Notes under the pieces: model-generated
Database searches by the model: none
Told to the model about the DNA's origin: nothing
The model's input: only the letters and a program-made list of their open reading frames with translations
NCBI RefSeq assembly: GCF_000376865.1
Contig: NZ_AQXQ01000011.1
Location: 248,001 to 312,000, forward strand
Origin: Thioalkalivibrio sp. ALJ7
GTDB taxonomy: Bacteria > Pseudomonadota > Gammaproteobacteria > Ectothiorhodospirales > Ectothiorhodospiraceae
Reading direction: 5' to 3'
Length of the DNA: 64,000 bases
Made by a program: the position numbers and the translations under genes
Shown here: positions 1-64,000 of the stretch, piece after piece
Layout: each line of letters starts with the position of its first letter
How positions within the stretch are numbered: the first letter of the stretch is position 1

Positions 1-1415
1 GAGATGCACCAGTCCGGCCGGTTGACCACCATGCCGTGGATGCGGGCCTGGCCCCAGCTCGGCATCCACCGGGTGTCGGCGATCGCCTTCAGCGCGTCCG
101 CACGCAACTCGGCGCGCTCCATGCTGATGAACCACTGCGGGGTTGCGCGGAAGATGATCGGGGTCTTGTGGCGCCAGCAGTGCGGGTAGCTGTGCTCGAA
201 CTTCACCGCCACGATCAGCGCGCCGCGGTCCTTCAGCACGTCGATCACATGGCCGTTGGCCTGATGTACGTTCTCGCCGGCGAAATGAGGGGTGTCCGGC
301 AGGAAGCGGCCGTCCGGGCCCACCGGGTTCTCCACCGGCAGGCTGTACTGCAGCCCCACCGCGTAGTCCTCCTGGCCGTGGCCGGGGGCGGTGTGGACGG
401 CCCCGGTACCGGTCTCGGTGGTCACGTGATCACCCAGGATCAGCGGGACCTGACGTTCCAGGAAAGGATGCTGCAGCATCAGGCCTTCCAGCGCCTGGCC
501 CTTGGCGCGGGCCACGATCTGGCCTTCGCCCAGCGAGTATCGCTTGAGACAGTCCTCGACCAGAGCCTCAGCAAGCAAGATGCGCTCGTGCTCCAGCTCC
601 ACCAGGGCGTAATCCAGTTCCGGGTGCAGGGCCACCGCCTGGTTGGCGGGCAATGTCCATGGGGTGGTGGTCCAGGTCACGACGCTGATGGGGCCGCGCG
701 AGCCATCGATGCCGTCGAAGCGACGCAGGAAGTCGATGTCGTCGACCACGCGAAAGCGTACGTCGATTGCCTGCGAAAACTTGTCCTCGTACTCGACCTC
801 GGCCTCGGCCAGCGCCGAGCCGCAGTCCACGCACCAGTGCACCGGCTTCTCGCCCATCTGCACGTGGCCGCGCTTAAAAATGGTGCCCAGCGCGCGGACG
901 GTGTCTGCCTCTACCTGGTAGTCCATGGTCAGGTAGGGATTGTCCCAGTCCCCCAGCACACCGAGGCGCTGGAAGTCCGCGCTCTGGCCATTCACCTGTT
1001 CCTGGGCATACTCGCGGCAGGCCTTGCGGAAGGTTGCGGCATCCACGTCGCGGCCGGCCTTGCCCAGCTTCTGCTCCACCTTCAGTTCGATCGGCAGGCC
1101 GTGGCAGTCCCAGCCCGGTACGTAGGGCGCGTCAAAGCCGGACAGGGTCCGGCTCTTCACGATCACGTCCTTGAGGATCTTGTTGACCGCATGGCCGACG
1201 TGGATCGAGCCGTTAGCGTAGGGCGGACCGTCCGCCAGCACGAAGCGCGGCCGCCCGGCGCAGTATTCGCGCAGGCGCTGGTAGCGATCCTCCGCTTTCC
1301 AGGCCTCCAGCCACTCGGGCTCCCGCGTCGCCAGGCCGGCGCGCATCGGGAACGCCGTCTCGGGCAGGTTGAGGGTGTCCTTGTAGGGATTCGGCGGTGC
1401 CGGTTTGCGTGCCAT
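1..1415 (-). CDS. ileS: isoleucyl-tRNA synthetase, N-terminal part (runs off left edge)
   Basis: Charges tRNA-Ile with isoleucine in the cytoplasm. The minus-strand frame from the ATG at 1415 reads 471 residues without a stop and leaves the window, so about half of the usual ~930-residue enzyme is present. Seen: the class I signature HVGH near residue 70, the [10 protein letters not shown] motif shortly after it, and the editing-domain segment [13 protein letters not shown] near residue 340. It lies 33 bp downstream of ribF on the same strand, the usual murJ-ribF-ileS order. The long plus-strand open frame over it is a shadow of this GC-rich gene. Confidence 0.97.
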
Positions 1416-1448
1416 GAGCGAGTTCCGGATCGACCCTGTGGGCCGGTT

Positions 1449-2411
1449 TCAGCTGAATTGCGAGAGTTGGGTTCGGGCGGTTTCGACGTCGCGCGCGATC
1501 TGTTCACGCAGCGCCTCCAGACCCTCAAAACGTTGTTCGCCACGCACCTGCGCGACGGGTTCGAAGCAGACGGCCTCGCCATATAGGCCGGGTTGGCCCT
1601 GGAGTACGTGGGCCTCCAGGCGCTGTTCGGTACCGGCCACGGTCGGCCGCCAGCCGATGTTCGCGACGGCGGGCAAGGCCTCGCCGGAGGCCCGCCGCAG
1701 CCAGCCGGAATATACCCCGCGCAGCGCCAGCGGCCATGGCCCCATACGCAGATTTGCGGTGGGAAAGCCGATCGTCCGCCCGCGTTTGTCGCCATGCGCG
1801 ACCCGGCCATGCAGGCGGTAGGGTCGCCCCAGCAGCTCCGCCACCTGGGCAAAATCTCCCGCGACGGCGGCGGCGCGGACGCGTGTGCTACTGATGCGGC
1901 CCTCGGCGTCGCGCACGGTCGGTGTGGATTCCACCGTGAACCCGTGCTGTGCACCGCCTGCCTGCAGGGTCGACTGATCGCCCTCGCGCCCCCGTCCGAA
2001 ACGAAAGTCATCGCCGACCAGCACATGTCGGGCGCCGAGGCGGTGATGCAGGACCTCCTCCATGAAGGCCGCGGCTGACAGCTGTGCCAGACGCGCATCG
2101 AAGCGTAGAACCCAGACCGTGCCCAGAGCGCTATTGCCCAGGGTGATCAAGCGGTCGCGCAGGCGTTGCAGGCGTCCGGGAGGGGAGGGCGCATGGCTGC
2201 GCGCGCCAAAGTATTCGCGCGGCAGCGGCTCGAAGGTCATCAAGAGCGCCGGCGCTTGGCGATCCTGCGCCGCCTCAAGTAGGCGTCCCAGCACAGCCTG
2301 ATGGCCACGATGCAGACCATCAAAGTTGCCAATGGTCACCACCGCGCCATGAACGCCGGCTGCCTCGAATGCCTTGCTGTCGGCCGGCCCCAGGCCGCGA
2401 ATGAGCCGCAT
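1449..2411 (-). CDS. ribF: bifunctional riboflavin kinase / FAD synthetase
   Basis: Phosphorylates riboflavin to FMN and adenylylates FMN to FAD. The 320-residue product matches the family length. The N-terminal nucleotidyltransferase domain shows IGNFDGLHRGH near residue 30; the C-terminal kinase domain shows the IGFPTANL motif (substrate and Mg-ATP binding) near residue 210. The ATG at 2411 (MRLIRGL) is preferred to an in-frame TTG 18 bases upstream. It sits between murJ and ileS in a presumed operon; the spacing to murJ is 54 bp. Confidence 0.96.
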   Translation of the reverse strand: MRLIRGLGPADSKAFEAAGVHGAVVTIGNFDGLHRGHQAVLGRLLEAAQDRQAPALLMTFEPLPREYFGARSHAPSPPGRLQRLRDRLITLGNSALGTVWVLRFDARLAQLSAAAFMEEVLHHRLGARHVLVGDDFRFGRGREGDQSTLQAGGAQHGFTVESTPTVRDAEGRISSTRVRAAAVAGDFAQVAELLGRPYRLHGRVAHGDKRGRTIGFPTANLRMGPWPLALRGVYSGWLRRASGEALPAVANIGWRPTVAGTEQRLEAHVLQGQPGLYGEAVCFEPVAQVRGEQRFEGLEALREQIARDVETARTQLSQFS

Positions 2412-2465
2412 CGCCCCAATCCCGCGCAAAACCGAAAGTATAACCCGCCCGGGTGGTGACGGGCA

Positions 2466-4046
2466 TCATCGATCCGTGCTCGTCTGTGGCTCGTGCAGCA
2501 ACAGGTCATGCGGCCGCAGGCCGGCCAGCCACAACGTGGCGGCAAGGGTCGCGGTGCCGGCCAGGATCAGCCCGGTCAGCGCCTGCAGGCGGGTGCGGAT
2601 GGACCAGTCGGTCCACTGGCCGAACTCCGGCGACAGCCAGACGAGCACGCCGATCATTGCGGCCAGGCCCAGAGGCAGGCCCAGGCGCAGTCGGCGCAGC
2701 CCGGGGCCCGGCTGATAGATGCCTTCGCGGATCAGTCCGCGGTGGAGCAACCCGGCGTTGATGTAGGCCGAGGCCGACGTCGCGAGCGCGAGCCCCGCGT
2801 GGGCCCCCGGCGTGCCGGAGAGATACCACGGCAGCACGAAGGCCGCGTTCAGCACCATGTTCCAGAGCATGGCGATGATCGCGATCTTGACCGGGGTCTT
2901 GGTGTCCTGACGGGCGAAGAAGCCGGGCGCCAGGACCTTGATCAGGATGAAGCCGGGCAGGCCCAGGGCATAGGCGGCCAGGGCCATCGCGCTCATGTAG
3001 GTGTCGAACTGGGTGAATGCCTGGTACTGGATGAGTGTCGCCAGGATCGGCACCGCCAGCACCACCAGCCCGACCATAGACGGCAGGGCGACCAGCATGG
3101 CCAGACGCAGGGCCCAGTCCAGGGTGCGGTTGAAGGCTGCCGGGTCCGCCAGGTTGTACTGGCGTGCCAGGCGCGGAAGGATCACCGTGCCGATGGCGAT
3201 GCCGAACAGGGCCAGGGGCAGTTCCACGAAGCGGTCCCCGAAGTACAGCCACGAGATCGAGCCGGCGACCAGGAACGACGCGATCAGGGTGTCCACCAGC
3301 AGGTTGATCTGGACGACGGAGGTCCCGAGGATCGCCGGCAGCATCAGCTTGACGATGCGCCGGACCCCTTCGTGGGCGCGGCGGAAACGGGGGCGCGGCA
3401 ACAGGCCGGCGCGCAGCAGGAACGGGATCTGGAAGGCGAGCTGTAAAGCCCCGGCGATGAACACGCCCCAGGCCAGGGCCACGATCGGCTCGGCGAACAT
3501 CGGTGCGAGCCATAGCGCGGCCACGATCAGGGACAGGTTCAGGAAGACCGGGGTAAATGCCGGCACCGCGAAGCGCCCGATGCTGTTCAGGATGCCGGCG
3601 GCCATCGCGGTGAGCGAGATAAACAGAAGGTAGGGGAAGGTGATGCGCAGCATCTGTGCCGCCAGATCCTGGCGCCCCTCTTCCTGTGTGGCGAGCCCTG
3701 GCGCGAACACCCAGATCAGCAAGGGCGCGGCGAGCACACCGATCAGTGTTACGACGGTGACCACGGTCATGAGCGTGCCGGCGGTGTGGTCCAGCAGGTC
3801 GCGCAGGGCCTCGCGACCACGTTTCTCGCGGAACTCCGCGAACACCGGGACAAACGCCTGGTTGAAGGCGCCCTCGGCAAACAGGCGACGCAGGAAATTG
3901 GGGATGCGGAACGCGACAAAGAAGGCGTCGGTCGAGGCCCCCGCCCCGAAGGTTACCGCCAGCACCATGTCGCGCAGATAGCCCATGATTCGCGAGATCA
4001 TGGTCATGCCACTGACAACGGCGGTGGAACGGAACAGACGGTTCAT
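2466..4046 (-). CDS. murJ: lipid II flippase MurJ
   Basis: Inner-membrane MOP-superfamily flippase that moves the peptidoglycan precursor lipid II to the periplasmic face. The 526-residue product has the family length and about fourteen hydrophobic segments. The N-terminus (MNRLFRSTAVVSGMTMISR) and the following GYLRDMVLAVTFGAG with TDAFFVAFRIPNFLRRLFAEG are characteristic. It is the first gene of the murJ-ribF-ileS run. No strong Shine-Dalgarno sequence is visible before the ATG. Upstream, 4047-4155 holds only a short spacer and then repeat copy A. Confidence 0.97.
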   Translation of the reverse strand: MNRLFRSTAVVSGMTMISRIMGYLRDMVLAVTFGAGASTDAFFVAFRIPNFLRRLFAEGAFNQAFVPVFAEFREKRGREALRDLLDHTAGTLMTVVTVVTLIGVLAAPLLIWVFAPGLATQEEGRQDLAAQMLRITFPYLLFISLTAMAAGILNSIGRFAVPAFTPVFLNLSLIVAALWLAPMFAEPIVALAWGVFIAGALQLAFQIPFLLRAGLLPRPRFRRAHEGVRRIVKLMLPAILGTSVVQINLLVDTLIASFLVAGSISWLYFGDRFVELPLALFGIAIGTVILPRLARQYNLADPAAFNRTLDWALRLAMLVALPSMVGLVVLAVPILATLIQYQAFTQFDTYMSAMALAAYALGLPGFILIKVLAPGFFARQDTKTPVKIAIIAMLWNMVLNAAFVLPWYLSGTPGAHAGLALATSASAYINAGLLHRGLIREGIYQPGPGLRRLRLGLPLGLAAMIGVLVWLSPEFGQWTDWSIRTRLQALTGLILAGTATLAATLWLAGLRPHDLLLHEPQTSTDR

Positions 4047-4155
4047 CGCGTGCGGGGCCAGCCTTCGGGAAAGCCCCGCAGTGTACTTGAATCACCCGCG
4101 CCGGACCGTTGCCTTCGCCACGAAGGCCGCGACGAAGGACCTAGTCAAGAGCGAT

Positions 4156-4448
4156 TTCACCACGAAGCGCACGAAGGCACGAAGAAGGGCAAGGTCAAGG
4201 GCGATTGCACCACAGAGGGCACAGAGGACACGGAGAAAAGCAGGGTTCGTTTGGTGGGGGGATGTGGATGAGCGCAGCGAATCGCATCAATCCCAGCGGA
4301 CGGACCGAAGGCGATGCGTTTCGCATCGCTCACCGCATCCTGCCGCCCCCGAGCCGGTATCCGCATTAGGTCTTTGCAGGTTTCTCCGTGATCTCTGTGT
4401 CCTCTGTGGTGAAAATGCCCTTGCCCTTCTTCGTGCCTTCGTGGTGAA
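4156..4448. repeat. inverted-repeat element, copy A
   Basis: About 293 bp with long imperfect terminal inverted repeats. The left arm begins TTCACCACGAAG and continues with GCACGAAGGCACGAAGAAG; the right arm is its complement ending GTGGTGAA. Inside are a second arm pair (ACCACAGAGGGCACAGAGG against CCTCTGTGGT) and a central GATGCG/CGCATC hairpin. The same element recurs at 4998 and 6061. With the csp terminator it fills the stretch between csp and murJ; no gene is seen in it. Repeats rich in CACGAAGG and CACAGAGG blocks are common in proteobacterial genomes. It has no coding capacity of its own, so it is non-autonomous. Confidence 0.85.
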
Positions 4449-4465
4449 TACAGGGCGTTAGGCAC

Positions 4466-4493
4466 GAAAAAGGCCGCCCGGAGGCGGCCTTTT
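4466..4493 (-). terminator. rho-independent terminator of the cold-shock gene
   Basis: On the minus strand an 8-bp GC stem (GGCCGCCT with its complement) around a short CCGG-type loop is followed by TTTTT. It lies about 45 bp past the csp stop codon. The complementary strand also has four T residues, so it may work in both directions. Confidence 0.85.
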
Positions 4494-4537
4494 CGGACGG
4501 TCCAACGAAGGAGCCGTCAGCCTTGGGATGTGGCGCC

Positions 4538-4741
4538 TTAGATGGCGGTCACTTCCCCGGCGGCCAGGCCCTTGGCGGTTTCCTGGATTTCAAAGGAGAC
4601 CTTCTGACCTTCGGCCAGGGTCTTGAAACCCGAACCGTTGATCGCGGAGAAATGGACGAACACGTCCTTGCCGCCATCATCGGGGGTGATGAAACCGAAA
4701 CCCTTGCTCTCGTTGAACCACTTCACAACACCAGTATTCAC
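4538..4741 (-). CDS. cold-shock domain protein (CspA family)
   Basis: Small single-stranded nucleic-acid-binding protein acting as an RNA chaperone. The 67-residue product is a single cold-shock domain with both RNA-binding motifs: KGFGFI near residue 13 and VFVHF near residue 27. The chosen start is GTG at 4741 ([10 protein letters not shown]), because AAGAGG lies 7-12 bases upstream and family members begin this way; the alternative ATG at 4759 would add MKRLQV. A leader of roughly 120 nt precedes it, as is usual for cold-inducible csp genes. It is flanked by two copies of the inverted-repeat element. Confidence 0.93.
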
Positions 4742-4867
4742 AACTTGTAACCTCTTCATGTAACAAACAAATGTGTTCGCGGCATGCTGCCAACAGATCA
4801 ACGGGAGCACTGGTTCAATAACTAGAAACTTCCTAGTGTTGTCGCTCAACCACGAATCACGCTTCCG

Positions 4868-4897
4868 ACTATACGCCGCATCCTGGGCAAAATCCAA
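4868..4897 (-). promoter_or_regulatory. probable sigma-70 promoter of the cold-shock gene
   Basis: Minus strand: TTGGAT (4897-4892), an 18-bp spacer, then TATAGT (4873-4868). Transcription from about 4861 would give a 5' leader of about 120 nt. The placement is by eye. The region 4742-4997 is otherwise AT-richer noncoding sequence with no gene. Confidence 0.5.
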
Positions 4898-4997
4898 CAC
4901 CCCCAAAATGAACTTTTTTTGGCGCTGCAAAGCCGATTTCCCGCACGCCGGTGGGGCAGCCGCGGCTCCACGAGGCAGGGCCAGGTCAAAAGCGGAT

Positions 4998-5286
4998 TGA
5001 CCACGAAGCGCACGAAGGCACGAAGAAGGGCAAGGTCAAGGGCGATTGCACCACGGAGTGCACAGAGGACGCGGAGAAGGGCGACAAATTTTCAGGGGGG
5101 GCAGGATGCGTAGAGCCCAGTGAAACGAATCGGGGGCCGGCCGTTCCACGGGATCGATGCAATTCGCTGCGCTCATCCGCATCCTACCCGCCACAAGGCC
5201 ATCCCCGGTTTTCTCTGTGACCTCCGTGTCCTCTGTGGTGCGATTGCCCTTGCCCTTCTTCGTGCCTTCGTGCGCTTCGTGGTGAC
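4998..5286. repeat. inverted-repeat element, copy B
   Basis: Second copy of the element at 4156. Its outer arms include GACCACGAAGCGCACGAAGG (left) and the complement ending CGCTTCGTGGT (right). Inner arms CACCACGGAGTGCACAGAGG and CCTCTGTGGTG enclose a more diverged centre containing GCAGGATGCG and CGCATCCT. It lies between csp and the downstream SDR gene. No gene is seen in it. Confidence 0.85.
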
Positions 5287-5302
5287 AAAAAGGGGCGACA
5301 GA

Positions 5303-6022
5303 TCAGAGCTGGCGGATGTCGACGAAGCTGCCGCGGGTGGTGTGGTGCAGGCGGGGCAGGACGTCGAGGATGGTGCGGGCGGCGTCCTCCGGGGTGGGCA
5401 TGTCCTGGGTCCCGCGTGCGGCCTTCAGGCGCTGGAGGACCGGGAAGCTTTCGCGGTCGGCCTCGTCGCAGAGGTAATCCTGCATGGCCGTATCGACCAG
5501 GCCGGGGGCGAAGGCATTGATGGCTGTCTCGTCCGGAAATTCGTGGGCGTAGAGCTGCATCATCATGTTCAGCGCGGCCTTGGACAGCGAGTACCCGCTC
5601 CAACCGGCATGCCCGGAGACCGATGCGCCGGAGGAGATCGCGATGATCTGGCCCACCTGGACATTGCGTTTCAGCAGGGTATCCAGGATGACCTTGTTGG
5701 CGAAGGTGTTCACATCCATCAGCAGGCGCAGTTCATCCATCGACGCGTCCTGCATGCGCTGCATATGACCCAGCAGCCCGGCATTGAGCACGACCAGGTC
5801 CAGTGCCTCGACGCCTTCCAGCAGCCGTTCCATCGCGGCACCAGTGGCATCGAAGTCGTTCAGGTCCACGCGTTCGTCTGCGCTGATCCCGGCCTCCGGG
5901 CAGCCGCGCCGACTCATGCCGCGGACCTGGGCGCCCTGTTCCAGTAGGACTCGGGTCAGCCCAAGGCCGAGCCCGCTGGAATTCCCGGTCACGAGCGCCG
6001 AACCAAAACGGCCATCCTGCAT
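5303..6022 (-). CDS. short-chain dehydrogenase/reductase (SDR)
   Basis: NAD(P)-dependent oxidoreductase of unknown substrate. The 239-residue product shows the cofactor motif TGNSSGLGLG near residue 10, NAG near residue 80, the catalytic Ser in ISSGASVSG near residue 130 and the YSLSK active site near residue 145. The ATG at 6022 (MQDGRFG) is chosen because GAAGGAG stands just upstream; an earlier in-frame start lacks a ribosome site. It is isolated between repeat copies B and C, so context gives no clue to its substrate. Confidence 0.9.
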   Translation of the reverse strand: MQDGRFGSALVTGNSSGLGLGLTRVLLEQGAQVRGMSRRGCPEAGISADERVDLNDFDATGAAMERLLEGVEALDLVVLNAGLLGHMQRMQDASMDELRLLMDVNTFANKVILDTLLKRNVQVGQIIAISSGASVSGHAGWSGYSLSKAALNMMMQLYAHEFPDETAINAFAPGLVDTAMQDYLCDEADRESFPVLQRLKAARGTQDMPTPEDAARTILDVLPRLHHTTRGSFVDIRQL

Positions 6023-6060
6023 GTTGCTCTCCTTCAAGATTTCGAACATCTGAATTGTCT

Positions 6061-6272
6061 ACCACGAAGCGCACGAAGGCACGAAGAAGGGCAAGGGCGG
6101 TTGAACCACAGAGGGCACGGAGAAAGGCGACAAATTTTCAGCGGGCAGGATGCGATTCGCGGCGCTCATCAGCTCCTACCCGCTACAAGATCATCCCCGG
6201 TTTTCTCCGTGCCCTCCGTGGTGAAAACGCTTTTAACGTGGCCTTTCTTCGTGCCTTCATGCGCTTCGTGGT
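6061..6272. repeat. inverted-repeat element, copy C
   Basis: Third, shorter copy. The left arm starts ACCACGAAGCGCACGAAGG at 6061; the right arm ends GCGCTTCGTGGT at 6272. The inner CACAGAGGGCACGGAG / CTCCGTGCCCTCCGTGG pair and GCAGGATGCG are kept. The right arm overlaps the 3' end of the neighbouring GGDEF/EAL gene and supplies its last codons and stop. Confidence 0.85.
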
Positions 6273-8446
6273 GAATCAAGGAGGTCTACCCCGGCATGCG
6301 GGGGGCGTTCGTGCCACTGGCGTTCGAGGTCGGAGGCGGGCATGGGGCGGCCGAGCAGGAAGCCCTGGACCTCGTCGCAGCCCATTTCGCGCAGGAAGTC
6401 GTGCTGCTGAGCCGTCTCTACGCCCTCGGCCAGTACGCGCAACTTCAGGGTTTGGGCGAGCCCGATGATGGCGCGGGTGATGGCCTCGTCGTCGGGATCG
6501 TTGCCAATGCCCCAGGTGAATTCGCGGTCGATCTTGAGCGTGGTTAGTGGCAGCCGTCGGAGGTAGCGCAGTGACGACTGGCCGGTGCCGAAGTCGTCGA
6601 TGGCAATGGATACTCCAAGCTGTACCAGGCGCCGGAGCATCGCCGCGGTCGCATCGATGTCCTCGACCAGCACACTCTCGGTGATCTCGACCTCCAGTCG
6701 CGAGGGCTCGACCCCTGCCGCCCCCAGCGTTTCCAGGATGCGTTCCGGCAGGTTCGGATCGGCGAACTGCCGTGCGGAGAGATTGACTGCCAGGCGCAGT
6801 GGCGGCAGGCCATGGCGATCCCAATCCGCCAACTGGCGTGTGGCGGTACGCAGCACCCAATCCCCGATCGGCACGATCAAGCCGGTCGCCTCGGCCAGTG
6901 GAATGAAATCGCCCGGGGAGATCATGCCGTGCTGCGGGTGCCGCCAGCGGACCAGTGCCTCCACGCCCACGCGTCCACCATCCTGGAGGGCCAACTGGGG
7001 TTGATAGTGAAGTTCGAACTGGCCTTCGCGCAGGGCTGTGCGCAGGCCTTGCTCCAGTTCCATTTGCGCTCGTGCCTGGGCGTTCAGCTCCTCGGTGAAG
7101 AACCGGAATGTGTTCCCGCCAGCATTCTTGGCCTCGTGCAGGGCGCTGGTCGCGTGGCGCAGCAGGTCGTCCTTGCCCCGGGCATCCTGGGGAAACAGGC
7201 TTACGCCCACGCTGCTGGTCGCGACATGTTGTCCATGGCCTATGGCGAAGGGTTCGGAGCAGTGCTGTTGCAGTTCGCGCACGCGTTCGCGCGCCTGGTC
7301 GAGGTCGTCCACCCCGGTGAGGACGACGGCGAATTCATCGGCGGCCAGGCGTGCCAGGGTGTCGCGTGGTTGCAGGCGGTTTTGCAGACGATCGGCGAAG
7401 GCGCGCAGCAGGGTGTCGCCCGCGTCGTGTCCCAGCGTGCTGTTGATCGAGGTAAAGCGGTCGATGTCCAGTAACAGGACCGCGAGCGACTCGTCCTGGC
7501 GATCCGCCTCGTCCAGCGTGGCCCGCAGCCGGGTTCGCAGGCCCGTGCGGTTGGGCAGGCCGGTCAGGGCGTCGAAATTCACCAGCTGGAACAGGGCGTG
7601 CTCGGTGCGCTGGCGTTCGGTCAGGTCCTGGTGGATGCCGAGGATGCGGTTGGGCTGGTCGTCGGATCGTTCGCCCTCCGCGAGCATGTAGCGCTCCGCT
7701 CCATCCGGCAGGATCAGCCGGTGGCGGATCGAGAAACGGTTCGTCTCGCCATTGGTCAGGCGCAGCAGTGCAAAGGAGAGCGCCGCCCGATCATCCGCGT
7801 GAGTGTTTTCCAGCAGGTCCTCTCGGGTCAGGGTTTGCGGCCGGTCGCCCCGGCCGAACAGTGCGCTGGCCTCGGCCGACAACTGGATCTGGTCGGTTGC
7901 AGTGTCCAGGTCCCAATGGCCGATGCGCGCGACTCGCTGCGCGGTCAGCAGCCGCTGGTGGCTGTCCTGCAGGGCTTGTTCGGCCCGCATGCGTTCCTGC
8001 ACCTGATGGGTCAAAAGATCGATGGCCTCGCGCAGGTGTTCCTCGGGTTCCGGTGCGGCATGCGGACGGTCCGCGCGCTGTTCGCGCAGCACTGCAAAAC
8101 GCCAGGAGGCCTGTGCCTGTCGGCATAGGCCGATGTCGAGCAGTGCGGTCCGTGAAGTGCCGTCGTCGCGCTGGACGGTCACCGGATCGCGCCGGGGTAC
8201 CCAGGCCTCGGCTCGGGTAGCGGTCTTCAGGCGTTCTTGCAGGTCGAGCGCGGGGTCGACCGGCGACATCAGGGTGCCCAGGTCGCGTTCGTCCAGGCTG
8301 CATGTGGTCGCCCCGAACAACCGCTCGGCGGCCGGGTTGGCGTACCACACCCGCCCCTGAGCGTCGAGAAACAGGATCGCCTCGCTCAGGGCGTTGACCA
8401 GATCGATCGGGGCGGGGCTTTTCCCGGACTCCAGCGTATAGGTCAT
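6257..8446 (-). CDS. PAS-GGDEF-EAL protein, probable cyclic-di-GMP phosphodiesterase
   Basis: Likely turns over the second messenger c-di-GMP. The 729-residue order is PAS (about 10-115), a linker helix, a second PAS (about 160-285), GGDEF (about 295-455) and EAL (about 465-710). The GGDEF signature is degenerate (AADEF), so cyclase activity is doubtful. The EAL domain keeps EALVRW and the later DDFGTG motif, so phosphodiesterase activity is plausible. The ATG at 8446 overlaps the upstream stop as ATGA, implying translational coupling to the HsbR-like gene. The final codons and stop lie in a repeat arm. Confidence 0.9.
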   Translation of the reverse strand: MTYTLESGKSPAPIDLVNALSEAILFLDAQGRVWYANPAAERLFGATTCSLDERDLGTLMSPVDPALDLQERLKTATRAEAWVPRRDPVTVQRDDGTSRTALLDIGLCRQAQASWRFAVLREQRADRPHAAPEPEEHLREAIDLLTHQVQERMRAEQALQDSHQRLLTAQRVARIGHWDLDTATDQIQLSAEASALFGRGDRPQTLTREDLLENTHADDRAALSFALLRLTNGETNRFSIRHRLILPDGAERYMLAEGERSDDQPNRILGIHQDLTERQRTEHALFQLVNFDALTGLPNRTGLRTRLRATLDEADRQDESLAVLLLDIDRFTSINSTLGHDAGDTLLRAFADRLQNRLQPRDTLARLAADEFAVVLTGVDDLDQARERVRELQQHCSEPFAIGHGQHVATSSVGVSLFPQDARGKDDLLRHATSALHEAKNAGGNTFRFFTEELNAQARAQMELEQGLRTALREGQFELHYQPQLALQDGGRVGVEALVRWRHPQHGMISPGDFIPLAEATGLIVPIGDWVLRTATRQLADWDRHGLPPLRLAVNLSARQFADPNLPERILETLGAAGVEPSRLEVEITESVLVEDIDATAAMLRRLVQLGVSIAIDDFGTGQSSLRYLRRLPLTTLKIDREFTWGIGNDPDDEAITRAIIGLAQTLKLRVLAEGVETAQQHDFLREMGCDEVQGFLLGRPMPASDLERQWHERPPHAGVDLLDSPRSA

Positions 8447-10221
8447 ACGGAGATATCCCCCTTGTGCTCGGGCATGTCCCGCCAACGGTAGTCGGCTTCG
8501 ACCAGATTGCCGCTGCCGAGGTGGCGGACGTTTTGGCACAGGCGGGACACCAGTTTCAGCCCGCGCCCCCAGAGCCGGTTCTCGCCGCCACCTTCAATCG
8601 CTTCCTGCACCTGTTCGTAGTCGAATCCAGGGCCACTGTCGCGCACGCGGATGCGGATGCAGTGCTGGCCCTCCATGGGGCGGTGGCGCAGGGAAATGCC
8701 GATGCGTCCGCGGATGTCTCGCAGGGCCTCGTTGCGCTCGTGGTAGTACTGTTCGAAGCCCTCGACCGTCCCTTTCATGCCCGAGTCCAGGCGCAGGACG
8801 CCATGTTCGAAGGCGTTGTTGTACAGCTCGGCGATTACCGTTTGCAGTGCCTCGGCATGGCCGCCCCCCAAATCCGGGAACCATGCCTGCAGTTGATCGC
8901 GGGCGGCTTTAACCAGGTCGGTGGTGGCCAGTTGCCGGTCACTGACCTCCAGGGACCAGCGCCGTGTCCCGCGGACAGCGCTCACCTGTGGAGGGTTGCT
9001 TTCGGAGACCACGCCGGGACTGCAGTCGATGGTCACCAGCGTCATATCGTCGCCCGGTATCTGGTCGTCACGGTGCTGATCGAGTGCTTGCCGAATACGA
9101 TCGTAGGCACTGGCGGCGGAGTCGCAGGCCTGACAGTGCTGGTGGATCGCGTCTTCGCCAAAGGCCGTGGCGTCGCGGTTGGTGGCTTCGAGCACCCCGT
9201 CACTGACGAGCGCCAGCCAGTCGCCGGGGTTGAGTTCGAACGGGCGGGGAGCGGTATCCAGGTCCAGTTGCTTCAGGATGCCCAGAGGCATCGCCTGAGA
9301 TTGGATTCGCCTTGCGCGGCTTTCGCGCGTATTGCATAGCCAGCCGTCGGGCATGCCGCCATTCCACAGGCGCACACTGCCACCGTCCGGGGCGAATGTG
9401 GCCAGGACCGCACCCATAAACATTGAAGGAGGCAGGAAGTCGTGCAACACGTGGTTGAGCGTGTGCAGTAGCTCCTGGTCATCCACGCCCTCGGCGGTCA
9501 ACGAATGGAAGGTCTCGCTGACCGGGTAGGTGCCGATCGCGGCACTCAGGCCATGCCCGGTGAAGTCACCAACCAGCACGCGCATGCCGCCATCGGGGGT
9601 GAAGCCGGACAGCACCACATCGCCGCTGAAGGTGCTGGCCGCACAATGGTAGACGTTCAGGCGTTCCAGGCCCTGGTTGCGGCGGGTGATCGCGCGGGAG
9701 AAAAGCCCTTCGGCGGTTTCCTCCTCCCAGGCCTGGCGGGCCTGGGCGCGCAGCAGTTTCTCGTTGCGCTCGCGCAGCCCGGTGTGGAGATCGCGCAGAC
9801 GTTCCATCGCATGGATCTTGGCCTTCAGGATGGCCAGGTTCAGTGGCTTGCTGAGAAAGTCATCACCCCCGGATTCGATCCCGCGCAACAGCGAGTTCTC
9901 GTCGTCCATTGCGGTGAGGAAGATGATCGGTACGAACTGTTCGCCACTCTCAGCCTTGATAAGGCGGGTTGCCTGGTAGCCGTCGAGCTCCGGCATCATC
10001 ACGTCCATCAGGACCAGGTCGGGCAGGGCCTCGCGGCAGGCGTCAACAGCCTGTTGTCCAGTATTGGCCTCGCGAGTCCGGTAGCCGGAACCGGCCAGCA
10101 TCATGCGCAGCAGCCGGCGATTGTGCGGATCGTCGTCGACGATCAGTACCGAACCTTCCCCAGAAATCAGGTCTTCCGAGGATGCGGAACGCGACGAATT
10201 TGAAGGCTCGGGGATATCCAT
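8443..10221 (-). CDS. response regulator / PP2C-type phosphatase / anti-sigma-type kinase, HsbR-like
   Basis: 592 residues. REC domain at about 22-140 with acidic pocket D29-D31 and phospho-acceptor D73. A SpoIIE/RsbU-like PP2C phosphatase at about 180-400 (GDVVLSGF, GDFTGHGLSAA and GDDMTLV motifs). A C-terminal GHKL kinase domain at about 440-590 with ELYNNAFEHGV as N box and RVRDSGPGFD as G1 box. This matches HsbR of P. aeruginosa, which phosphorylates or dephosphorylates the STAS protein HsbA to switch flagellar gene control and diguanylate cyclase activity. The STAS partner ends 3 bp upstream and a GGDEF/EAL gene is coupled downstream. Function is inferred from architecture and order. Confidence 0.9.
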   Translation of the reverse strand: MDIPEPSNSSRSASSEDLISGEGSVLIVDDDPHNRRLLRMMLAGSGYRTREANTGQQAVDACREALPDLVLMDVMMPELDGYQATRLIKAESGEQFVPIIFLTAMDDENSLLRGIESGGDDFLSKPLNLAILKAKIHAMERLRDLHTGLRERNEKLLRAQARQAWEEETAEGLFSRAITRRNQGLERLNVYHCAASTFSGDVVLSGFTPDGGMRVLVGDFTGHGLSAAIGTYPVSETFHSLTAEGVDDQELLHTLNHVLHDFLPPSMFMGAVLATFAPDGGSVRLWNGGMPDGWLCNTRESRARRIQSQAMPLGILKQLDLDTAPRPFELNPGDWLALVSDGVLEATNRDATAFGEDAIHQHCQACDSAASAYDRIRQALDQHRDDQIPGDDMTLVTIDCSPGVVSESNPPQVSAVRGTRRWSLEVSDRQLATTDLVKAARDQLQAWFPDLGGGHAEALQTVIAELYNNAFEHGVLRLDSGMKGTVEGFEQYYHERNEALRDIRGRIGISLRHRPMEGQHCIRIRVRDSGPGFDYEQVQEAIEGGGENRLWGRGLKLVSRLCQNVRHLGSGNLVEADYRWRDMPEHKGDISV

Positions 10222-10224
10222 GAA

Positions 10225-10530
10225 CTAGGCGATACGGAACAGGCGCCCGAAGTTCGCGATGTCCAGCACCTTGCGCACGCCTTCCGAGGCACCGGCAATG
10301 GTGATGTCGGAAAACTCCCCCCCGGCATGTTCGCGCAACAGCAGCAGCATGCCCAGCGCGGAGCTGTCCATGTACTCGGTCTGCGAGAGATCAACGACAT
10401 AGCGTACGCCGGTCCCCGCGGTTTCGCGGTAGGCGGCACGGAAGGCCTGGTGTTGCTCGAAATCGAAGCGTCCCCGGACGCGGATGCGGACTTCCTTTTG
10501 ATCGTCGGACACGTGCTGTTCGATGCTCAT
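10225..10530 (-). CDS. STAS anti-sigma factor antagonist, HsbA-like
   Basis: 101-residue single STAS domain. The phosphorylation loop reads MDSSALG, with Ser56 in the position phosphorylated in SpoIIAA and HsbA proteins, so it can be controlled by kinase/phosphatase. It immediately precedes the HsbR-like gene (3-bp gap), the predicted partner. The receptor-like gene ends about 120 bp upstream; that gap shows no clear terminator. Confidence 0.92.
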   Translation of the reverse strand: MSIEQHVSDDQKEVRIRVRGRFDFEQHQAFRAAYRETAGTGVRYVVDLSQTEYMDSSALGMLLLLREHAGGEFSDITIAGASEGVRKVLDIANFGRLFRIA

Positions 10531-10652
10531 GTTCGGTTCCTGGTGTTGTGGTGGGGGTGTTGCCCCTTCTAGTTGGATGCGGATCAGGCCATGACCCGGA
10601 CAGATGTCCCGAAGGTCCTGTACCGGGTGACTGGGGGTTCGACGCTGCGGCG

Positions 10653-11849
10653 TTAAAACAATTCCACGTCGCCGGCGCCCATGTCCTGCTGATCGACGGC
10701 CCGGTGGTAGGACTCCTGGCGGCGTGCGCGCCAGTCACGTACGCGCTCGGCCATGGCCCGGGCATCCTCGGTGGAGTGCGCCTCGTGCAGGATGGCCTGC
10801 AGCTCTTGCAGGTGATTCAGGGCCTCCTCCGCGGTGCCCAGGGACTGGCGTGCAATGTCCTCGAACTGGAGGGAGCGTACTGCGGTGGAGACTGCCTGGT
10901 TCATGCGCTCGCTCAGTTCGGCCTCCTCGCGGAGGCGCTGGTCCAGATCGTCGCTGGCGCGCTGCGCATAGGCAAATAGCTGGGTAATCCGTTCTTTCTC
11001 ACTCATGCTGTCGTTCATGTCGCGCGAGGCCATGTCGTGCACCGTGCCATGGACCTTGCGGATGGAATCGCGAGCCCGGTCGATTTGCTTGCGGATGTCG
11101 TCGTGGAAGGTGGCCGAGCGCTGGGATAGCGAACGGACCTCTTCGGCTACGACCGAGAAGCCGCGCCCGGCCTCGCCCGCGCGGGCCGCCTCGATACTCG
11201 CGTTCAGGGCCAGCAGGTTGGTCTGTCCGGCGATCTCGCCCGCACTGTCCAGTAGTTTGAAGACCCCGTCCATGTGTTCACTCATGTCTTCCATGTGGTG
11301 CGCGCTCTCGACACTCTGACGGGAGATCTGAACCAGGGTGTCGATGAACATCTGCAGGGTCTGATCGGACTTCTGGGTGAGTTCGGTAATCACCTGCGTC
11401 TGAGTCCAGCCACCGCCGCCCTCGTCGCCGATGTTGTCGGACATCAAATGCATCTGGCGTTCGGTGATCTCGTGCATCTCGTTGAAGCTGGTGCCCAGCT
11501 GCTGCACCGCCTCCGCGATCAGGCCGCGCTGGCGGCCGATCTCGGCCTCCAGTTGCTCCAGCTCGAAATTCATTGCCTGTTCCAGCTCGTCCGAGAGTTC
11601 GGCTCCGCCGCTTGTTGCGGTGGACCGGAGCGATTGCTGCTCGCTCGCGGCCTGTTCTTCCTGAAGGCGCCGGTAGAGCCCCACGCCGAGGAGGCCCGCC
11701 AGCACGGTGAGCGCCAGCGGAGCCAGTACCAAAAGAGGCGGTGAGCGCAGGGCAAAGGCAACCGTGGCTAGAAGCAACAGGGCGATCAGTACGATCACGA
11801 GCCCGATCTGGGTGCGAATGTCAGCCAGTCTGGACAGCGGATTTTCCAT
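10653..11849 (-). CDS. membrane-anchored methyl-accepting chemotaxis-like protein
   Basis: 398 residues. Two adjacent hydrophobic segments (about 15-32 and 36-57) with almost no periplasmic loop, then a cytoplasmic helical signalling domain. The hairpin tip reads [19 protein letters not shown] near residue 215. With no sensory domain outside the membrane it probably senses internally or acts as a scaffold. The extreme C-terminus is GDVELF, identical to the last six residues of CheD in the same operon and unlike the EWEEF tail of the soluble receptor. It starts 12 bp after cheB. Confidence 0.88.
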
Positions 11850-11861
11850 AACGATTGGCTC

Positions 11862-12932
11862 CTATTCGCCGGTGGTGGCTTGGGTGCGGTGATCGCGGAT
11901 AAGGGCCGCGGCGATACCGGACAAGGGCAACACCTGCACCGCCGCGTCGCGCTTGACGGCCTCGCCCGGCATACCCCAGACAAGGCTGGTGGCCTCGTCC
12001 TGGGCAATGGTGTGGGCGCCCGCCTCGCGCAGGGCGAGCAGACCCTCCGCACCGTCGTCGCCCATGCCGGTCAGCAGGGCGGCGACCACGTTGGCCCCTG
12101 CCTGTTCTGCCGCGGAGCGGAACAGTACGTCCACGCTCGGTCGGTGACGATTGACCGCAGCGGTGGTGTCCAGGCGGCAGACGTAGCGGGCGCCATCCCG
12201 CGCCAGACGCAGGTGGTAGTCGGTCCCGGGCGCCACATAGGCGTGCCCCGGCATTACGATATCGCCATCCTCGGCCTCCTTCACCGAGAGCGCGGTGTTG
12301 CGGTCCATGCGTTCGGCGAAGGCCTGACTGAAGCCGGCCGGGATGTGCTGGGTGATCAGGATGCCGGGCGCATCCGGGGGTAATGCCACCAGGACCTCGC
12401 GCAGGGCCTCGGTGCCGCCGGTGGAGGCGCCGAGCACGATCACGCGGTCGGTGGTCTTCAGGCGACTGCCTGCGCTGGCCAGGCGCCGGGGTGCCGCCGG
12501 CGTGGCGCTACGGGCCTGCAGACGGATACGGGCTGCCGAGCGGATCTTTTCGATCAGTACGTCGCTGTATTCCTGCAGGGCGTGCGAGACGTCCACCTTC
12601 GGTTTGGTGACAAAGTCCACCGCCCCGACCTCCAGCGCCTCCAGGGTGACTTCGGCGCCCGCCTCGGTCAGGGAGGAAACCATGACCACCGGCATCGGGC
12701 GCAGCCGCATCAGATTGCGCAGGAAGGTGATGCCGTCCATCTTTGGCATCTCGACATCCAGGGTCAGCACATCCGGATCCAGCTGCTTGATCTTCTCGCG
12801 CGCATCGAACGGGTCGATGGCGGCCCCGACCACTTCGATGCCGGGATCCGCGGACAGGATCTCGGTCAGCAGTTTCCGGATCAGGGCGGAGTCATCCACC
12901 ACCAGGACCCGCACGGGCGATCGGTTGGTCAT
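11862..12932 (-). CDS. cheB: chemotaxis protein-glutamate methylesterase/glutaminase CheB
   Basis: Removes methyl groups from receptor glutamates and deamidates glutamines. 356 residues: N-terminal REC domain with D13, D14 and phospho-acceptor D59, then the CheB methylesterase domain. The catalytic serine is in GASTGG (about 169-174), the histidine in QHIPAGF and the aspartate in GMGDDG. The ATG at 12932 directly abuts the cheD stop (zero gap). It belongs to the cheR-cheD-cheB set that adapts the neighbouring receptors. Confidence 0.97.
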
Positions 12933-13556
12933 CTAGAACAGCTCCACGTCGCCGGCCACCGGATCATTCTCCAGACGGCGACGGTAGTCCTGCTCGCGTT
13001 CGAGCAGGGTGTTGTTATGTAGCGATACAAGCTTCTTCACCCGCGCCCGTCCCGAGGCGGGAAAGAACACCACCTTGCGGGGCCAGGGGCCACCTACGTC
13101 TTCGGCGACCAGGGTTAGTCCCTCGTCGCGCAGGAACTGCCGCATGAAGGCGATGTTGCGCGCGCCGACGTCGCTCATGCCGGCCATGACCCGGCCACCG
13201 CCGAACACCTTGATATGCAGATCGTCGCGCGGCGCACCGAGCTTGAGCAGTTCGTTGATCAGAAACTCCATCGCATAGGTTCCGTAGCGCGTAGCGCTGG
13301 AGGTAACCGGTCCCCAACCGCGATCGCGGTCGCCATCGGGCAGCATGAAGTGGTTCATACCCCCGATACCCGTACTCGGTGACCAGACGCAGGCCGATAC
13401 GCAGGAGCCCAGTACGGTGGTGATCAGCTCGGTCGGGGCGACGGATACGTAGGCCTCTCCCGGCAACAATTTGGCCGCCGGGGCTGCGTGCAGGCGATCC
13501 CAGTAGCGGTTGATATGTGCGAAGGCATGATCGTGCAGCGCCGGCAGGGCAGACAT
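12933..13556 (-). CDS. cheD: chemoreceptor glutamine deamidase CheD
   Basis: Deamidates receptor glutamines and can regulate or scaffold arrays. 207 residues; conserved GSCVSACVW (catalytic Cys), GGMNHFMLP (catalytic His) and the FGGG loop are seen. The ATG at 13556 overlaps the cheR stop as TGATG. The C-terminus extends past the CheD core through a helical RRRLEN tail to end GDVELF, a hexapeptide shared with the receptor-like protein at 10653. Confidence 0.95.
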   Translation of the reverse strand: MSALPALHDHAFAHINRYWDRLHAAPAAKLLPGEAYVSVAPTELITTVLGSCVSACVWSPSTGIGGMNHFMLPDGDRDRGWGPVTSSATRYGTYAMEFLINELLKLGAPRDDLHIKVFGGGRVMAGMSDVGARNIAFMRQFLRDEGLTLVAEDVGGPWPRKVVFFPASGRARVKKLVSLHNNTLLEREQDYRRRLENDPVAGDVELF

Positions 13557-14377
13557 CAGGCGGCCCTCCGGTACACGGTCTGTTCCAGCAAGCGGAATTC
13601 CTCTGTCACGCGAAACAGCGACTCGGAATGCCCGATGACGAGGTAACCCTCCGGACGCAGGACCTTCGCAAACCGCTCCACCAACTGCTTCTGGGTCGGC
13701 TTGTCGAAATAGATCAGCGTGTTGCGGCAGAAGATCACGTCCAGCGGCCCCTTGATCGGCCATGGGTCGAACAGGTTCAGCTGGCGGAAGTGGACCATCG
13801 AGCGCAGTTCGTCACGGATCTTGACCTTGCCCTCGTTGGCGCCCTTCCCGCGCAGCAACCAGCGCTGTTGGCGTCCACTCGGGATGCCGGTGACCCGGTT
13901 GGCGTCATACACACCGGCATCGGCATGGGCCACAACGCGCGAGTCAATATCGGTGGCCAGGATGCGCACGTCATCCGGTGACGGCAGGGCCTCGGCCAGG
14001 GTCATCGCAATCGAGTAGGGCTCCTCGCCCGTGGAGCAGCCGGCGGACCAGACCTTGAGGGGGCCCGTGCGTGGCAGTCGCCCCAGTTCGTCCAGCACAG
14101 GACCGGCCAGCATCTCGAAGTGATGGGCCTCGCGGAAGAAGGCGGTGAGGTTGGTGGTCAGCGCGTTGATGAACTCCTCGGCCTCACCCTCGTCGCCGTC
14201 CTCCACTCGATCCAGGTAATGCTCGAAGGAGTCCATGCCGAGCACCCGAAGCCGACGCGAGAGCCGGCTGAAGACCAGCTCGTGCTTGCTCGCGTTCAGC
14301 ATGATCCCGGTGCGCTCCTGGGTCAGTTGTGCAACACGCCGGAAATCGCGTTCGGTCAGGCGCTCGGAGGCGGCCAT
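13556..14377 (-). CDS. cheR: chemotaxis protein methyltransferase CheR
   Basis: Methylates receptor glutamates using S-adenosylmethionine. 273 residues, the family length. N-terminal helical domain (about 1-75), then the SAM-binding Rossmann domain with WSAGCSTGEEPYSIA near residue 110 and DVIFCRNTLIYF near residue 215. It lies 18 bp after the soluble receptor, whose C-terminal EWEEF resembles the CheR-docking pentapeptide. It overlaps cheD by one base. Confidence 0.97.
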   Translation of the reverse strand: MAASERLTERDFRRVAQLTQERTGIMLNASKHELVFSRLSRRLRVLGMDSFEHYLDRVEDGDEGEAEEFINALTTNLTAFFREAHHFEMLAGPVLDELGRLPRTGPLKVWSAGCSTGEEPYSIAMTLAEALPSPDDVRILATDIDSRVVAHADAGVYDANRVTGIPSGRQQRWLLRGKGANEGKVKIRDELRSMVHFRQLNLFDPWPIKGPLDVIFCRNTLIYFDKPTQKQLVERFAKVLRPEGYLVIGHSESLFRVTEEFRLLEQTVYRRAA

Positions 14378-14395
14378 CTAGCATCGCTCCCCCAC

Positions 14396-16633
14396 TCAGA
14401 ACTCCTCCCATTCTTCGCTGGACTCCTGGCGCGAAGGCGCCGGGGCTGGGCGGGCGGGCGCATTGCCGCCGGCCGAAGCCGGGCGTTTCAGGGCGCCTGG
14501 GCCTTTGGATTGTTGTGATGCACTGCCACTGGCCTTCGGCTTCTGCATCACCTGGCGGGCGGCGGTCGCCTGCTCGCTCTTGAAGAAGCTCATCATGTCC
14601 AGCAGCTCGCGGGATTGGTCGTCCAGCGATTCGCTGGCGGCCGCAGCCTCTTCGACCAGGGCCGCATTCTGCTGGGTAACCTCGTCGAGCTGAGTCACGG
14701 CCTTGTTGATCTCGTCGAGCCCGGTGGACTGCTCTTCGCTGGCCGCGGCGATCTCGGCGATGATGTCGCTGACCTTCTTCACCGAGTCGACAATCTCTTC
14801 CAGCGCCTTGCCGGAGTTGTCGACCAGCTTTGAGCCTTCGCCGATGCGTTCCACCGAGTCGTTGATCAGGGTCTTGATCTCCTTGGCGGCCTGGGCGCTG
14901 CGCTGGGCCAGGTTGCGGACCTCGGTGGCGACCACGGCAAAGCCGCGGCCCTGTTCCCCGGCTCGTGCAGCCTCGACGGCAGCATTGAGTGCCAGCAGAT
15001 TGGTCTGGAAGGCGATCTCGTCGATGACACCGATGATGTCGGCGATCTTTTTCGACGACTGGTTGATGTCGCCCATCGCGGTCACGGCCTTGTCGACCAC
15101 CTCGCCCCCTTCCTGGGCCTTGTCGCGCGCGGCGCTGGCGAGCTGATTGGCCTGGCGGGCGTTGTCCGCGTTGGACTTGACCGTGGAGGTCATCTCTTCC
15201 ATTGACGAGGCGGTCTCCTCCAGCGAGGAGGCCTGTTCCTCGGTGCGCTGGGACAGGTCGGTATTGCCCTGAGCGATCTCGGCCGAGGCCGAGCGAACGT
15301 TGCCGGCGCCCTCGAGGATCTGCCCGACCAGCTGGTCGAGGTTGTCCAGCGAGGTATGGATGGCGTCGCGGAACTCGCCGAACTCGCCGCGGAATTCGCC
15401 TTCCATGCGGACGCTCAGATCCCCTTCCGCCATGGCCTGCATGACGCGGGATCCCTCCCGAACGGGGGGCACGACAGCATCTAGCAGTTCGTTGACGCTT
15501 TCCGCGACGCTTTGGGTGAACCCGCTGTAGCGCTCGGCCTCGAGACGTTCACCCAGCTTGCCGCTTGCGGCGTCGCGGATCAGTGCGTCGATCTCGGCCT
15601 CTGCGGTTCGCATCTCGGTGACATCCCGCCACTCCAGCATGTTGCCGGCGTAATTGCCTTCGTCGTCGATGATCGCGGTCGCGTTAATCCAGAAGCGCAG
15701 GTCGCCCAGGCTGATTTCGGTTTCGTACGGCAGCCTGGACGGGTCCTTCAGGATGGAATGCTGATGCGACGGGACCGAGTGAAACTGGTCAATCGACTGG
15801 CCCACCATGTTGTATGGGTCGAAGCCTGGAAACGCCTTGGTGAAGGCCTCGCGGTGTTTCTGGAACATCGCGGTCAGGGCGGCGTTGGAGAATGTGATGG
15901 TCATGTTCTCGTCACACATCATGAGCGAGGAAGAGGCGCCGTTGATCGCGGCCGCAAAGCGTGCGCGCTCGCGGTCCGCCTCGTTCCATTCCGTCACGTC
16001 TTGCCACTCGACCATGCTGCCGATGATCCTGCCGTCGTCATCGGTGATCCCGGACGCCTGCAGCTTGAATTCGAGTCCACCGACCTCGATCTCGGCGGTG
16101 TAGGGCATGCGTGCCGGGTTCGACAGGATGGCGCGCTGATGCGACGGATCCTTGTGGAACTGGTCGATCGACTGTCCCACGAGGTTGTCCGGATCGAAGC
16201 TCGGGAAGTGCTGCTGCAGAATGTGGCGGCGTTTGCGCAGCAGGCTGACGACCGCCTCGTTGGCGTAGATGATGTTCATGTCGTCGTCGCACATCATCAC
16301 CGCCATTTGCGAACCCTCGCAGGCGGCACGCATGAAGCGGCCGTCCATCATCTCGTTCGGGTCGATTTCTGCGGCGTCGGTTTGCGGATTGGCGGCCATG
16401 GGGGTGTCCTCGCTTGGCTTGTTCGTATGGCGCGCGGCCGAGGTGCGGCGGCGGGCGGGTTTGTTGGTTTTCGGCGTCTCGGTTTTCGGGCCGGACCGGG
16501 GTTCGGGGGCGGCTTCGTCCGAAGCCGGGCGCTCGCTCGAGGCCTCGTCGGAGCCCGATTCGCGGGCCGTGCCGGATGGGTTCATCCAGCCCAGCGGGTC
16601 GTTGCCCAGCTTGTTGCGTTTGCGTGTGGTCAT
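14396..16633 (-). CDS. soluble PAS-PAS methyl-accepting chemotaxis protein
   Basis: 745 residues with no membrane segment, so a cytoplasmic receptor. An N-terminal basic, low-complexity tail (about 1-100, starting [17 protein letters not shown]) is followed by two similar PAS domains (about 100-210 and 220-335), a HAMP-like linker near 385-430 and a signalling domain whose tip reads [21 protein letters not shown]. The C-terminus ends EWEEF, a CheR-binding-type pentapeptide as in McpB/Aer2 of the Che2 system. The ATG at 16633 has GGGAGAAC upstream; an internal ATG at 16399 would remove the basic tail. The adjacent ParA suggests partitioning, as for Rhodobacter TlpT. Confidence 0.92.
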
Positions 16634-16659
16634 GGCCCGTGTTCTCCCTGGCTCGCGGC

Positions 16660-17439
16660 TCAGGCGTGTGCCGCCGTCGGGCGGGTGTTGGTTTGTGCGC
16701 CGGCCGCGACCAGGTCGGCGGCCAGTTGCTGGAAGTCCGCGGCCGCACGGTGGCGCGGCTGGTACTCGAAAATCGTCTGCCCGAAGCTCGGGCTTTCGGC
16801 TAGCACGACCGTCTCCCGGATCGCGGTGGGCAATAGCTGGTCCGCAAAGTGTTTTTCGATTCGTTCGCGCACTTCGCGGGCATGCCGGCGCTGCTCCACA
16901 AAACGCGACAGCACGATCCACTTCTTGCGGTACTGCCCCAGGCGTTGTTCGATCCCCTGCAGGATGCGCATCAGTCGCGAGAGCCCGTTCAGGGACAGGA
17001 AGTCCCCGGCCACCGGGATCAGTACTTCGTCTGCGGCGATGATCGCGTTCATCCCCAGCAGTCCGGCCGAGGGCGGGCAATCGATCAGCACGAAGTCGAA
17101 CTTGTGGCGCAGCGGCTCCAGGGCGCGCTGCAGCCGCCAGCCGCGTTCGGCACCACCGGTTTCGAGGTTCTCCACTTCTTGCAGGTGCTGGCCGGCGGCG
17201 ACGATCTGCAGCCCATTCCCGGCCTCGCTGAAGGCGTCTTCCAGACGTGCGTCGCCATGCATCACCCGGTCGAGCCCGGCCGGGTCTTCCAGGCCGAATG
17301 CCATGCTCAGGTGGCCCTGCGGATCGGCATCGATCGCCAGCACGCGCTGCCCGGCGAGGGCTAGGGCGTGTGACAGGTTCAGGGTCACAGTAGTCTTGCC
17401 GACCCCGCCCTTCTGGTTGATCACCGCAATCGTCCGCAT
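16660..17439 (-). CDS. ParA-family ATPase in chemotaxis operon (PpfA/ParC-like)
   Basis: 259 residues. Deviant Walker A motif KGGVGKT at 10-16, Walker A' in DADPQG near residue 38 and Walker B in [11 protein letters not shown] near residue 118, all intact. It sits between cheW and a soluble chemoreceptor, not beside a parB, so it is probably not a chromosome or plasmid partition protein. In Rhodobacter (PpfA) and Vibrio (ParC) such ATPases position chemoreceptor clusters. The gap to the receptor gene is 26 bp. The role is inferred from context. Confidence 0.9.
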
Positions 17440-17460
17440 CGTCTCGTTCGGCCGCCGGCG

Positions 17461-17982
17461 TTACGCCGTGGCACCCGCCTCGATGGCATCGGCGGAGGCG
17501 ATCAGCCCCGGCCCCAGCAGGGTGTCGATGTCCAGCACCAGGATCATCTGTTCTTCCACGGTGGCGAGGCCTCGCACGAAGTCGATCCCGATCCGTGTGC
17601 CGAAATCGGGGGCAGGCTGCAGGTCGCCATCCGGGATGCTGTACACCTCGGAGACGGCGTCCACGACCATGCCCATCACGCGTTCACGGTCGTCGTTGAT
17701 CACTCGCAGCATGATCACCACGGTGGTTGGTCCGTATTCCATCGGCTCCATGCCGAAGCGCCGCCGCATGTCGATGATCGGCACGATCATGCCGCGTACG
17801 TTGATCACGCCCCGGATGTAGTCCGGGGTGTTGGGCAGAGGAGTGGGGCGTTCCCAGCCCTTGATCTCCTGCACCCGCAGGATGTCCACGCCGTATTCCT
17901 CCTCGGCCAGGATGAAGGTCAGGTACTGGTCCTCGCCGGCGGCGGCCGGGTCCTGGATGCTTTGTGTTGCGTCGTTTGCCAT
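17461..17982 (-). CDS. cheW: chemotaxis coupling protein CheW
   Basis: Scaffold linking CheA to receptors. 173 residues with one CheW-like SH3-type domain pair ([43 protein letters not shown]). The ATG at 17982 is chosen because AAGGAG stands 9 bases upstream; the longer open frame upstream has no ribosome site. It starts 16 bp after cheA ends and is followed by parA. Confidence 0.96.
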
Positions 17983-17998
17983 GCTTTTTGGCTCCTTG

Positions 17999-20059
17999 TC
18001 AGGCCGCGCGGGTATCGCGACCGGCGGCCATTCGCGCGATCCCGGCGACATCCAGGATCAGGGCCACCTGGCCGTCTCCGAGGATGGTCGCGCCGGCGGT
18101 GCCGGGGACCTTGCGGAAATTGGTTTCCAGCGTCTTGATCACCACCTGCTGCTGACCGAGCAGGTCATCCACTCGCAGGGCCACGCGCTGGTCGTCTGCC
18201 TCGGCCACCACCAGCAGAGCGCGCTCCGGCAGCGGGCTGGGCTCGGCCCGGCCGAACAGCGCGGCCAGGTCGACGATGGGGATGTATTCGTCCCGCAGCC
18301 GGTACAGCGGTAGTTTGCCGAAGGCCTGCTTGACGCTTTCCGGGAGGGTCTGCAGCGACTCGACGATCGCGATCAGCGGGATCACGAAGGTCTCGTCGCC
18401 GATCTTCAGCAGCTGGCCGTCCATGATCGACAGCGTCAGCGGCAGGCGAATGGTCAGGCGCGAACCCTTGCCGGGCTCGGATTCCAGTTCGATGTTCCCG
18501 CCAAGGCCGCGGATATTCTTCTTCACCACGTCCATGCCGACGCCGCGGCCGGACAGATCGCTGACCTGGTCCGCGGTGGACAGCCCCGGTTCGAAAATCA
18601 GTTGCAGGATCTCGTGGCGGTCCAGTGGTTGATTGGCGCCGACGATCCCGGCGTCACGGGCCTTGGCCAGGATGCGGTCGGCATCCATGCCCTTGCCGTC
18701 GTCGCGGATCTCGATGACTACGTTGCCGCCGCGGTGGTAGGCCTCCAGGCTGACCTGGCCGGTCTCCGGCTTACCCGCCGCCGCGCGCTCGTCGGGCATC
18801 TCGATGCCGTGATCCACTGCGTTGCGCACCAGGTGCACCAGCGGATCGCCCAGGTGCTCCATCACCGTCTTGTCGATCTCGGTGTATTCGCCCTTCAGGG
18901 TCAGTTCGATCTGCTTGCCGAGCTGCCCCGAGATGTCATGCACCAGGCGGGGGAAGCGGTTGAAGATCTGTGCGATGGGCACCATACGGATGCCCATGAC
19001 GCTCTCCTGCAGCTCGCGCGTGTTGCGTTCCAGGTCGGCCAGGCCGTTGCGCAGGCGCTCGATTTGCGCCGCCACCTGCGACGGGTCCTCCTCGAGCTGC
19101 TCGCTGATGTCCGTCAACATGGACTGGGTGATCACCAGCTCGCCCACCATGTCGATCAGGGCGTCGATCTTGCCGGTATTCACCCGCATGGAGCTGGATT
19201 CCGCGTTGCGGTTGCCGCCTCCGCTCGCCTTTTGTGCAGGCTCTGGTCTGGTGTCGTCCGTGGCGGCGGGGCCCTCGGGCTCCGGTTCGGGTGATTGGCG
19301 CGGTGTGTCGGCGCCTGCCTCGAGAGGTTCGATGATCAGATCGCATTCGTCCTCGACCCATTCGAAGACTTCCTCGATCTGGTCACGGCTCGCGTCGCCC
19401 TCCAGTTCGAGGGTCCAGGCCAGGTAGCAGTCCTCCGGATCGAAGGCCTCCGCGCTGACCGGCAGCCGGTCGGTTTCGCAGTGAATGGCCAGCCGACCCA
19501 GTTCTTCCAGTACCTCGAACATGCGGAGCGGGTCGTTCCCGGTGCGCATCAGGTCGGCGTGGGGAGTGAAACGGATCCGCCAGCCGTTCGGGCCGGAGCC
19601 ACCGCCCGACTCGTCGCCATCAGAGCCGCCACCATTGCCGGCCCCGCCACCGCTCATGGAGCCGTCCGCGGGCGGGACATCCCCCAGATGGGCCTCGATC
19701 AGGGTGCGCACCTCGGCCACTTCGGCGGCATCGGCCTCGCCGCCGTCGCGGGCGGCATGCAGCTGGGCGCGCAGGGTGTCCACCGCGCGCAGCAGCAGGT
19801 TCACGGTCTCCGGCGCGGCCTCCTGTTCGCCGTTGCGCATCCGGTCCAGAAGCGTCTCGACGCCGTGGGTGAACTCGGAGATCGCACCGAACCCGAAGGT
19901 CCCAGCCCCACCCTTGATCGAATGGGCGCAGCGGAAGATCGTGTTCAGCGTCTCCGGATCGCCGCCGTCGAGCGCCAGGAGTTCGGTCTCCATGCGCTCC
20001 AGCCCCTCGAAACTCTCTTCGAGAAAGGCATCGACGAACTGGGCCATGTCGATCGACAT
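17999..20059 (-). CDS. cheA: chemotaxis histidine kinase CheA
   Basis: 686-residue core kinase. N-terminal HPt domain with phospho-acceptor His46 in CAHSIKGGAGTFGF. A Gly-rich linker (about 133-158) is followed by a region that may be the CheY-binding domain (about 160-250). Then come the dimerisation domain, the GHKL ATPase (NAVDHGIE, DDGKGMD, GRGVGMDVVKKN) and a C-terminal CheW-like domain (about 550-680). Two bases separate it from cheY. One complete CheA serves the whole locus. Confidence 0.97.
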   Translation of the reverse strand: MSIDMAQFVDAFLEESFEGLERMETELLALDGGDPETLNTIFRCAHSIKGGAGTFGFGAISEFTHGVETLLDRMRNGEQEAAPETVNLLLRAVDTLRAQLHAARDGGEADAAEVAEVRTLIEAHLGDVPPADGSMSGGGAGNGGGSDGDESGGGSGPNGWRIRFTPHADLMRTGNDPLRMFEVLEELGRLAIHCETDRLPVSAEAFDPEDCYLAWTLELEGDASRDQIEEVFEWVEDECDLIIEPLEAGADTPRQSPEPEPEGPAATDDTRPEPAQKASGGGNRNAESSSMRVNTGKIDALIDMVGELVITQSMLTDISEQLEEDPSQVAAQIERLRNGLADLERNTRELQESVMGIRMVPIAQIFNRFPRLVHDISGQLGKQIELTLKGEYTEIDKTVMEHLGDPLVHLVRNAVDHGIEMPDERAAAGKPETGQVSLEAYHRGGNVVIEIRDDGKGMDADRILAKARDAGIVGANQPLDRHEILQLIFEPGLSTADQVSDLSGRGVGMDVVKKNIRGLGGNIELESEPGKGSRLTIRLPLTLSIMDGQLLKIGDETFVIPLIAIVESLQTLPESVKQAFGKLPLYRLRDEYIPIVDLAALFGRAEPSPLPERALLVVAEADDQRVALRVDDLLGQQQVVIKTLETNFRKVPGTAGATILGDGQVALILDVAGIARMAAGRDTRAA

Positions 20060-20061
20060 GA

Positions 20062-20424
20062 CTAGCGCAGCACCCGGTTCACGGTGTTCATTAGCTGGTC
20101 GGGGTCGAACGGCTTGACTAGCCAGCCGGTGGCGCCGGCTGCCTTGCCTTCCTGCTTCTTCTCCGGCCCGGCCTCGGTGGTCAGCACCAGGATGGGGGTG
20201 AACTTGTAGTCCCCCAACTTGCGCAGCTCACGGGTCAGCTGCAGCCCGTCCATGCCCGGCATGTTTACGTCGGTGATCACCAGGTCCGCCTTCGTCCCCT
20301 GGGCCTTGCTCAGCCCGTCGTTGCCGTCGCGCCCCTCGGTGACCTCGTGTCCGGCCTGCTTGAGGGTGAATGCGACCATCTGGCGCATCGAGGCGGAATC
20401 GTCCACCACCAGAACCTTAGCCAT
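20062..20424 (-). CDS. cheY: CheY-type single-domain response regulator
   Basis: 120-residue REC domain with acidic pocket D8/D9, phospho-acceptor D52, switch Thr in LVLTTEA and Lys in LVKPFD. The ATG at 20424 follows CAGGAGAAAACA. It overlaps the upstream STAS gene by 8 bases, so the two are probably translationally coupled. It is the likely acceptor of CheA phosphate; whether it acts on the flagellar motor is unknown. Confidence 0.95.
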   Translation of the reverse strand: MAKVLVVDDSASMRQMVAFTLKQAGHEVTEGRDGNDGLSKAQGTKADLVITDVNMPGMDGLQLTRELRKLGDYKFTPILVLTTEAGPEKKQEGKAAGATGWLVKPFDPDQLMNTVNRVLR

Positions 20425-20725
20425 TGTTTTCTCCTGAATCGGTATCGTGTTCCTGCCCCGTACTGGCAACGGTCCCGTCCACGCCGAGCGCCTGGAAGGC
20501 TTGTGCGAAGACAGCGCTTGCGCCGTCGATTGAAAAGACTTGCGCATGGCATTTCGCGGTATGGCGCGCCATCAGCAGCACCTGTACACCGGCGGCGTCG
20601 ATATCGGCCACGCCCGCCGCGTCCACCTGAAGGCCCTCGCCGGCATCCAGCGCCACGCGCAGCTCCTGCCAGCAGGCCGTCGCGGTGTCGATGCGCAGGC
20701 GTTCGGGCAGCGCTATGGTGGTCAT
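20417..20725 (-). CDS. STAS-domain protein of the chemotaxis operon
   Basis: 102 residues, the first gene of the leftward che operon. The STAS loop reads DIDAAGVQ, so the usual phosphorylatable Ser is replaced by Ala; this differs from the HsbA-like STAS downstream, which keeps DSSALG. It may therefore be an unregulated adaptor. The ATG at 20725 has GGAAAGG upstream. Small STAS proteins preceding cheY occur in several F7-type clusters. Confidence 0.87.
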   Translation of the reverse strand: MTTIALPERLRIDTATACWQELRVALDAGEGLQVDAAGVADIDAAGVQVLLMARHTAKCHAQVFSIDGASAVFAQAFQALGVDGTVASTGQEHDTDSGENNG

Positions 20726-20755
20726 CGTCGTTACCTTTCCGTGAATTCGTTCACA

Positions 20756-20774
20756 CTGTACAGGATCTGTACAG
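20756..20774. promoter_or_regulatory. tandem palindromic octamers, candidate operator
   Basis: CTGTACAG occurs at 20756-20763 and again at 20767-20774, an 11-bp period (one helical turn). They lie between the predicted sigma-28 start site and the first che-operon gene. No regulator can be assigned: the spacing does not give a CTG-N10-CAG LexA site. Confidence 0.45.
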
Positions 20775-20800
20775 ATATTTCTCTGCTCTTCGCAAAAACT

Positions 20801-20827
20801 TGTACGGCTGCGGGTGGGAAAACTTGA
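20801..20827 (-). promoter_or_regulatory. sigma-28 (FliA)-type promoter of the chemotaxis operon
   Basis: Minus strand: TCAAGTTT (20827-20820), exactly 11 bp, then GCCGTACA (20808-20801). The enterobacterial FliA consensus is TAAAGTTT-N11-GCCGATAA, so the -35 differs at one position and the -10 keeps GCCG and most of the rest. It lies about 75 bp before the first gene, giving a start near 20,794. Confidence 0.65.
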
Positions 20828-20953
20828 GGACGGATTCACCTGGAAACGCGGGCAGTGCGCTGGACTTTCGTCGCGCCAGTGTGACCAGATGCCGTTTGCG
20901 CCCTCGCAAGCCCGCTTTTTCCATGCAACCTTCGACCCCGGTGAGATGCTGAG

Positions 20954-22882
20954 ATGGAGGCCCGTTCGCTCTACCGACTACCGGCCGACCCGGCGGCCCG
21001 GCAGGCCGCCGCGGCCTGGCTCCGGACCGCGGCAGCCCGAGGGCCGGTGCTCTGGGTGGGGCAGCACGTGCCCGACGGCCTGCCGCACGTGGCGCCCGCA
21101 CAGGCCGGACACTGGCTGGGGCGCGAAGTGCAGGCCCTGGTGTTCGAGGCCGGGGACCCGCTCCACGTGGACGCACTGGTCACGGCGGCCGGGTTGTTGC
21201 GGGGCGGTGGTGTCCTGGTGATCCTCGGCGGTGTGACCGGTGATGGCGCATTCGCCCGGCGCTGGCGGGCGGCACTGGCCGAACCCTGGATTCAGGCGCC
21301 CGCATTGGCGGAGGGGTTGCCCGAGGTGCCGGCCCGTCCGGCACCCGCCTTTGCGTGGACGCCGGATCAGGCTGCGGCGCTGGATCGTCTCGCACATCCT
21401 GGGGCCGACGAATGCCTGGCGCTGATCGCCCCGCGCGGTCGCGGCAAGTCGACCCTCCTGGGCGAGTTCCTCGGCGGCACACTCCGACACGGCGGGCCCG
21501 CGATCACGTTGACGGCCCCGAGTCCGCGAGCCGTGGACGCCCTGCTGGCGCGTGCCCGCCAGTGGATCGACACGCCGGAACACCTCTACCGGGCACCCGA
21601 CGGGTTGCTGGTGGCGCCCGAGCCCGTGGATACCCTGATCATCGACGAGGCGGCGAACTTGCCGGTGGAACGCCTGTTGCGTCTGGCCCGGCGCGCCCGC
21701 CGCCTGGTGTTGTCGACCACGACGGGTGGGTTCGAGGGTAGCGGACAGGGCTTCCGTCTGCGCGCGCTGCCGACCCTGGAGGCGGCGGGTTTCCGGGTGC
21801 GCGTGCAGGCCATGGCGACCCCGGTGCGCTGGGCGCCGGGAGATCCGCTGGAAGACTGGCTCAATCGGCTGTTCCTGCTGGAGGCGGAAAGCACGACCCC
21901 GGCCGCGCAGGCCGTCCGCCTGCGCTGGACGATCGGGGCGGCCCTGGCGAACTTGCCGCAGACTCTGGAGGCCGTGACGGGCCTGCTGGCGGATGCGCAC
22001 TACCGTACCCGTCCGTCCGATCTGCTGCGCTGGCTGGAGGATCCCGGCGTGCGCGTACTGTGCCTGGAGGGCGTAACGGACGGGGCGCTGTTCGGCGTCG
22101 TACTGATTCAGGAGGAACCTGGCCTCGAGCCGGCCCTGGCCGAGGGGGTGTGGGCGGGCGAGCGCCGTCCTCAGGGCCAGTTTCTGCCCTGCACGCTGGC
22201 TGCCCTGGGGGGCTACGAACTGGCAGCGCAGCGCGTGTGGCGCATCCAGCGTATCGCGGTACATCCGCGCTGGCAGGGGCGGGGACTGGGTGGCCGCCTG
22301 TTGCGGGCGATCCCGGATCGGGCCGTTGCCGAAGGGGTGGTGTTGCTGGGCGCGAGCTTCGGGCTGCAGCCCGCGTTGCTGCGGCTCTGGCAGCGGGCGG
22401 GCTACGACCTGGTGCGCGTGGGCATCCAGCCGGACGCGGCCAGTGGTCAGGTCAGCGGCGTGGTCCTGCGCGCACTCCGTCCGGCCACGGCCTCCGATCT
22501 GCGGTCGATTCAGCGCGCCTTCCGGCGCGACTGGCCGGTCTGGCACTCACGCTTCCTGCCCGCACCCACCGCTGCCATGGTGGGTGCGGGCCTCGAGGAA
22601 ACGCCCCGTTCGCTGGTGGCGGCCGACCCGGCCACCGATCTCGTGGAGGTCCGAGCCTTTGCACGCCGTGCGCGGCCGCTGGAGTGGGCGTTGCCGGCCT
22701 TGCTGCGGCAGCTGGAGGCGGCCCCGCCGGCCGATCCGGAAGGCCGCCTGTTGGCGGCGAGCCTGGCCGCGCCTGTCGACTGGCCGCGGCTGGCCCGCGA
22801 GCTCGGGGTGTCCGGGCGGCGCGGCGTCACCCGCAGGCTGCGCCGCGCCGCCCAGGTCTGGCTGGAAGCCCGTGGGCTGTAG
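20954..22882 (+). CDS. tmcA: tRNA(Met) cytidine acetyltransferase TmcA
   Basis: Makes N4-acetylcytidine at the wobble position of elongator tRNA-Met using ATP and acetyl-CoA. 642 residues (E. coli 671). Ordered parts: an N-terminal domain of unknown role, an RNA-helicase-like ATPase with Walker A RGRGKST near residue 160 and a DEAA box (LIIDEAANLPVERLL) near residue 230, a GNAT acetyltransferase with VHPRWQGRGLGGRLL near 440, and a C-terminal tRNA-binding region. It is divergent from the che operon and convergent with the next receptor gene. Confidence 0.94.
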   Translation: MEARSLYRLPADPAARQAAAAWLRTAAARGPVLWVGQHVPDGLPHVAPAQAGHWLGREVQALVFEAGDPLHVDALVTAAGLLRGGGVLVILGGVTGDGAFARRWRAALAEPWIQAPALAEGLPEVPARPAPAFAWTPDQAAALDRLAHPGADECLALIAPRGRGKSTLLGEFLGGTLRHGGPAITLTAPSPRAVDALLARARQWIDTPEHLYRAPDGLLVAPEPVDTLIIDEAANLPVERLLRLARRARRLVLSTTTGGFEGSGQGFRLRALPTLEAAGFRVRVQAMATPVRWAPGDPLEDWLNRLFLLEAESTTPAAQAVRLRWTIGAALANLPQTLEAVTGLLADAHYRTRPSDLLRWLEDPGVRVLCLEGVTDGALFGVVLIQEEPGLEPALAEGVWAGERRPQGQFLPCTLAALGGYELAAQRVWRIQRIAVHPRWQGRGLGGRLLRAIPDRAVAEGVVLLGASFGLQPALLRLWQRAGYDLVRVGIQPDAASGQVSGVVLRALRPATASDLRSIQRAFRRDWPVWHSRFLPAPTAAMVGAGLEETPRSLVAADPATDLVEVRAFARRARPLEWALPALLRQLEAAPPADPEGRLLAASLAAPVDWPRLARELGVSGRRGVTRRLRRAAQVWLEARGL

Positions 22883-22895
22883 CCCGTAGCCCGGA

Positions 22896-24911
22896 TCAGA
22901 GTCGGAACTGGGCCAGGGCCTGCTGGATCTCCTTTTCCACCTGCTTGAGCTCGTCGGAGGCGGCACTGACGCGGTCGGCGGTGTTAGCCGACTGATCCGC
23001 TCCGTCGGAGATCTGCACGATGTTTCGGTTGATGTCCTCGACCACCGTGCTCTGCTGACGCGAGGCGACCGCGATTTGCTCGGTCATTTCCACAATGGTG
23101 GTGACCGACTGGCGGATCTGCTGTAGAGCACCGTTGACCTCGGCGGTATGCTCCATGGTCATTTCGGCCTCTTCCTGACCCTGTTCCATGGCCTTCACGG
23201 CACTGGTCGTGGCGGTCTGCAGGCGCGAGATCATGGTCTCGATCTCGTCGGTGGATTCCTGTGTGCGGGTGGCCAGCTTGCGGACCTCGTCGGCGACCAC
23301 CGCGAAGCCACGGCCATGCTCGCCGGCGCGGGCGGCCTCGATGGCGGCGTTCAGGGCCAGCAGGTTGGTCTGCTCGGCCACGCCGCGGATCACCTCGAGG
23401 ATGGTCCCGATTTGCTTGGAGTCCTCGCCCAGCTTGGAGACGGTGCCGGCGGCCTCCTCGACGGTGCCGAGCAGCGAGGCCATGGATTCGACGTTCTTCT
23501 CCATGACTTCGGAGCCGTTGTTCACCGCATCCCCGGCTTCCTGGCCGGCCTGGGAGGTCGCGTCGGTGTTGCGTGCGATCTCCTCGGCGCTGCTTTGCAG
23601 TTCGTTGATCGCGGTGGCGACGCGCTCGGTTTCGTCGCGCTGGCGCGAGACCGCTTCACGGGCCCCGTAGGCCTCCTGGTTCAGGTTCTCGGTGGCGCGG
23701 TTGAGCGTCTCGGTGCTGCCGCGCGCATGACCGATGGCCTGGGCGATCTTGTCGGTGAAGCGGTTAAAGGCACGGCCTAGCTGCGCGGTCTCGATCAGCC
23801 CGTTCTCGTCCAGGCGGCGGCTCAGGTCGCCATCGCCGTCGGCGATCTCCTCGAGCGCCGCCGTAGAGTGGGCCAGGGCGCGCCGCACGACCAGGATAAT
23901 GAACACAGCACCGGCGACACCCAGGATGACACCAATCAGGGCCAGCACTGCCTGGGTGGTCTGGGTGGCGCCCATGGTCGCCGTCAGGCCGCTGGCAGAC
24001 TGTTCGGCGCGTTCGGTGATGCGCTCGCTGAGCCCACGCAGTTCGTCGCGAGCCTCGAAAATAACCGGGCCGACTTCGGTGCGGATCAGATAGGCATCCT
24101 GCAAGGCACGCTCGCTGCCGTGGATTTCCACGATCTCCTGGATGGCGTCATCCAACGTGTTCAGGAGGCCCTCGAAATCCTCGACCGCGATCTGCTGTTC
24201 GAAATCGAGCTCTTCCATCTGTTCGGTCAGGCGTGCGAGTACGTCATGGGTCTGACCCAGGTACAGGCGCAGGTTCTGCTCAAAGGAAGAATCCCGGAAG
24301 GCGATGAAGCCTCGCAGGTTGGACGTAATCTGCAGCAGGTTGGTGCGTAGGGTGTAGAACTCGTCCAGGCGCTCGAAGGAGCGTTGGAAGCGCGGACGCG
24401 CCATTTCCTCGTTGATCATTGTGCTGGTCAACTGGGTCATCTGGATCGTCGCCGGGTTGGCTCGGGCGTTGGCTACGCCCTGAGCCGGCATGTTCTCGGA
24501 CACGTCTTCCGCAATCTCGATCATGCGGTCTTGCTGGGAGGTAAAGGCATCGATACTGGCGCGTACCCGTCTGGCCGACTGGCTCAGTTCCTCGGAGCCC
24601 TCAACAACAGGATCCTGGCTCAGCGCGCTCATTGCCTGATCCAGTTGTTCCATGGCGTGCAGCCAGGCATCGCGGTGCTCGGCTTCCTCGCTCATCAGAT
24701 AGAAGCCGAGCGAGGCGGCACTCTCCTGTAGCAACTGTTCGACCTGATTGACCCGGGCCACGGCTGGATAATCGGACTGAGTAAGCTCGGCGACCCCTTG
24801 GCTCCCAACATTCAGGGCGCGCAGGGAGAGCAAGGAATTGATAATCAGGATCGCGACGACCAGCCCGAAGCCGGCGATCAGCAGTCCCCGAATGGAGAAT
24901 TTGTCCAACAT
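22896..24911 (-). CDS. methyl-accepting chemotaxis protein (transmembrane)
   Basis: 671 residues. Membrane segment 1 at about 9-30; a long helical periplasmic sensor (about 31-310), rich in Glu and Gln, probably of four-helix-bundle type; membrane segment 2 at about 318-342; HAMP (about 343-395); signalling domain with [22 protein letters not shown] at the tip near 525. No C-terminal CheR pentapeptide. The start follows GAAGGAGTC. It stands alone, not in the che operon, so which CheA it serves is unknown. Confidence 0.94.
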
Positions 24912-25092
24912 GCGATGACTCCTTCAGCGCGCCTGTTCAGTCGGCGCTTCGCAAATACGGCCGCGGTCTTGCGGACCTCGTGCCTGGAAGGTGCTTGTTC
25001 TACCCCTGTTACGGCAGCCGGTGGCGAGAGTTGAGCCGTCCGCTGACGTTCTGTGCTGTTGGCGCTTCGTGTACGTGGTGACGCGTGATGCA

Positions 25093-27003
25093 TCAGTCGG
25101 ATTCCAGTTGCTCCCAGCGTTCATAGCAGACTGCCAATTCCGACTCCACTTCTTCGAGCCGCGCTTGCAGTTTGCGCATGCGCTCCCCGTCGCGCAGTGT
25201 CTCCGGTTCGGTCATGGCGGTGGTCAGGCTGACCTGCTCTCCCTCAAGGCTCTCGATGTGTGCTGGCAGGGCCTCCAGCTCGCGCGCGTCCTTGTAGGAT
25301 AACTTGCGTGGTGCAGCCGGTTCCGGCGCGGCCGGTGGCGGGTTGGCTGGCGCCTCTTTGGCGGCGTCAGGCGGGGCCTCGGTGGTTCGGCCTGCTTCGC
25401 TCTCCAGTAGGCGTCGGGTGACCCGTTCCGGTAGGTCGGTCCAGCCGCCGACGAACTCCTCGACCGTGCCGTCCCCGGGCAGCACGAGGGTGGACGTCGC
25501 GACGTTGTCCAGGAACGAACGATCGTGGCTGACCACAATCACGGTACCCGTGTATTCGATCAGTAGCTGTTCCAGGAGCTCGAGGGTCTCGACGTCCAGG
25601 TCGTTGGTGGGCTCGTCCAGTACCAGCAGGTTCGCCGGGCGCAGGAAGAGCTTGGCCAACAGCAGACGGTTGCGCTCGCCCCCGGACAGCGCCGATACCG
25701 GTTGTCGCGCTCGTGCCGGCGGAAACAAGAAGTCTTCCAGGTAGGAAAGGATGTGGCGGCTCTCGCCATTGACCATCACACGGTCGCGTCCTTCGCTAAC
25801 TGCGTCCTGCACTGTAGTGGCTTCGTCCAGGCGGGCCCGGGCTTGATCGAAGTAGGCGATCTCCAGCTGGGTGCCCAGCTTGACGCTTCCCGCGAGTGGC
25901 TCCAACTGACCGAGTAGTCCCCGCAGTAAAGTGGTCTTGCCCGCGCCGTTTGGACCGACAATGCCCAGGGCATCTCCGCGTTGCAGCAACAGATTCACGT
26001 CCCGAACGATCGGGTGGTCGTAGCCAAAGTCCGCGTGCTCGGCCTCGATCACCAGACGCCCTGATCGTTGTTCGGGGCTTAGCTTCATCTTGACCTGGCC
26101 ACTGCGTTCGCGGCGTTCTGCGCGTTTGCGGCGCAGCGCCTGCAGTGCACGAACGCGGCCTTCGTTGCGAGTGCGCCGCGCCTTGATGCCCTGGCGTACC
26201 CAGTTTTCTTCCTGTGCCAGCTTGCGGTCGAACTCGGCACGCTGGGTGGCCTCGGTCTCCAGGCGTTCGGCCTGACGCTGACGGAACGCCTCGATGGTCG
26301 GTGGGTGTTCGTAGATCTGGCCGCGATCCAGTTCCAGGATGCGGGTGGCGACGCTTTCCATGAACTGCCGGTCATGGCTGATGAACACCACCGTCAGTCC
26401 GCTCTCGACCAGGAACTCTTCCAGCCATCGGATAGCGGCCACATCCAGGTGGTTGGTGGGTTCGTCCAGCAGCAGGAGTTGCGGTCGCTGCACCAGTTCG
26501 CGTGCCAGCCAGACGCGGCGCTTGAGACCGCCAGACAGCGCCGCGAACTGAGCCTCGGGATCCAGGCTCAGACGCGAGATCGTCGTCTCGACCCGGTTCT
26601 GCAGGCTCCAGCCATCGATCGCGTCCAGTTGCGATTGCACGGGCCCCATTTTGTCCAGGGCCTCCATATCGCCGGCCGCGGCGGCCTGGCTGAGATGGTG
26701 AAAGCGCTCCAGTAGGCGGCCGGCCTCGCCCAACCCTTCGGCGACGACATCAAACACCGTTCCTTCGATCCCAGGTGGTAGTTCCTGGGTCAGATAGGCA
26801 GTGGTCAGCCCGTCCTGGCGAGTGAGTTCGCCGGAATCGGCTTGGGCATCGCCGTTGATCACCTTGAGCAGGGTGGATTTGCCCTCGCCGTTGCGGCCGG
26901 CGACGGCCACGCGCTCGCCTGGTTCCAGGCTCATGTTGACGCCGTCGAGCAGGGCAGCCATGCCGTAGGCCAGGTGGATGTTGCGCAGGGTGAGCAGTGC
27001 CAT
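25093..27003 (-). CDS. uup: ABC-F ATPase Uup
   Basis: 636-residue soluble ABC-F protein. Two ATPase domains: Walker A GRNGEGKST near residue 36 and GPNGAGKTT near residue 345, signatures LSGGLKRRV and LSGGERNR, and LLLDEPTNHLD / LVLDEPTNDLD. The linker between them is basic. A C-terminal coiled coil (about 565-636, KDARELEALPAHIE onward) marks the Uup branch, which binds branched DNA and acts at ribosomes. The 181 bp before the upstream receptor gene show nothing distinctive. Confidence 0.93.
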   Translation of the reverse strand: MALLTLRNIHLAYGMAALLDGVNMSLEPGERVAVAGRNGEGKSTLLKVINGDAQADSGELTRQDGLTTAYLTQELPPGIEGTVFDVVAEGLGEAGRLLERFHHLSQAAAAGDMEALDKMGPVQSQLDAIDGWSLQNRVETTISRLSLDPEAQFAALSGGLKRRVWLARELVQRPQLLLLDEPTNHLDVAAIRWLEEFLVESGLTVVFISHDRQFMESVATRILELDRGQIYEHPPTIEAFRQRQAERLETEATQRAEFDRKLAQEENWVRQGIKARRTRNEGRVRALQALRRKRAERRERSGQVKMKLSPEQRSGRLVIEAEHADFGYDHPIVRDVNLLLQRGDALGIVGPNGAGKTTLLRGLLGQLEPLAGSVKLGTQLEIAYFDQARARLDEATTVQDAVSEGRDRVMVNGESRHILSYLEDFLFPPARARQPVSALSGGERNRLLLAKLFLRPANLLVLDEPTNDLDVETLELLEQLLIEYTGTVIVVSHDRSFLDNVATSTLVLPGDGTVEEFVGGWTDLPERVTRRLLESEAGRTTEAPPDAAKEAPANPPPAAPEPAAPRKLSYKDARELEALPAHIESLEGEQVSLTTAMTEPETLRDGERMRKLQARLEEVESELAVCYERWEQLESD

Positions 27004-27091
27004 TCGAGTTCCGGTCGCGAGCGAGTATTGTAGCGGGCGCCAAGACTATCACCTTGGCGTGTTGCGGCGTGCGGGTGGGTGGCTTCGCCCA

Positions 27092-27420
27092 GCCGCCTGC
27101 CTTATTGTGGCTGGTCTTGGATTGGGCTCCGTGTTTACGGTGCCTTCGGTTCGCCGCCTGCCTCGTGATGGCTGGTCCTGGTTCGTCCTCGGGCGTTTAC
27201 GGTGCCTCCGGTCCGCATACTGCCGAGCGCTGACTCGCCAGCGCGCCGCGAGGTCCTTTCTTGCTTGCCCAAGAAAGGACCCAAAGAAGGGCACCCGGAT
27301 TTCGCCCGGGAACCTTGCTCCAGGGTTCTCGGGCCGGCGGCGCTGAACTCGCTACGCTCAGACATCCAGCGCCTTCTCCCGGCCCGAGAACCCTTCCGCA
27401 AGGGGCTCCATACGGGGGAG
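27092..27420. repeat. structured repeat, left copy of an inverted pair
   Basis: Noncoding. Contains a 12-bp hairpin GGTCCTTTCTTG/CAAGAAAGGACC (27252-27281) and a 15-bp hairpin arm pair at 27323-27337 and 27379-27393 (GGGTTCTCGGGCCGG and complement). The second pair encloses a core with GGCGCTGAACTCGCTACGC and GACATCCAGCGCC. The GTCCGCATACTGCCGAGCG block at 27200-27240 matches the right copy in inverse orientation. Confidence 0.75.
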
Positions 27421-27599
27421 GAAGGTCAAGACAGGAGGTATTCCGACCCCGCGACACAACAACGGCCCTGCCGCCTGCAAGCCCCCAGCGCCCGCTTGCG
27501 GGCGCGGCACGCAACGGCCAAAGGCCGAGCGTGCCCAAGATGTCCGAAAGCCTAGCCATCATCTACTAGCTATATCGCTGGGATAGCCGTTGTTTGGAC

Positions 27600-27905
27600 C
27601 TGCCTCCCCGTTGTCGTCGCGCCGAGTGGAGAGGGTTTTCGCGGGATCAGAGGCGCTGGATGTCTGAGCGGAGCCGAAGGCGCAGCGAGTTCAGCGCCGC
27701 CCGCGAAAACCCTCGGAGCGAGGGAAGCCCCGGCCCGCGAAGCGGGCCGGGGTCGCGGCAGTCGGGCGTGTTTCTTGGTGACTTCTTTGCACGAGCAAAG
27801 AAGTCACTCGGGGCGCGCTGGCGAGTCAGCGCTCGGCAGTATGCGGACCGGAGGCACCGTAAACACCCGAGGACGAACCAGGGCCAGCCACAACAAGGCA
27901 GGCGG
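27600..27905. repeat. structured repeat, right copy of an inverted pair
   Basis: Inverse-orientation relative of the 27092 element. The core (GGCGCTGGATGTC and AGCGAGTTCAGCGCC) and the block CGCTCGGCAGTATGCGGAC are kept. The hairpin stems have different sequences but still pair: GAGGGTTTTCGCGGG/CCCGCGAAAACCCTC (27631-27645, 27700-27714) and GTGACTTCTTTG/CAAAGAAGTCAC (27778-27789, 27796-27807). An extra 11-bp hairpin lies at 27728-27752. Together with the left copy it fills the gene-free stretch 27004-27973; no gene is seen there. Confidence 0.75.
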
Positions 27906-27973
27906 TCGGCCGGAGGCACGCAAGACCGAGATCGCAAAGCCTGCCTCGCTGGCGGCGAGGACGCGAGAAGGTG

Positions 27974-29314
27974 TCAGGTCTCGCCCATGAGCCAGGCGCT
28001 AGCGGCGCCGGCCAGGCTCATCAGCGCGAGGACGAAGATCGCGAACTCGGTGCCAGCCAGCTGGGCCAGCAGGCCGAACAGGCCGCCCACGAGGAGGAGG
28101 GCGCCAATCACCGTATTGCTGACCGCGGTGAAGGCGGCGCGGGTCTCCTGGGTCGCCATGTCGACCAGGTACGTCTTGCGCCCAAGGCGCACGCCGGCAT
28201 GACTCACGCCCAGCAGGAAGAATAATGCAGCGAAGACCCAGCCTCCCGGCACCAGGGCGTGCTCGGTGCCGATCGGTGCGAACCAAACACTGAGCGCCAC
28301 GGCGATGCCCAGGCCCGCCGCTAGCAAACCGGAAAGGATCAACACCCAGCGAGCCGAGCGGTCGGAAAAGCGTCCCCAAATCGGTGCGCTGACCGCCGAG
28401 GCGAGGCCGCTCGCAAGAATCAAGAGTCCCAGAGTGCCGAGGTCACCCGCGGTGGCATCCTCGGCGAGCAGGACATAGAACGGCAGGGCGAGCGCGGTAC
28501 TCATCAATAGCGCTCGGGTCAGCACAAAGTGGCCAAACGCGCGGTCGGACCAAAGCAGACGCATGGAGCGGATCGCTTCGGTCACCGCGTTGCCGCCGCC
28601 CTCGGTGGCACCCGGATCCTCACGCAGGCGGGTGAAGGTCGCCGCCGCCACCCACCAGGCCCCGGCCGATGCGGCCAGCAATGCGACGAACACACCGATG
28701 CCGGCCTCTTCCAGGTTCGCGAGGGTCAGGTACACGCCCAACCCCAGGGTAAAAAACCCGGCCAGGGAGGCGGCGTACCCCATTGCCGTTCCGCGCTGAT
28801 GTTTGGCGATTGTTTTGCCCAGGACGTCCTTGGAGGCGACTGAGTTGATCCCGCGCGAGAGCGCGAAGACGATCAGGAGCCCGAGGATCGCCCATCCGGC
28901 GGCCGTGCCCTCCAGCGTCAGCGCGACCACGGCCATACCGGCGACGGCCAGGCCGGACAGTAGGCTGCCAAGGACCCAGAATCCCTTGCGGATCGCCCGG
29001 CGACGAATCGATGCGGCGACGAACAGTTGCGGCAGCAGGGAGCCGGACTCCCGGATCGGGACCAGGAAGCCGGCGAAGGCGGCCGGTGCGCCAAGTGCGC
29101 CCAGCAGCCAGGCGAGCACGAGGCGGGCCGAGGCGAGCTCGTCGCCGATCTTGCTCAGGGTATTGGAGACCAGGTGGACGAAGAAGTTGGTCGGCTGGGC
29201 GCGGCAGGCGTTTTCGGGGATGTCCTTGCAGACGCGTGCATCCTCGTCCCCGGCGATCGTCTCGTACAGGGAGATCATCGGGCGCGGCAGCTTGTCCGGG
29301 TCGTTTTCGGTCAT
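27974..29314 (-). CDS. MFS-family transporter, substrate unknown
   Basis: 446 residues, about 10-12 hydrophobic segments. A soluble N-terminal stretch of about 45 residues (MTENDPDKLPRPMISLYETIAG, with two Cys in VCKDIPENACRA) precedes the first membrane helix. SAPIWGRFSDRSARW in the middle resembles the MFS loop motif. The ATG at 29314 has GGAAAGA upstream; the longer frame upstream reads through repeat DNA. The substrate cannot be told from sequence, and its neighbours (structured repeat, metA) do not help. Confidence 0.8.
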   Translation of the reverse strand: MTENDPDKLPRPMISLYETIAGDEDARVCKDIPENACRAQPTNFFVHLVSNTLSKIGDELASARLVLAWLLGALGAPAAFAGFLVPIRESGSLLPQLFVAASIRRRAIRKGFWVLGSLLSGLAVAGMAVVALTLEGTAAGWAILGLLIVFALSRGINSVASKDVLGKTIAKHQRGTAMGYAASLAGFFTLGLGVYLTLANLEEAGIGVFVALLAASAGAWWVAAATFTRLREDPGATEGGGNAVTEAIRSMRLLWSDRAFGHFVLTRALLMSTALALPFYVLLAEDATAGDLGTLGLLILASGLASAVSAPIWGRFSDRSARWVLILSGLLAAGLGIAVALSVWFAPIGTEHALVPGGWVFAALFFLLGVSHAGVRLGRKTYLVDMATQETRAAFTAVSNTVIGALLLVGGLFGLLAQLAGTEFAIFVLALMSLAGAASAWLMGET

Positions 29315-29338
29315 GAGGTCTTTCCGTTGCGTTGCCCA

Positions 29339-29443
29339 GTCATTGCGAGGCGCCGCAGCAACCTCCAAACGCTTGCAGGGCGTTGGGGCCGGGTGGTTCC
29401 GGAAGGTAGATTGCCACGGTGCCTGCGGCACCTCGCAATGACT
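29339..29443. repeat. short palindromic intergenic repeat
   Basis: Terminal inverted repeats AGTCATTGCGAGGCGCCGC (29339-29357) and GCGGCACCTCGCAATGACT (29425-29443) with one mismatch, enclosing about 67 bp. GTCATTGCGAGG-type repeats are widespread in bacteria. It lies between metA and the MFS gene; no coding content. Confidence 0.8.
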
Positions 29444-29466
29444 GGGGCGGGTGCGGGCGCGACGCG

Positions 29467-30537
29467 CTACCGGCGCCCGGCCAGCGGGTCGCTCGGGTCG
29501 ACGCTGTCGCGAAACTGCTTGCGGCGGTCGAGGTTGGTGAGCTGGTAGACCGCGCCCAGCCAGTTGTTCATCACTGCCAGTGCGGTGTCGTGCCAAGTGT
29601 TGTCGAGGCGGTCCAGCAGCAGCGCCTCGGGCAGTGCCGGGATCTCGGTGCAGTGTTCCAGCGCGGCCTCGACTTGTTCGCGGTGCTCGTCGAGGATCGC
29701 GGCCGCCTGGGGTAGCAGGTAGTTCGCCGGCAGCGGCGGGTAGGTGTCGCGTTCGCCCTGGATATAGCGCACGACCTCGCGCTTGTACTCCTTGAGTAGG
29801 CTGATCGAGTCGTACTCCGGGTGACCCTGGAAGAAGACCATGCGAAAACCATCCGGGGACGCCCCCAGGTGGATGCCGGATTGTTCGCTTTCCACCAGCA
29901 CGCGCAGGCCGTGGCGCTCGAACTGTTCGCGAGAGACATCGTTGTAACGCGAGTGAGGGACATCGAAGCGGGTGTTGACCCCGGTTACCAGCGGATGTCC
30001 GCGGTCGACGACCCGGTGCGGGAACACGCCCCATAGCTTTTCGCCCATGTGCACGCGGTGTTCGCCATAACGGGCCTGCAGTACCGCGTGGGTGGCCAGG
30101 CAGGAGCAAAGCGTTGAAGTCACATTGTCCCAGGCCCAGTCCACGACCTCGGCCAGGGGCTCCCAGAACGGCTCCAGGGCCAGGTCCGGTTGGGTCACAT
30201 TGGCGCCGGTAATGATCAGCGCGTCGAGGCCTTCCTTCTTCAGGTCCTCGAAATCCTCGTAATACTGCTTGACGTGATCACGTCCCTTCGGCCCGCGCTT
30301 GAGCTGGGGCAGGGTGAAGGGGTGGATGTAGAACTGCGCGATCTGGTTGCTCTCTCCGATCAGGCGGAAGAACTGACGCTCGGTGGCCGCCAGGGCGGCA
30401 TCCGGCATCATGTTCAGCAGGCCGATATGTAGCGCGCGGATCTCCTGCTGCTGCGCGAAGTCGCTGGGCAGGACGGTCTCGCCCTCGCTCTTCAGCCGGG
30501 CAAAGGTGGGCAGATCGGAGTAGGCGACGAGTGGCAT
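29467..30537 (-). CDS. metA: homoserine O-acyltransferase, MetA type
   Basis: Activates homoserine, usually with succinyl-CoA, in methionine synthesis. 356 residues, somewhat longer than E. coli MetA (309). Glutamine-amidotransferase-like fold: LNMMPD near residue 41, the probable nucleophile Cys146 in STLCSCLATHA and the FFQGHPEYD motif with the catalytic His and Glu. Acyl-donor choice (succinyl or acetyl) cannot be read reliably. The ATG overlaps the upstream P-loop gene's stop as TAATG. metE and metR lie 14-18 kb to the right. Confidence 0.93.
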   Translation of the reverse strand: MPLVAYSDLPTFARLKSEGETVLPSDFAQQQEIRALHIGLLNMMPDAALAATERQFFRLIGESNQIAQFYIHPFTLPQLKRGPKGRDHVKQYYEDFEDLKKEGLDALIITGANVTQPDLALEPFWEPLAEVVDWAWDNVTSTLCSCLATHAVLQARYGEHRVHMGEKLWGVFPHRVVDRGHPLVTGVNTRFDVPHSRYNDVSREQFERHGLRVLVESEQSGIHLGASPDGFRMVFFQGHPEYDSISLLKEYKREVVRYIQGERDTYPPLPANYLLPQAAAILDEHREQVEAALEHCTEIPALPEALLLDRLDNTWHDTALAVMNNWLGAVYQLTNLDRRKQFRDSVDPSDPLAGRR

Positions 30538-31388
30538 TAGAGGCGTGCCTCCCGTTCCAGGGCCATGCAGACCAGGTCATCGAAGTCGGCCGCGTTACGC
30601 ACACGTGCCAGCTCGGTGGTGCTGATGGTGTAGCCGTGGGCCTCGGCGATGGCCTCGTAGCGGGGCAGACGGGCGCGGAACAGGCGCGAGAAGACCCAGC
30701 GCACAAAGGCGTCCGGGTCGATCTGGGCGACATAGTCGAGGCCCTCGTCGCGCATGTACTCGGCGAGCTGCTGGTCGAGGAAGGACTCGCGATAGTACAG
30801 CGGCTTGGGGTCGCGTTCGGCGCGTTCGATCAACTGGCGCTCGTCCTCATCGGTCGCCTTGATGTACAGGATCAGCGTGTGCTCGGCGAGCGCCTCCAGT
30901 ACCCCGGGGCTGTCGAGTTCGCAGACCGAGCCGCCGGCGTCATTGACGAAATGCGGATAGCCAAACAGCGTCTGTGACTTGTGGATGAAGTCCGGCACGT
31001 CGAGCATCGCCTGCACTTCGGCCTCGTGGTGCAGGTTCTGGCGGCGCTTGAATTCGGTCAGCGGCAGGCCACCCTGTTCCGGATTGCCCAGCTTGCCCAG
31101 GAAGCTCGCCACCGGGTGCAGGTTGTCCACCGTGATGTTGTTGATGATCTGGATCGAGTCCGAGCGCAGCAGGTCGCGCAGGAATGGCACGGCCATTGCT
31201 TGGGCCTTGATGTTGTCCAGAATCGGTTCGCTCAGATAGCGCGTGCCGATGCGATAGTCCCCCGAGTAGTGGAACCAGTCTTCGCGCCGCAGCATGTTCG
31301 ACAGGCGCGTCTTGCCGACACCGGACATCCCCAGCAGGGTGATGCGGCGATGATCCTGGTGGCGATATTCGTCGGGTGTCAGGCGCAT
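30537..31388 (-). CDS. P-loop ATPase of unknown function, coupled to metA
   Basis: 283 residues. Walker A GMSGVGKTRLS near residue 20, followed by a kinase-like core (FHYSGDYRIGTRYL, LYIKATDEDERQLIERAE). It resembles conserved hypothetical ATPases rather than any characterised enzyme. The ATG at 31388 (MRLTPDEYRHQ) is chosen over upstream in-frame codons because family-like sequence begins there. Its stop overlaps the metA start (TAATG), implying a linked role or shared translation. No motif gives the substrate. Confidence 0.75.
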   Translation of the reverse strand: MRLTPDEYRHQDHRRITLLGMSGVGKTRLSNMLRREDWFHYSGDYRIGTRYLSEPILDNIKAQAMAVPFLRDLLRSDSIQIINNITVDNLHPVASFLGKLGNPEQGGLPLTEFKRRQNLHHEAEVQAMLDVPDFIHKSQTLFGYPHFVNDAGGSVCELDSPGVLEALAEHTLILYIKATDEDERQLIERAERDPKPLYYRESFLDQQLAEYMRDEGLDYVAQIDPDAFVRWVFSRLFRARLPRYEAIAEAHGYTISTTELARVRNAADFDDLVCMALEREARL

Positions 31389-31398
31389 AGATAATCGA

Positions 31399-31530
31399 TT
31401 AGCGACGCAGGATGAACAGGATACCGGCGATGACCGCCAGCCCACTGATGACGTAATGGTCGTACTGGAACTGTAGCCCCAGCAGACCGCGCAGGCCGAA
31501 CAAGATCAGCCAGGCGCCTAGGGAAACACT
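31399..31530 (-). pseudogene. small two-helix membrane protein, N-terminus apparently lost to a repeat
   Basis: The minus-strand frame ends ...ISGLAVIAGILFILRR and contains two hydrophobic segments (SLGAWLILFGLRGLLGL and ISGLAVIAGILFIL). Going upstream, the frame enters the palindromic element at 31521 without a convincing start codon; the residues ISVS are encoded by the repeat arm. It looks like a short membrane gene truncated or displaced by insertion. It could also be intact with a non-standard start. Confidence 0.45.
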
Positions 31531-31788
31531 GATCCATGTACACGCTCGCGCTCGAGTCGCTTTTGTGTGCGAACAAGGCGCGGTGATTGCCGTGCAGTCA
31601 TTCTGCACAAGGGAGCCGCAACGCCGTGCGCGCTCAAAAGCGGCCGAGCCCCTTCGGGGTTGGCACCCCAGGTTCCCCGATCCTGCGTTGCGGCCCTTGC
31701 CGGTAGAACCACTACCGGCTGCGCACCGCGCCTTGTCTCGGGAAACCTGGGGTGCCAACGCGAGCGTGTACATGGATCAGTGTTTCCC
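31521..31788. mobile_element. 268-bp nested palindromic element (MITE-like)
   Basis: Perfect 30-bp terminal inverted repeats at 31521-31550 and 31759-31788 (outer end GGGAAACACTGATCCATG). Inside are two more arm pairs: ACAAGGCGCGGTG near 31575 with CACCGCGCCTTGT near 31723, and GGCACCCCAGG at 31662 with CCTGGGGTGCC at 31746. A small GCCCCTTCGGGG hairpin lies at about 31648-31659. It has no gene and no clear target duplication. With the truncated small gene it fills 31389-31839. Confidence 0.75.
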
Positions 31789-31839
31789 TCGCAGAATATT
31801 TCCAAGCATGCGCATCCCTGCGTGTCTCCCGGTTCGTGA

Positions 31840-32412
31840 TTAGCGGATCAACTGGCTCAGTTCGCGGAACTGAGGATCGGCCGCGTCGCGCAGCCACTCG
31901 AACAGCACCGATTCGTGGTTGGTAATGATAGCCCCAGCGGCGCGCAGGCGTTCCAGCCCGTTGCGTTTGCGCCCGGCGTCGCGCGAACAGACCCCATCCT
32001 CCACCACGAACACCGTGACCCCCGCCTCCAGAAGCTCCAGCGTCGTCTGGGTGACGCAGATGTGTGCCTCGGCACCGGTGAGGATGATCTGGTCGCCGGT
32101 TGTCAGGCGGGCGTTCAACTCTGTTTCGGCGCAGCAGGAGAAGGCGGTCTTGTCGGTGACCGTCCCGTGCCCTTGCAGTGCCTGCTGCAGGCGGGTGGTG
32201 AGGTCGCCCAGGCCTTTCGGGTACTGCCGCGAGATCTCGATCGGAATATCCAGCTGGCGCGCGGCTTCGATCAGGCGTGCGGTGTTGCGCTCGACCTCGA
32301 CGCGCGCGGCGTCTGGCATGGCGGCCAGTAGACGCTCCTGCAGGTCGATCAGGACCAGGCGCGAGCGGGCACGGTCGCAGCGGTCTCCCAAATTGGATGC
32401 AGGCCGTTCCAT
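31840..32412 (-). CDS. isochorismatase-family hydrolase
   Basis: 190-residue cysteine hydrolase of the isochorismatase/nicotinamidase fold. The catalytic triad is visible: Asp in RLVLIDLQ near residue 23, Lys in VTDKTAFS near residue 90 and Cys in AHICVTQT near residue 121, with the GAEAHICV signature. The substrate is unknown. The ATG overlaps the tolC stop as TGATG, suggesting one transcript pcm-tolC-hydrolase. Confidence 0.88.
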   Translation of the reverse strand: MERPASNLGDRCDRARSRLVLIDLQERLLAAMPDAARVEVERNTARLIEAARQLDIPIEISRQYPKGLGDLTTRLQQALQGHGTVTDKTAFSCCAETELNARLTTGDQIILTGAEAHICVTQTTLELLEAGVTVFVVEDGVCSRDAGRKRNGLERLRAAGAIITNHESVLFEWLRDAADPQFRELSQLIR

Positions 32413-33752
32413 CACTCCAGCAGGTCGTTGATGGCCTCGATGTCGGCCACGCTCAGGCGACCGGCGGCGCGCTGCAGGCGCAGCGATTCGCTGAGGAAGC
32501 CGTAGCGGGCCTCGGCATAATCGCGTTCGGCGCGGAACACCTCGCGCAGGGCCAGCAGGACATCGACCTGGGTGCGAGTGCCGACCTCGAACCCCGCCTC
32601 GGCGGCTTCGAATGCGGACTGGGTGGACGCCAAGGCCTGCTCCAGCGCCCGTACGCGCGAGCTGTTGGAGATCACCGACAGGTAGGCGCTGCGGGTGTCC
32701 TGGGTGGTGCGGCGCTCGACCAGCGATTGACCTTCCTGGGCTGCCTGGAAGTCCTCTCGCGCCTGACGCGTCAGACCACTCACTCGGCCGCCGGTGTAAA
32801 GCGGGATCTCCAGTTGCACGCCGACCTGGGCGTCGGTGCCTTCGAAGAATGCGGCGGTACCACCCGGAGGAATGTCGACCCCGTGAAAGCGGTTCTCGCT
32901 TACCGACGCGTTCAGGTTCAGACGCGGCAGGCCCTCGGCACGCTGGCGCTGAATCTGTTCGCGGGCCGTCTCGGTGCCGAGGCGTTGAGCGGCCAGTTCT
33001 AGGTTGTTGGCGAGGGCGATGTCTACCCACGCCTGAGGGTCAGCTGGGTCCGGCGGGGTCAGCTCGGCGTCGTCGCGCAGGATGTCGAGTTCGTCCCAGT
33101 AGGTGTTGGTGATGACTGCGAGCTGTTCGCGGGTGAGGTCCAGCTGGTTCTCGGCGGCGATGCGCTCGGCCTCGGCGAGATCGCGTTGGGCTTGTGCCTC
33201 GGTGACGTCGGTGCGCGCGACCAGACCCACATCGAAACGGCGTTGGGTCTGTTCCAGCTGGCGGCCGATGGCTTCGAGTTCGGCTTCTCGGAAGGCCAGG
33301 GTCTCCTGCGCGATCAATACATCGAAGTAGGCCTGGGAAACGCGCAGGATCAGGTCCTGGCGTGCGGCATCCAGCTCGGCCTCGGCGCGGGCGATCTCGA
33401 GATCGACCTGTGCCAGTTCAATGTAGTTGCGGCGGTCATAGATGCTCTGGGCCAGATTGATACCGAAGCTGGTCTGACGGCCATCGGTGCTGCTGCTGAC
33501 GCCCGACGGCGCATTCCGGTCGTCGCGGTAGAAAGCGCCCGCCTCGGCCTGCCCGGTGAGCTGGGGCAGCAACGCGGAGCGGGCGATCGGGCGATTCTCG
33601 AGAATGCTGCGGTACTCTGCCTCGGCGGTGCGTAATTCAGCGTCTTCCGCTGCGGCGCGCTCGTACACCTCCATCAGGCTGGAGGCGGCGGCCGGAGAGG
33701 AGACCAGTAAGGCTAGCCCGGCGGCGGCGAATAACGACGGCAGACGGTTCAT
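32412..33752 (-). CDS. tolC: TolC-family outer-membrane efflux protein
   Basis: 446 residues with a signal peptide (MNRLPSLFAAAGLALLVSSPAAASS) and two TolC repeats of long coiled helices. Seen: SQAYFDVLIAQETLAF, VGLVARTDVTEAQAQ in the first half and FEVGTRTQVDVLLALRE in the second, both typical of TolC. Forms the exit channel for tripartite pumps and type I secretion. The ATG at 33752 is used with CCGGAG nine bases upstream; an in-frame TTG lies 9 bases earlier. No pump partner is nearby. Confidence 0.94.
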   Translation of the reverse strand: MNRLPSLFAAAGLALLVSSPAAASSLMEVYERAAAEDAELRTAEAEYRSILENRPIARSALLPQLTGQAEAGAFYRDDRNAPSGVSSSTDGRQTSFGINLAQSIYDRRNYIELAQVDLEIARAEAELDAARQDLILRVSQAYFDVLIAQETLAFREAELEAIGRQLEQTQRRFDVGLVARTDVTEAQAQRDLAEAERIAAENQLDLTREQLAVITNTYWDELDILRDDAELTPPDPADPQAWVDIALANNLELAAQRLGTETAREQIQRQRAEGLPRLNLNASVSENRFHGVDIPPGGTAAFFEGTDAQVGVQLEIPLYTGGRVSGLTRQAREDFQAAQEGQSLVERRTTQDTRSAYLSVISNSSRVRALEQALASTQSAFEAAEAGFEVGTRTQVDVLLALREVFRAERDYAEARYGFLSESLRLQRAAGRLSVADIEAINDLLE

Positions 33753-33856
33753 GAGACGCAACTCCGGAAGGATATAAGGAAAAGCCTATCCTATCAGAGC
33801 GTGCATCGGCATGGGGTGCCTGGGAGGTGCCAGGTGCCGGGGCGTACTTAGTGGGC

Positions 33857-34513
33857 TCAGAACTCGAACGCGGGCTTCGCTTCGAAGCCGGCCAGCGGCT
33901 TCACCCGGGTCTCGAACAGGCCTTCGTGGAGGCAGTCGTCCTCGGTGGTGCGGGTGATGAGCTGGGCCTCCATGATCGGGCCGTCGCCGGTAATGACGAA
34001 CAGTCGACCGCCGAGGGTCAAATAGGGTTCGAGGAAGTCGTCGTACTCGGTCATCCCGCCGGTGAGAATGATCGCGTCATAGCGCGGACGCGGCGGGGCC
34101 CAGTCGGGGGTCACGGTGGCGGTGCGCAGATGCGCGTTTTCGATGCCCAGATCCGTCAGCCGATTGCGCGCGGCCAGGCGAAATTCGTCGATGCGCTCGG
34201 CGCTGTCGACGTGGGCGGCCAGGTGGGCGAGGCAGGCCGTGACGTAACCGGATCCGGTGCCGATTTCCAGTACGGTCTCGGTGGGTTGCGGCGACACCGC
34301 TTGCAGCAGGCGGCCGATGACCACGGGTGACAGGGTGTTCTCGCCGTGCCCCAGCGGGATCTCGGAATCGGCATACGCTAGCGCCTGGTAGGGGTCGGGC
34401 ATGAAGCGCTCGCGCGGGAGTGTCTCCATCGCGTCCAGCACGCGCGTATCCAGCACGTCCCAGGGGCGGACCTGCTGCTCGACCATGTTGATCCGGGCCT
34501 TGGCGAAATCCAT
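33857..34513 (-). CDS. protein-L-isoaspartate O-methyltransferase family protein
   Basis: 218 residues. SAM-binding motif VLEIGTGSGYVTA near residue 80 and the family start (MVEQQVRPWDVLD, RERFMP). This branch commonly sits next to tolC and lacks parts of the canonical Pcm active site, so repair activity is not certain. The ATG at 34513 follows GAAACCACG; upstream frames are not conserved-looking. It is first in a pcm-tolC-hydrolase run, with about 104 bp to tolC. Confidence 0.9.
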   Translation of the reverse strand: MDFAKARINMVEQQVRPWDVLDTRVLDAMETLPRERFMPDPYQALAYADSEIPLGHGENTLSPVVIGRLLQAVSPQPTETVLEIGTGSGYVTACLAHLAAHVDSAERIDEFRLAARNRLTDLGIENAHLRTATVTPDWAPPRPRYDAIILTGGMTEYDDFLEPYLTLGGRLFVITGDGPIMEAQLITRTTEDDCLHEGLFETRVKPLAGFEAKPAFEF

Positions 34514-34586
34514 CGTGGTTTCCTCGTATACCATCAATAGCCGCGCAAGATTACGTCCGCACGCCGGCACAGGCAAGTAAGCGTTG

Positions 34587-34652
34587 TAGGAGGCCAGCCC
34601 TCTGGCCGATTGGCCACTCCAGCACCCCATCGGCCAGAGGGCTGGCCTCCTA
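34587..34652. repeat. perfect 24-bp inverted repeat hairpin
   Basis: TAGGAGGCCAGCCCTCTGGC and four more bases (34587-34610) pair exactly with 34629-34652 around an 18-base loop. It lies between cca and the pcm-like gene; the right arm reaches the cca stop codon at 34650. It may act as a 3' end of cca mRNA although it has no T-run. Repeats of this type are usually multicopy. Confidence 0.8.
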
Positions 34653-35882
34653 CGCGTCGGGGTGCTCGCCCAGGGCGTTGGCGATCGCCTGGATGCGTTC
34701 GCGCCGCAGGGCCTCGCCCAGCGCCTTGCCCTTGTATCCCTCGGCGATCAGCGCTTGTGGCTGTACACCTTGAGCCGCAGCCACGGCGGTACGCACGGCA
34801 TCGGCCTGGGGGTAGGGCTTGTCCTCCCATCCGGTACGACCCCGGAAATCGGCTTCCACTGCGAACAGGAACGGCTCCACGTTCTCTGGCCGGCGCAGAA
34901 CGTCGAGGCCGTCGACCAGCTTCATCACCGTCTTCGGGCGCAGTTCGAACACCCGGTGGACCAAGCCGTGGTAGCGCGCCACGCGCACCGCAAGGTCGCG
35001 GTAGCGGTTGGGGATACGCAGGCGCTCGGCCAGGGCGCGGATCAGGTCCACCCCACGTTCCTCGTGCCCGTGGTGGCTGGGCAGGATGTCCGGATCGGTC
35101 GTGCCCTTGCCGAGGTCATGCACCAGCGCGGCGAAACGGACCTCGGGCGTGTCGGACAGACGAGTGGCCTGGTCCAGGACCATCAGTGTGTGCACGCCGG
35201 TGTCGATCTCCGGGTGGTAGCGCGCGGGCTGGGGGACGCCGAACAGGCGCTCGATCTCCGGGAACAGGACAGCGAGCGCCCCGGCCTCGCGCAACACCTC
35301 CAGGAAGCGGCGTGGGGCCGGGCTCTTCAGGGCCTTCTCGCATTCTGCCCATACCCGCTCGGGCACCAGTGCGTCGACCTCGCCGGAGGTGACGAGCTCG
35401 CGCATCAGGGTGCGGGTGTCGTCGGCTATCTCGAAGCCCCAAGGGGCAAGCTGCGCGGCAAACCGTGCGACACGAAGCAGGCGCACCGGGTCCTCGGCGA
35501 AGGCGGGCGAGACGTGTCTTAGCTGGCGGGCCTCAAGGTCGGCCTGGCCGCCATAGGGATCAATCAGGGTGCCGTCATGATCCTCGGCCATCGCGTTGAT
35601 GGTGAGGTCGCGGCGTTCGAGGTCGTCTTCCAGCGTGACCTCGGGCGAGGCGTTGAACTGGAAGCCGTGGTAGCCGCGTGCGGTCTTACGCTCGGTGCGC
35701 GCGAGCGCGTACTCCTCGTGGGTCTCGGGATGCAGGAAGACCGGGAAGTCACGGCCGACCGGGCGAAACCCCGCGGCCTCCATCGCCTCCGGCGTGCTGC
35801 CGACGACGACGTAGTCGCGCTCCGAGAACGGGCGCTCCAGCAGGCGGTCGCGAACCGCGCCGCCGACGAGATAGGTCTGCAT
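34650..35882 (-). CDS. cca: CCA-adding tRNA nucleotidyltransferase with HD domain
   Basis: Adds or repairs the 3' CCA of tRNAs. 410 residues. Class II nucleotidyltransferase head with YLVGGAVRD at 4-12, the catalytic DYVVVG and [10 protein letters not shown] motifs, and a C-terminal HD phosphohydrolase domain (HDLGKG near residue 255), as in the multifunctional E. coli enzyme (412). The ATG at 35882 (MQTYLVGG) matches the family start. It follows the NDUFA9-like gene by 25 bp, probably co-transcribed. Confidence 0.96.
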
Positions 35883-35907
35883 CGCGGCTGCCGATTCGCG
35901 AGGCCGG

Positions 35908-36879
35908 TCAGCCGCGGCCTGATCCGCGGTTGAGGGTTCGCAGCACCTGCATGCGCGCCTCCCGGCCGGCGCCGCCTCCGCCCAGGTAGCTGGGGGCGAT
36001 GGATTCGAGCCGGGTGGGGCAGGGCAGTTGCTGCTCACCGTCGCAGACCGAGTCGATGGTCAGCGAGGCGAAGTTGTCGCGTGACAGGGGTTTGCCGGGC
36101 ACGAATTCCAGCATGCTTGCCTGTAGCTTGCCGGCCCAGTCCGGCAGACCGATCACCGGACGGCGATGGCCGGAGACGCGGCCGACGTAGCGGACCAGTT
36201 CGTCGAGGGTATAGGTCTTCGGGCCGCACAGCTCATAGCCCTGGCCGAAGGTGTCGTGATCCTCCAGGGCCTCGACGAAGTGTTCGGCTACGTCGCCGAC
36301 GAAGACTGGGGCGAAGCGTGCCTGTGCGCGGGCCAGCGGCATCATCGGCGAGAAGCGCAACAACGTGGCGAAACGGTTCAGGAAGGAGTCTTCCGGCCCG
36401 AAGATCACCGATGGGCGAAACACGGTGACGGCCATGGAGTCGCGAGCGAAGACGGCATGCTCGGCCTCGCCCTTGGTGCGCAGGTAGTGGCTGGGGGCGT
36501 CGTCCATGTCGGCCTTCAGCGCGCTCATCTGCAGGAAGCGGCGGATGCCCTGCGATTCTGCGGCGTTCAGGGCCTTTTCGGTTAGCTCGACGTGCGCGGC
36601 GCGGAAGCCAGCGCCGTTGCGGCCGCGTTCGTTCAGGATGCCGACCAGGTTGATGACCGCATCCTGACCCGCGAACACGTGTTCCAGCGTGGCGGGATCG
36701 TGGGCGCTGCCCTCGATCAGATCGACCTCCGGGTTGACCAGGAGATCACGGTGACGATGCGGACGGCGCGTGAGAACGCGTACCTTGAGGCCGCGGTCAA
36801 TCAGACGGCGGATGATGTGGTGACCAACAAAGCCAGTGCCGCCGAGCAGGCAGACATTGCGAATCGAATCGATCGACAT
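35908..36879 (-). CDS. NAD(P)-binding protein, complex I NDUFA9-like
   Basis: 323 residues, atypical short-chain dehydrogenase with Rossmann motif [12 protein letters not shown] near residue 11. Conserved segments [18 protein letters not shown] and [11 protein letters not shown] match the NDUFA9-like family of bacteria. Function outside mitochondria is unclear (quinone or NAD(P) binding is likely). The ATG at 36879 has GGAAGGACC upstream. It is divergent from the aldehyde dehydrogenase gene; 105 bp separate the starts. Confidence 0.88.
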
Positions 36880-36984
36880 GGTGGCAAGGTCCTTCCGAAA
36901 GCGAGTGCGGGTCGTCTTATACTCGGCTGACCCGCATTGTTCAAACAAGCCCCTAAACGGGGACCTGACGCGCGAGGCGCCAAT

Positions 36985-38352
36985 ATGACCGAACTGACCG
37001 CAATCAATCCCGCCTCTGGTGAGGTCCTGGCACGCTATCCGCGCATGGATGAAGCGTGTCTGGAGGCGGCATTGGCACGTTCCGCCAGCGCCGCGCCGGA
37101 CTGGGGCGCGCGACCAGTGGCCGAGCGTGCCGCCCGGCTGCGTGACCTGGCCGGGGTGCTGCGCGCGGCCCGCGAGGCGCTGGCCACCACCGCAACCCAG
37201 GAGATGGGCAAGCGCCTGGCCGAGGCCCGGGCCGAGGTCGACAAATGCGCGAACGCCTGCGAGTACTACGCCGACCACGGGCCGGATTTCCTGCAGGACA
37301 CGATGATCGCCTCGGATGCCTCGCGTTCCTTCATCGCCTGGCAGCCGCTGGGTACCGTGCTCCTGGTGATGCCCTGGAATTTTCCCTACTGGCAGGCCTT
37401 TCGCCAGGCGATCCCGGCGACCCTGGCGGGCAACGCCGTGTTGCTCAAGCACGCCTCCAATGTCCCTGGTTGCGCCGCGCATCTGGAGCGCGTGTTTGCC
37501 GAGGCCGGCTTTCCCGAGGGCGTGTTTCAGAATCTGCCGGTCGGGTCCGATGCGGTGGCCGGGATCATCGCCGACCCGCGGGTTCAGGGTGTGAGCCTGA
37601 CCGGCTCAGAAGGTGCGGGCCGCGCGGTAGGCGCCGCTGCAGGCAAGGCGCTGAAGTCTTCGGTGCTGGAGCTCGGCGGTTCGGATGCCTTTGTGGTGCT
37701 GGCGGATGCCGATCTTGATTACACGGTGGAGCAGGCCGTGCGCGGACGATTCCAGAACAACGGAGAGACCTGCATTGCCGCCAAGCGCTTTATCGTGGAA
37801 GGGTCGGTGGCCGATGCGTTTGTCGAGCGCTTCCGGAAGGCCATCGAGGCCCTGGTGATTGGCGATCCGATGATGGAGCAGACCAACATCGGACCATTGG
37901 CGCGTGACGACTTGCGTGACGAGTTGCATGACCAGGTGCGGCGCAGCGTGGATGCCGGTGCCACCTGCGTGATTGGAGGCCAGCCGCTGGATCGTGCCGG
38001 CGCTTTCTATCCGCCCACCTTGCTGGACCACGTCGAACCCGGCATGGCCGCCTTCGACGAGGAGACCTTCGGGCCAGTGGCGGCGGTCACCCGAGCGCGG
38101 GACGCCGACCAGGCCATTGCACTTGCCAACCGTTCGCGCTTTGGCCTGGGTGGCAGCGTCTGGACCGGTGATCCGGTACGCGGCGAGGCCCTGGCCCGAC
38201 GACTGGAATGCGGCTGTGCCTTCGTCAACGGCATCGTCAAGAGCGACCCGCGCCTGCCTTTTGGTGGCGTGAAGGATTCCGGCTACGGCCGCGAACTCTC
38301 CGAACTGGGCATCCGCGAATTCGTCAACGCAAAGACGATCTGGGTCGGCTGA
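36985..38352 (+). CDS. NAD(P)-dependent aldehyde dehydrogenase (succinate-semialdehyde type)
   Basis: 455-residue ALDH. Catalytic Cys in NNGETCIAAKRF near residue 263, general-base Glu in LELGGSDAF near residue 232, cofactor region MPWNFPYWQ and GSEGAGRAVG. The short N-terminus and the sequence around the Cys resemble succinate-semialdehyde dehydrogenases (Sad/GabD family); the substrate is not proven. It starts at ATG 36985, since the upstream frame has no ribosome site. It ends 9 bp from the convergent HIRAN gene. Confidence 0.88.
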   Translation: MTELTAINPASGEVLARYPRMDEACLEAALARSASAAPDWGARPVAERAARLRDLAGVLRAAREALATTATQEMGKRLAEARAEVDKCANACEYYADHGPDFLQDTMIASDASRSFIAWQPLGTVLLVMPWNFPYWQAFRQAIPATLAGNAVLLKHASNVPGCAAHLERVFAEAGFPEGVFQNLPVGSDAVAGIIADPRVQGVSLTGSEGAGRAVGAAAGKALKSSVLELGGSDAFVVLADADLDYTVEQAVRGRFQNNGETCIAAKRFIVEGSVADAFVERFRKAIEALVIGDPMMEQTNIGPLARDDLRDELHDQVRRSVDAGATCVIGGQPLDRAGAFYPPTLLDHVEPGMAAFDEETFGPVAAVTRARDADQAIALANRSRFGLGGSVWTGDPVRGEALARRLECGCAFVNGIVKSDPRLPFGGVKDSGYGRELSELGIREFVNAKTIWVG

Positions 38353-38361
38353 TACCCCCGC

Positions 38362-38763
38362 TTAGTGTCGTGCGCGGTAGAGGGCGAGTTCCAGGCGGTT
38401 GTGGCGGTCGGCGTGGTCGCGCTTTTCTAGGATACGGGCGATCAGGGGTTCGTCGCGGTCCAGCAGGTCGGCGGCGAGCTGGTTGCTCTCGCGCGGGAGG
38501 TAGCCGAGCTGGTGGTCGATCCAGTCGATTGCCACGGCCTTCGAGTCGTGCGGGTTCAGGCGTTCGCGGCGCAGGGTCAGGGCCTGCCCACGCTTGAGGG
38601 CTTCCCACAGCTTCGGAGCGGCGTGGTGGCGGTAGCCCGCGAGCGGGATCGTTTGTAGCAGCTCTTCGGTGGTGGCCGTGGCGTTGTAGGCGCCACGTTG
38701 GGCGTAGTAGCCCCGCAGGACGGGGGTGCGGCGGGCCTGGCTGCGCGGGCGAGTCGGTTGCAT
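38362..38763 (-). CDS. stand-alone HIRAN-domain protein
   Basis: 133 residues. The segment from about 43 to 112 (AGYRHHAAPKLWEALKRGQ, LTLRRERLNPHDSKAVAID, GYLPRESNQLAADLLD) matches the HIRAN domain, which binds 3' DNA ends in HLTF-type remodelers and also occurs alone in bacteria. A basic N-terminal tail precedes it. AAAGGAG lies before the ATG. It is third in a WYL-MOSC-HIRAN run, so a DNA-damage or stress role is possible but unproven. Confidence 0.8.
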   Translation of the reverse strand: MQPTRPRSQARRTPVLRGYYAQRGAYNATATTEELLQTIPLAGYRHHAAPKLWEALKRGQALTLRRERLNPHDSKAVAIDWIDHQLGYLPRESNQLAADLLDRDEPLIARILEKRDHADRHNRLELALYRARH

Positions 38764-38801
38764 GGTCGCGCTCCTTTGATTGAGGTTGCGACCGTTTTAG
38801 C

Positions 38802-38836
38802 ACCGGGGGTGGCTCACAGGTTGAGCCACCCCCGGT
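38802..38836 (+). terminator. 15-bp perfect hairpin after the MOSC gene
   Basis: ACCGGGGGTGGCTCA (38802-38816) and its exact complement (38822-38836) around a 5-base loop. On the plus strand it is followed by TTTATTGTTT; on the minus strand, the direction of the MOSC gene that ends 2 bp away, no T-run follows. It may act as a mRNA 3' stabiliser or partial terminator between the MOSC and HIRAN genes. Confidence 0.5.
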
Positions 38837-38837
38837 T

Positions 38838-39383
38838 TTATTGTTTCGAGGCGGTTGCCGTCGAAGTGGGTTCCCAGCGGACCGGGTCCCCGACTTGGAG
38901 GATGCCGGATTCGAGGGTACGCAGGCAGATGCCGCTGTCGCGGCCCAGTGCGCGGGCGAGGTTGTAGCCTACGACCTGATTGAGCCAGCCACAGGGCGGG
39001 CGCGGCCGGAGGATGGCGAAGCGGACCTGGCCGATCACCAGCACGCCTTCGTGGGGGCTGCGCCGCAGTCCGGTGATGACGAGGTTGCGCCGGTGTTCGC
39101 CCGGTGTGATCGCGGCGGGCTCGCGCAGGCGCCGGGCGCTCCGCGCGGCGCGGTCGAGCTCGGCGCGGCAGATCAGCGTGACCGGGCAGGACTCGACCGG
39201 GTGCCAGTGGCCGCGTCCGAGAGCGTATCGATCCCCCTCCAGACCCGCATTGTCCACGTGGGTCTGGTGGCGGTTGCTCATCGGAGCCCCGGCGGTTTCG
39301 GCGACCCAGATGGTTTCGAGGGTGCCTTGCGTCGGGGCCGGGCGCAGCCACTCGAGCCATCTGCCCAGCACGGCGGCCAGCAT
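38838..39383 (-). CDS. MOSC-domain protein
   Basis: 181-residue protein with a MOSC fold (molybdenum-cofactor-sulfurase C-terminal type). Visible: GLEGDRYALGRG near residue 49, LICRAELD, HRRNLVITGL and CGWLNQVVGYNLARAL with the conserved Cys. Such proteins bind or transfer sulfur in molybdenum-linked or detoxification chemistry; the role here is unknown. The ATG at 39383 overlaps the WYL gene stop as TGATG, so they are coupled. Confidence 0.87.
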   Translation of the reverse strand: MLAAVLGRWLEWLRPAPTQGTLETIWVAETAGAPMSNRHQTHVDNAGLEGDRYALGRGHWHPVESCPVTLICRAELDRAARSARRLREPAAITPGEHRRNLVITGLRRSPHEGVLVIGQVRFAILRPRPPCGWLNQVVGYNLARALGRDSGICLRTLESGILQVGDPVRWEPTSTATASKQ

Positions 39384-40357
39384 CACGCTGGGCTGCTCCC
39401 TTCGTATTGCTGTGCGGCGGCGCGCAGGGCCGTGGCCACGCGCTCGCGTAACGCGGGCGGCCCGATCACCTCCACACCCTCGCCATGGCGCAGGATCTCC
39501 TGAATCAGTTCGGTGGGATCGGAGTACGGCACCTGCAGGTGGTAGGCCGAGCCCTCATGGCGTCCGATTTGGTCGGGGTGCCAGGTCTCGTCGGCGACCC
39601 AGCGGGCGTGTTCGGCGGTGAAGCGCAGCTCGGCCCATTCGGTGGCCGGGCCGGTGAAGATCCCGAAGGCGGCGTCGGTGTGCTGGTCCAGGCTCGCCGC
39701 GTCGACCTCGCGGAGTGGCCCAGCGACGCGCTGACAGTCGCGAATGCGTTCCAGGGCGAAGGTCCGCAGGTCGTTCGCGGTTTCGCACCATGCGATCAGG
39801 TACCAGTTGTCGCGGTAGTGCAGCAGACGCTGTGGGTGCACGGTGCGATGGGTGGCGGCGTTCCGCGCACGGCCGTGATACTCGATCATGACCGGGTGGG
39901 CGTTCAGGGTGGCCTCGGCGATGTCCTGGAACGTCTCGGCCGGGCCGGCGCGCTGGGCCAGTGGCTGGATCCGGATGCGGCGGCGCAACTCGGTGTGGGC
40001 GTGGCCACCGCTTTCCAAAGCCTCGCGGATGCGTTGTTTCAGTGGACCCATCATCGGGGACAGCAGCCCAGGCTGTACATCCTCCAGCAGCTGTTCCATG
40101 GTCAGCAGGGCCAGCAACTCGGATTCGTTGAACCACAGCCCGGGCAGCTCGAAGGCCGGGGCATCGGCCGCGTAGTGATAGCCGTTGGCATGCGGGTCGT
40201 ATTCGATGGGCGCCTGCATAAAGTCCCGCATGTACTCGATGTCCCGCTTGATGGTGGCGCGGGAGACCTCCAGTCGCTCCATCAGTCGCGCCAGTGACGG
40301 GGCCTGGCGCCCCTGGAGCAGGCGGTGCAGGTGGAAGATGCGTTCGGCGCGATTCAT
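39383..40357 (-). CDS. WYL-domain transcriptional regulator
   Basis: 324 residues. N-terminal winged helix (about 1-60: RIFHLHRLLQGR, EVSRATIKRDIEYMRD) followed by a WYL ligand-binding domain (about 120-200, LLHYRDNWYLIAWC) and a WCX-type C-terminal domain. Such YafY-like regulators respond to nucleic acids or nucleotides and often control DNA-repair or defence genes. It probably controls its own operon with the coupled MOSC and HIRAN genes. Confidence 0.92.
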   Translation of the reverse strand: MNRAERIFHLHRLLQGRQAPSLARLMERLEVSRATIKRDIEYMRDFMQAPIEYDPHANGYHYAADAPAFELPGLWFNESELLALLTMEQLLEDVQPGLLSPMMGPLKQRIREALESGGHAHTELRRRIRIQPLAQRAGPAETFQDIAEATLNAHPVMIEYHGRARNAATHRTVHPQRLLHYRDNWYLIAWCETANDLRTFALERIRDCQRVAGPLREVDAASLDQHTDAAFGIFTGPATEWAELRFTAEHARWVADETWHPDQIGRHEGSAYHLQVPYSDPTELIQEILRHGEGVEVIGPPALRERVATALRAAAQQYEGSSPA

Positions 40358-40361
40358 CGCG

Positions 40362-40811
40362 TCAGTCTGGGGGCGTGCATCTGCGAAACGCTACGTGCAG
40401 GACCCGTCCTCTGGCAACTGCGGGGACTCGGTTACCAGGCTTGTGACTGCGTGCCTCGCGGGCGGCCGGGCAGGCCAACTGTCGTGGCCGACCGTGCGCG
40501 GAGGGCGTGTAGTCCTCGGCATGTGTGGATTCACGTCGGTGGTTCGTTCGCGGCGGCGAGGTGTCGGACGGGACGCTCCGGCGCTGTACGGTAATGCCAC
40601 CCAGGCAGGATTCCAGGATCAGCTCGCGGATGAGCTCGTGGACCGTATCCCGTGACCGCGGGGCTTGGCATTCGCCGGGTGACAGAACCCCGGACTCGAG
40701 TAGTTCCTGCAATGCCTCGCCTTGCCATTCGGCAACGGTGCGGTCCGAATCCTCGTCCACGATCCGCAGCATGGGATCGCGGCGTTCCAGCCATGCATCG
40801 AGTTTGAACAT
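40362..40811 (-). CDS. hypothetical protein under a Fur-like box
   Basis: 149-residue frame; unrecognised. Residues 1-77 (MFKLDAWLERRDPMLRIVDE, then VAEWQGEALQELLESG and DTVHELIRELILESCLGG) look like a compact protein of helices and a beta hairpin. Residues 78-149 are rich in Arg, Pro and His and look less protein-like, so a frameshift or read-through into noncoding DNA is possible. AAAGGAG precedes the ATG at 40811. A Fur-like palindrome and a TTGACA-N17-GAATAT promoter lie upstream. It ends 4 bp before the WYL gene. Confidence 0.6.
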   Translation of the reverse strand: MFKLDAWLERRDPMLRIVDEDSDRTVAEWQGEALQELLESGVLSPGECQAPRSRDTVHELIRELILESCLGGITVQRRSVPSDTSPPRTNHRRESTHAEDYTPSAHGRPRQLACPAAREARSHKPGNRVPAVARGRVLHVAFRRCTPPD

Positions 40812-40832
40812 CCCGGGCTCCTTTACTGCAAA

Positions 40833-40877
40833 CAAGAATCATTCGCATATATTCCAGTGAGGCGGTAATGGTGTCAA
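40833..40877 (-). promoter_or_regulatory. promoter and Fur-like box of the 40811 gene
   Basis: Minus strand: TTGACA (40877-40872), 17 bp, GAATAT, then TGCGAATGATTCTTG (40847-40833) just downstream of the -10. The same TGCG-AT-ATTC motif overlaps the -10 of the two sRNA-like loci nearby. It fits the 7-1-7 Fur pattern TGATAATNATTATCA at about nine of fourteen positions. Confidence 0.55.
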
Positions 40878-40951
40878 GCGACAGCCACTAGTTTTTGGCC
40901 ACTGTGCTGAGCTTTGTGAAGGGGTTGGGCGAATCTCTGGCGATGGCCATC

Positions 40952-41067
40952 AAAAAAGCCGCCTGACGAGGGTCAGGCGGCAATGCTAACGGAGGTTGGA
41001 GAGACCAAAGGCAGTAGAAGCTCGCCTTTCGTCAGGCGACATACAACTGTCCGGGCTGCATGTCTAA
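40952..41067 (-). ncRNA. candidate metal-regulated small RNA, copy 1
   Basis: About 116 nt, no gene on either strand. It begins after a TTGCAA-N17-TATGAT promoter and ends in a rho-independent terminator (stem GCCGCCTGAC/GTCAGGCGGC at 40958-40981, then six T on the minus strand). A 5-bp hairpin CGCCT/AGGCG lies near the 5' half (41023-41038). Between the hairpins is single-stranded CTCTCCAACCTCCGTTA, able to pair with ribosome-binding sites. It shares a 26-bp identical block (40987-41012) with copy 2. This RNA accounts for most of the gene-free stretch 40812-41181. Confidence 0.7.
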
Positions 41068-41068
41068 G

Positions 41069-41102
41069 TGAGAATCATACGCATTACGATTCATCATTGC
41101 AA
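41069..41102 (-). promoter_or_regulatory. sRNA copy 1 promoter with overlapping Fur-like operator
   Basis: -35 TTGCAA at 41102-41097, 17-bp spacer, -10 TATGAT at 41079-41074. The operator-like TGCGTATGATTCTCA (41083-41069) covers the -10 and matches the Fur 7-1-7 consensus at about eleven of fourteen positions. Binding there would block transcription when the metal is plentiful. Confidence 0.6.
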
Positions 41103-41181
41103 GGGTCGGAACGATGGTAGAACGAGATGCACGTCACGGACTCACAATTCGGCCACAAAGGGGGTGTCGAGACGCACTGGC

Positions 41182-41832
41182 TCAAGGACAGTCGAGGCGC
41201 AGCAGGAGGCGGGTATGGCCTTCCGCAATGGGGGGCGAGCGATGGACCGCGCCTTGTCCGTGGGCAGTGGGGCAGCGTTCGCCCTTCATCAATATGACCT
41301 CGCCCGTTTGAGCGGTAATGGGCGATTGGCCACCCAGGACGCCCGGATTGTCACCGGAACGCAACCGCTCACGGCGGACGTAGCGGTCGTCGGCATATTC
41401 GGTGCCCGGGCCGGTGTAGCTGCAAATCATGCGGAGCACGTTGTTGTCGACATGGAACAGGGGGCACGGCTGGTGGTTCAGGACCTCGAGCTGGACCCGC
41501 ACGCTGACCGTCTGTGCGACGACAGCGAAGTTGTGGGCTAGCTGCTCCATGTCGTAGGCCAGGTAATGAAGCTCGAAGGGACGCAGGCCGCTTGCATCAA
41601 GCAGGCGGCTGCGCGTCTGATCCGGCCTGCAACACACATCCAGCACCATGCCTTGTTGGTGTGCAGCCATCTGCTCAGCCTGTGATGCCAGGGCCGGGTC
41701 GAGCTCGCGACGCCAGATCAGGGCATTCACGTCGTTCCGATGAATCCCTTTGAATTCCCTTGCACGGTCGACAAAACGATGACGGCTGGGATTGCGACGG
41801 GTATCCGGTTGCGCCGTTCCAGCGGATGTCAT
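41182..41832 (-). CDS. DUF1826 family protein, zinc-starvation associated
   Basis: 216 residues. The conserved C-terminal half (LRMICSYTGPGTEYADDRYV near 133 and VILMKGERCPTAHGQGAVHRSPP near 180) identifies DUF1826, whose members are commonly Zur-regulated and adjacent to COG0523 GTPases. It has a beta-helical look with His residues that could bind metal; biochemistry is unknown. The ATG overlaps the COG0523 stop as ATGA, so both proteins are made together. Confidence 0.88.
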   Translation of the reverse strand: MTSAGTAQPDTRRNPSRHRFVDRAREFKGIHRNDVNALIWRRELDPALASQAEQMAAHQQGMVLDVCCRPDQTRSRLLDASGLRPFELHYLAYDMEQLAHNFAVVAQTVSVRVQLEVLNHQPCPLFHVDNNVLRMICSYTGPGTEYADDRYVRRERLRSGDNPGVLGGQSPITAQTGEVILMKGERCPTAHGQGAVHRSPPIAEGHTRLLLRLDCP

Positions 41833-43082
41833 GCGGGTTGCACCACCTGGGCCTCGTTATCTATTGGTTCTTCTCCTTCGGGGTCCTGTCCGAGACGCCA
41901 GACGGGAAACGGGTCGTCATAGGCTGCCCAGTGCTCGGGCCCTTGCGCCATTTCGTCATCGGTCAACAGGCAGGCATCCAGGCGCTGGAGCATGGTGTCG
42001 GCATCCATTCGGATACCGATCAACACGATCTCCTGGCGACGGTCGCCGAACCGTTCGTCCCACACCGGCGCAATAGCGGTCTCCCACCAGTCCTCGTCAA
42101 TTGGACGTTTTTCTGGTGGAACCGCCGCCCACCAGAAACCAGCGGCGTGGTGGGTGAGGGCGCCCCCGGCCTGCGACAGGGTGCCGGCCCAGTCCGACCG
42201 CGAGGCCAGCCAGAACCAGCCCTTGCTGCGAATGACGCCCGGCCATTCCTCATGCAGAAGGTTGAAGAATCGCGCGGGATGGAACGGCCGGTTGACGCGG
42301 TAGACGATACTGGAGATGCCGTACTCCTCGGTCTCCGGCGTATGGCCGCCCATCATCTCTTGAGCCCAGCCTGCGGCCTGGGAGGCGCGGTCGAAATCAA
42401 AACGCCCGGTGCCCAGCAGTTGCTGCGGCGATACCTTGCCGTGGGTGGTCTCGATGACCTTGGCTTCGCGGTTAAGGGCGCGCACCACACCGCGCACGGT
42501 ATCCACCTGATCCGCCGAGGCGCGGTCCATCTTGTTGAGAATGATTACGTCCGCGAACTCGATCTGGTCCACCAGCAGGTCGACCACCGTACGTTCGTCG
42601 TCTTCACCCAGGGACTCGCCGCGCTCGCCCAGGAAGTCGCTGGAGGCGTAATCCTGCAACAGCGCGCCGGCGTCCACGACCGTCACCATTGTGTCCAGAC
42701 GCGCCACGTCGTCCAGGCACTGGCCATCCTCGTCGCGGAAGGCAAAGGTCGCGGCCACCGGCATGGGTTCGGAAATGCCGGTGGACTCGATCACGAGATA
42801 ATCATACCGGCCGGATTCGGCGAGACGGCGAACCTCGACCAGCAGGTCGTCGCGCAACGTGCAGCAGATACAGCCGTTGGTCATCTCGACCATGCGGGCG
42901 TCGGTGCGGGTAACCGCATCCTGACCGCCACGGATCATGGCGCTATCGATATTCACCTCGCTCATGTCGTTGACGATCACGGCGACGCGCAGGCCTGCCT
43001 GATTGTGCAGGATATTGTTCAGCAGGGTGGTCTTGCCGGCTCCGAGAAAGCCGGAAAGGACGGTAACGGGCAGACGTTTCAT
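41829..43082 (-). CDS. COG0523 GTP-binding metallochaperone (CobW/ZigA type)
   Basis: 417 residues. Walker A GFLGAGKTTLL near residue 11, the metal-binding CXCC-type motif GCICCTLRDD near residue 66, NKMD specificity motif near 180 and the CobW C-terminal domain. Zur-controlled members of this family deliver zinc to essential enzymes during starvation. CAGGAGGCACC precedes the ATG at 43082. It is the middle gene of dksA2-COG0523-DUF1826, with 38 bp to dksA2. Confidence 0.92.
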   Translation of the reverse strand: MKRLPVTVLSGFLGAGKTTLLNNILHNQAGLRVAVIVNDMSEVNIDSAMIRGGQDAVTRTDARMVEMTNGCICCTLRDDLLVEVRRLAESGRYDYLVIESTGISEPMPVAATFAFRDEDGQCLDDVARLDTMVTVVDAGALLQDYASSDFLGERGESLGEDDERTVVDLLVDQIEFADVIILNKMDRASADQVDTVRGVVRALNREAKVIETTHGKVSPQQLLGTGRFDFDRASQAAGWAQEMMGGHTPETEEYGISSIVYRVNRPFHPARFFNLLHEEWPGVIRSKGWFWLASRSDWAGTLSQAGGALTHHAAGFWWAAVPPEKRPIDEDWWETAIAPVWDERFGDRRQEIVLIGIRMDADTMLQRLDACLLTDDEMAQGPEHWAAYDDPFPVWRLGQDPEGEEPIDNEAQVVQPA

Positions 43083-43120
43083 GGTGCCTCCTGATGTTCG
43101 GTTGCGGACAGTGTTCGGGG

Positions 43121-43522
43121 CTATCGGCTGTAGACGTGTTCGGTCTTTTCCTGGCGTTCCTTGACCTCGATGCACAGGGTCGCCGTCGGGCGTGCCAGCA
43201 GGCGGGGCAGACCGATCGGTTCGCCGCTCACCTCGCAGTAGCCGTAATCGCCGGTTTCGATGCGATGCAGGGCCGCATCGATCTTTCGCAGCAGGCGGCC
43301 TTCGCGCTCCTGCACCCGCATCGACAGGAGGCGCGACTCCTCCATTGCCGCGCGGTCAAGCTCGTCCGGGGTGCGTTCGTTGTCGCGCAATCCGTCCCGG
43401 GCGCCCTCCATGTCAGCCAGGATCTCGTCGCGCATTTCGAGCAGGCGCTCGCGGAAGTACGCGAGCTGGGCCTCGTTCATGTAGGCCGCGACAGGCATGG
43501 CCAGCAGTTCGTCGCGGGTCAT
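43121..43522 (-). CDS. zinc-finger-depleted DksA paralogue (DksA2-like)
   Basis: 133 residues. RNA-polymerase secondary-channel regulator acting with ppGpp. The coiled-coil tip motif DELDRA is present near 54. The canonical four-Cys zinc site is reduced: C96 is kept but its partner is Ser99, and C117 is kept but its partner is Val120. Such variants work without zinc and replace DksA during zinc starvation (P. aeruginosa DksA2). A Zur box lies 24 bp upstream. First gene of the leftward cassette. Confidence 0.9.
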   Translation of the reverse strand: MTRDELLAMPVAAYMNEAQLAYFRERLLEMRDEILADMEGARDGLRDNERTPDELDRAAMEESRLLSMRVQEREGRLLRKIDAALHRIETGDYGYCEVSGEPIGLPRLLARPTATLCIEVKERQEKTEHVYSR

Positions 43523-43545
43523 GGGGTTCCGTCGGTTGCGATCAG

Positions 43546-43566
43546 GATGTTATACCATAACGTTTC
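43546..43566. promoter_or_regulatory. Zur box between dksA2 and folE2
   Basis: GATGTTATACCATAACGTTTC, an imperfect palindrome centred near 43556. It matches the gammaproteobacterial Zur consensus core GTTATANTATAAC with one change per side. It sits in the 115-bp divergent region and can repress both directions when zinc is sufficient. Confidence 0.8.
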
Positions 43567-43637
43567 GATTGCGCCCCGACAACACGGATCGGCCACCGTC
43601 CTGTGATGGGGTCGACCCGCCTGCAAAAAGGTGTCTT

Positions 43638-44582
43638 ATGTCCTCTACCTGTGTGTCTCCGGCCTCGCCGGATACGGAAACCTCCGCGACCGATCCGCTA
43701 CCGGATATTGCCGCGTCGGCTGCTACGCACGCCTCCGCGCTCGACTGGGTGGGTATGGAAGACATCACCCTTCCGCTGTATCTGACCGGCCAGCCAGTGA
43801 TCGCCCGGGTTAGCGCGGGAGTGAGTCTCGACGACGCGGGCGCGCGCGGTATCCATATGTCACGGCTCTACGGGGCCCTGCGACAGCTGGAGTCCCGCGA
43901 GCTGGACGTTGCGCGGCTGTGGGGCGTGCTCGAAGCGTTTCTGGCTTCGCACGATGGCCTGTCCAGCGTGGCCGAGGTCCGTCTGGCCGGGGAGCTGCCG
44001 CTGGAACGGCCGGCCCTGGTCAGTGCCGCCGCGGGCTGGAAGCGCTACCCGTTCCGGATCGCTGCGCGCAGCGAGTCCGGGGCGGTGTCTCTGGAGCTGG
44101 AGGTTCAGGTGGGCTATTCCTCCACCTGTCCGTGCTCCGCCGCCCTGGCGCGGCAGGCGATCCAGGAGCAGTTCGACCGTGACTTCACGCGAGCGGCCGT
44201 GGATGCGGCAACCGTGCGCGAATGGCTGGGCCGGGCCGAGGGGATCGTCGCGACGCCCCACAGCCAGCGCAGCGAGGCAACCGTCACGGTCGGTCTGGAA
44301 CCGCTGGTCTCAACGCTGCCCCTGCCCGATCTGATTGATCGCGTGGAACAGGCGCTGGGCACCGCCCTGCAAACGGCGGTAAAGCGCGTGGACGAGAAGG
44401 CCTTCGCCCTCGCCAACGGCCGCAATTTAATGTTCTGCGAAGATGCCGTACGGCGCCTGGACAGCGCCCTGCGCCCAGAGTACTCCGCCCCTGGCTATCG
44501 CATCCAGGTCCGCCACCGCGAGAGCCTGCATGCACACGACGCCGTCGCGCGCATCGCGCGTTGGCCGTCCGGTAATCGCTGA
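43638..44582 (+). CDS. folE2: GTP cyclohydrolase FolE2 (type IB)
   Basis: First step of folate (and queuosine) synthesis, GTP to dihydroneopterin triphosphate, using metals other than zinc. 314 residues. Family motifs: GMEDITLPL near residue 39, KGIHMSR-like RGIHMSRLY near 72, YSSTCPCSAAL with the active-site Cys near 160 and TPHSQRSEATV. The ATG at 43638 follows AAAGGTG. FolE2 typically replaces zinc-dependent FolE under Zur control, consistent with the box at 43546. Confidence 0.95.
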   Translation: MSSTCVSPASPDTETSATDPLPDIAASAATHASALDWVGMEDITLPLYLTGQPVIARVSAGVSLDDAGARGIHMSRLYGALRQLESRELDVARLWGVLEAFLASHDGLSSVAEVRLAGELPLERPALVSAAAGWKRYPFRIAARSESGAVSLELEVQVGYSSTCPCSAALARQAIQEQFDRDFTRAAVDAATVREWLGRAEGIVATPHSQRSEATVTVGLEPLVSTLPLPDLIDRVEQALGTALQTAVKRVDEKAFALANGRNLMFCEDAVRRLDSALRPEYSAPGYRIQVRHRESLHAHDAVARIARWPSGNR

Positions 44583-44633
44583 AGCCGCGAGTCCGGTTCG
44601 TACCCTGGATGCCTGTTGGGACCGGGTATGCAT

Positions 44634-44748
44634 AAAAAAGCCGCCGGATGTGCAATCCGGCGGCAATGTTAACGGAGGTTGGAGAGACCAAAGGCGGGAA
44701 GTCACCTTTCGTCTTGGCGACACACAGCTGTCCGGGCTGCGTATCTAA
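44634..44748 (-). ncRNA. candidate metal-regulated small RNA, copy 2
   Basis: About 115 nt. Same design as copy 1: the 26-bp identical block at 44670-44695 (including CTCTCCAACCTCCGTTA on the RNA strand), CTGTCCGGGCTGC shared at 44728-44740, and a terminator (44640-44664 stem GCCGCCGGAT/ATCCGGCGGC, six T). The terminator stem differs from copy 1 but remains paired. It lies between convergent metE and folE2, directly past the metE stop. Confidence 0.7.
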
Positions 44749-44749
44749 A

Positions 44750-44782
44750 TGCGAATCATACGCACGTGCATTTACATGTCAA
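44750..44782 (-). promoter_or_regulatory. sRNA copy 2 promoter with Fur-like palindrome
   Basis: -35 TTGACA (44782-44777, overlapping the metE stop codon), 16-bp spacer, -10 TATGAT (44760-44755). The palindrome TGCGTATGATTCGCA (44764-44750) covers the -10. It is the most symmetrical of the three boxes of this type in the window. Confidence 0.62.
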
Positions 44783-47097
44783 GCCTTGGCCTGTGACTTC
44801 TTCTCGGTTGTGGGGTGTTGGTCACGCATGGCGCGCGCGGCCTCAACCATTGCCTCCAGCGCTGGACGGACCTCGTCCCAGCTGCGGGTCTTGAGTCCGC
44901 AGTCGGGATTGACCCACAGCCGCTCGACCGGGATCCCGCGTGCTGCCTTTTCCAGAAGGGTCACCATCTCCTGTACCGTGGGGAGGCGCGGAGAGTGGAT
45001 GTCATAGACACCCGGCCCGATCTCGTTGGGGTAGATGGATCGCTCGAAGGCATCCAGCAGTTCCATGTCCGAGCGGGCGGTCTCGATGGTGATGACATCG
45101 GCATCCAGGGATGCGATGGCCTCGATGATGTCGTTGAACTCCGAGTAGCACATGTGGGTGTGGATCTGAGTCACGTCGGCTACACCGGAGGTGGCGACGC
45201 GAAAGGCGCGCGCAGCCCATTCCAGGTAGTGATTCCATTCGCCTCGACGCAGCGGCAGGCCCTCCCGGAACGCGGGTTCGTCGACCTGGATCACGCCAAT
45301 GCCAGCGGCCTCGAGGTCGGCGATCTCGTCGCGCAGCGCCAGGGCGATCTGCAGGGCAGTGGCCTCGCGTGACTGGTCATCGCGCTCGAAGGCCCATTGC
45401 AGCATGGTCACCGGCCCCGTGAGCATGGCCTTGACCGGCTTGCTTGTGAGGGACTGGGCGTAACGTGTCCAGTCGACGGTCATCGGACTGGGCCGCTGCA
45501 CATCGCCGTAGATGATGGGGGGTTTCACGCAGCGCGATCCGTAGCTCTGAACCCAGCCGTGCCGGGTAAAGGCATACCCGTCGAGTTGCTCGCCGAAATA
45601 CTCCACCATGTCGTTGCGTTCGGGCTCGCCGTGCACCAGCACGTCCATGCCGATGTCTTCCTGGAAGCGGATTACGCGAGCAATCTCCTGGCGCATGGTG
45701 CGCAGGTAATCATCCTGGGTTAGCTCACCCCGGCGGTAGTCACGGCGCACCCGGCGAATGGTCTGCGTTTGTGGGAACGAACCGATGCTGGTGGTCGGGA
45801 ATAGTGGGAGGTCGAGTGAGCGTTGTTGCAACGGTGCGCGCTGTTCATAGGCCAGGGCACGGCGGGCGTCATCCGGGGACAGTCCCGCCACCCGTTCCCG
45901 AACCTGCGGAATGCAAGTACGGACGGCGTTCTGGCGGCTGCTGTGCACGCGCCGACTGTGTTCCAGCTCTTTGGCGACGGCCGCGCGTCCCTCGGTCAAG
46001 CCGCGCTGGAGGATCGCCAGCTCCGCCAGTTTCTGGCGCGCAAAGGCCAGCCAGCCGCGTACCTCCGTGTCCATGCCAGTTTCCTGTTCCACGTCAACGG
46101 GCACGTGCAGCAACGAGCAGGAGGGCGCGAGCCACAGGCGAGAATTGCCGAGGCTGCTGACGGCGGGCTCCAGAGTGTCCAGGCCGGCCTCCAGATTGGT
46201 GGCCCATATGTTGCGTCCGTCGATGATTCCCAACGACAGAATCTTGTCCTGCGGCAGCCGGGCCACCAGGGTCGAAACCTCCATCGCGCCGCGCACGGCA
46301 TCCACGTGGAGCCCCGCTACCGGTAGTTCCAGTGCCAGGTCGCGCTGGCTGCCAAGGCCACCGAAATAGGTCGTGAGCAAGAGGCGTGGCCCGCCGCGGT
46401 GGAGACGGTCGTAAGCCGCCCTTAGCGCCGACTGCCACTCGACGGGCAGATCCAGTGTGAGGATGGGCTCGTCGATCTGAACCCAAGAAACCCGCTCTGC
46501 GCTGATCCACTCCAGGAGTTCCTGATAGGCCGGGACGAGCCGGTCAAGTAGTTCCAGTGGCTCCCCGTCATCCTTCATCTTCGCCAGGTACAGAAAGCTG
46601 ACCGGCCCCAGCAGGACAGGCTTGGGCTGCAGACCCATCTCGCGCGCCTCCCGGATCTCCGTTCGTAGTCTGTCCGGAATGGCCGCAAAGGTTTGCTCGA
46701 GGGTCAGCTCCGGGACCAGGTAGTGGTAGTTGGTATCGAACCACTTGGTCATCTCCAGCGCCGGCACATCGGGCAAGGCATCGTTGTGGGAACGACCGCG
46801 AGCCATGTAGAAAGCTAGGTCCAGCGGGTGCTCGGCCGCTGCGGCATGAAAGCGCTCCGGCAGAACGCTCAGCGTCAGCATCATGTCCAGCACGTGGTCG
46901 TAGAAACTGAAGTCGCCGACCGGGACCTGTTGGATGCCAGCTTCGCGTTGCCAGGCCCAATGACGCTGCCGTAACTCGCGGCCCGAGGTTTCCAGTTGAT
47001 CGCGGCTGATGTTGCCGCTCCAGTAGCGCTCAAGAGCCGTCTTCAGCTCGCGACGGGCGCCAATGCGGGGAAAGCCAAGATTATGGGTGGTGATCAT
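44779..47097 (-). CDS. metE: cobalamin-independent methionine synthase MetE
   Basis: Transfers the methyl of 5-methyltetrahydropteroyltriglutamate to homocysteine; zinc enzyme. 772 residues, full length. N-terminal start [17 protein letters not shown], and in the C-terminal half the zinc ligands in [13 protein letters not shown] (His, Cys near 660), the Glu downstream and the late Cys in NPDCGLKTR near 740. It is divergent from metR, 84 bp apart. Lying amid zinc-starvation genes may be relevant because MetE is a major zinc consumer. Confidence 0.97.
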
Positions 47098-47181
47098 GGA
47101 TCTATAGACTCCGGGTTGAACACAGCGTCCAGTCTCGTCATGCTTGATTCATGAGTAAAACGATATTTATTCACGGGAACC
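47098..47181. promoter_or_regulatory. metE/metR divergent control region
   Basis: 84 bp between divergent starts. Contains TGATTCATGA and TTTATTCACG, giving TGAA/TTCA half-sites of the kind MetR (consensus TGAANNNNNTTCA) binds. The exact operator cannot be fixed by eye. Confidence 0.4.
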
Positions 47182-48129
47182 ATGAACTCCACTCATGATC
47201 TGTCGGGAGTACTCGAGCTCCGGCATCTGCGGGCGGTTTGCGAGATCGTGCGGTTGGGGAGTGTGACTGCCGCGGCTGATAGCCTTTGCGTAACTCAGTC
47301 GGCACTGTCGCATCAGCTGCGCCAGCTTGAAGAACGACTAGGTGTGACCCTCTTCGAACGCCGAACGCGTCCGGTGCGGTTATCGGCTGCCGGAGAACGG
47401 CTACTGCAGGCGGCTGACTGGGTGTTGCCCGAGGTCACCGCCGCGCAGCGTGATGTCGTGCAAATCCGCGACGGCGGACGTGGCCGACTGTTTCTGGTGC
47501 TGGAGTGCCACAGCTGCTTTCAGTGGCTGATGCCGGCGGTAGGTGCCTTTCGACGGCACTGGCCGGAGGTGGAGCTGGATCTTACTCTTAGCCATGGATT
47601 CACGGCACTGGACGCCCTGCGCAACGGCGATGTGGATGCGGCCGTTGCGGTGGACCCTGTGGATGACCCTGAGCTCGAGTCGGTGCACTTGATGGAGTAC
47701 GAGAACCTGCTGGTGGTGCCGGCTGGCCACCCGCTGGCTGAACGCGCCTGCCTGGAGCCCGAGGATCTGCGCGGTGAGACCCTGATTACTTATCCGGTCA
47801 GCGAGGAGCGCCTGGATATCTATCGGCGCTTTCTGCACCCGGCCGGGGTGACGGTTCCGCGCCGGACGGCCGAGGTTAGTGCGATGCTGCTGCAACTGGT
47901 AGCGAGCCGCCGTGGTGTGGCGGTTTTGCCGGATTGGGCCCTGCCCGAGCTGGAGGCGGGGCTCAACGGGGGAGAGAGTGAGCCTGTCGCGACCCGTCGT
48001 GTCCGGCTTGGTCACGACGGCCTGTGGAGCAACCTGGCCATCACGATGCGCCGCGCAGACCGGGAGCGTCCTCACATACTGGATTTCGTCGCTACGGCGC
48101 GCGACACGTTGCGCCAGACCCGAGGATAG
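47182..48129 (+). CDS. metR: LysR-type regulator MetR
   Basis: 315 residues. Winged helix-turn-helix at 13-70 (LRHLRAVCEIVRLGSVTAAA, VTQSALSHQLRQLE) and a LysR effector domain that in MetR binds homocysteine. Placement divergent from metE is the classic arrangement; it likely activates metE when homocysteine accumulates. It ends 15 bp from the convergent methyltransferase-like gene. Confidence 0.93.
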   Translation: MNSTHDLSGVLELRHLRAVCEIVRLGSVTAAADSLCVTQSALSHQLRQLEERLGVTLFERRTRPVRLSAAGERLLQAADWVLPEVTAAQRDVVQIRDGGRGRLFLVLECHSCFQWLMPAVGAFRRHWPEVELDLTLSHGFTALDALRNGDVDAAVAVDPVDDPELESVHLMEYENLLVVPAGHPLAERACLEPEDLRGETLITYPVSEERLDIYRRFLHPAGVTVPRRTAEVSAMLLQLVASRRGVAVLPDWALPELEAGLNGGESEPVATRRVRLGHDGLWSNLAITMRRADRERPHILDFVATARDTLRQTRG

Positions 48130-48144
48130 ACGGCGGGACCCGTG

Positions 48145-49023
48145 CTACGGCCCGGACGGCACTGACTGCGGGGTGCCTGCCGCGTCGGGCATGCCGCGAT
48201 GCCGGTCGGCCATCGGTTCGGCCACGATCAGGTAGTCTGCACCGTGTTTCAGCCCCTCCTGGCTACGGGCCAAAGGCAGGGCGCGTTCACGCAGTGCCTC
48301 GATCTTGTGGTGCATGGCCTTGGCCAGACCCTCGTCGCTGAAATGCGGCAGTTGCCGCAGGCACAGGTCGAGCTGGCCGTTGACGAACCGTTCGCGATAG
48401 TGGATGGGAAAATAGCGGACATCCAGAACCCGGAATCCTGCGATTCCAAGCTGACGCATGATCCAGGATGATGGATATTCGCGATAGGGCCGATTGCCGG
48501 CAATCAGCAGGCAAGCGTCACGCAGGCGTCCGATCTCCCTCACGAGCGCGCCGGCCGTATCTTTCGGTTCCACCAGAACGTAGGGTTCGACGCCCACCAG
48601 GTACAGTCGGTCGCCCACGTGGGGCCATAACCGGTGCAGGGCTCGGTCCTGCCAGTAGGGGGCGAAGCCTTCGATCGCGCCGATGAAGTAGTCGAGCAGG
48701 ACGGTATCGAAGCGTTCACCAAACAACAGCTGCTCCGACATCCAGTTGCCGACCATGATGCGGTCCTGGCGGCGACGGGCCGTGCCCGCTGCCTTCTTCA
48801 CGGTCGTCGCCATCTGATTGGAGGCGGTTACGGCCGTCCAGCGCTCGGTGTCCAGGCCACATATCCACTCGATCGATTTCCGCCCGGTCCCGGCATCCAG
48901 AAAACTGCCCCAGGGACGCTCACCCTGGAGCTTCTCGATCGCCTGGAAGATCGGCGAATCCGCTGCCTTGGGGGTCGATGAAGTCGTGTGGGAGCTTTTC
49001 TTGTGCGTGGTTTTGAGAGGCAT
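48145..49023 (-). CDS. SAM-dependent methyltransferase-like protein
   Basis: 292 residues. A Lys/Ser/Thr-rich N-terminal tail (1-22) is followed by a class I methyltransferase-like core with FLDAGTGRKSIEW near residue 41 (motif I) and FDTVLLDYFIGAIEGF near 105. The substrate is unknown. CCAGGAG precedes the ATG. It follows znuB by 50 bp on the same strand and could be the last gene of the znuC-znuB transcript. Confidence 0.75.
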   Translation of the reverse strand: MPLKTTHKKSSHTTSSTPKAADSPIFQAIEKLQGERPWGSFLDAGTGRKSIEWICGLDTERWTAVTASNQMATTVKKAAGTARRRQDRIMVGNWMSEQLLFGERFDTVLLDYFIGAIEGFAPYWQDRALHRLWPHVGDRLYLVGVEPYVLVEPKDTAGALVREIGRLRDACLLIAGNRPYREYPSSWIMRQLGIAGFRVLDVRYFPIHYRERFVNGQLDLCLRQLPHFSDEGLAKAMHHKIEALRERALPLARSQEGLKHGADYLIVAEPMADRHRGMPDAAGTPQSVPSGP

Positions 49024-49073
49024 TTTTAACTCCTGGGTCGGCCCTCGAATTGAATAGGCCGAGGGCCGTCAGT

Positions 49074-49844
49074 TCAGCGCCACATCGCGACCATTCGGGC
49101 GGCGAGAGCGAGTACGACGTTCACTAGTACGAGTACCGGGGCGAAGGGCTGGTCCAGCGGTAGGCTTAGACTCCAGGCGATCAGGAATCCGGCCAGGGCG
49201 AGCGACTGCGCCCACAGGAAATGGCCACGAAGGTTGCGCGCCAGATGGGCGGCGCCCCAGGCCGGGAGCAGCAGGCTGGCTAGCGCGGCTGGCAGGCCCA
49301 GGACCATGCTGCCGAGCACGATCGCCGCCACCAGCCAGGCGATCTCCGTCAGGCGCAGCCATGCTGCCGGGGCGGGCGTGGCGGGCACGTCGGGGGCGAG
49401 CTGAGCGTGGCGCCATACCTTCAGCAAGCCGAGCACTAGCACCAGGCTGGCGAGTGCTAGTGCCGCAACAGCCCAGAGTTCCTGCGGTCCCGCGAAGTAG
49501 AGCTGACCCTCGGCCCAGGCCGCGGCGGCGAGGCTGGCCTGCGAGAAATTGGCCGCGAGCAACGTGACCGCGGCCAGTCCGGCCAGGAAAACGGCAAGGG
49601 GTAGACGCTCGCGGTCCGGGGTGCGTTGCAGCAGCGCCATTACGCCAGCGCCTAGCGCGAGTGCCACGGGCAGTACCGGCCAGTGCAGCACGGAGGCCAG
49701 GACCCCGCCGGCCGCCGCCCATTGTCCAAGTGCCAGTGCCTGCCAGACCGAGCCGCGCAGGAACAGCCCGGCTCCGGCCAGCGCGAGTACAGCCGTGACC
49801 AGCAGCCCGGCGACGAACGGAACGAGCAGGAGGTCACCCAGCAT
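49074..49844 (-). CDS. znuB: zinc ABC transporter permease ZnuB
   Basis: Inner-membrane channel of the high-affinity zinc importer. 256 residues, about eight hydrophobic segments; the ABC-3 family segment PAALASLLLPAWGAAHLARN (EAA-like loop) is visible near 195. It overlaps znuC by 11 bases. The gene set znuA-znuC-znuB is all leftward; identity rests on this context as well as sequence. Confidence 0.88.
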   Translation of the reverse strand: MLGDLLLVPFVAGLLVTAVLALAGAGLFLRGSVWQALALGQWAAAGGVLASVLHWPVLPVALALGAGVMALLQRTPDRERLPLAVFLAGLAAVTLLAANFSQASLAAAAWAEGQLYFAGPQELWAVAALALASLVLVLGLLKVWRHAQLAPDVPATPAPAAWLRLTEIAWLVAAIVLGSMVLGLPAALASLLLPAWGAAHLARNLRGHFLWAQSLALAGFLIAWSLSLPLDQPFAPVLVLVNVVLALAARMVAMWR

Positions 49845-50442
49845 CGAAGTAGCCCTCTAGTGGGTGGTTCTCCACGCCGATGGCTCGCAGGAAGTCATCA
49901 TCGTGGCTGGTCATGACCAGTGTCGCGTTGGCCGGAAGTGCAGCAATCAGGGAGACGGCGTCGCCCCGCACCTCGGCGTCAAGGTGGTTGGCCGGCTCGT
50001 CCAGCAGGACCAAGCGCTCACGTGACGGTTGTGCGCTGCCGCTGTGCAACGCGGCGGCGAGACGCAGTAACTGCCACTGACCGCCGCTCAGGCGGTCGAG
50101 ACGGCGGTGGAGCAGCGCCTGTATGCGCGGTTGATCCGGTGCCGTGGCGCCCATTGCTCGGAACCAGTCGTGTCCGGACAAGGGCCAAGGCTGTCGCCGA
50201 GGATGGTCCTGTCCCAGCAAGCTGACATCCACATTGGGTGCGAGGTGCAGCCGGCCGCCATGCACCCGTGCCTGGCCCGTAACGGCCTTCAGTAGCAGGG
50301 ATTTGCCAACGCCATTGGGGCCGGTCAAGGCCCAGCGCGCACCGTTGGGTACATCAACTGACAATGGCCCCAGCACCGGACGATCAAATCCGAGCCGGGC
50401 GGACTGCACGCTCAGGATTGCAGGGGTGGCATTCGGCGGCAT
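49834..50442 (-). CDS. znuC: zinc ABC transporter ATP-binding protein ZnuC
   Basis: Energises zinc import. 202 residues, shorter than E. coli ZnuC (251) because the C-terminal extension is missing. Walker A GPNGVGKS near residue 42, signature LSGGQWQLLRLA near 118, Walker B LVLLDEPANHLD near 145 and the H-loop MTSHDD. It lies between znuA (93 bp upstream, with a hairpin between them) and znuB (overlapping). Confidence 0.9.
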   Translation of the reverse strand: MPPNATPAILSVQSARLGFDRPVLGPLSVDVPNGARWALTGPNGVGKSLLLKAVTGQARVHGGRLHLAPNVDVSLLGQDHPRRQPWPLSGHDWFRAMGATAPDQPRIQALLHRRLDRLSGGQWQLLRLAAALHSGSAQPSRERLVLLDEPANHLDAEVRGDAVSLIAALPANATLVMTSHDDDFLRAIGVENHPLEGYFDAG

Positions 50443-50478
50443 GTGGGCTCGTCAGAGTTGGGAAGGCGCAAATGATAA

Positions 50479-50507
50479 CGGACCCGGAAAGTGACTTTCC
50501 GGGTCCG
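50479..50507 (-). terminator. hairpin between znuA and znuC
   Basis: CGGACCCGGAAAG (50479-50491) and its exact complement (50495-50507) around a 3-base loop. No T-run follows. It may stop part of the transcripts or protect the znuA 3' end, so that the binding protein is made in excess over the membrane components. Confidence 0.55.
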
Positions 50508-50534
50508 AACCTTTAGTCGGCTTGTGTCGCCAGG

Positions 50535-51461
50535 TTACCGTTGGGGCAGGCTTTGCGCCCAGGTGGTCATCAGATCCAGGTAACCCTCCAGCGCCGAATC
50601 GGCCGGCGGATCCAGCGGCACGGCATGGGTGGGCCAGCCGAGATTGCGTTCCAGGAATTCGGCGCCTCGCGGCGGCTGGAATTCGGCGTACAGGACGGTA
50701 CCCTCGGTGCCTTCGAGATCACTGACCAGGCTGCGCAGGTGACGCGCGGTCGGCGGGATGCCCGGGGCCGGTTCGAGGTAGCCGACGATCTCCACCGGCA
50801 GCCATTCCTCCAGGTAGTCGAGGTCCTCGTGATACACCACGATGCGCTGGTCCGGTTCTACCTGTCCGGCTAGGGCCTCGGCATGTTCGCGCAGGCGTTC
50901 GGCGGTACGTTCGGCGCGCTCCATGAAGGTGTCGGCTTGGTCGGTGCGAAGCTCGCCCATGCGCGCACCCAGGGCTAGAGCGAGTTCGGCCATACGCAGC
51001 GGATCGGCGTTAAAGTGCGGGTTACCCTCCTCATGCACGTGGCCCATGTTCGGCCCGTCCATGGTGATCGAGCGGCGCAGTTCGACCTTGTCTGCGGCGC
51101 GGAAGTGGCCCGGTTGGCCGGAGTTGATCGCGCGGTTGCTGGCACCCCGCTGGGCGGCCGGGAGCCAGCCTTCTTCTAGGCCGGCGCCGAGTTCCAGCAG
51201 CATGTCGGCGCGACGCAGGGCGGCCATGAAGCTGGGGCGGGCGTCGAGGTAATGGGCATCGCGGTCCGGCGGCGCGAGGACGCGGACTTCGGCCTCATCG
51301 CCGCCAATCTCGCGTGCGATGGCGCCGAGGCTGGAGGTGGTGGCGACGATATTGAGGCCGGCCACCGCCTGGCTGGGTGCCAGCAACAGGGCCGCCAGGG
51401 CGATCGTTGCCATGCCCGTGAACAATCGGGTGGTGTGAGAGCGAATCATGCGATGAAACAT
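50535..51461 (-). CDS. znuA: zinc ABC transporter substrate-binding protein ZnuA
   Basis: Periplasmic metal-binding lipocalin-unrelated SBP of cluster A-I. 308 residues with a signal peptide (LFTGMATIALAALLLAPSQAVA). Candidate ligands: His in DRDAHYLDARPS near residue 70, His in GNPHFNADP near 148 and His in VVYHEDLDYLEEW near 210, with a Glu near the C-terminus. The long His-rich loop of E. coli ZnuA is absent; only HVHEEGNPH remains. CAAGGAG precedes the ATG at 51461. Confidence 0.9.
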   Translation of the reverse strand: MFHRMIRSHTTRLFTGMATIALAALLLAPSQAVAGLNIVATTSSLGAIAREIGGDEAEVRVLAPPDRDAHYLDARPSFMAALRRADMLLELGAGLEEGWLPAAQRGASNRAINSGQPGHFRAADKVELRRSITMDGPNMGHVHEEGNPHFNADPLRMAELALALGARMGELRTDQADTFMERAERTAERLREHAEALAGQVEPDQRIVVYHEDLDYLEEWLPVEIVGYLEPAPGIPPTARHLRSLVSDLEGTEGTVLYAEFQPPRGAEFLERNLGWPTHAVPLDPPADSALEGYLDLMTTWAQSLPQR

Positions 51462-51534
51462 GCGGGACTCCTTGGAAAAGGGTTGCGTGTCTGGTGTGTC
51501 CCGAAGCCGGCGTATCCGCCGAACATTGGGAGGT

Positions 51535-51558
51535 GCGTGGGTCCGAGCGGACCCACGC
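51535..51558 (-). terminator. hairpin between the outer-membrane protein gene and znuA
   Basis: GCGTGGGTCCG (51535-51545) and its complement (51548-51558) with a very tight loop. No T-run. Probably a transcript-processing or partial-termination site in the 106-bp gap. Confidence 0.4.
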
Positions 51559-51567
51559 GAGCGAACA

Positions 51568-52893
51568 TCAGAAGCGGTGTGCGCCGTGCGCGCCGAGGGC
51601 GACATTCAACTGCAGCATGAACTCCAGCCCGCGGTCGCGGTGGCCGTCGTCATCGATGAAGTCGTTCTGCGACAGCTGGGCGCGCAGGAAGACCGGTTCC
51701 ACTGGGCGGAACGTAACCTGGGCACTATGGCGGTAGGAAGTGCCAAAGGAGGGCGAAACAAAGTCGCGATCAGGCCCTTCATTCGTGGGTAGGCCTCGAT
51801 TGGTCAAGCCCAGGGCCTCCGTGCGCAGTCCGGCCTCCCAGCGCGGTGCGAAACCATAGACGCCCTGGAGATACATGCCATCTTGCTTGGCCTTGCTACT
51901 GCCGATGGCGTTGCCGGCAATAGTGTTCTGGTCTTCACGACGTTGGTAGTCAACGTCGATCTCGCGGTAGAAGTACTCGCCCTGGAGGCGCCAGTCGCCG
52001 TGACCGTAGGCGCGCCCGGAACTGTACTTGTAGACGGCATCAAGACCGGCAAACCAGGCGTCACCGTCCCATTCCTCAAGACCGGAACCATGTTCGGTTT
52101 CCTGTTGCCAGGTGTTGGCGTAGCCACCGGACACGCCAAACTGGAGCGCGTGGTCCGGGCCGAGATCCGGGCCGAATTTGGCAAAGGCGGTGATCAGACG
52201 GGGGCCCGAGACATTGGAGAAGGAGGAACGAATCTCGTCTCCTGCATTGGTGGTGTGAGAACCACCCCCGCCCTCGTAGGGGATGAAGCTGTTGTCACCC
52301 TGGAGCAGTTCAATGCCCAGCTGGGTGTAGGTCTCGGTTGGGGCAACCCAGGTCGCCTGAACGCCGGTCTCCTGCAAGCCGTGGTCGCCGAACAGGTACT
52401 CGTTGACCAGCGGACGATCGACGAAGTCCCAGTCGTGGCCGTGGCGGCTGTTGATGTAGCCGATGTCGGACAGGAACTTACCCGCCTTGATCTGGAAGCC
52501 ACCGGGCAGGGCGCGGGTGGTCAGGTAGGCTTCTTCAACTTCGACGTCGCTGTCGTCGAAGCCGAGCATCAGGACGCCATCGAAGAGGTCGCCCAGATTG
52601 GCCTCGAAGACCAGTTCGCTGTGGCCGAGGTTGAAGCCATCGTCGAAACCGTGGTCGTGACCATGCCCGTGGTCATGCCCGTGGTCGTGGCCATCGTCGA
52701 AGCCGGCGGGATCGCTGATGCCGTGCGACAGTTCGTTGTAGTAGACACCTTCCAGGATCAGGGAGACGTCAAGACCCCACGAGCGGTTTTCCGATTCGGC
52801 GCTCCATTGCGCCGAAGCGAGCCCAGGTGCGGTCAAGGCAACAGCCGCGAGGCCGGTAAGGGTGGGGCGAAGAAGAAGCTGATGGCGGTTCAT
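51568..52893 (-). CDS. histidine-rich outer-membrane protein, probable zinc-uptake porin
   Basis: 441 residues. Signal peptide (1-28, TGLAAVALTAPGLASA) followed by a beta-barrel-like pattern ending in Phe. The stretch 68-82 reads GHDHGHDHGHGHDHG, a likely zinc-collecting segment near the N-terminus. It is first in line before znuA-znuC-znuB on the same strand, and two Zur-like boxes lie upstream, so a role in outer-membrane zinc capture is inferred. A small hairpin (51535-51558) separates it from znuA. Confidence 0.82.
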   Translation of the reverse strand: MNRHQLLLRPTLTGLAAVALTAPGLASAQWSAESENRSWGLDVSLILEGVYYNELSHGISDPAGFDDGHDHGHDHGHGHDHGFDDGFNLGHSELVFEANLGDLFDGVLMLGFDDSDVEVEEAYLTTRALPGGFQIKAGKFLSDIGYINSRHGHDWDFVDRPLVNEYLFGDHGLQETGVQATWVAPTETYTQLGIELLQGDNSFIPYEGGGGSHTTNAGDEIRSSFSNVSGPRLITAFAKFGPDLGPDHALQFGVSGGYANTWQQETEHGSGLEEWDGDAWFAGLDAVYKYSSGRAYGHGDWRLQGEYFYREIDVDYQRREDQNTIAGNAIGSSKAKQDGMYLQGVYGFAPRWEAGLRTEALGLTNRGLPTNEGPDRDFVSPSFGTSYRHSAQVTFRPVEPVFLRAQLSQNDFIDDDGHRDRGLEFMLQLNVALGAHGAHRF

Positions 52894-52919
52894 GGCGGGA
52901 CTCCCTGCTACATGGAATG

Positions 52920-52969
52920 GAACGTTATAGAGTTACAATTCGACTGTGAACGTTACAAGATAACGTTTC
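52920..52969 (-). promoter_or_regulatory. two Zur-like boxes upstream of the zinc outer-membrane gene
   Basis: The stronger box at 52948-52969 reads GAACGTTACAAGATAACGTTTC, a palindrome with CGTTA/TAACG half-sites like those at 43546. A second, weaker box at 52920-52941 reads GAACGTTATAGAGTTACAATTC. Both lie within about 80 bp of the start codon and would repress the OMP-znuA-znuC-znuB run. Confidence 0.7.
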
Positions 52970-53017
52970 GTTTCTCAAGCGCAGTGTGTAGGACCACACC
53001 CCTCTCGGGGGGATGTT

Positions 53018-53527
53018 TCAAACGTCGGGGAGGCCGGCACGCGCGAAGGCGGCACGCCAGTGTTCCAGTTTTTCGGATAGGCTCAGGCGGGCGTTGGCGG
53101 GGCTGGTCGAGGGGAGGCGCACGGCCTCGACGCCCAGGGCGCGAGTCTCGTGGATACGCCGCCCGCTCTCGGCGCCGTTGTGGATGATCAGGCGTAGCCC
53201 CGGTGCCTCACGGACTAGTCGTCCAAGGTCGTTGGGCACGGGCTGCCGGATGGCGCTGTCCAGGCTGCCCTCCCGCGAACAGGCGCCATAGACATCCCAC
53301 AACCCCACGCCGTGGGCCAGCAGGCGTTCCACCCGGTTGGGGTAATCCAACTCGGCGAAGGGTTCGTCCAGGATCTGCCCGACGATGGGCCAGAACTGGT
53401 TGCGGGGGTGGGCGTAATAGGCCTGCGCCTTCAGTGATGCCACGCCGGGGAAGCTCCCGAGTACTATCACACGGGTATCGGCTCGCAATAGGGGCGGGAA
53501 GGCCGCCAGATCGGGTGTCTGGGACAT
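53018..53527 (-). CDS. DNA-deoxyinosine (hypoxanthine) glycosylase, UDG superfamily
   Basis: 169 residues. VIVLGSFPGVASLKAQAYYAHPRNQFWPI (residues about 20-48) contains the GSFPG motif and YYAHPRNQFW characteristic of the hypoxanthine-DNA glycosylase branch; the second motif LPSTSPANA lies near 137. Removes deaminated bases from DNA. The ATG at 53527 starts 23 bp after the zur stop, suggesting co-transcription with zur, an unexplained pairing. Confidence 0.88.
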   Translation of the reverse strand: MSQTPDLAAFPPLLRADTRVIVLGSFPGVASLKAQAYYAHPRNQFWPIVGQILDEPFAELDYPNRVERLLAHGVGLWDVYGACSREGSLDSAIRQPVPNDLGRLVREAPGLRLIIHNGAESGRRIHETRALGVEAVRLPSTSPANARLSLSEKLEHWRAAFARAGLPDV

Positions 53528-53550
53528 GCCAGCAGCGGTATCGGACGGGG

Positions 53551-54030
53551 TTATTCGAGCGTATCCGTCTGGCGGCAGTCGGCGCACTGGCCGTGTAGTT
53601 CTACCATGCGCGAGTCGATCTCAAAGCCTTTTGCCTGCGCCTCTTTCTCCAGTGCCCGGCTGGCGGGTTCCGGGGTGTGAAACTCGGCAATCTGGCCACA
53701 ACCGTCGCAGATCATCAGCGCGGATTCGTGGCGCTCGCCTGGGTGCGAGCAGGCGACAAAGCCGTTCAGGCTCTCGATGCGGTGGATCAGCCCCTGCTCG
53801 AGCAGGAAGGCCAGGGTGCGGTACACCGTTGGTGGCTTGATGGAGTGGTCGTCCGAGGACAGCGCGTTGATCAGGTCGTAGGCCTTGATCACGCCCTCAG
53901 TGCGCAGGATCTGCTCGAGGATGCGTTTGCGCTGTTCGGTCAGACGCGCACCCTGGCGGGCACAGACGTGCTCGGCATCCGCCAGGGCTTGTTCGATGTC
54001 CGGCGTGTTGGTCTCGGCGGCAAAAGTCAT
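53551..54030 (-). CDS. zur: zinc uptake regulator Zur (Fur family)
   Basis: 159 residues. N-terminal winged helix (LTEQRKRILEQILRTEG, KPPTVYRTLAFL) and C-terminal dimerisation domain with two Cys pairs (CDGCG near 108 and CADC near 149) and the His cluster HPGERHE. Represses zinc-uptake genes when zinc-bound. Identity as Zur rather than Fur is supported by the znu genes and Zur boxes at 43.5 and 52.9 kb. Confidence 0.9.
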   Translation of the reverse strand: MTFAAETNTPDIEQALADAEHVCARQGARLTEQRKRILEQILRTEGVIKAYDLINALSSDDHSIKPPTVYRTLAFLLEQGLIHRIESLNGFVACSHPGERHESALMICDGCGQIAEFHTPEPASRALEKEAQAKGFEIDSRMVELHGQCADCRQTDTLE

Positions 54031-54121
54031 GCGCCTAGGATAGCCCAAACCGCTCCGCAGTCCGTAACGCCCCTTCCCTTCGCGGCCATGCTCAAGCGGG
54101 GGTGGAGGCCGTTGCGGGCGC

Positions 54122-55117
54122 TTAAGGCTCGTCGCGCTGGGTGTTCTCGGGGCGAGCGAAGACCTCGGCGGCCCAGCGGGCGCGCTCCGCAGGCGTCTCG
54201 GTCTCGCGGGCCACCATGTGCGCCTCCACCGCAGTGATGCGGTGGTCGAGGCCCTCGCCGTTGGCGATCTGGATGGCGAGCCCCGGGCGTGCATTCAGTT
54301 CGAGGATTAGCGGTCCGCGGTCGGCGTCGATGACCACATCGACCCCCAGGTAACCCATTCGACTGAGTTCGTAGCAGCCCGCCGCCAGCTCCATCAACTG
54401 TTCCCAGCCGGGGATCTGCAGGCCGACGATGCTTTGTTCGCTATCGGGATGTTCGCGACAGGGCTTGTTGTAGCGTACCCCGCCGATGGTGCGGCCGGAA
54501 CCCAGGTCGATACCGGTCCCGACCGCGCCCTGGTGCAGGTTGGCCTTGCCGTCAGAGTCCTGTGTCGGAAGGCGCATCATCGCCATCACCGGGTAGCCGC
54601 GGTAGACCACCGTGCGGATATCCGGCACGCCGCGGTAGGAGACCGAATCGAAAATTGACGAAAAGCGCACTCGCTGTTCGATCATGGCGACATCCGGTCG
54701 GCCGCCCAGGCTGTACATGCCGGACAGGATGTTCGACATGTGGTCGTCCAGCTCGCTTAATTCCATGGCGCGGCCGCCTGCGCGGCGGGGGCGATCCCCG
54801 CGCCAGCCTTCGATGACCAGGATCCCGTCGCCGGCCGCCCCGTGCGCGGGCTTGATGACGAAACCGTCTGTATAGGTTGGAAGCTGTGTCCGTACATCGC
54901 GGATCTGGCGGTGGGTGCGCACGACACCATGGAGCTCGGGTACCGCCAGGCCGGCGTCTAGCGCCAGCTGTTTGGTCTGCAGCTTGTCGTCCACCCGCGG
55001 GTAGAAGCGCCGCGCGTTCCACGCGGCGATGTAGCGGGCATTGCGGGCGTTCATCCCGACGATGCCCTGCTCCTTCAAGAGGCGCGGACGTACAAAGCGT
55101 GGCAGCCAGGCGGGCAT
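54122..55117 (-). CDS. alpha-L-glutamate ligase-like ATP-grasp protein (RimK-related)
   Basis: 331 residues. ATP-grasp core with FVIKPAHGAAGDGI near residue 87 (phosphate loop) and LILELNARPGLAIQIANGEGL near 270 (Mg2+ and carboxylate motif). Belongs to the RimK-related ligase family that accompanies a 7-TM transglutaminase-like protein and a retropepsin-like protease; the three genes are in that order here. The start overlaps the upstream gene's stop as TAATG. The substrate is unknown. Confidence 0.9.
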   Translation of the reverse strand: MPAWLPRFVRPRLLKEQGIVGMNARNARYIAAWNARRFYPRVDDKLQTKQLALDAGLAVPELHGVVRTHRQIRDVRTQLPTYTDGFVIKPAHGAAGDGILVIEGWRGDRPRRAGGRAMELSELDDHMSNILSGMYSLGGRPDVAMIEQRVRFSSIFDSVSYRGVPDIRTVVYRGYPVMAMMRLPTQDSDGKANLHQGAVGTGIDLGSGRTIGGVRYNKPCREHPDSEQSIVGLQIPGWEQLMELAAGCYELSRMGYLGVDVVIDADRGPLILELNARPGLAIQIANGEGLDHRITAVEAHMVARETETPAERARWAAEVFARPENTQRDEP

Positions 55118-56652
55118 TAGTCGGTCCTCCGCATGGCGTCCTGAATGCGGCCAAAGCGGAACAGCTCGGTCAGGCGATAGCCGGTGTAGCGGCCCAGCAG
55201 CAGGGTGATCGCCAGCAGCACCAGCAACAGTTCCGGGAACACGAACAGCAGGTGTTCCAGCTGGCGATTGGCCATCAACCCGTAGGCGGCTGCCGCGACC
55301 ACCAGGCTGCCCACGCCCTGGGTGATCGCGTCCGCCGGGCCGTGTTCCTCCCAGACCACGGACATGCGCTCGATCGTCATGGCGAGGATGACCATTGGGA
55401 ACAGCGATAGGGCCAGGGCCCGCTCGAAGCCGAGATGGTGCGACAGTACGCTGATTGCGAGCATCAGCATGATCACCACGCTGACGACGGCGGCGAGACG
55501 CGGTACCAGCAGCAATCGTAGATGCTCAAGGTAGAAGCGCACCACGAGGCCAAGAGAGACGATCAGGGTGAACAGGATGATGCCCGTCAGAAGCTGAGTC
55601 TCACGGAATGACAGTGCGATCAGCACCGGCATGAAGGTGCCGAAGGTCTGGATGCCGATCACGTTGCGCAGGAACACGATGATCATGGCGCCCAGGGGTA
55701 CCATCAGCAGCACCCGATAGGTGTTCTGAGTGCCCAGCGGTAGATCCAGGGTGGAGAAGTCCAGAATGCGGGTGTCGAGGGTTTCTCCAAAGCGCTGGAT
55801 GGTGGCTAGCGCATCCTGCACCCCGCGCGAGACAGCGAATCGGACCTCGGCATTCTCGCCATTGCTGACCTCCAGGAGCGGGGCGCTGCCGTGCGACCAG
55901 ACCACCACGTCGTCGGGGTATTCGACGGTCCCGGTTTCCGGATCGATCGGCACCCAGCGTCGGGTGTTGTGTACTTCCAGCCAGGTCTGTGGCTCGACGT
56001 CGCGGCGTCCATCGACCAGTCGCAGGGCCGTCACTTGGCGCGCGGGTATGCGGGCGGTCGCGAGCAGTTCGATCAGGGTTTCGGTCCGCCGGGTGCGATT
56101 GTCGTCGCTCTCGATGAAGACCGCTGCATTTGAGGCAGGGGGAGCGTTGGCAAGGTCATTGACCAGGACTGAGGCAAAACTCTGGATGTTGGAGGAGCGT
56201 TCCCGGACGTCGTCGATCAACGCCTCCGCCGCCGAGTGGAAGGGTTCGGTCCATTCCGGCGCCGCCACTGGTCCGGGATATTCGGCCTCGGATCGGTCGT
56301 CGCCGTCACGGTATAGCGTCGCTCGATAATAGAGCACCTGTTCGCCGCGCGGCTGCCGCGTGGTCCATTGGGCCACGCGGTCGTCCGCCTGACTGAGGGT
56401 GTTGAGCCCGTAGCCCCGCGAGACATAACCCTCGTCCAGTATCGAGAAGTTGGGGAGGCGGTTGGGGATGCGTAATTCCACGGTTGTCGCACCACCGGTC
56501 GGCTGGTAGCGCACGCGGGCCTCCACCAGCCAGGTCTCGGCGGTGGCGTCCGGTTGCAGAGGCATCCCCAGCGCACTCACCTTGTAAGCGAAGACGCCGA
56601 GCCCGATCGCGCTTAAGAGAACGATCAGGATCGGTAGGTGAAAGCGCTTCAC
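55117..56652 (-). CDS. inactive transglutaminase-like protein with 7 membrane helices
   Basis: 511 residues. One N-terminal membrane anchor (about 5-25), a periplasmic transglutaminase-like domain (about 40-290; the catalytic Cys-His-Asp set is not evident) and about seven helices (about 300-500). It is coupled to both neighbours (TAATG downstream, ATGA upstream). Homologous three-gene sets in Pseudomonas (Rlo) are linked to osmotolerance. Confidence 0.88.
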   Translation of the reverse strand: MKRFHLPILIVLLSAIGLGVFAYKVSALGMPLQPDATAETWLVEARVRYQPTGGATTVELRIPNRLPNFSILDEGYVSRGYGLNTLSQADDRVAQWTTRQPRGEQVLYYRATLYRDGDDRSEAEYPGPVAAPEWTEPFHSAAEALIDDVRERSSNIQSFASVLVNDLANAPPASNAAVFIESDDNRTRRTETLIELLATARIPARQVTALRLVDGRRDVEPQTWLEVHNTRRWVPIDPETGTVEYPDDVVVWSHGSAPLLEVSNGENAEVRFAVSRGVQDALATIQRFGETLDTRILDFSTLDLPLGTQNTYRVLLMVPLGAMIIVFLRNVIGIQTFGTFMPVLIALSFRETQLLTGIILFTLIVSLGLVVRFYLEHLRLLLVPRLAAVVSVVIMLMLAISVLSHHLGFERALALSLFPMVILAMTIERMSVVWEEHGPADAITQGVGSLVVAAAAYGLMANRQLEHLLFVFPELLLVLLAITLLLGRYTGYRLTELFRFGRIQDAMRRTD

Positions 56653-57197
56653 TGATCATCCGCCGAGCAATCCGGCGCTTGTAGATGTTCGGCACCGGAA
56701 TCGACCAGGATGTGCCCGGCCATGTGGCTGCGTCCGATCAGCGCCTGGTAGGTCAGGGCGGTGCGGTCGATCAGGCTGGTATCGGCGGTCAGGAGCTGGT
56801 TGCCGATGCAGAACTCCATGCGCACCACCGGCCGCTCCTGCGACTCGCCGCTATGGCGACGAATGCGCACGGTGCGCTCGATTGGGCGCTCCAGGGTGAT
56901 GCGGGCCTCTTCGTCCTCCGGGTCGACGACCTCGAAGCGGATCCAGTCTTCGCCGTCCTTCTCGAAGCGTTCCTTGTTCAGAGCATTCAGCGATGACGAG
57001 GTGGCGCCGGTGTCCATGCGCGCCTCCAGAACGATGTCTTCCTCCATGATGTGCACGTTCTCCACCGCGCCCAGAATGGCCATGGAGGGAACCGAGTCGT
57101 TCGCCCCGGCGGATTGCGTCAGACAGGCCAATCCGAGCAGCATGGTCAGCGGGATGGATTGGGTTAAGCTGAAACGACGGGCGGCTGGTGCAGTCAC
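56649..57197 (-). CDS. retropepsin-like aspartic protease (RimK-associated, PF05618)
   Basis: 182 residues, exported. Signal peptide (SLTQSIPLTMLLGLACLTQSAGA) then a retropepsin fold with the catalytic DTGATSSSLNA near residue 62. The chosen start is GTG at 57197 because AGGAG lies just upstream (MTAPAARRFSL); earlier in-frame codons have no ribosome site. The family was formerly annotated as ATP-dependent zinc protease. First gene of the cassette with the transglutaminase-like and ATP-grasp genes. Confidence 0.87.
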   Translation of the reverse strand: MTAPAARRFSLTQSIPLTMLLGLACLTQSAGANDSVPSMAILGAVENVHIMEEDIVLEARMDTGATSSSLNALNKERFEKDGEDWIRFEVVDPEDEEARITLERPIERTVRIRRHSGESQERPVVRMEFCIGNQLLTADTSLIDRTALTYQALIGRSHMAGHILVDSGAEHLQAPDCSADDQ

Positions 57198-57293
57198 GCA
57201 GTCTCCTGAAGAATTGCAAAACGTCAAAGTGTAGCTGATCACAGTCTTTGCCCCGTGTTAAGGGGGTCACAAAGGCCACGTTTGGGAGCCTTC

Positions 57294-59666
57294 ATGAACT
57301 GGGTAGTCGATCTCGCCGATCTGACCATGAACGATGTCGCCCGGGTGGGTGGCAAGAACGCCTCCCTGGGCGAGCTGCTGGGTCAGCTGGGTGCCGCCGG
57401 GGTGCGCGTGCCAGGCGGCTTTGCCACGACCGCGGATGCCTATCGCGCCTTGCTAGCCAAGGACGGACTGGATGCACAGATCAAGGCCCGTCTGGCCGAT
57501 CTCGACATTGATGATATCGAGGCCCTGCGCGCGGCGGGCCGCGAGGTGCGCGAATGGATCGAACAGGCCGAGTTGCCTCCCGAGCTGGAGCAGGCGGTGC
57601 GCGAGCATTACGCGCAACTGGGGGATGATGTGCCGGTGGCCGTGCGCTCCTCTGCGACGGCCGAGGATCTGCCCGAGGCCTCGTTCGCTGGCCAGCAGGA
57701 GACCTTCCTCAATGTACGTGGTGCCGACGCACTGATCCAGCGCCTGCGCGAGTGCTTCGCCAGCCTCTACAACGATCGTGCCATCGCCTATCGCGTACAC
57801 AACGGCTTTGCCCACGACGAGGTCGCACTGTCGGCGGGCATCCAGCGCATGGTGCGCTCCGATGTCGGCGCCAGTGGTGTGATCTTCACGCTGGATACCG
57901 AGAGCGGGTTTCGCGATGCGGTGTTCATTACCGGGGCCTGGGGCCTGGGCGAGACGGTGGTGCAGGGCGCGGTGAACCCCGACGAGTATCAGGTCTACAA
58001 GCCGGCGCTGGCGGCCGGAAAGCGCGCCATTATCGGGCGCGCGCTAGGTGGCAAGGCCGTGCGTATGGTGCTTACCGAGGAGGGGACGCGGACCGAGGAC
58101 ACCCCCGAAGATCTGCGCCACCGCTTCTGTTTGTCGGATGCCGATGCCGAGCAGCTGGGCCGTTATGCCGTGGCCATCGAGCAGCACTACGGCCGACCCA
58201 TGGACATCGAGTGGGCGCAGGACGGCGAGACCGGCGAGCTGTTTATCGTACAGGCCCGCCCCGAGACGGTGGAGAGCCGGGTGGAACTGGGTGCGGGCGA
58301 GCGCTATGAGCTGGCCGCGCATGAGACCGCGCCGATGGTCACGGGGCGCGCGATCGGCTCGCGTATTGGCGCCGGAATCGTGCGGGTGCTGGATTCACCG
58401 GACGCGATGCACACCATGGAAGAGGGCGACATCCTGGTTGCGGATATGACCGATCCCGACTGGGAGCCGGTGATGAAGCGCTCCGCCGCGATCGTGACCA
58501 ATCGGGGCGGGCGTACCTGTCATGCGGCGATCATCGCCCGCGAGATGGGTATCCCCGCGGTGGTGGGCTGTGGCGATGCGACCGAGGTGCTCTCCGACGG
58601 CATGGAGGCGACCGTCTCCTGCGCGGAGGGCGATGACGGGCACGTCTACCCCGGCAAGCTGGAGTACACGATCAAAAAGACCGATATCGGTGAATTGCCC
58701 GATCTGCCGGTCAAGCTGATGCTGAACGTCGCCAACCCGGGGCGGGCCTACGCCTTCTCGCAGTTGCCGCATGCCGGGATCGGGCTGGCGCGGCTGGAGT
58801 TCATCATCAACGGCACCATCGGCGTGCACCCGCTGGCGCTGCTCGACTATGCCGAGGACCCGAACCGCCTCGACCCGGAGGTGCAGGAGCAGGTCGCCGA
58901 GCGCCTGCGCGGGTTCGATGAGGGCCCGCGCGAGTTCTTCGTGCGCAAGCTGTCCGAGGGCATCGCCACGCTGGCGGCGGCCTTCGCGCCGGAGCCGGTG
59001 ATCGTGCGCCTGTCCGACTTCAAGTCCAATGAATATGCCCACCTGATCGGCGGCGCTGGCTACGAGCCGCAGGAAGAGAACCCGATGCTGGGCTTTCGCG
59101 GCGCCTCGCGCTATCGCTCGGAGACCTTCCGTCCGGCGTTCGCGATGGAATGCGAAGCCCTGAGCCGGGTACGTGACGCTATGGGGCTGGAAAACGTCCA
59201 GATCATGGTCCCCTTTGTGCGCACACTCTCTGAAGCCGAGGATGTAATCCGGGTGCTGGGCGAGGAAGGGCTGCGTCGTGGCGAGAACGGGCTCAAGGTC
59301 GTGATGATGTGCGAGATCCCGTCCAACGCCCTGTTGGCGCCGCGCTTCCTGGAGCATTTCGACGGTTTCTCCATCGGCTCCAACGACCTGACTCAGCTGA
59401 CGCTCGGGGTCGATCGCGACTCCGGGCTGGTGGCGGACTCCTTCGACGAGCGCAACGATGCAGTGAAGGCGCTGTTGAGCATGGCAATCCGCGCCGCGCG
59501 CAGGGCCGACAAGTATGTCGGGATCTGCGGCCAGGCCCCGTCCGACTATCCGGAGCTGGCGGTCTGGCTGATGAACGAGGGCATCGACTCGCTGTCGCTG
59601 AACCCCGATTCGTTACTGTCCACCTGGGAGCAACTGGACAAGGTGGGGAAGGTGGGTGATGCCTGA
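57294..59666 (+). CDS. ppsA: phosphoenolpyruvate synthase
   Basis: Pyruvate + ATP to PEP + AMP + Pi, for gluconeogenesis. 790 residues (E. coli 792). N-terminal nucleotide-binding domain ([10 protein letters not shown] near 15, [17 protein letters not shown] near 120), the swivelling domain with phospho-His in [13 protein letters not shown] near 408, and a C-terminal PEP-binding barrel ([16 protein letters not shown] near 700, CGQAPSD). The ATG at 57294 follows GGGAGCC. Overlaps ppsR by 8 bases. Confidence 0.97.
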
Positions 59667-60480
59667 AGCCCCCGTTCAGTGCCCGCAGGTGTACCTAGTC
59701 TCGGACGGGACCGGGATTACCGCCGAGACCCTGGCGCGGTCGCTGTTTACCCAGTTCCCGGATGTCGACCCGGCCTGGCACCGCCTGCCCTTCGTGCAGA
59801 CACCCGGCCGCCTGGCCAGCGTCTTTGCCCGCGCTCAAGACGGGCCACAGCCGGCCCTGGTGGTGGCGACGCTGGCGAATGCCGACCTGCGTGCCGACCT
59901 GCGCCAGTCTCCGGTCCCGGTGATTGATGTCTTCGGCGAGCAGGTCGAGCGGCTGGAAGGTCTGCTGGGGGTGCCGTCGCAGTCCGTATCCGGGCGAGCC
60001 CACGGCATGGGCGATATCAGCCGTTACGACCGCCGCATCGAGGCATTGAACTACACCCTGGCACACGACGATGGCCTGGCGGTGCAGGACCTCTCGGTGG
60101 CCGATGTGGTCCTGCTGGGTGCCTCGCGCTCCGGCAAGACACCGACCAGTCTCTATCTGGCGATGAACTACGGGCTGTTCGCGGCCAACTACCCGCTGGT
60201 CCCGGAGGACCTGAACCAGGGCGATATCCCGCACATGCCCGAGGGCCTGCGGGGTCTGGGCGGGCGACTGGTCGGGCTGACGATCACCCCGCAACGATTG
60301 GCGCAGATCCGCGAGGGCCGCCGCCCGGACAGCCGCTATGCCAGCCTGGCGCAATGCCGGGCCGAATGCGCGGCCATCCAGGAATTCCTCGATAGTTGGA
60401 CGATTCCGCATCTGGATGTTACCGAGCTGTCCATCGAGGAGATCGCGACGCGGGTGCGTGACTGCCTGGGCAAGTCCTGA
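59659..60480 (+). CDS. ppsR: PEP synthase regulatory protein PpsR (DUF299)
   Basis: Bifunctional kinase/phosphorylase that inactivates PpsA by ADP-dependent phosphorylation and restores it by Pi-dependent phosphorolysis. 273 residues. P-loop [15 protein letters not shown] near residue 152; N-terminal [18 protein letters not shown] is characteristic. It overlaps ppsA by 8 bases (coupled). The ATG at 59659 is used; the frame also has a GTG 3 bases before. Confidence 0.95.
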
Positions 60481-60599
60481 GGTTGACGGGGCAACTGCTG
60501 CAGTGGGCCCCTGCTTGGCTGGATACCGTGTAATCTCGCTTGGCATCCCGCCGGGCTTGCCGGAGAATGGGCGCGGTTGACCTGTCGCAAGGAGCCCGC

Positions 60600-61160
60600 A
60601 TGGCCGCCGCCGGAACCGGACAAGAGATCGCCATTTTTCTCGTAAGTGTTGTCTTCGGGATCTACATCATCCTGTTGATCCTGAGGACGATTTTCGGCCT
60701 GGTAAGGGCCGATTACTACAACCCGATCTCGCAGACCATCGTCATGCTGACCGACCCGCCGCTGCGGGTGCTGCGACCGGTGATCCCGTCGCTGGGTCGT
60801 TTCGATCTGGCCGCCATCGTATTGATGGTGCTGCTCAAGTTCATCGAGGTGTGGCTACGGGTGATCATCCTCGGCGTGGACGTCGGGATCGGGATCATCC
60901 TGGCCGCCGCGATCCGCGAATTGCTGACCACGGTGATCTGGGTCTTCATCATTGCCCTGATTGTCGAGGTGGTAATGAGCTGGATTCAGGCTGGGGGTGG
61001 TGCTGCCAACAATCCCATCATGCGTCTGGCGGGCGCGGTGAACCGGCCCATCCTCGGTCCGCTGCGGCGTGCTCTGCCAAATACCGGTGCAATTGATTTT
61101 TCGCCGATGATCGCGTTGGTTGGGCTCTATATCTTGCTGATTGTCGTCCGATCTTTCTGA
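60600..61160 (+). CDS. YggT-family integral membrane protein
   Basis: 186 residues, two YggT repeats each with a pair of membrane helices (YIILLILRTIFGLV, LLILIVVRSF-like C-terminal helix). Conserved NPISQTIVMLTDPPLRVLRP and NNPIMRLAGAVNRPILGPLR follow the family repeat. Small, poorly characterised inner-membrane family linked to osmotic stress and turgor in some bacteria. AAGGAG precedes the ATG. Upstream 60481-60599 shows nothing notable. Confidence 0.93.
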   Translation: MAAAGTGQEIAIFLVSVVFGIYIILLILRTIFGLVRADYYNPISQTIVMLTDPPLRVLRPVIPSLGRFDLAAIVLMVLLKFIEVWLRVIILGVDVGIGIILAAAIRELLTTVIWVFIIALIVEVVMSWIQAGGGAANNPIMRLAGAVNRPILGPLRRALPNTGAIDFSPMIALVGLYILLIVVRSF

Positions 61161-61299
61161 TCTGGATCAAGGTGCTTGCCGATCATCCGCTGCGCACCCC
61201 GTTTCATTGCAGGCAAAACGGGCTAGACTCGAAGACAGGGGCTCTGGCGGCAATACCGCCGCGGGGTCTCGGTTGTCCAACAAGGCAAAGGAGTCATCC

Positions 61300-61752
61300 A
61301 TGGCAAGAGTGCATCGGGTCATTACCGGCTTTCTCGTCGCTTTGGCGGCGGTTGCTCTCGGCACCTCGATCGCATCCGCCAACGAGGCGGAGTTTGACAA
61401 TTACGTCGTCCACTACAACGTGATCAACACGACGTTCCTGTCCCCGGAAGTGGCGCGCGCTTATGACGTTCGCCGTAGTTCCAACCGGGCCATGATCAAT
61501 ATCAGCGTGATGGAGCGTGGCGATAATGGCCTGGAGGCGGTGTCGGCCGATGTGACGGGGTCCGCCACCAATATGAACGATCAGATGCGCAGCCTGCGTT
61601 TCCGCGAGATCCAGGACGGCGACGCCATCTACTTCCTCTCCGAGGTTACGGTGCGTAGCGGCGAGACGCTCGACTTCGCGATCGACATCACCCCGGCGGG
61701 CAGCGAGCGGGAACTGCCGATTCGTTTCTCGCGCGATTTCTTCGCGGACTAG
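61300..61752 (+). CDS. DUF4426 exported protein
   Basis: 150 residues. Signal peptide (1-28, ITGFLVALAAVALGTSIASA) then a domain with YVVHYNVINTTFLSPEVARAY and YFLSEVTVRSGETLDFAIDI, matching DUF4426. Unknown function; commonly found downstream of yggT in gammaproteobacteria, as here. AAAGGAG precedes the ATG. Confidence 0.88.
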   Translation: MARVHRVITGFLVALAAVALGTSIASANEAEFDNYVVHYNVINTTFLSPEVARAYDVRRSSNRAMINISVMERGDNGLEAVSADVTGSATNMNDQMRSLRFREIQDGDAIYFLSEVTVRSGETLDFAIDITPAGSERELPIRFSRDFFAD

Positions 61753-61790
61753 GAAACACCGATCTAATCGCCGCAACAGCATGCCCTACC

Positions 61791-61821
61791 GACGCCCCGG
61801 TCGCAGACCGGTCGGGGCGTC
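61791..61821. terminator. hairpin between convergent DUF4426 and TauE-like genes
   Basis: GACGCCCCG (61791-61799) pairs with CGGGGCGTC (61813-61821). A second inner pairing GGTC/GACC is possible. It lies at the 3' ends of both convergent genes, but no long T-run is visible in either direction. Confidence 0.5.
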
Positions 61822-62482
61822 ACATCACCAGGTTCAGCAGCATCCAGACCCCGTACAGCGCGACCGCGCCACCGGCAAGGCGGCGCACCCAGGGGCGCCG
61901 CACGAAGGCCGCCAGACGCGCGGCGAATACCCCCATCAAGAGCAGATTGGGCAGCGTTCCCAGGGCAAAGGCGCCCATCAGGGCTGCCCCTTCCAGTGCC
62001 CCGCCGGCACTGAGTGACCAGGCCAGCACGCTGTACACCAGCCCACAGGGCAGCCAGCCCCACAGCCCGCCGACTAGCAGGGCCTGACCGGGGTGTTGTA
62101 CAGGCAGGAAGCGCCGACCCAGGGGCTCGACCCGTCTCCAGAGCAGCCCGCCGGCCTGCTCCAGCCGCGCCAGGACCGACCACCAGCCCGCCAGGTACAA
62201 CCCCAACAGAATCAGGAAAAGCGCCGCGATGCCTTGCAGGATCGCCTGCCCCGCCGGGAGCCCGCCCAGGAGGGTCGCCCCCAGCCAGCCGGCCAGCGCC
62301 CCGGCGATCACGTAGCTCGTCATGCGCCCAATGTTGTAGGCCAGCAGCAGGTTCAGTCCCGGACCGCGGCGACCGTGGCCCATGGAGATTGCTCCGACGA
62401 TGCCGCCGCACATCCCCAGGCAGTGCACGCCGCCGAGGATGCCGACGGCCAGCGCGGCCAGCAAGGTGCCTGGATCACCCAT
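61820..62482 (-). CDS. TauE/SafE-type membrane protein (UreH/SoxR-like DsbD relative)
   Basis: 220 residues, about six membrane helices. GGVHCLGMCGGIVGA near residue 18 and GWLPCGLVYSVLAWS near 140 carry conserved Cys residues at helix starts, as in the DsbD-like permeases found near cytochrome oxidase genes and linked to copper or thiol handling. No oxidase gene is in the window. The exact role is unknown. Confidence 0.85.
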   Translation of the reverse strand: MGDPGTLLAALAVGILGGVHCLGMCGGIVGAISMGHGRRGPGLNLLLAYNIGRMTSYVIAGALAGWLGATLLGGLPAGQAILQGIAALFLILLGLYLAGWWSVLARLEQAGGLLWRRVEPLGRRFLPVQHPGQALLVGGLWGWLPCGLVYSVLAWSLSAGGALEGAALMGAFALGTLPNLLLMGVFAARLAAFVRRPWVRRLAGGAVALYGVWMLLNLVM

Positions 62483-62497
62483 CAGCGCCCGCCCCGA

Positions 62498-62971
62498 TCA
62501 GTCCGGATCGGCCTCATCGCCCAAGACTTCGTGTTTGGTGCGAATGAAGGTCGCGTGCGGGACGTAGAGCAGGTCTGCGAGGTGACGGATCACGGCTTCC
62601 TGGCGCTTGTGCAGATCATGATTGGCCCAAGCCGCCCGCCACAGGGCGCGCATGATGTCAGCCTTCTGCTCCGCATCGAACGCGTCATTCACCTCGCGCA
62701 CCATCGGATGAATCGAGATGAGTTCATCGCTTTCCTCCTGGGCAATCTCCAACATGGCGTCGGCGGTATCGCTATCCAGGTGGAACAGTTCGATCAGGCT
62801 GGCGCGCACGGATTTCAGTTCCTGCGGGTGGAGCTGAAAGTCCGCGCGGCAGACCTCCATGATCAGGGCGGCCGCGGCGCGCTGCAGGCGATCCTCCGGA
62901 CGGCCTTCGACGGCGTCGCTGCGTTCCGCCCCCAGCAGGCGTTGCCAGTGGCTGCGTAGTTGTTCGATCAA
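62498..62971 (-). CDS. TerB-like protein
   Basis: 157 residues, all-helical. Conserved TerB segments: AAAALIMEVCRADFQLHPQE near residue 30, LIELFHLDSDTADAML, REVNDAFDAEQKADIMRALW. Acidic loops with metal-binding character. Start: TTG at 62971, preceded by GGAGAC; no ATG or GTG in frame gives a better start. The role is unknown; TerB domains occur in stress and phage-defence contexts. Confidence 0.8.
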   Translation of the reverse strand: MIEQLRSHWQRLLGAERSDAVEGRPEDRLQRAAAALIMEVCRADFQLHPQELKSVRASLIELFHLDSDTADAMLEIAQEESDELISIHPMVREVNDAFDAEQKADIMRALWRAAWANHDLHKRQEAVIRHLADLLYVPHATFIRTKHEVLGDEADPD

Positions 62972-63011
62972 GTGGCTGTCTCCGTGGTGCGTTGCTGTGT
63001 ATGGTGCCCGA

Positions 63012-63653
63012 ATGGAAACCGGCCGGTCCGAAACCCGCGATCTGCTTCTGCTCTCCGGTGGCATCGAGAGCAGCGCACTGCTGGCCCAGCGGCATGCCGC
63101 TGGCGACCCTCTGCGGGCCGTCTGGGTGGATTACGGTCAACGCAATGCCGAGCGCGAATGGGCCGCCGTCGAGCACCTGGCCGCGGCCTATGGCTGTACC
63201 CCGATCCCGCTGGACCTGCAGTCGTTGCGCGCGGCGTTTACCCGACGTAACGACTGGGTCGGTCATGTGCCGCTGCCCCAGCGCAATCTGCTGGTTCTGG
63301 CATTGGCCATCAACGTCGCCGAGCATCACGGTGATCGCCGTATCCTGCTGGCGCTGAACCGCGAGGACCAGGGGCATGGACCGGGCTCGCAGGCGGGGTT
63401 CGTGCAGCAGGTGTCGGCATTGGCCGCAACACTGGTGCCCGGCCTGCAGGTGGAGGCCCCCCTGATCGACCAGTCCAAGGCCGAGATTATCGCGGCCACT
63501 GACCCGCTGGGGCTCGATTGGCGCCTCACCTGGAGCTGCCTTCTGGCACAATCGCGCCAATGCGGGCGGTGCCCGCAGTGCCAGGCCCGCCGTGCGGCAT
63601 TCGCGGCCGCCGGCATCCCCGATCCGACTGACTACCGTGAACTGCCCCGATGA
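63012..63653 (+). CDS. queC: 7-cyano-7-deazaguanine synthase QueC
   Basis: Makes preQ0 for queuosine from CDG, ammonia and ATP. 213 residues. PP-loop-like LLLLSGGIESSALLAQ near residue 11 (usual SGGxDS here SGGIES), and near the C-terminus the zinc site SCLLAQSRQCGRCPQCQARR with three Cys spaced as in QueC. It is divergent from the TerB-like gene (40 bp). The downstream small gene overlaps as ATGA. Confidence 0.88.
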   Translation: METGRSETRDLLLLSGGIESSALLAQRHAAGDPLRAVWVDYGQRNAEREWAAVEHLAAAYGCTPIPLDLQSLRAAFTRRNDWVGHVPLPQRNLLVLALAINVAEHHGDRRILLALNREDQGHGPGSQAGFVQQVSALAATLVPGLQVEAPLIDQSKAEIIAATDPLGLDWRLTWSCLLAQSRQCGRCPQCQARRAAFAAAGIPDPTDYRELPR

Positions 63654-63889
63654 CCGATACCACCGTTCCCAAGCACGTCACCGAACGCCTGGAGATTGCC
63701 ATCCTCACCGGCGAGACCCTGCAGTTGAATTGGGCCGAACCGGATTCCAGCCAGGCGTGGTGGGGCAAGGTGAAGCCGCGCGAGGTGCGCGAGGCCGATG
63801 GCTATGCCTGGCTGGACGGCGAGTGCGAGGGGCGGCCGGTACAGATCCGCCTGGATTGCATTCGCAACCTGCCGACACCGGTCAAGTAG
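63650..63889 (+). CDS. small protein coupled to queC
   Basis: 79 residues, mostly beta-strand-like with conserved-looking Trp residues (LQLNWAEPDSSQAWWG). The composition suggests a small beta-barrel (Rof/SH3-like), but no family is recognised. The ATGA overlap with queC suggests coupled translation. Function unknown. Confidence 0.65.
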   Translation: MTDTTVPKHVTERLEIAILTGETLQLNWAEPDSSQAWWGKVKPREVREADGYAWLDGECEGRPVQIRLDCIRNLPTPVK

Positions 63890-64000
63890 CCGGCGTGCCA
63901 CCTCGGGTGTTGGCGAGGGTGGCGGGGCCGGGCAGCAGGTCCGCGAGCGACTCCAGCAGTTCGAATTCCTCGGAGTGCATGGGGTCGCCCTGTTCGTCCG
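63882..64000 (-). CDS. C-terminal end of an unidentified leftward gene (partial)
   Basis: The minus-strand frame enters from the right edge and runs 38 codons to a TGA at 63884-63882, ending ...ESLADLLPGPATLANTRGGT. Codon third positions are GC-rich as in the neighbouring genes. It would overlap the small queC-linked gene by 8 bases in convergent orientation. Too short to identify. Confidence 0.4.
   Translation of the reverse strand, partial: DEQGDPMHSEEFELLESLADLLPGPATLANTRGGTPAT

Follow-up and report, generated by a model that had tools for sequence, protein, structure and literature searches.

A conserved N-terminal tail accompanies a PpfA-like ParA clade and probably serves as its docking peptide in chemosensory systems

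Many bacteria possess several ParA/MinD ATPases, each of which has to find the cargo meant for it. Pairs of a ParA and a soluble receptor are reportedly encoded in the che operons of 77 out of 206 species, a count ascribed to a survey by Hamer from 2010. In the closest described system, that of R. sphaeroides, the orphan ParA PpfA is encoded beside the soluble receptor TlpT within a che operon (PMC3964821), and the N-terminus of TlpT is named as the presumed ParA activator in the accessible part of a further source, which also describes short N-terminal activating peptides in ParB, PomX and MinE (PMC7993993). Charged N-terminal activator peptides, that of TlpT included, are a known theme according to extracts of two papers (PMC7993993, PMC10241942). 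Cytoplasmic arrays themselves are described in V. cholerae as receptors placed between two CheA/CheW baseplates (PMC3964821, in part).

The locus described here lies in the window, i.e., the whole 64-kb stretch of DNA analysed, within a genome of 2.71 Mb. On the minus strand, the gene order is STAS - cheY - cheA - cheW - parA - receptor - cheR - cheD - cheB (Table 1). It contains the order cheY-cheA-cheW-receptor-cheR-cheD-cheB of an F7/Che2-type operon as this class is usually defined. A complete ParA between cheW and a soluble PAS-PAS receptor had been proposed for positions 14396-17439 by an earlier sequence-only reading, and this was borne out, as the positions fit receptor plus ParA, the 259-aa ORF is intact, the receptor features no membrane segment and cheW lies upstream. 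The gene parA occurs without parB in the che operon and adjoins a soluble receptor, so that the proposed pairing and its analogy to PpfA/TlpT are supported as well.

Table 1. Features of the chemosensory operon in the window
Feature	Position	Strand	Remarks
ParA-type ATPase, PpfA-like clade	16660..17439	-	259 aa
Soluble chemoreceptor	14396..16633	-	745 aa: tail, disordered linker, PAS region, HAMP-like, MCP signalling domain, C-terminal EWEEF
Receptor N-terminal tail, residues 1-17	16583..16633	-	proposed ParA-docking and activating peptide
Receptor variable linker, ~residues 18-96	16346..16582	-	
Receptor MCP signalling domain, residues 497-653	14675..15145	-	Pfam
CheW	17461..17982	-	173 aa; start set from relatives; longer ORF begins 18051
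CheA	17999..20059	-	686 aa
CheY	20062..20424	-	120 aa; start set from relatives
CheS-like STAS protein at operon head	20417..20725	-	without tail; start set from relatives
CheR	13556..14377	-	
CheD	12933..13556	-	start set from relatives
CheB	11862..12932	-	

Three genes follow on the 3' side of cheB; they encode a short membrane-bound MCP-like protein, a second STAS protein and a response-regulator/SpoIIE/HATPase protein. Short MCP-like proteins after cheB are also found in several related loci, and the one in the window (10653-11849) shares a C-terminal GDVELF with CheD (12933-13556). The STAS and response-regulator/SpoIIE/HATPase pair (8443-10530) is likely a partner-switching module and occurs in loci L009-L011, too. 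Besides, a PAS-GGDEF-EAL protein (6257-8539) adjoins the operon, with its longest ORF overlapping the end of the SpoIIE gene.

The intact ParA carries the deviant Walker A sequence KGGVGKT with the signature lysine, is matched by AAA_31 and CbiA in Pfam and matches the solved ParA/Soj structures PDB 8ray and 1wcv in profile comparison. By these features, the protein is assigned to the ParA branch of the ParA/MinD ATPases. An RRH stretch in the region of the DNA-binding arginine of Soj is kept in all 11 rows of the ParA alignment. A tblastn search of plasmids with this ParA matched 1235 records, every one below 60% identity. The same genome features a second chemosensory locus (L145, G000:C8:10000-26000) with CheY, CheA, CheB, a CheW-domain protein and two further ParA-type ATPases, which appear ParC-like and FlhG-like by reading of their sequences. 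One small genome thus harbours two chemosensory systems, each with separate ParA-type ATPases.

The receptor gene begins 26 nt past the parA stop, and both genes are intact. Pfam finds PAS matches, HAMP_2 and MCPsignal; the second PAS domain was assigned by reading of the repeat, with the best Pfam stretches falling in the first. The top 19-residue Kyte-Doolittle mean of 1.26 speaks for the lack of a membrane segment, the comparison value of the membrane-bound short MCP-like protein downstream being 3.04. A resemblance to Aer2 (780.9 bits, under the cut-off of 1200) hints at possible oxygen sensing by the receptor. Its C-terminus is EWEEF (14399-14413), similar to the CheR-tethering pentapeptide of other receptors. 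The closest named relatives are Thioalkalivibrio records with 67-73% identity in the best segment. A scan of genome contigs with the receptor gave seven loci, with the tail being present in four Thioalkalivibrio records; L013-L015 encode different receptors, and no parA accompanies them in the stretch that was retrieved.

At the N-terminus of 10 distinct receptors of the genus, RKRNKLGxDPLGW is invariant, and the mean majority fraction amounts to 0.94 for residues 1-17, 0.53 for residues 18-75 and 0.78 for residues 96-225. Unlike the tail, the linker is not invariant in the genus; in the window receptor, its residues 18-95 are rich in Ala, Pro, Ser and Glu. The same motif was found next to parA in other families, too. 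As the tail is invariant in the genus while the linker varies, and recurs beside parA in other families, it represents more than a chance similarity. Across the parA loci, its conserved core can be written as [LMI]GxDPL[AS]W[ML]. It is quite likely that this tail docks onto ParA and activates its ATPase in a PpfA-like system which partitions a cytoplasmic chemosensory array.

The distribution of the pair was followed with a profile built from 11 ParA proteins, which was searched in 370 genomes of the class. Matches at E <= 1e-55 occurred in 45 genomes, 40 of which reach E 8.3e-70 or better, with the next best at 9.1e-59. The surroundings were fetched for 38 of the 40, as the window's own and that of G023 were already at hand (L001 and L017), and G254 was dropped because its contig ends inside parA, resulting in 39 assessable loci. 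Their commonest order is cheY-A-W-parA-receptor-R-D-B. The tail or a variant of it is encoded just downstream of parA in 36 of the 39, although these genomes are related and the locus counts hence not independent; two of the loci (L071 and L093) were missed by the motif script and counted from reading. Conservation of LGNDPLGWM next to parA in other genomes, which the sequence-only reading had put forward as a check, is thereby confirmed. Exact DPLxW is found in 32 loci. The four variants comprise G340 and G138 with Ala for the usual Trp, the latter also truncated and with no STAS found, G266 with DDPFDWI and G384 with NPLAWL. Three loci (G249, G359 and G129) feature parA without a nearby tail; a relaxed pattern gave no match in the whole genome of G359 and only internal chance matches in those of G249 and G129. 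In L093 (G070), three in-frame stops interrupt cheA, and parA and the tail-STAS gene are still open. In a sample of 397 genomes of the phylum, no more than three ParA proteins apart from that of the window have E < 1e-60; they come from family f202, and each is followed by a tail-STAS protein. A PpfA like that of R. sphaeroides was not recognised in 24 chosen phylum genomes, 20 of them from family f218; two extra ParA regions inspected in this search (G671 and G405, with six other second matches left out) showed no che neighbours.

The occurrence of the tail was further compared with that of parA and of the receptor. A strict DNA pattern, GxDPL[AS]W[MLV], matches 27 of the 370 class genomes, while the reversed pattern used as a control matches none, and a chance motif was rejected on this basis. 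In 25 of the 27, the match adjoins a parA of the clade; the remaining two (G229 and G379) were discarded as chance matches, as they are not N-terminal in a credible gene. The pattern is conservative, since it misses the window tail itself, which has Gly before Trp. In the phylum sample, it was found in one of 382 genomes, within a 31-aa frame, with five control matches; the three f202 tails escape it because they end in WI. The list of close F7-type CheA proteins, which extends to E 2.7e-155, covers 86 class genomes, 30 of which also carry a ParA of the clade. Accordingly, parA is no oddity here, although it had been regarded as an insertion into an otherwise Che2/F7-like operon. Among these F7-type genomes, the strict pattern occurs in 21 of the 30 with the clade ParA versus one of the 56 without it, the chance match in G379 (Fisher p 5e-12, uncorrected for relatedness). 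From the 56 genomes without clade parA, 20 loci were fetched and 16 had a readable receptor; the tail is absent from all 16. Several of these tail-less receptors start with the same globin-like stretch, as judged by eye. Taken together, the tail is seen to track parA and not the receptor in the genomes compared, since it is found beside parA on either of two carriers and is absent from receptors without parA. The proposal that the N-terminal tail is the partner of ParA gains support from this co-occurrence.

The same data bear on a different idea, in which the basic tail would itself anchor the receptor on nucleoid DNA, as in Myxococcus FrzCD, with ParA acting separately. The window tail is indeed basic, with a net charge of +4 before the motif, and the positively charged N-terminal tail of FrzCD is reported to bind DNA (PMC5716589, in part). 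The available text of the same source describes FrzCD N-termini which keep their charge and vary in sequence, whereas here the sequence is kept and the net charge before the motif ranges from -3 to +7 across the loci. Moreover, three of the 16 receptors without parA (L149, L150 and L160) begin with basic stretches and still lack the motif. Tethering to DNA is thus very unlikely; since it is the motif and not the charge that is kept, charge-based binding to the nucleoid was discarded as the main reading. The sequence-only reading had described the tail as a basic peptide; its conserved element is GxDPL[AS]W and not the basic character.

Another explanation would be that the tail is a targeting or array-assembly signal independent of ParA, recognised, e.g., by CheA, CheW or a protein of the pole, and that its link to parA reflects a shared operon history. 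Most tail loci do sit in a chemosensory gene set, and cluster assembly in H. neapolitanus is stated to need its chemotaxis ParA homologue in the accessible part of PMC10241942. This explanation is nevertheless improbable, as F7-type CheA genomes without the clade ParA feature the pattern only once, by chance, and tail and parA remain together outside che loci in three genomes: in L085, L086 and L087, parA is followed by a tail-STAS gene with no che locus in the fetched stretch. As regards genomes, G068, G204 and G384 encode parA and the tail-STAS protein apart from F7-like che genes, which sit elsewhere in the genome, so that an array is a less certain cargo there.

The tail is carried by two kinds of proteins. 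In 21 of the 36 loci it forms the receptor N-terminus and in 15 it is part of a separate protein, 14 of which have a CheS-like STAS domain. Pfam was applied to 10 separate tail proteins and reported STAS_2 above the cut-off in nine, with L085 below it; in the remaining tail proteins of the 14, STAS was detected with a custom HMM whose input included some of these proteins. Homology to the operon-head STAS was found for the STAS part of the tail proteins (E 4e-28 to 6e-13 for six), to which the second, anti-sigma-antagonist-like STAS proteins showed no match. Among the fetched loci that carry the tail on the receptor, 17 of 20 encode a tail-less STAS of the operon-head family, the other three being cut by contig ends. 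Where a STAS protein itself bears the tail (14 loci), the stretch examined showed no second STAS of this family. In L091 and L092, a globin and STAS come after the tail (the globin was identified with Pfam in L091 and visually in L092), and this protein is possibly an oxygen-responsive adaptor. The sequence-only reading had expected the tail in orthologues with the same ParA: it is in fact missing from some receptors, is then mostly encoded on a separate protein beside parA, and is lacking altogether in three of the 39 loci.

A quick ParA tree, calculated without L071, L093 and L088, separates the clade from six Soj-type rows with an SH-aLRT of 100. Parsimony on this tree, in which 22 of 52 inner branches are weak, needs three carrier changes, and the well-supported branches appear compatible with a single origin of the receptor-fused form. 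G248 with the tail on the receptor and G137 with the tail on the STAS protein share a genus code. The S. meliloti STAS protein CheS is described to bind CheA in the part of PMC12654446 at hand; by analogy, a STAS protein with the tail could link ParA and the array via CheA.

The ParA itself differs from its chromosomal relatives at the place where a peptide would be expected to dock. In M. xanthus, the ParB motif (L11, L15, L18 and I19 hydrophobic, R13 central) binds a pocket at the edge of the ParA dimer, single changes of V116, L150, L152, L155, L187 and L192 to Ser markedly cut the interaction with ParB, and R13 is proposed to meet Y81, aided by E82, D110 and E117 (PMC12462528, in extracts). 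Chain 8ray_B has exactly these residues at these numbers together with a D60A change, and is taken as M. xanthus ParA because of this agreement. The equivalent of L150 is Leu in 28 of 28 Soj-type proteins and Ser (33) or Ala (17) in all 50 rows of the clade; that of Y81 is Tyr in 18 of the 28 Soj-type proteins and Asp or Glu in 48 of the 50 clade rows. Two alignments concur at positions 150 and 81; they disagree around positions 110-117, while both groups vary at position 187, so that the reading is confined to 150 and 81. In the genome of the window, Leu at 150 is found in the Soj, ParC-like and FlhG-like ATPases, and the other ParA-family relatives compared have Leu or Ile. The three parA loci without a tail likewise have Ser at this position. 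The loss of Tyr at 81 fits a tail without a central Arg/Lys and the smaller residue at 150 fits the Trp of the tail, as judged from a correlation among related sequences rather than from contact data. An AlphaFold2 model of ParA plus tail from a nine-row alignment had a mean pLDDT of 41.5 and was uninformative on docking.

These positions also concern the notion that ParA works via CheW or a ParP-like CheW, as in the polar ParC type, with the receptor tail being incidental. It draws on parA directly following cheW, whose product is an ordinary-looking protein of 173 aa, and on docking in H. neapolitanus, where CheW was used as the putative partner of ParC (PMC10241942, in part). On the other hand, the ParC-like ATPase of the same genome, labelled by reading as ParC and ParP are here throughout, lies elsewhere (L145) beside CheA, CheB and a CheW-domain protein and has kept the Leu at the pocket. 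Furthermore, in L070, L077, L078 and L089 the receptor gene stands between cheW and parA, and the tail is still found after parA. A mode of action via CheW is therefore scarcely credible.

In the favoured mechanism, with the tail as the docking peptide, ParA-ATP dimers would coat the nucleoid and arrayed soluble receptors would present many copies of the tail, each on a long disordered linker that may let it reach the nucleoid. The docking determinant [LMI]GxDPL[AS]W[ML] would represent a ParB-like yet separate code, and in some relatives a CheS-like STAS protein would carry the tail, perhaps holding the array through CheA. Probably, ParA thus uses the tail as a handle to distribute sensor clusters over the chromosome. 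A wider proposal, to which we assign even chances, regards the motif and the Ser/Ala pocket as a transferable ParA address tag, i.e., a docking code orthogonal to chromosomal ParA-ParB which is plugged onto a receptor or a CheS-like STAS protein, in some cases away from che genes, and perhaps onto other cargo.

While chemosensory pairs of ParA and soluble receptor are already known, the tail motif, its restriction to a ParA clade, its occurrence on either kind of carrier and the accompanying change in the pocket appear to be new; none of these four was found in the open-access literature, a scope outside of which most subscription papers and the main TlpT study lie. The short tag, the dedicated ParA clade and the pocket residue go together and give exact mutations for tests of specificity. 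Moreover, the tag allows a partner for PpfA-type partitioning to be recognised in many F7-type systems, and a role as cargo adaptors becomes possible for CheS-like STAS proteins.

Compared with known systems, the locus shares the soluble receptor and the basic N-terminus with Myxococcus FrzCD, which differs by keeping charge instead of a motif and by binding DNA directly (PMC5716589, in part); window-type tails keep the sequence and not the charge. With the polar ParC/ParP system it has a ParA-type ATPase in a chemosensory operon in common, but a separate ParC-like locus exists in the same genome (L145; labels by reading). Sinorhizobium CheS is likewise a STAS protein of a che cluster, and the STAS of the split adaptors groups with the operon-head STAS; CheS differs by its single STAS domain according to the accessible text of PMC12654446, and the likeness is one of domain. 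PpfA/TlpT is similar in the orphan parA and the soluble receptor within a che operon, a likeness of gene arrangement, and in the receptor N-terminus as the presumed ParA activator. It differs in that the clade ParA (E < 1e-60) occurs outside the window's class only in f202 within the 397-genome phylum sample, and in that a tail on a STAS protein was not found described for PpfA/TlpT in the open-access literature, as far as its texts are accessible. Chromosomal ParB resembles the tail in the position of its motif at the extreme N-terminus, in disorder, in a similar hydrophobic spacing and in having a ParA as partner. In contrast to the ParB motif (L-G-R/K-G-L-x-x-L-L/I), window-type tails lack the central Arg/Lys and feature an Asp-Pro insertion and a Trp, and their partner ParA is without the equivalents of Leu150 and Tyr81. 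ParB-type peptides are described with Arg/Lys at i+2 and hydrophobic residues at i, i+4, i+7 and i+8 (PMC12462528, in extracts), whereas none of the 38 loci of the motif list (39 rows minus an internal chance match in L059, with L025 and three loci of f202 that lie beyond the class count among them) has Arg/Lys at i+2, and the second hydrophobic residue is at i+5. Judged by these residues, the tail is not a member of the ParB-type peptides, but it may work like one.
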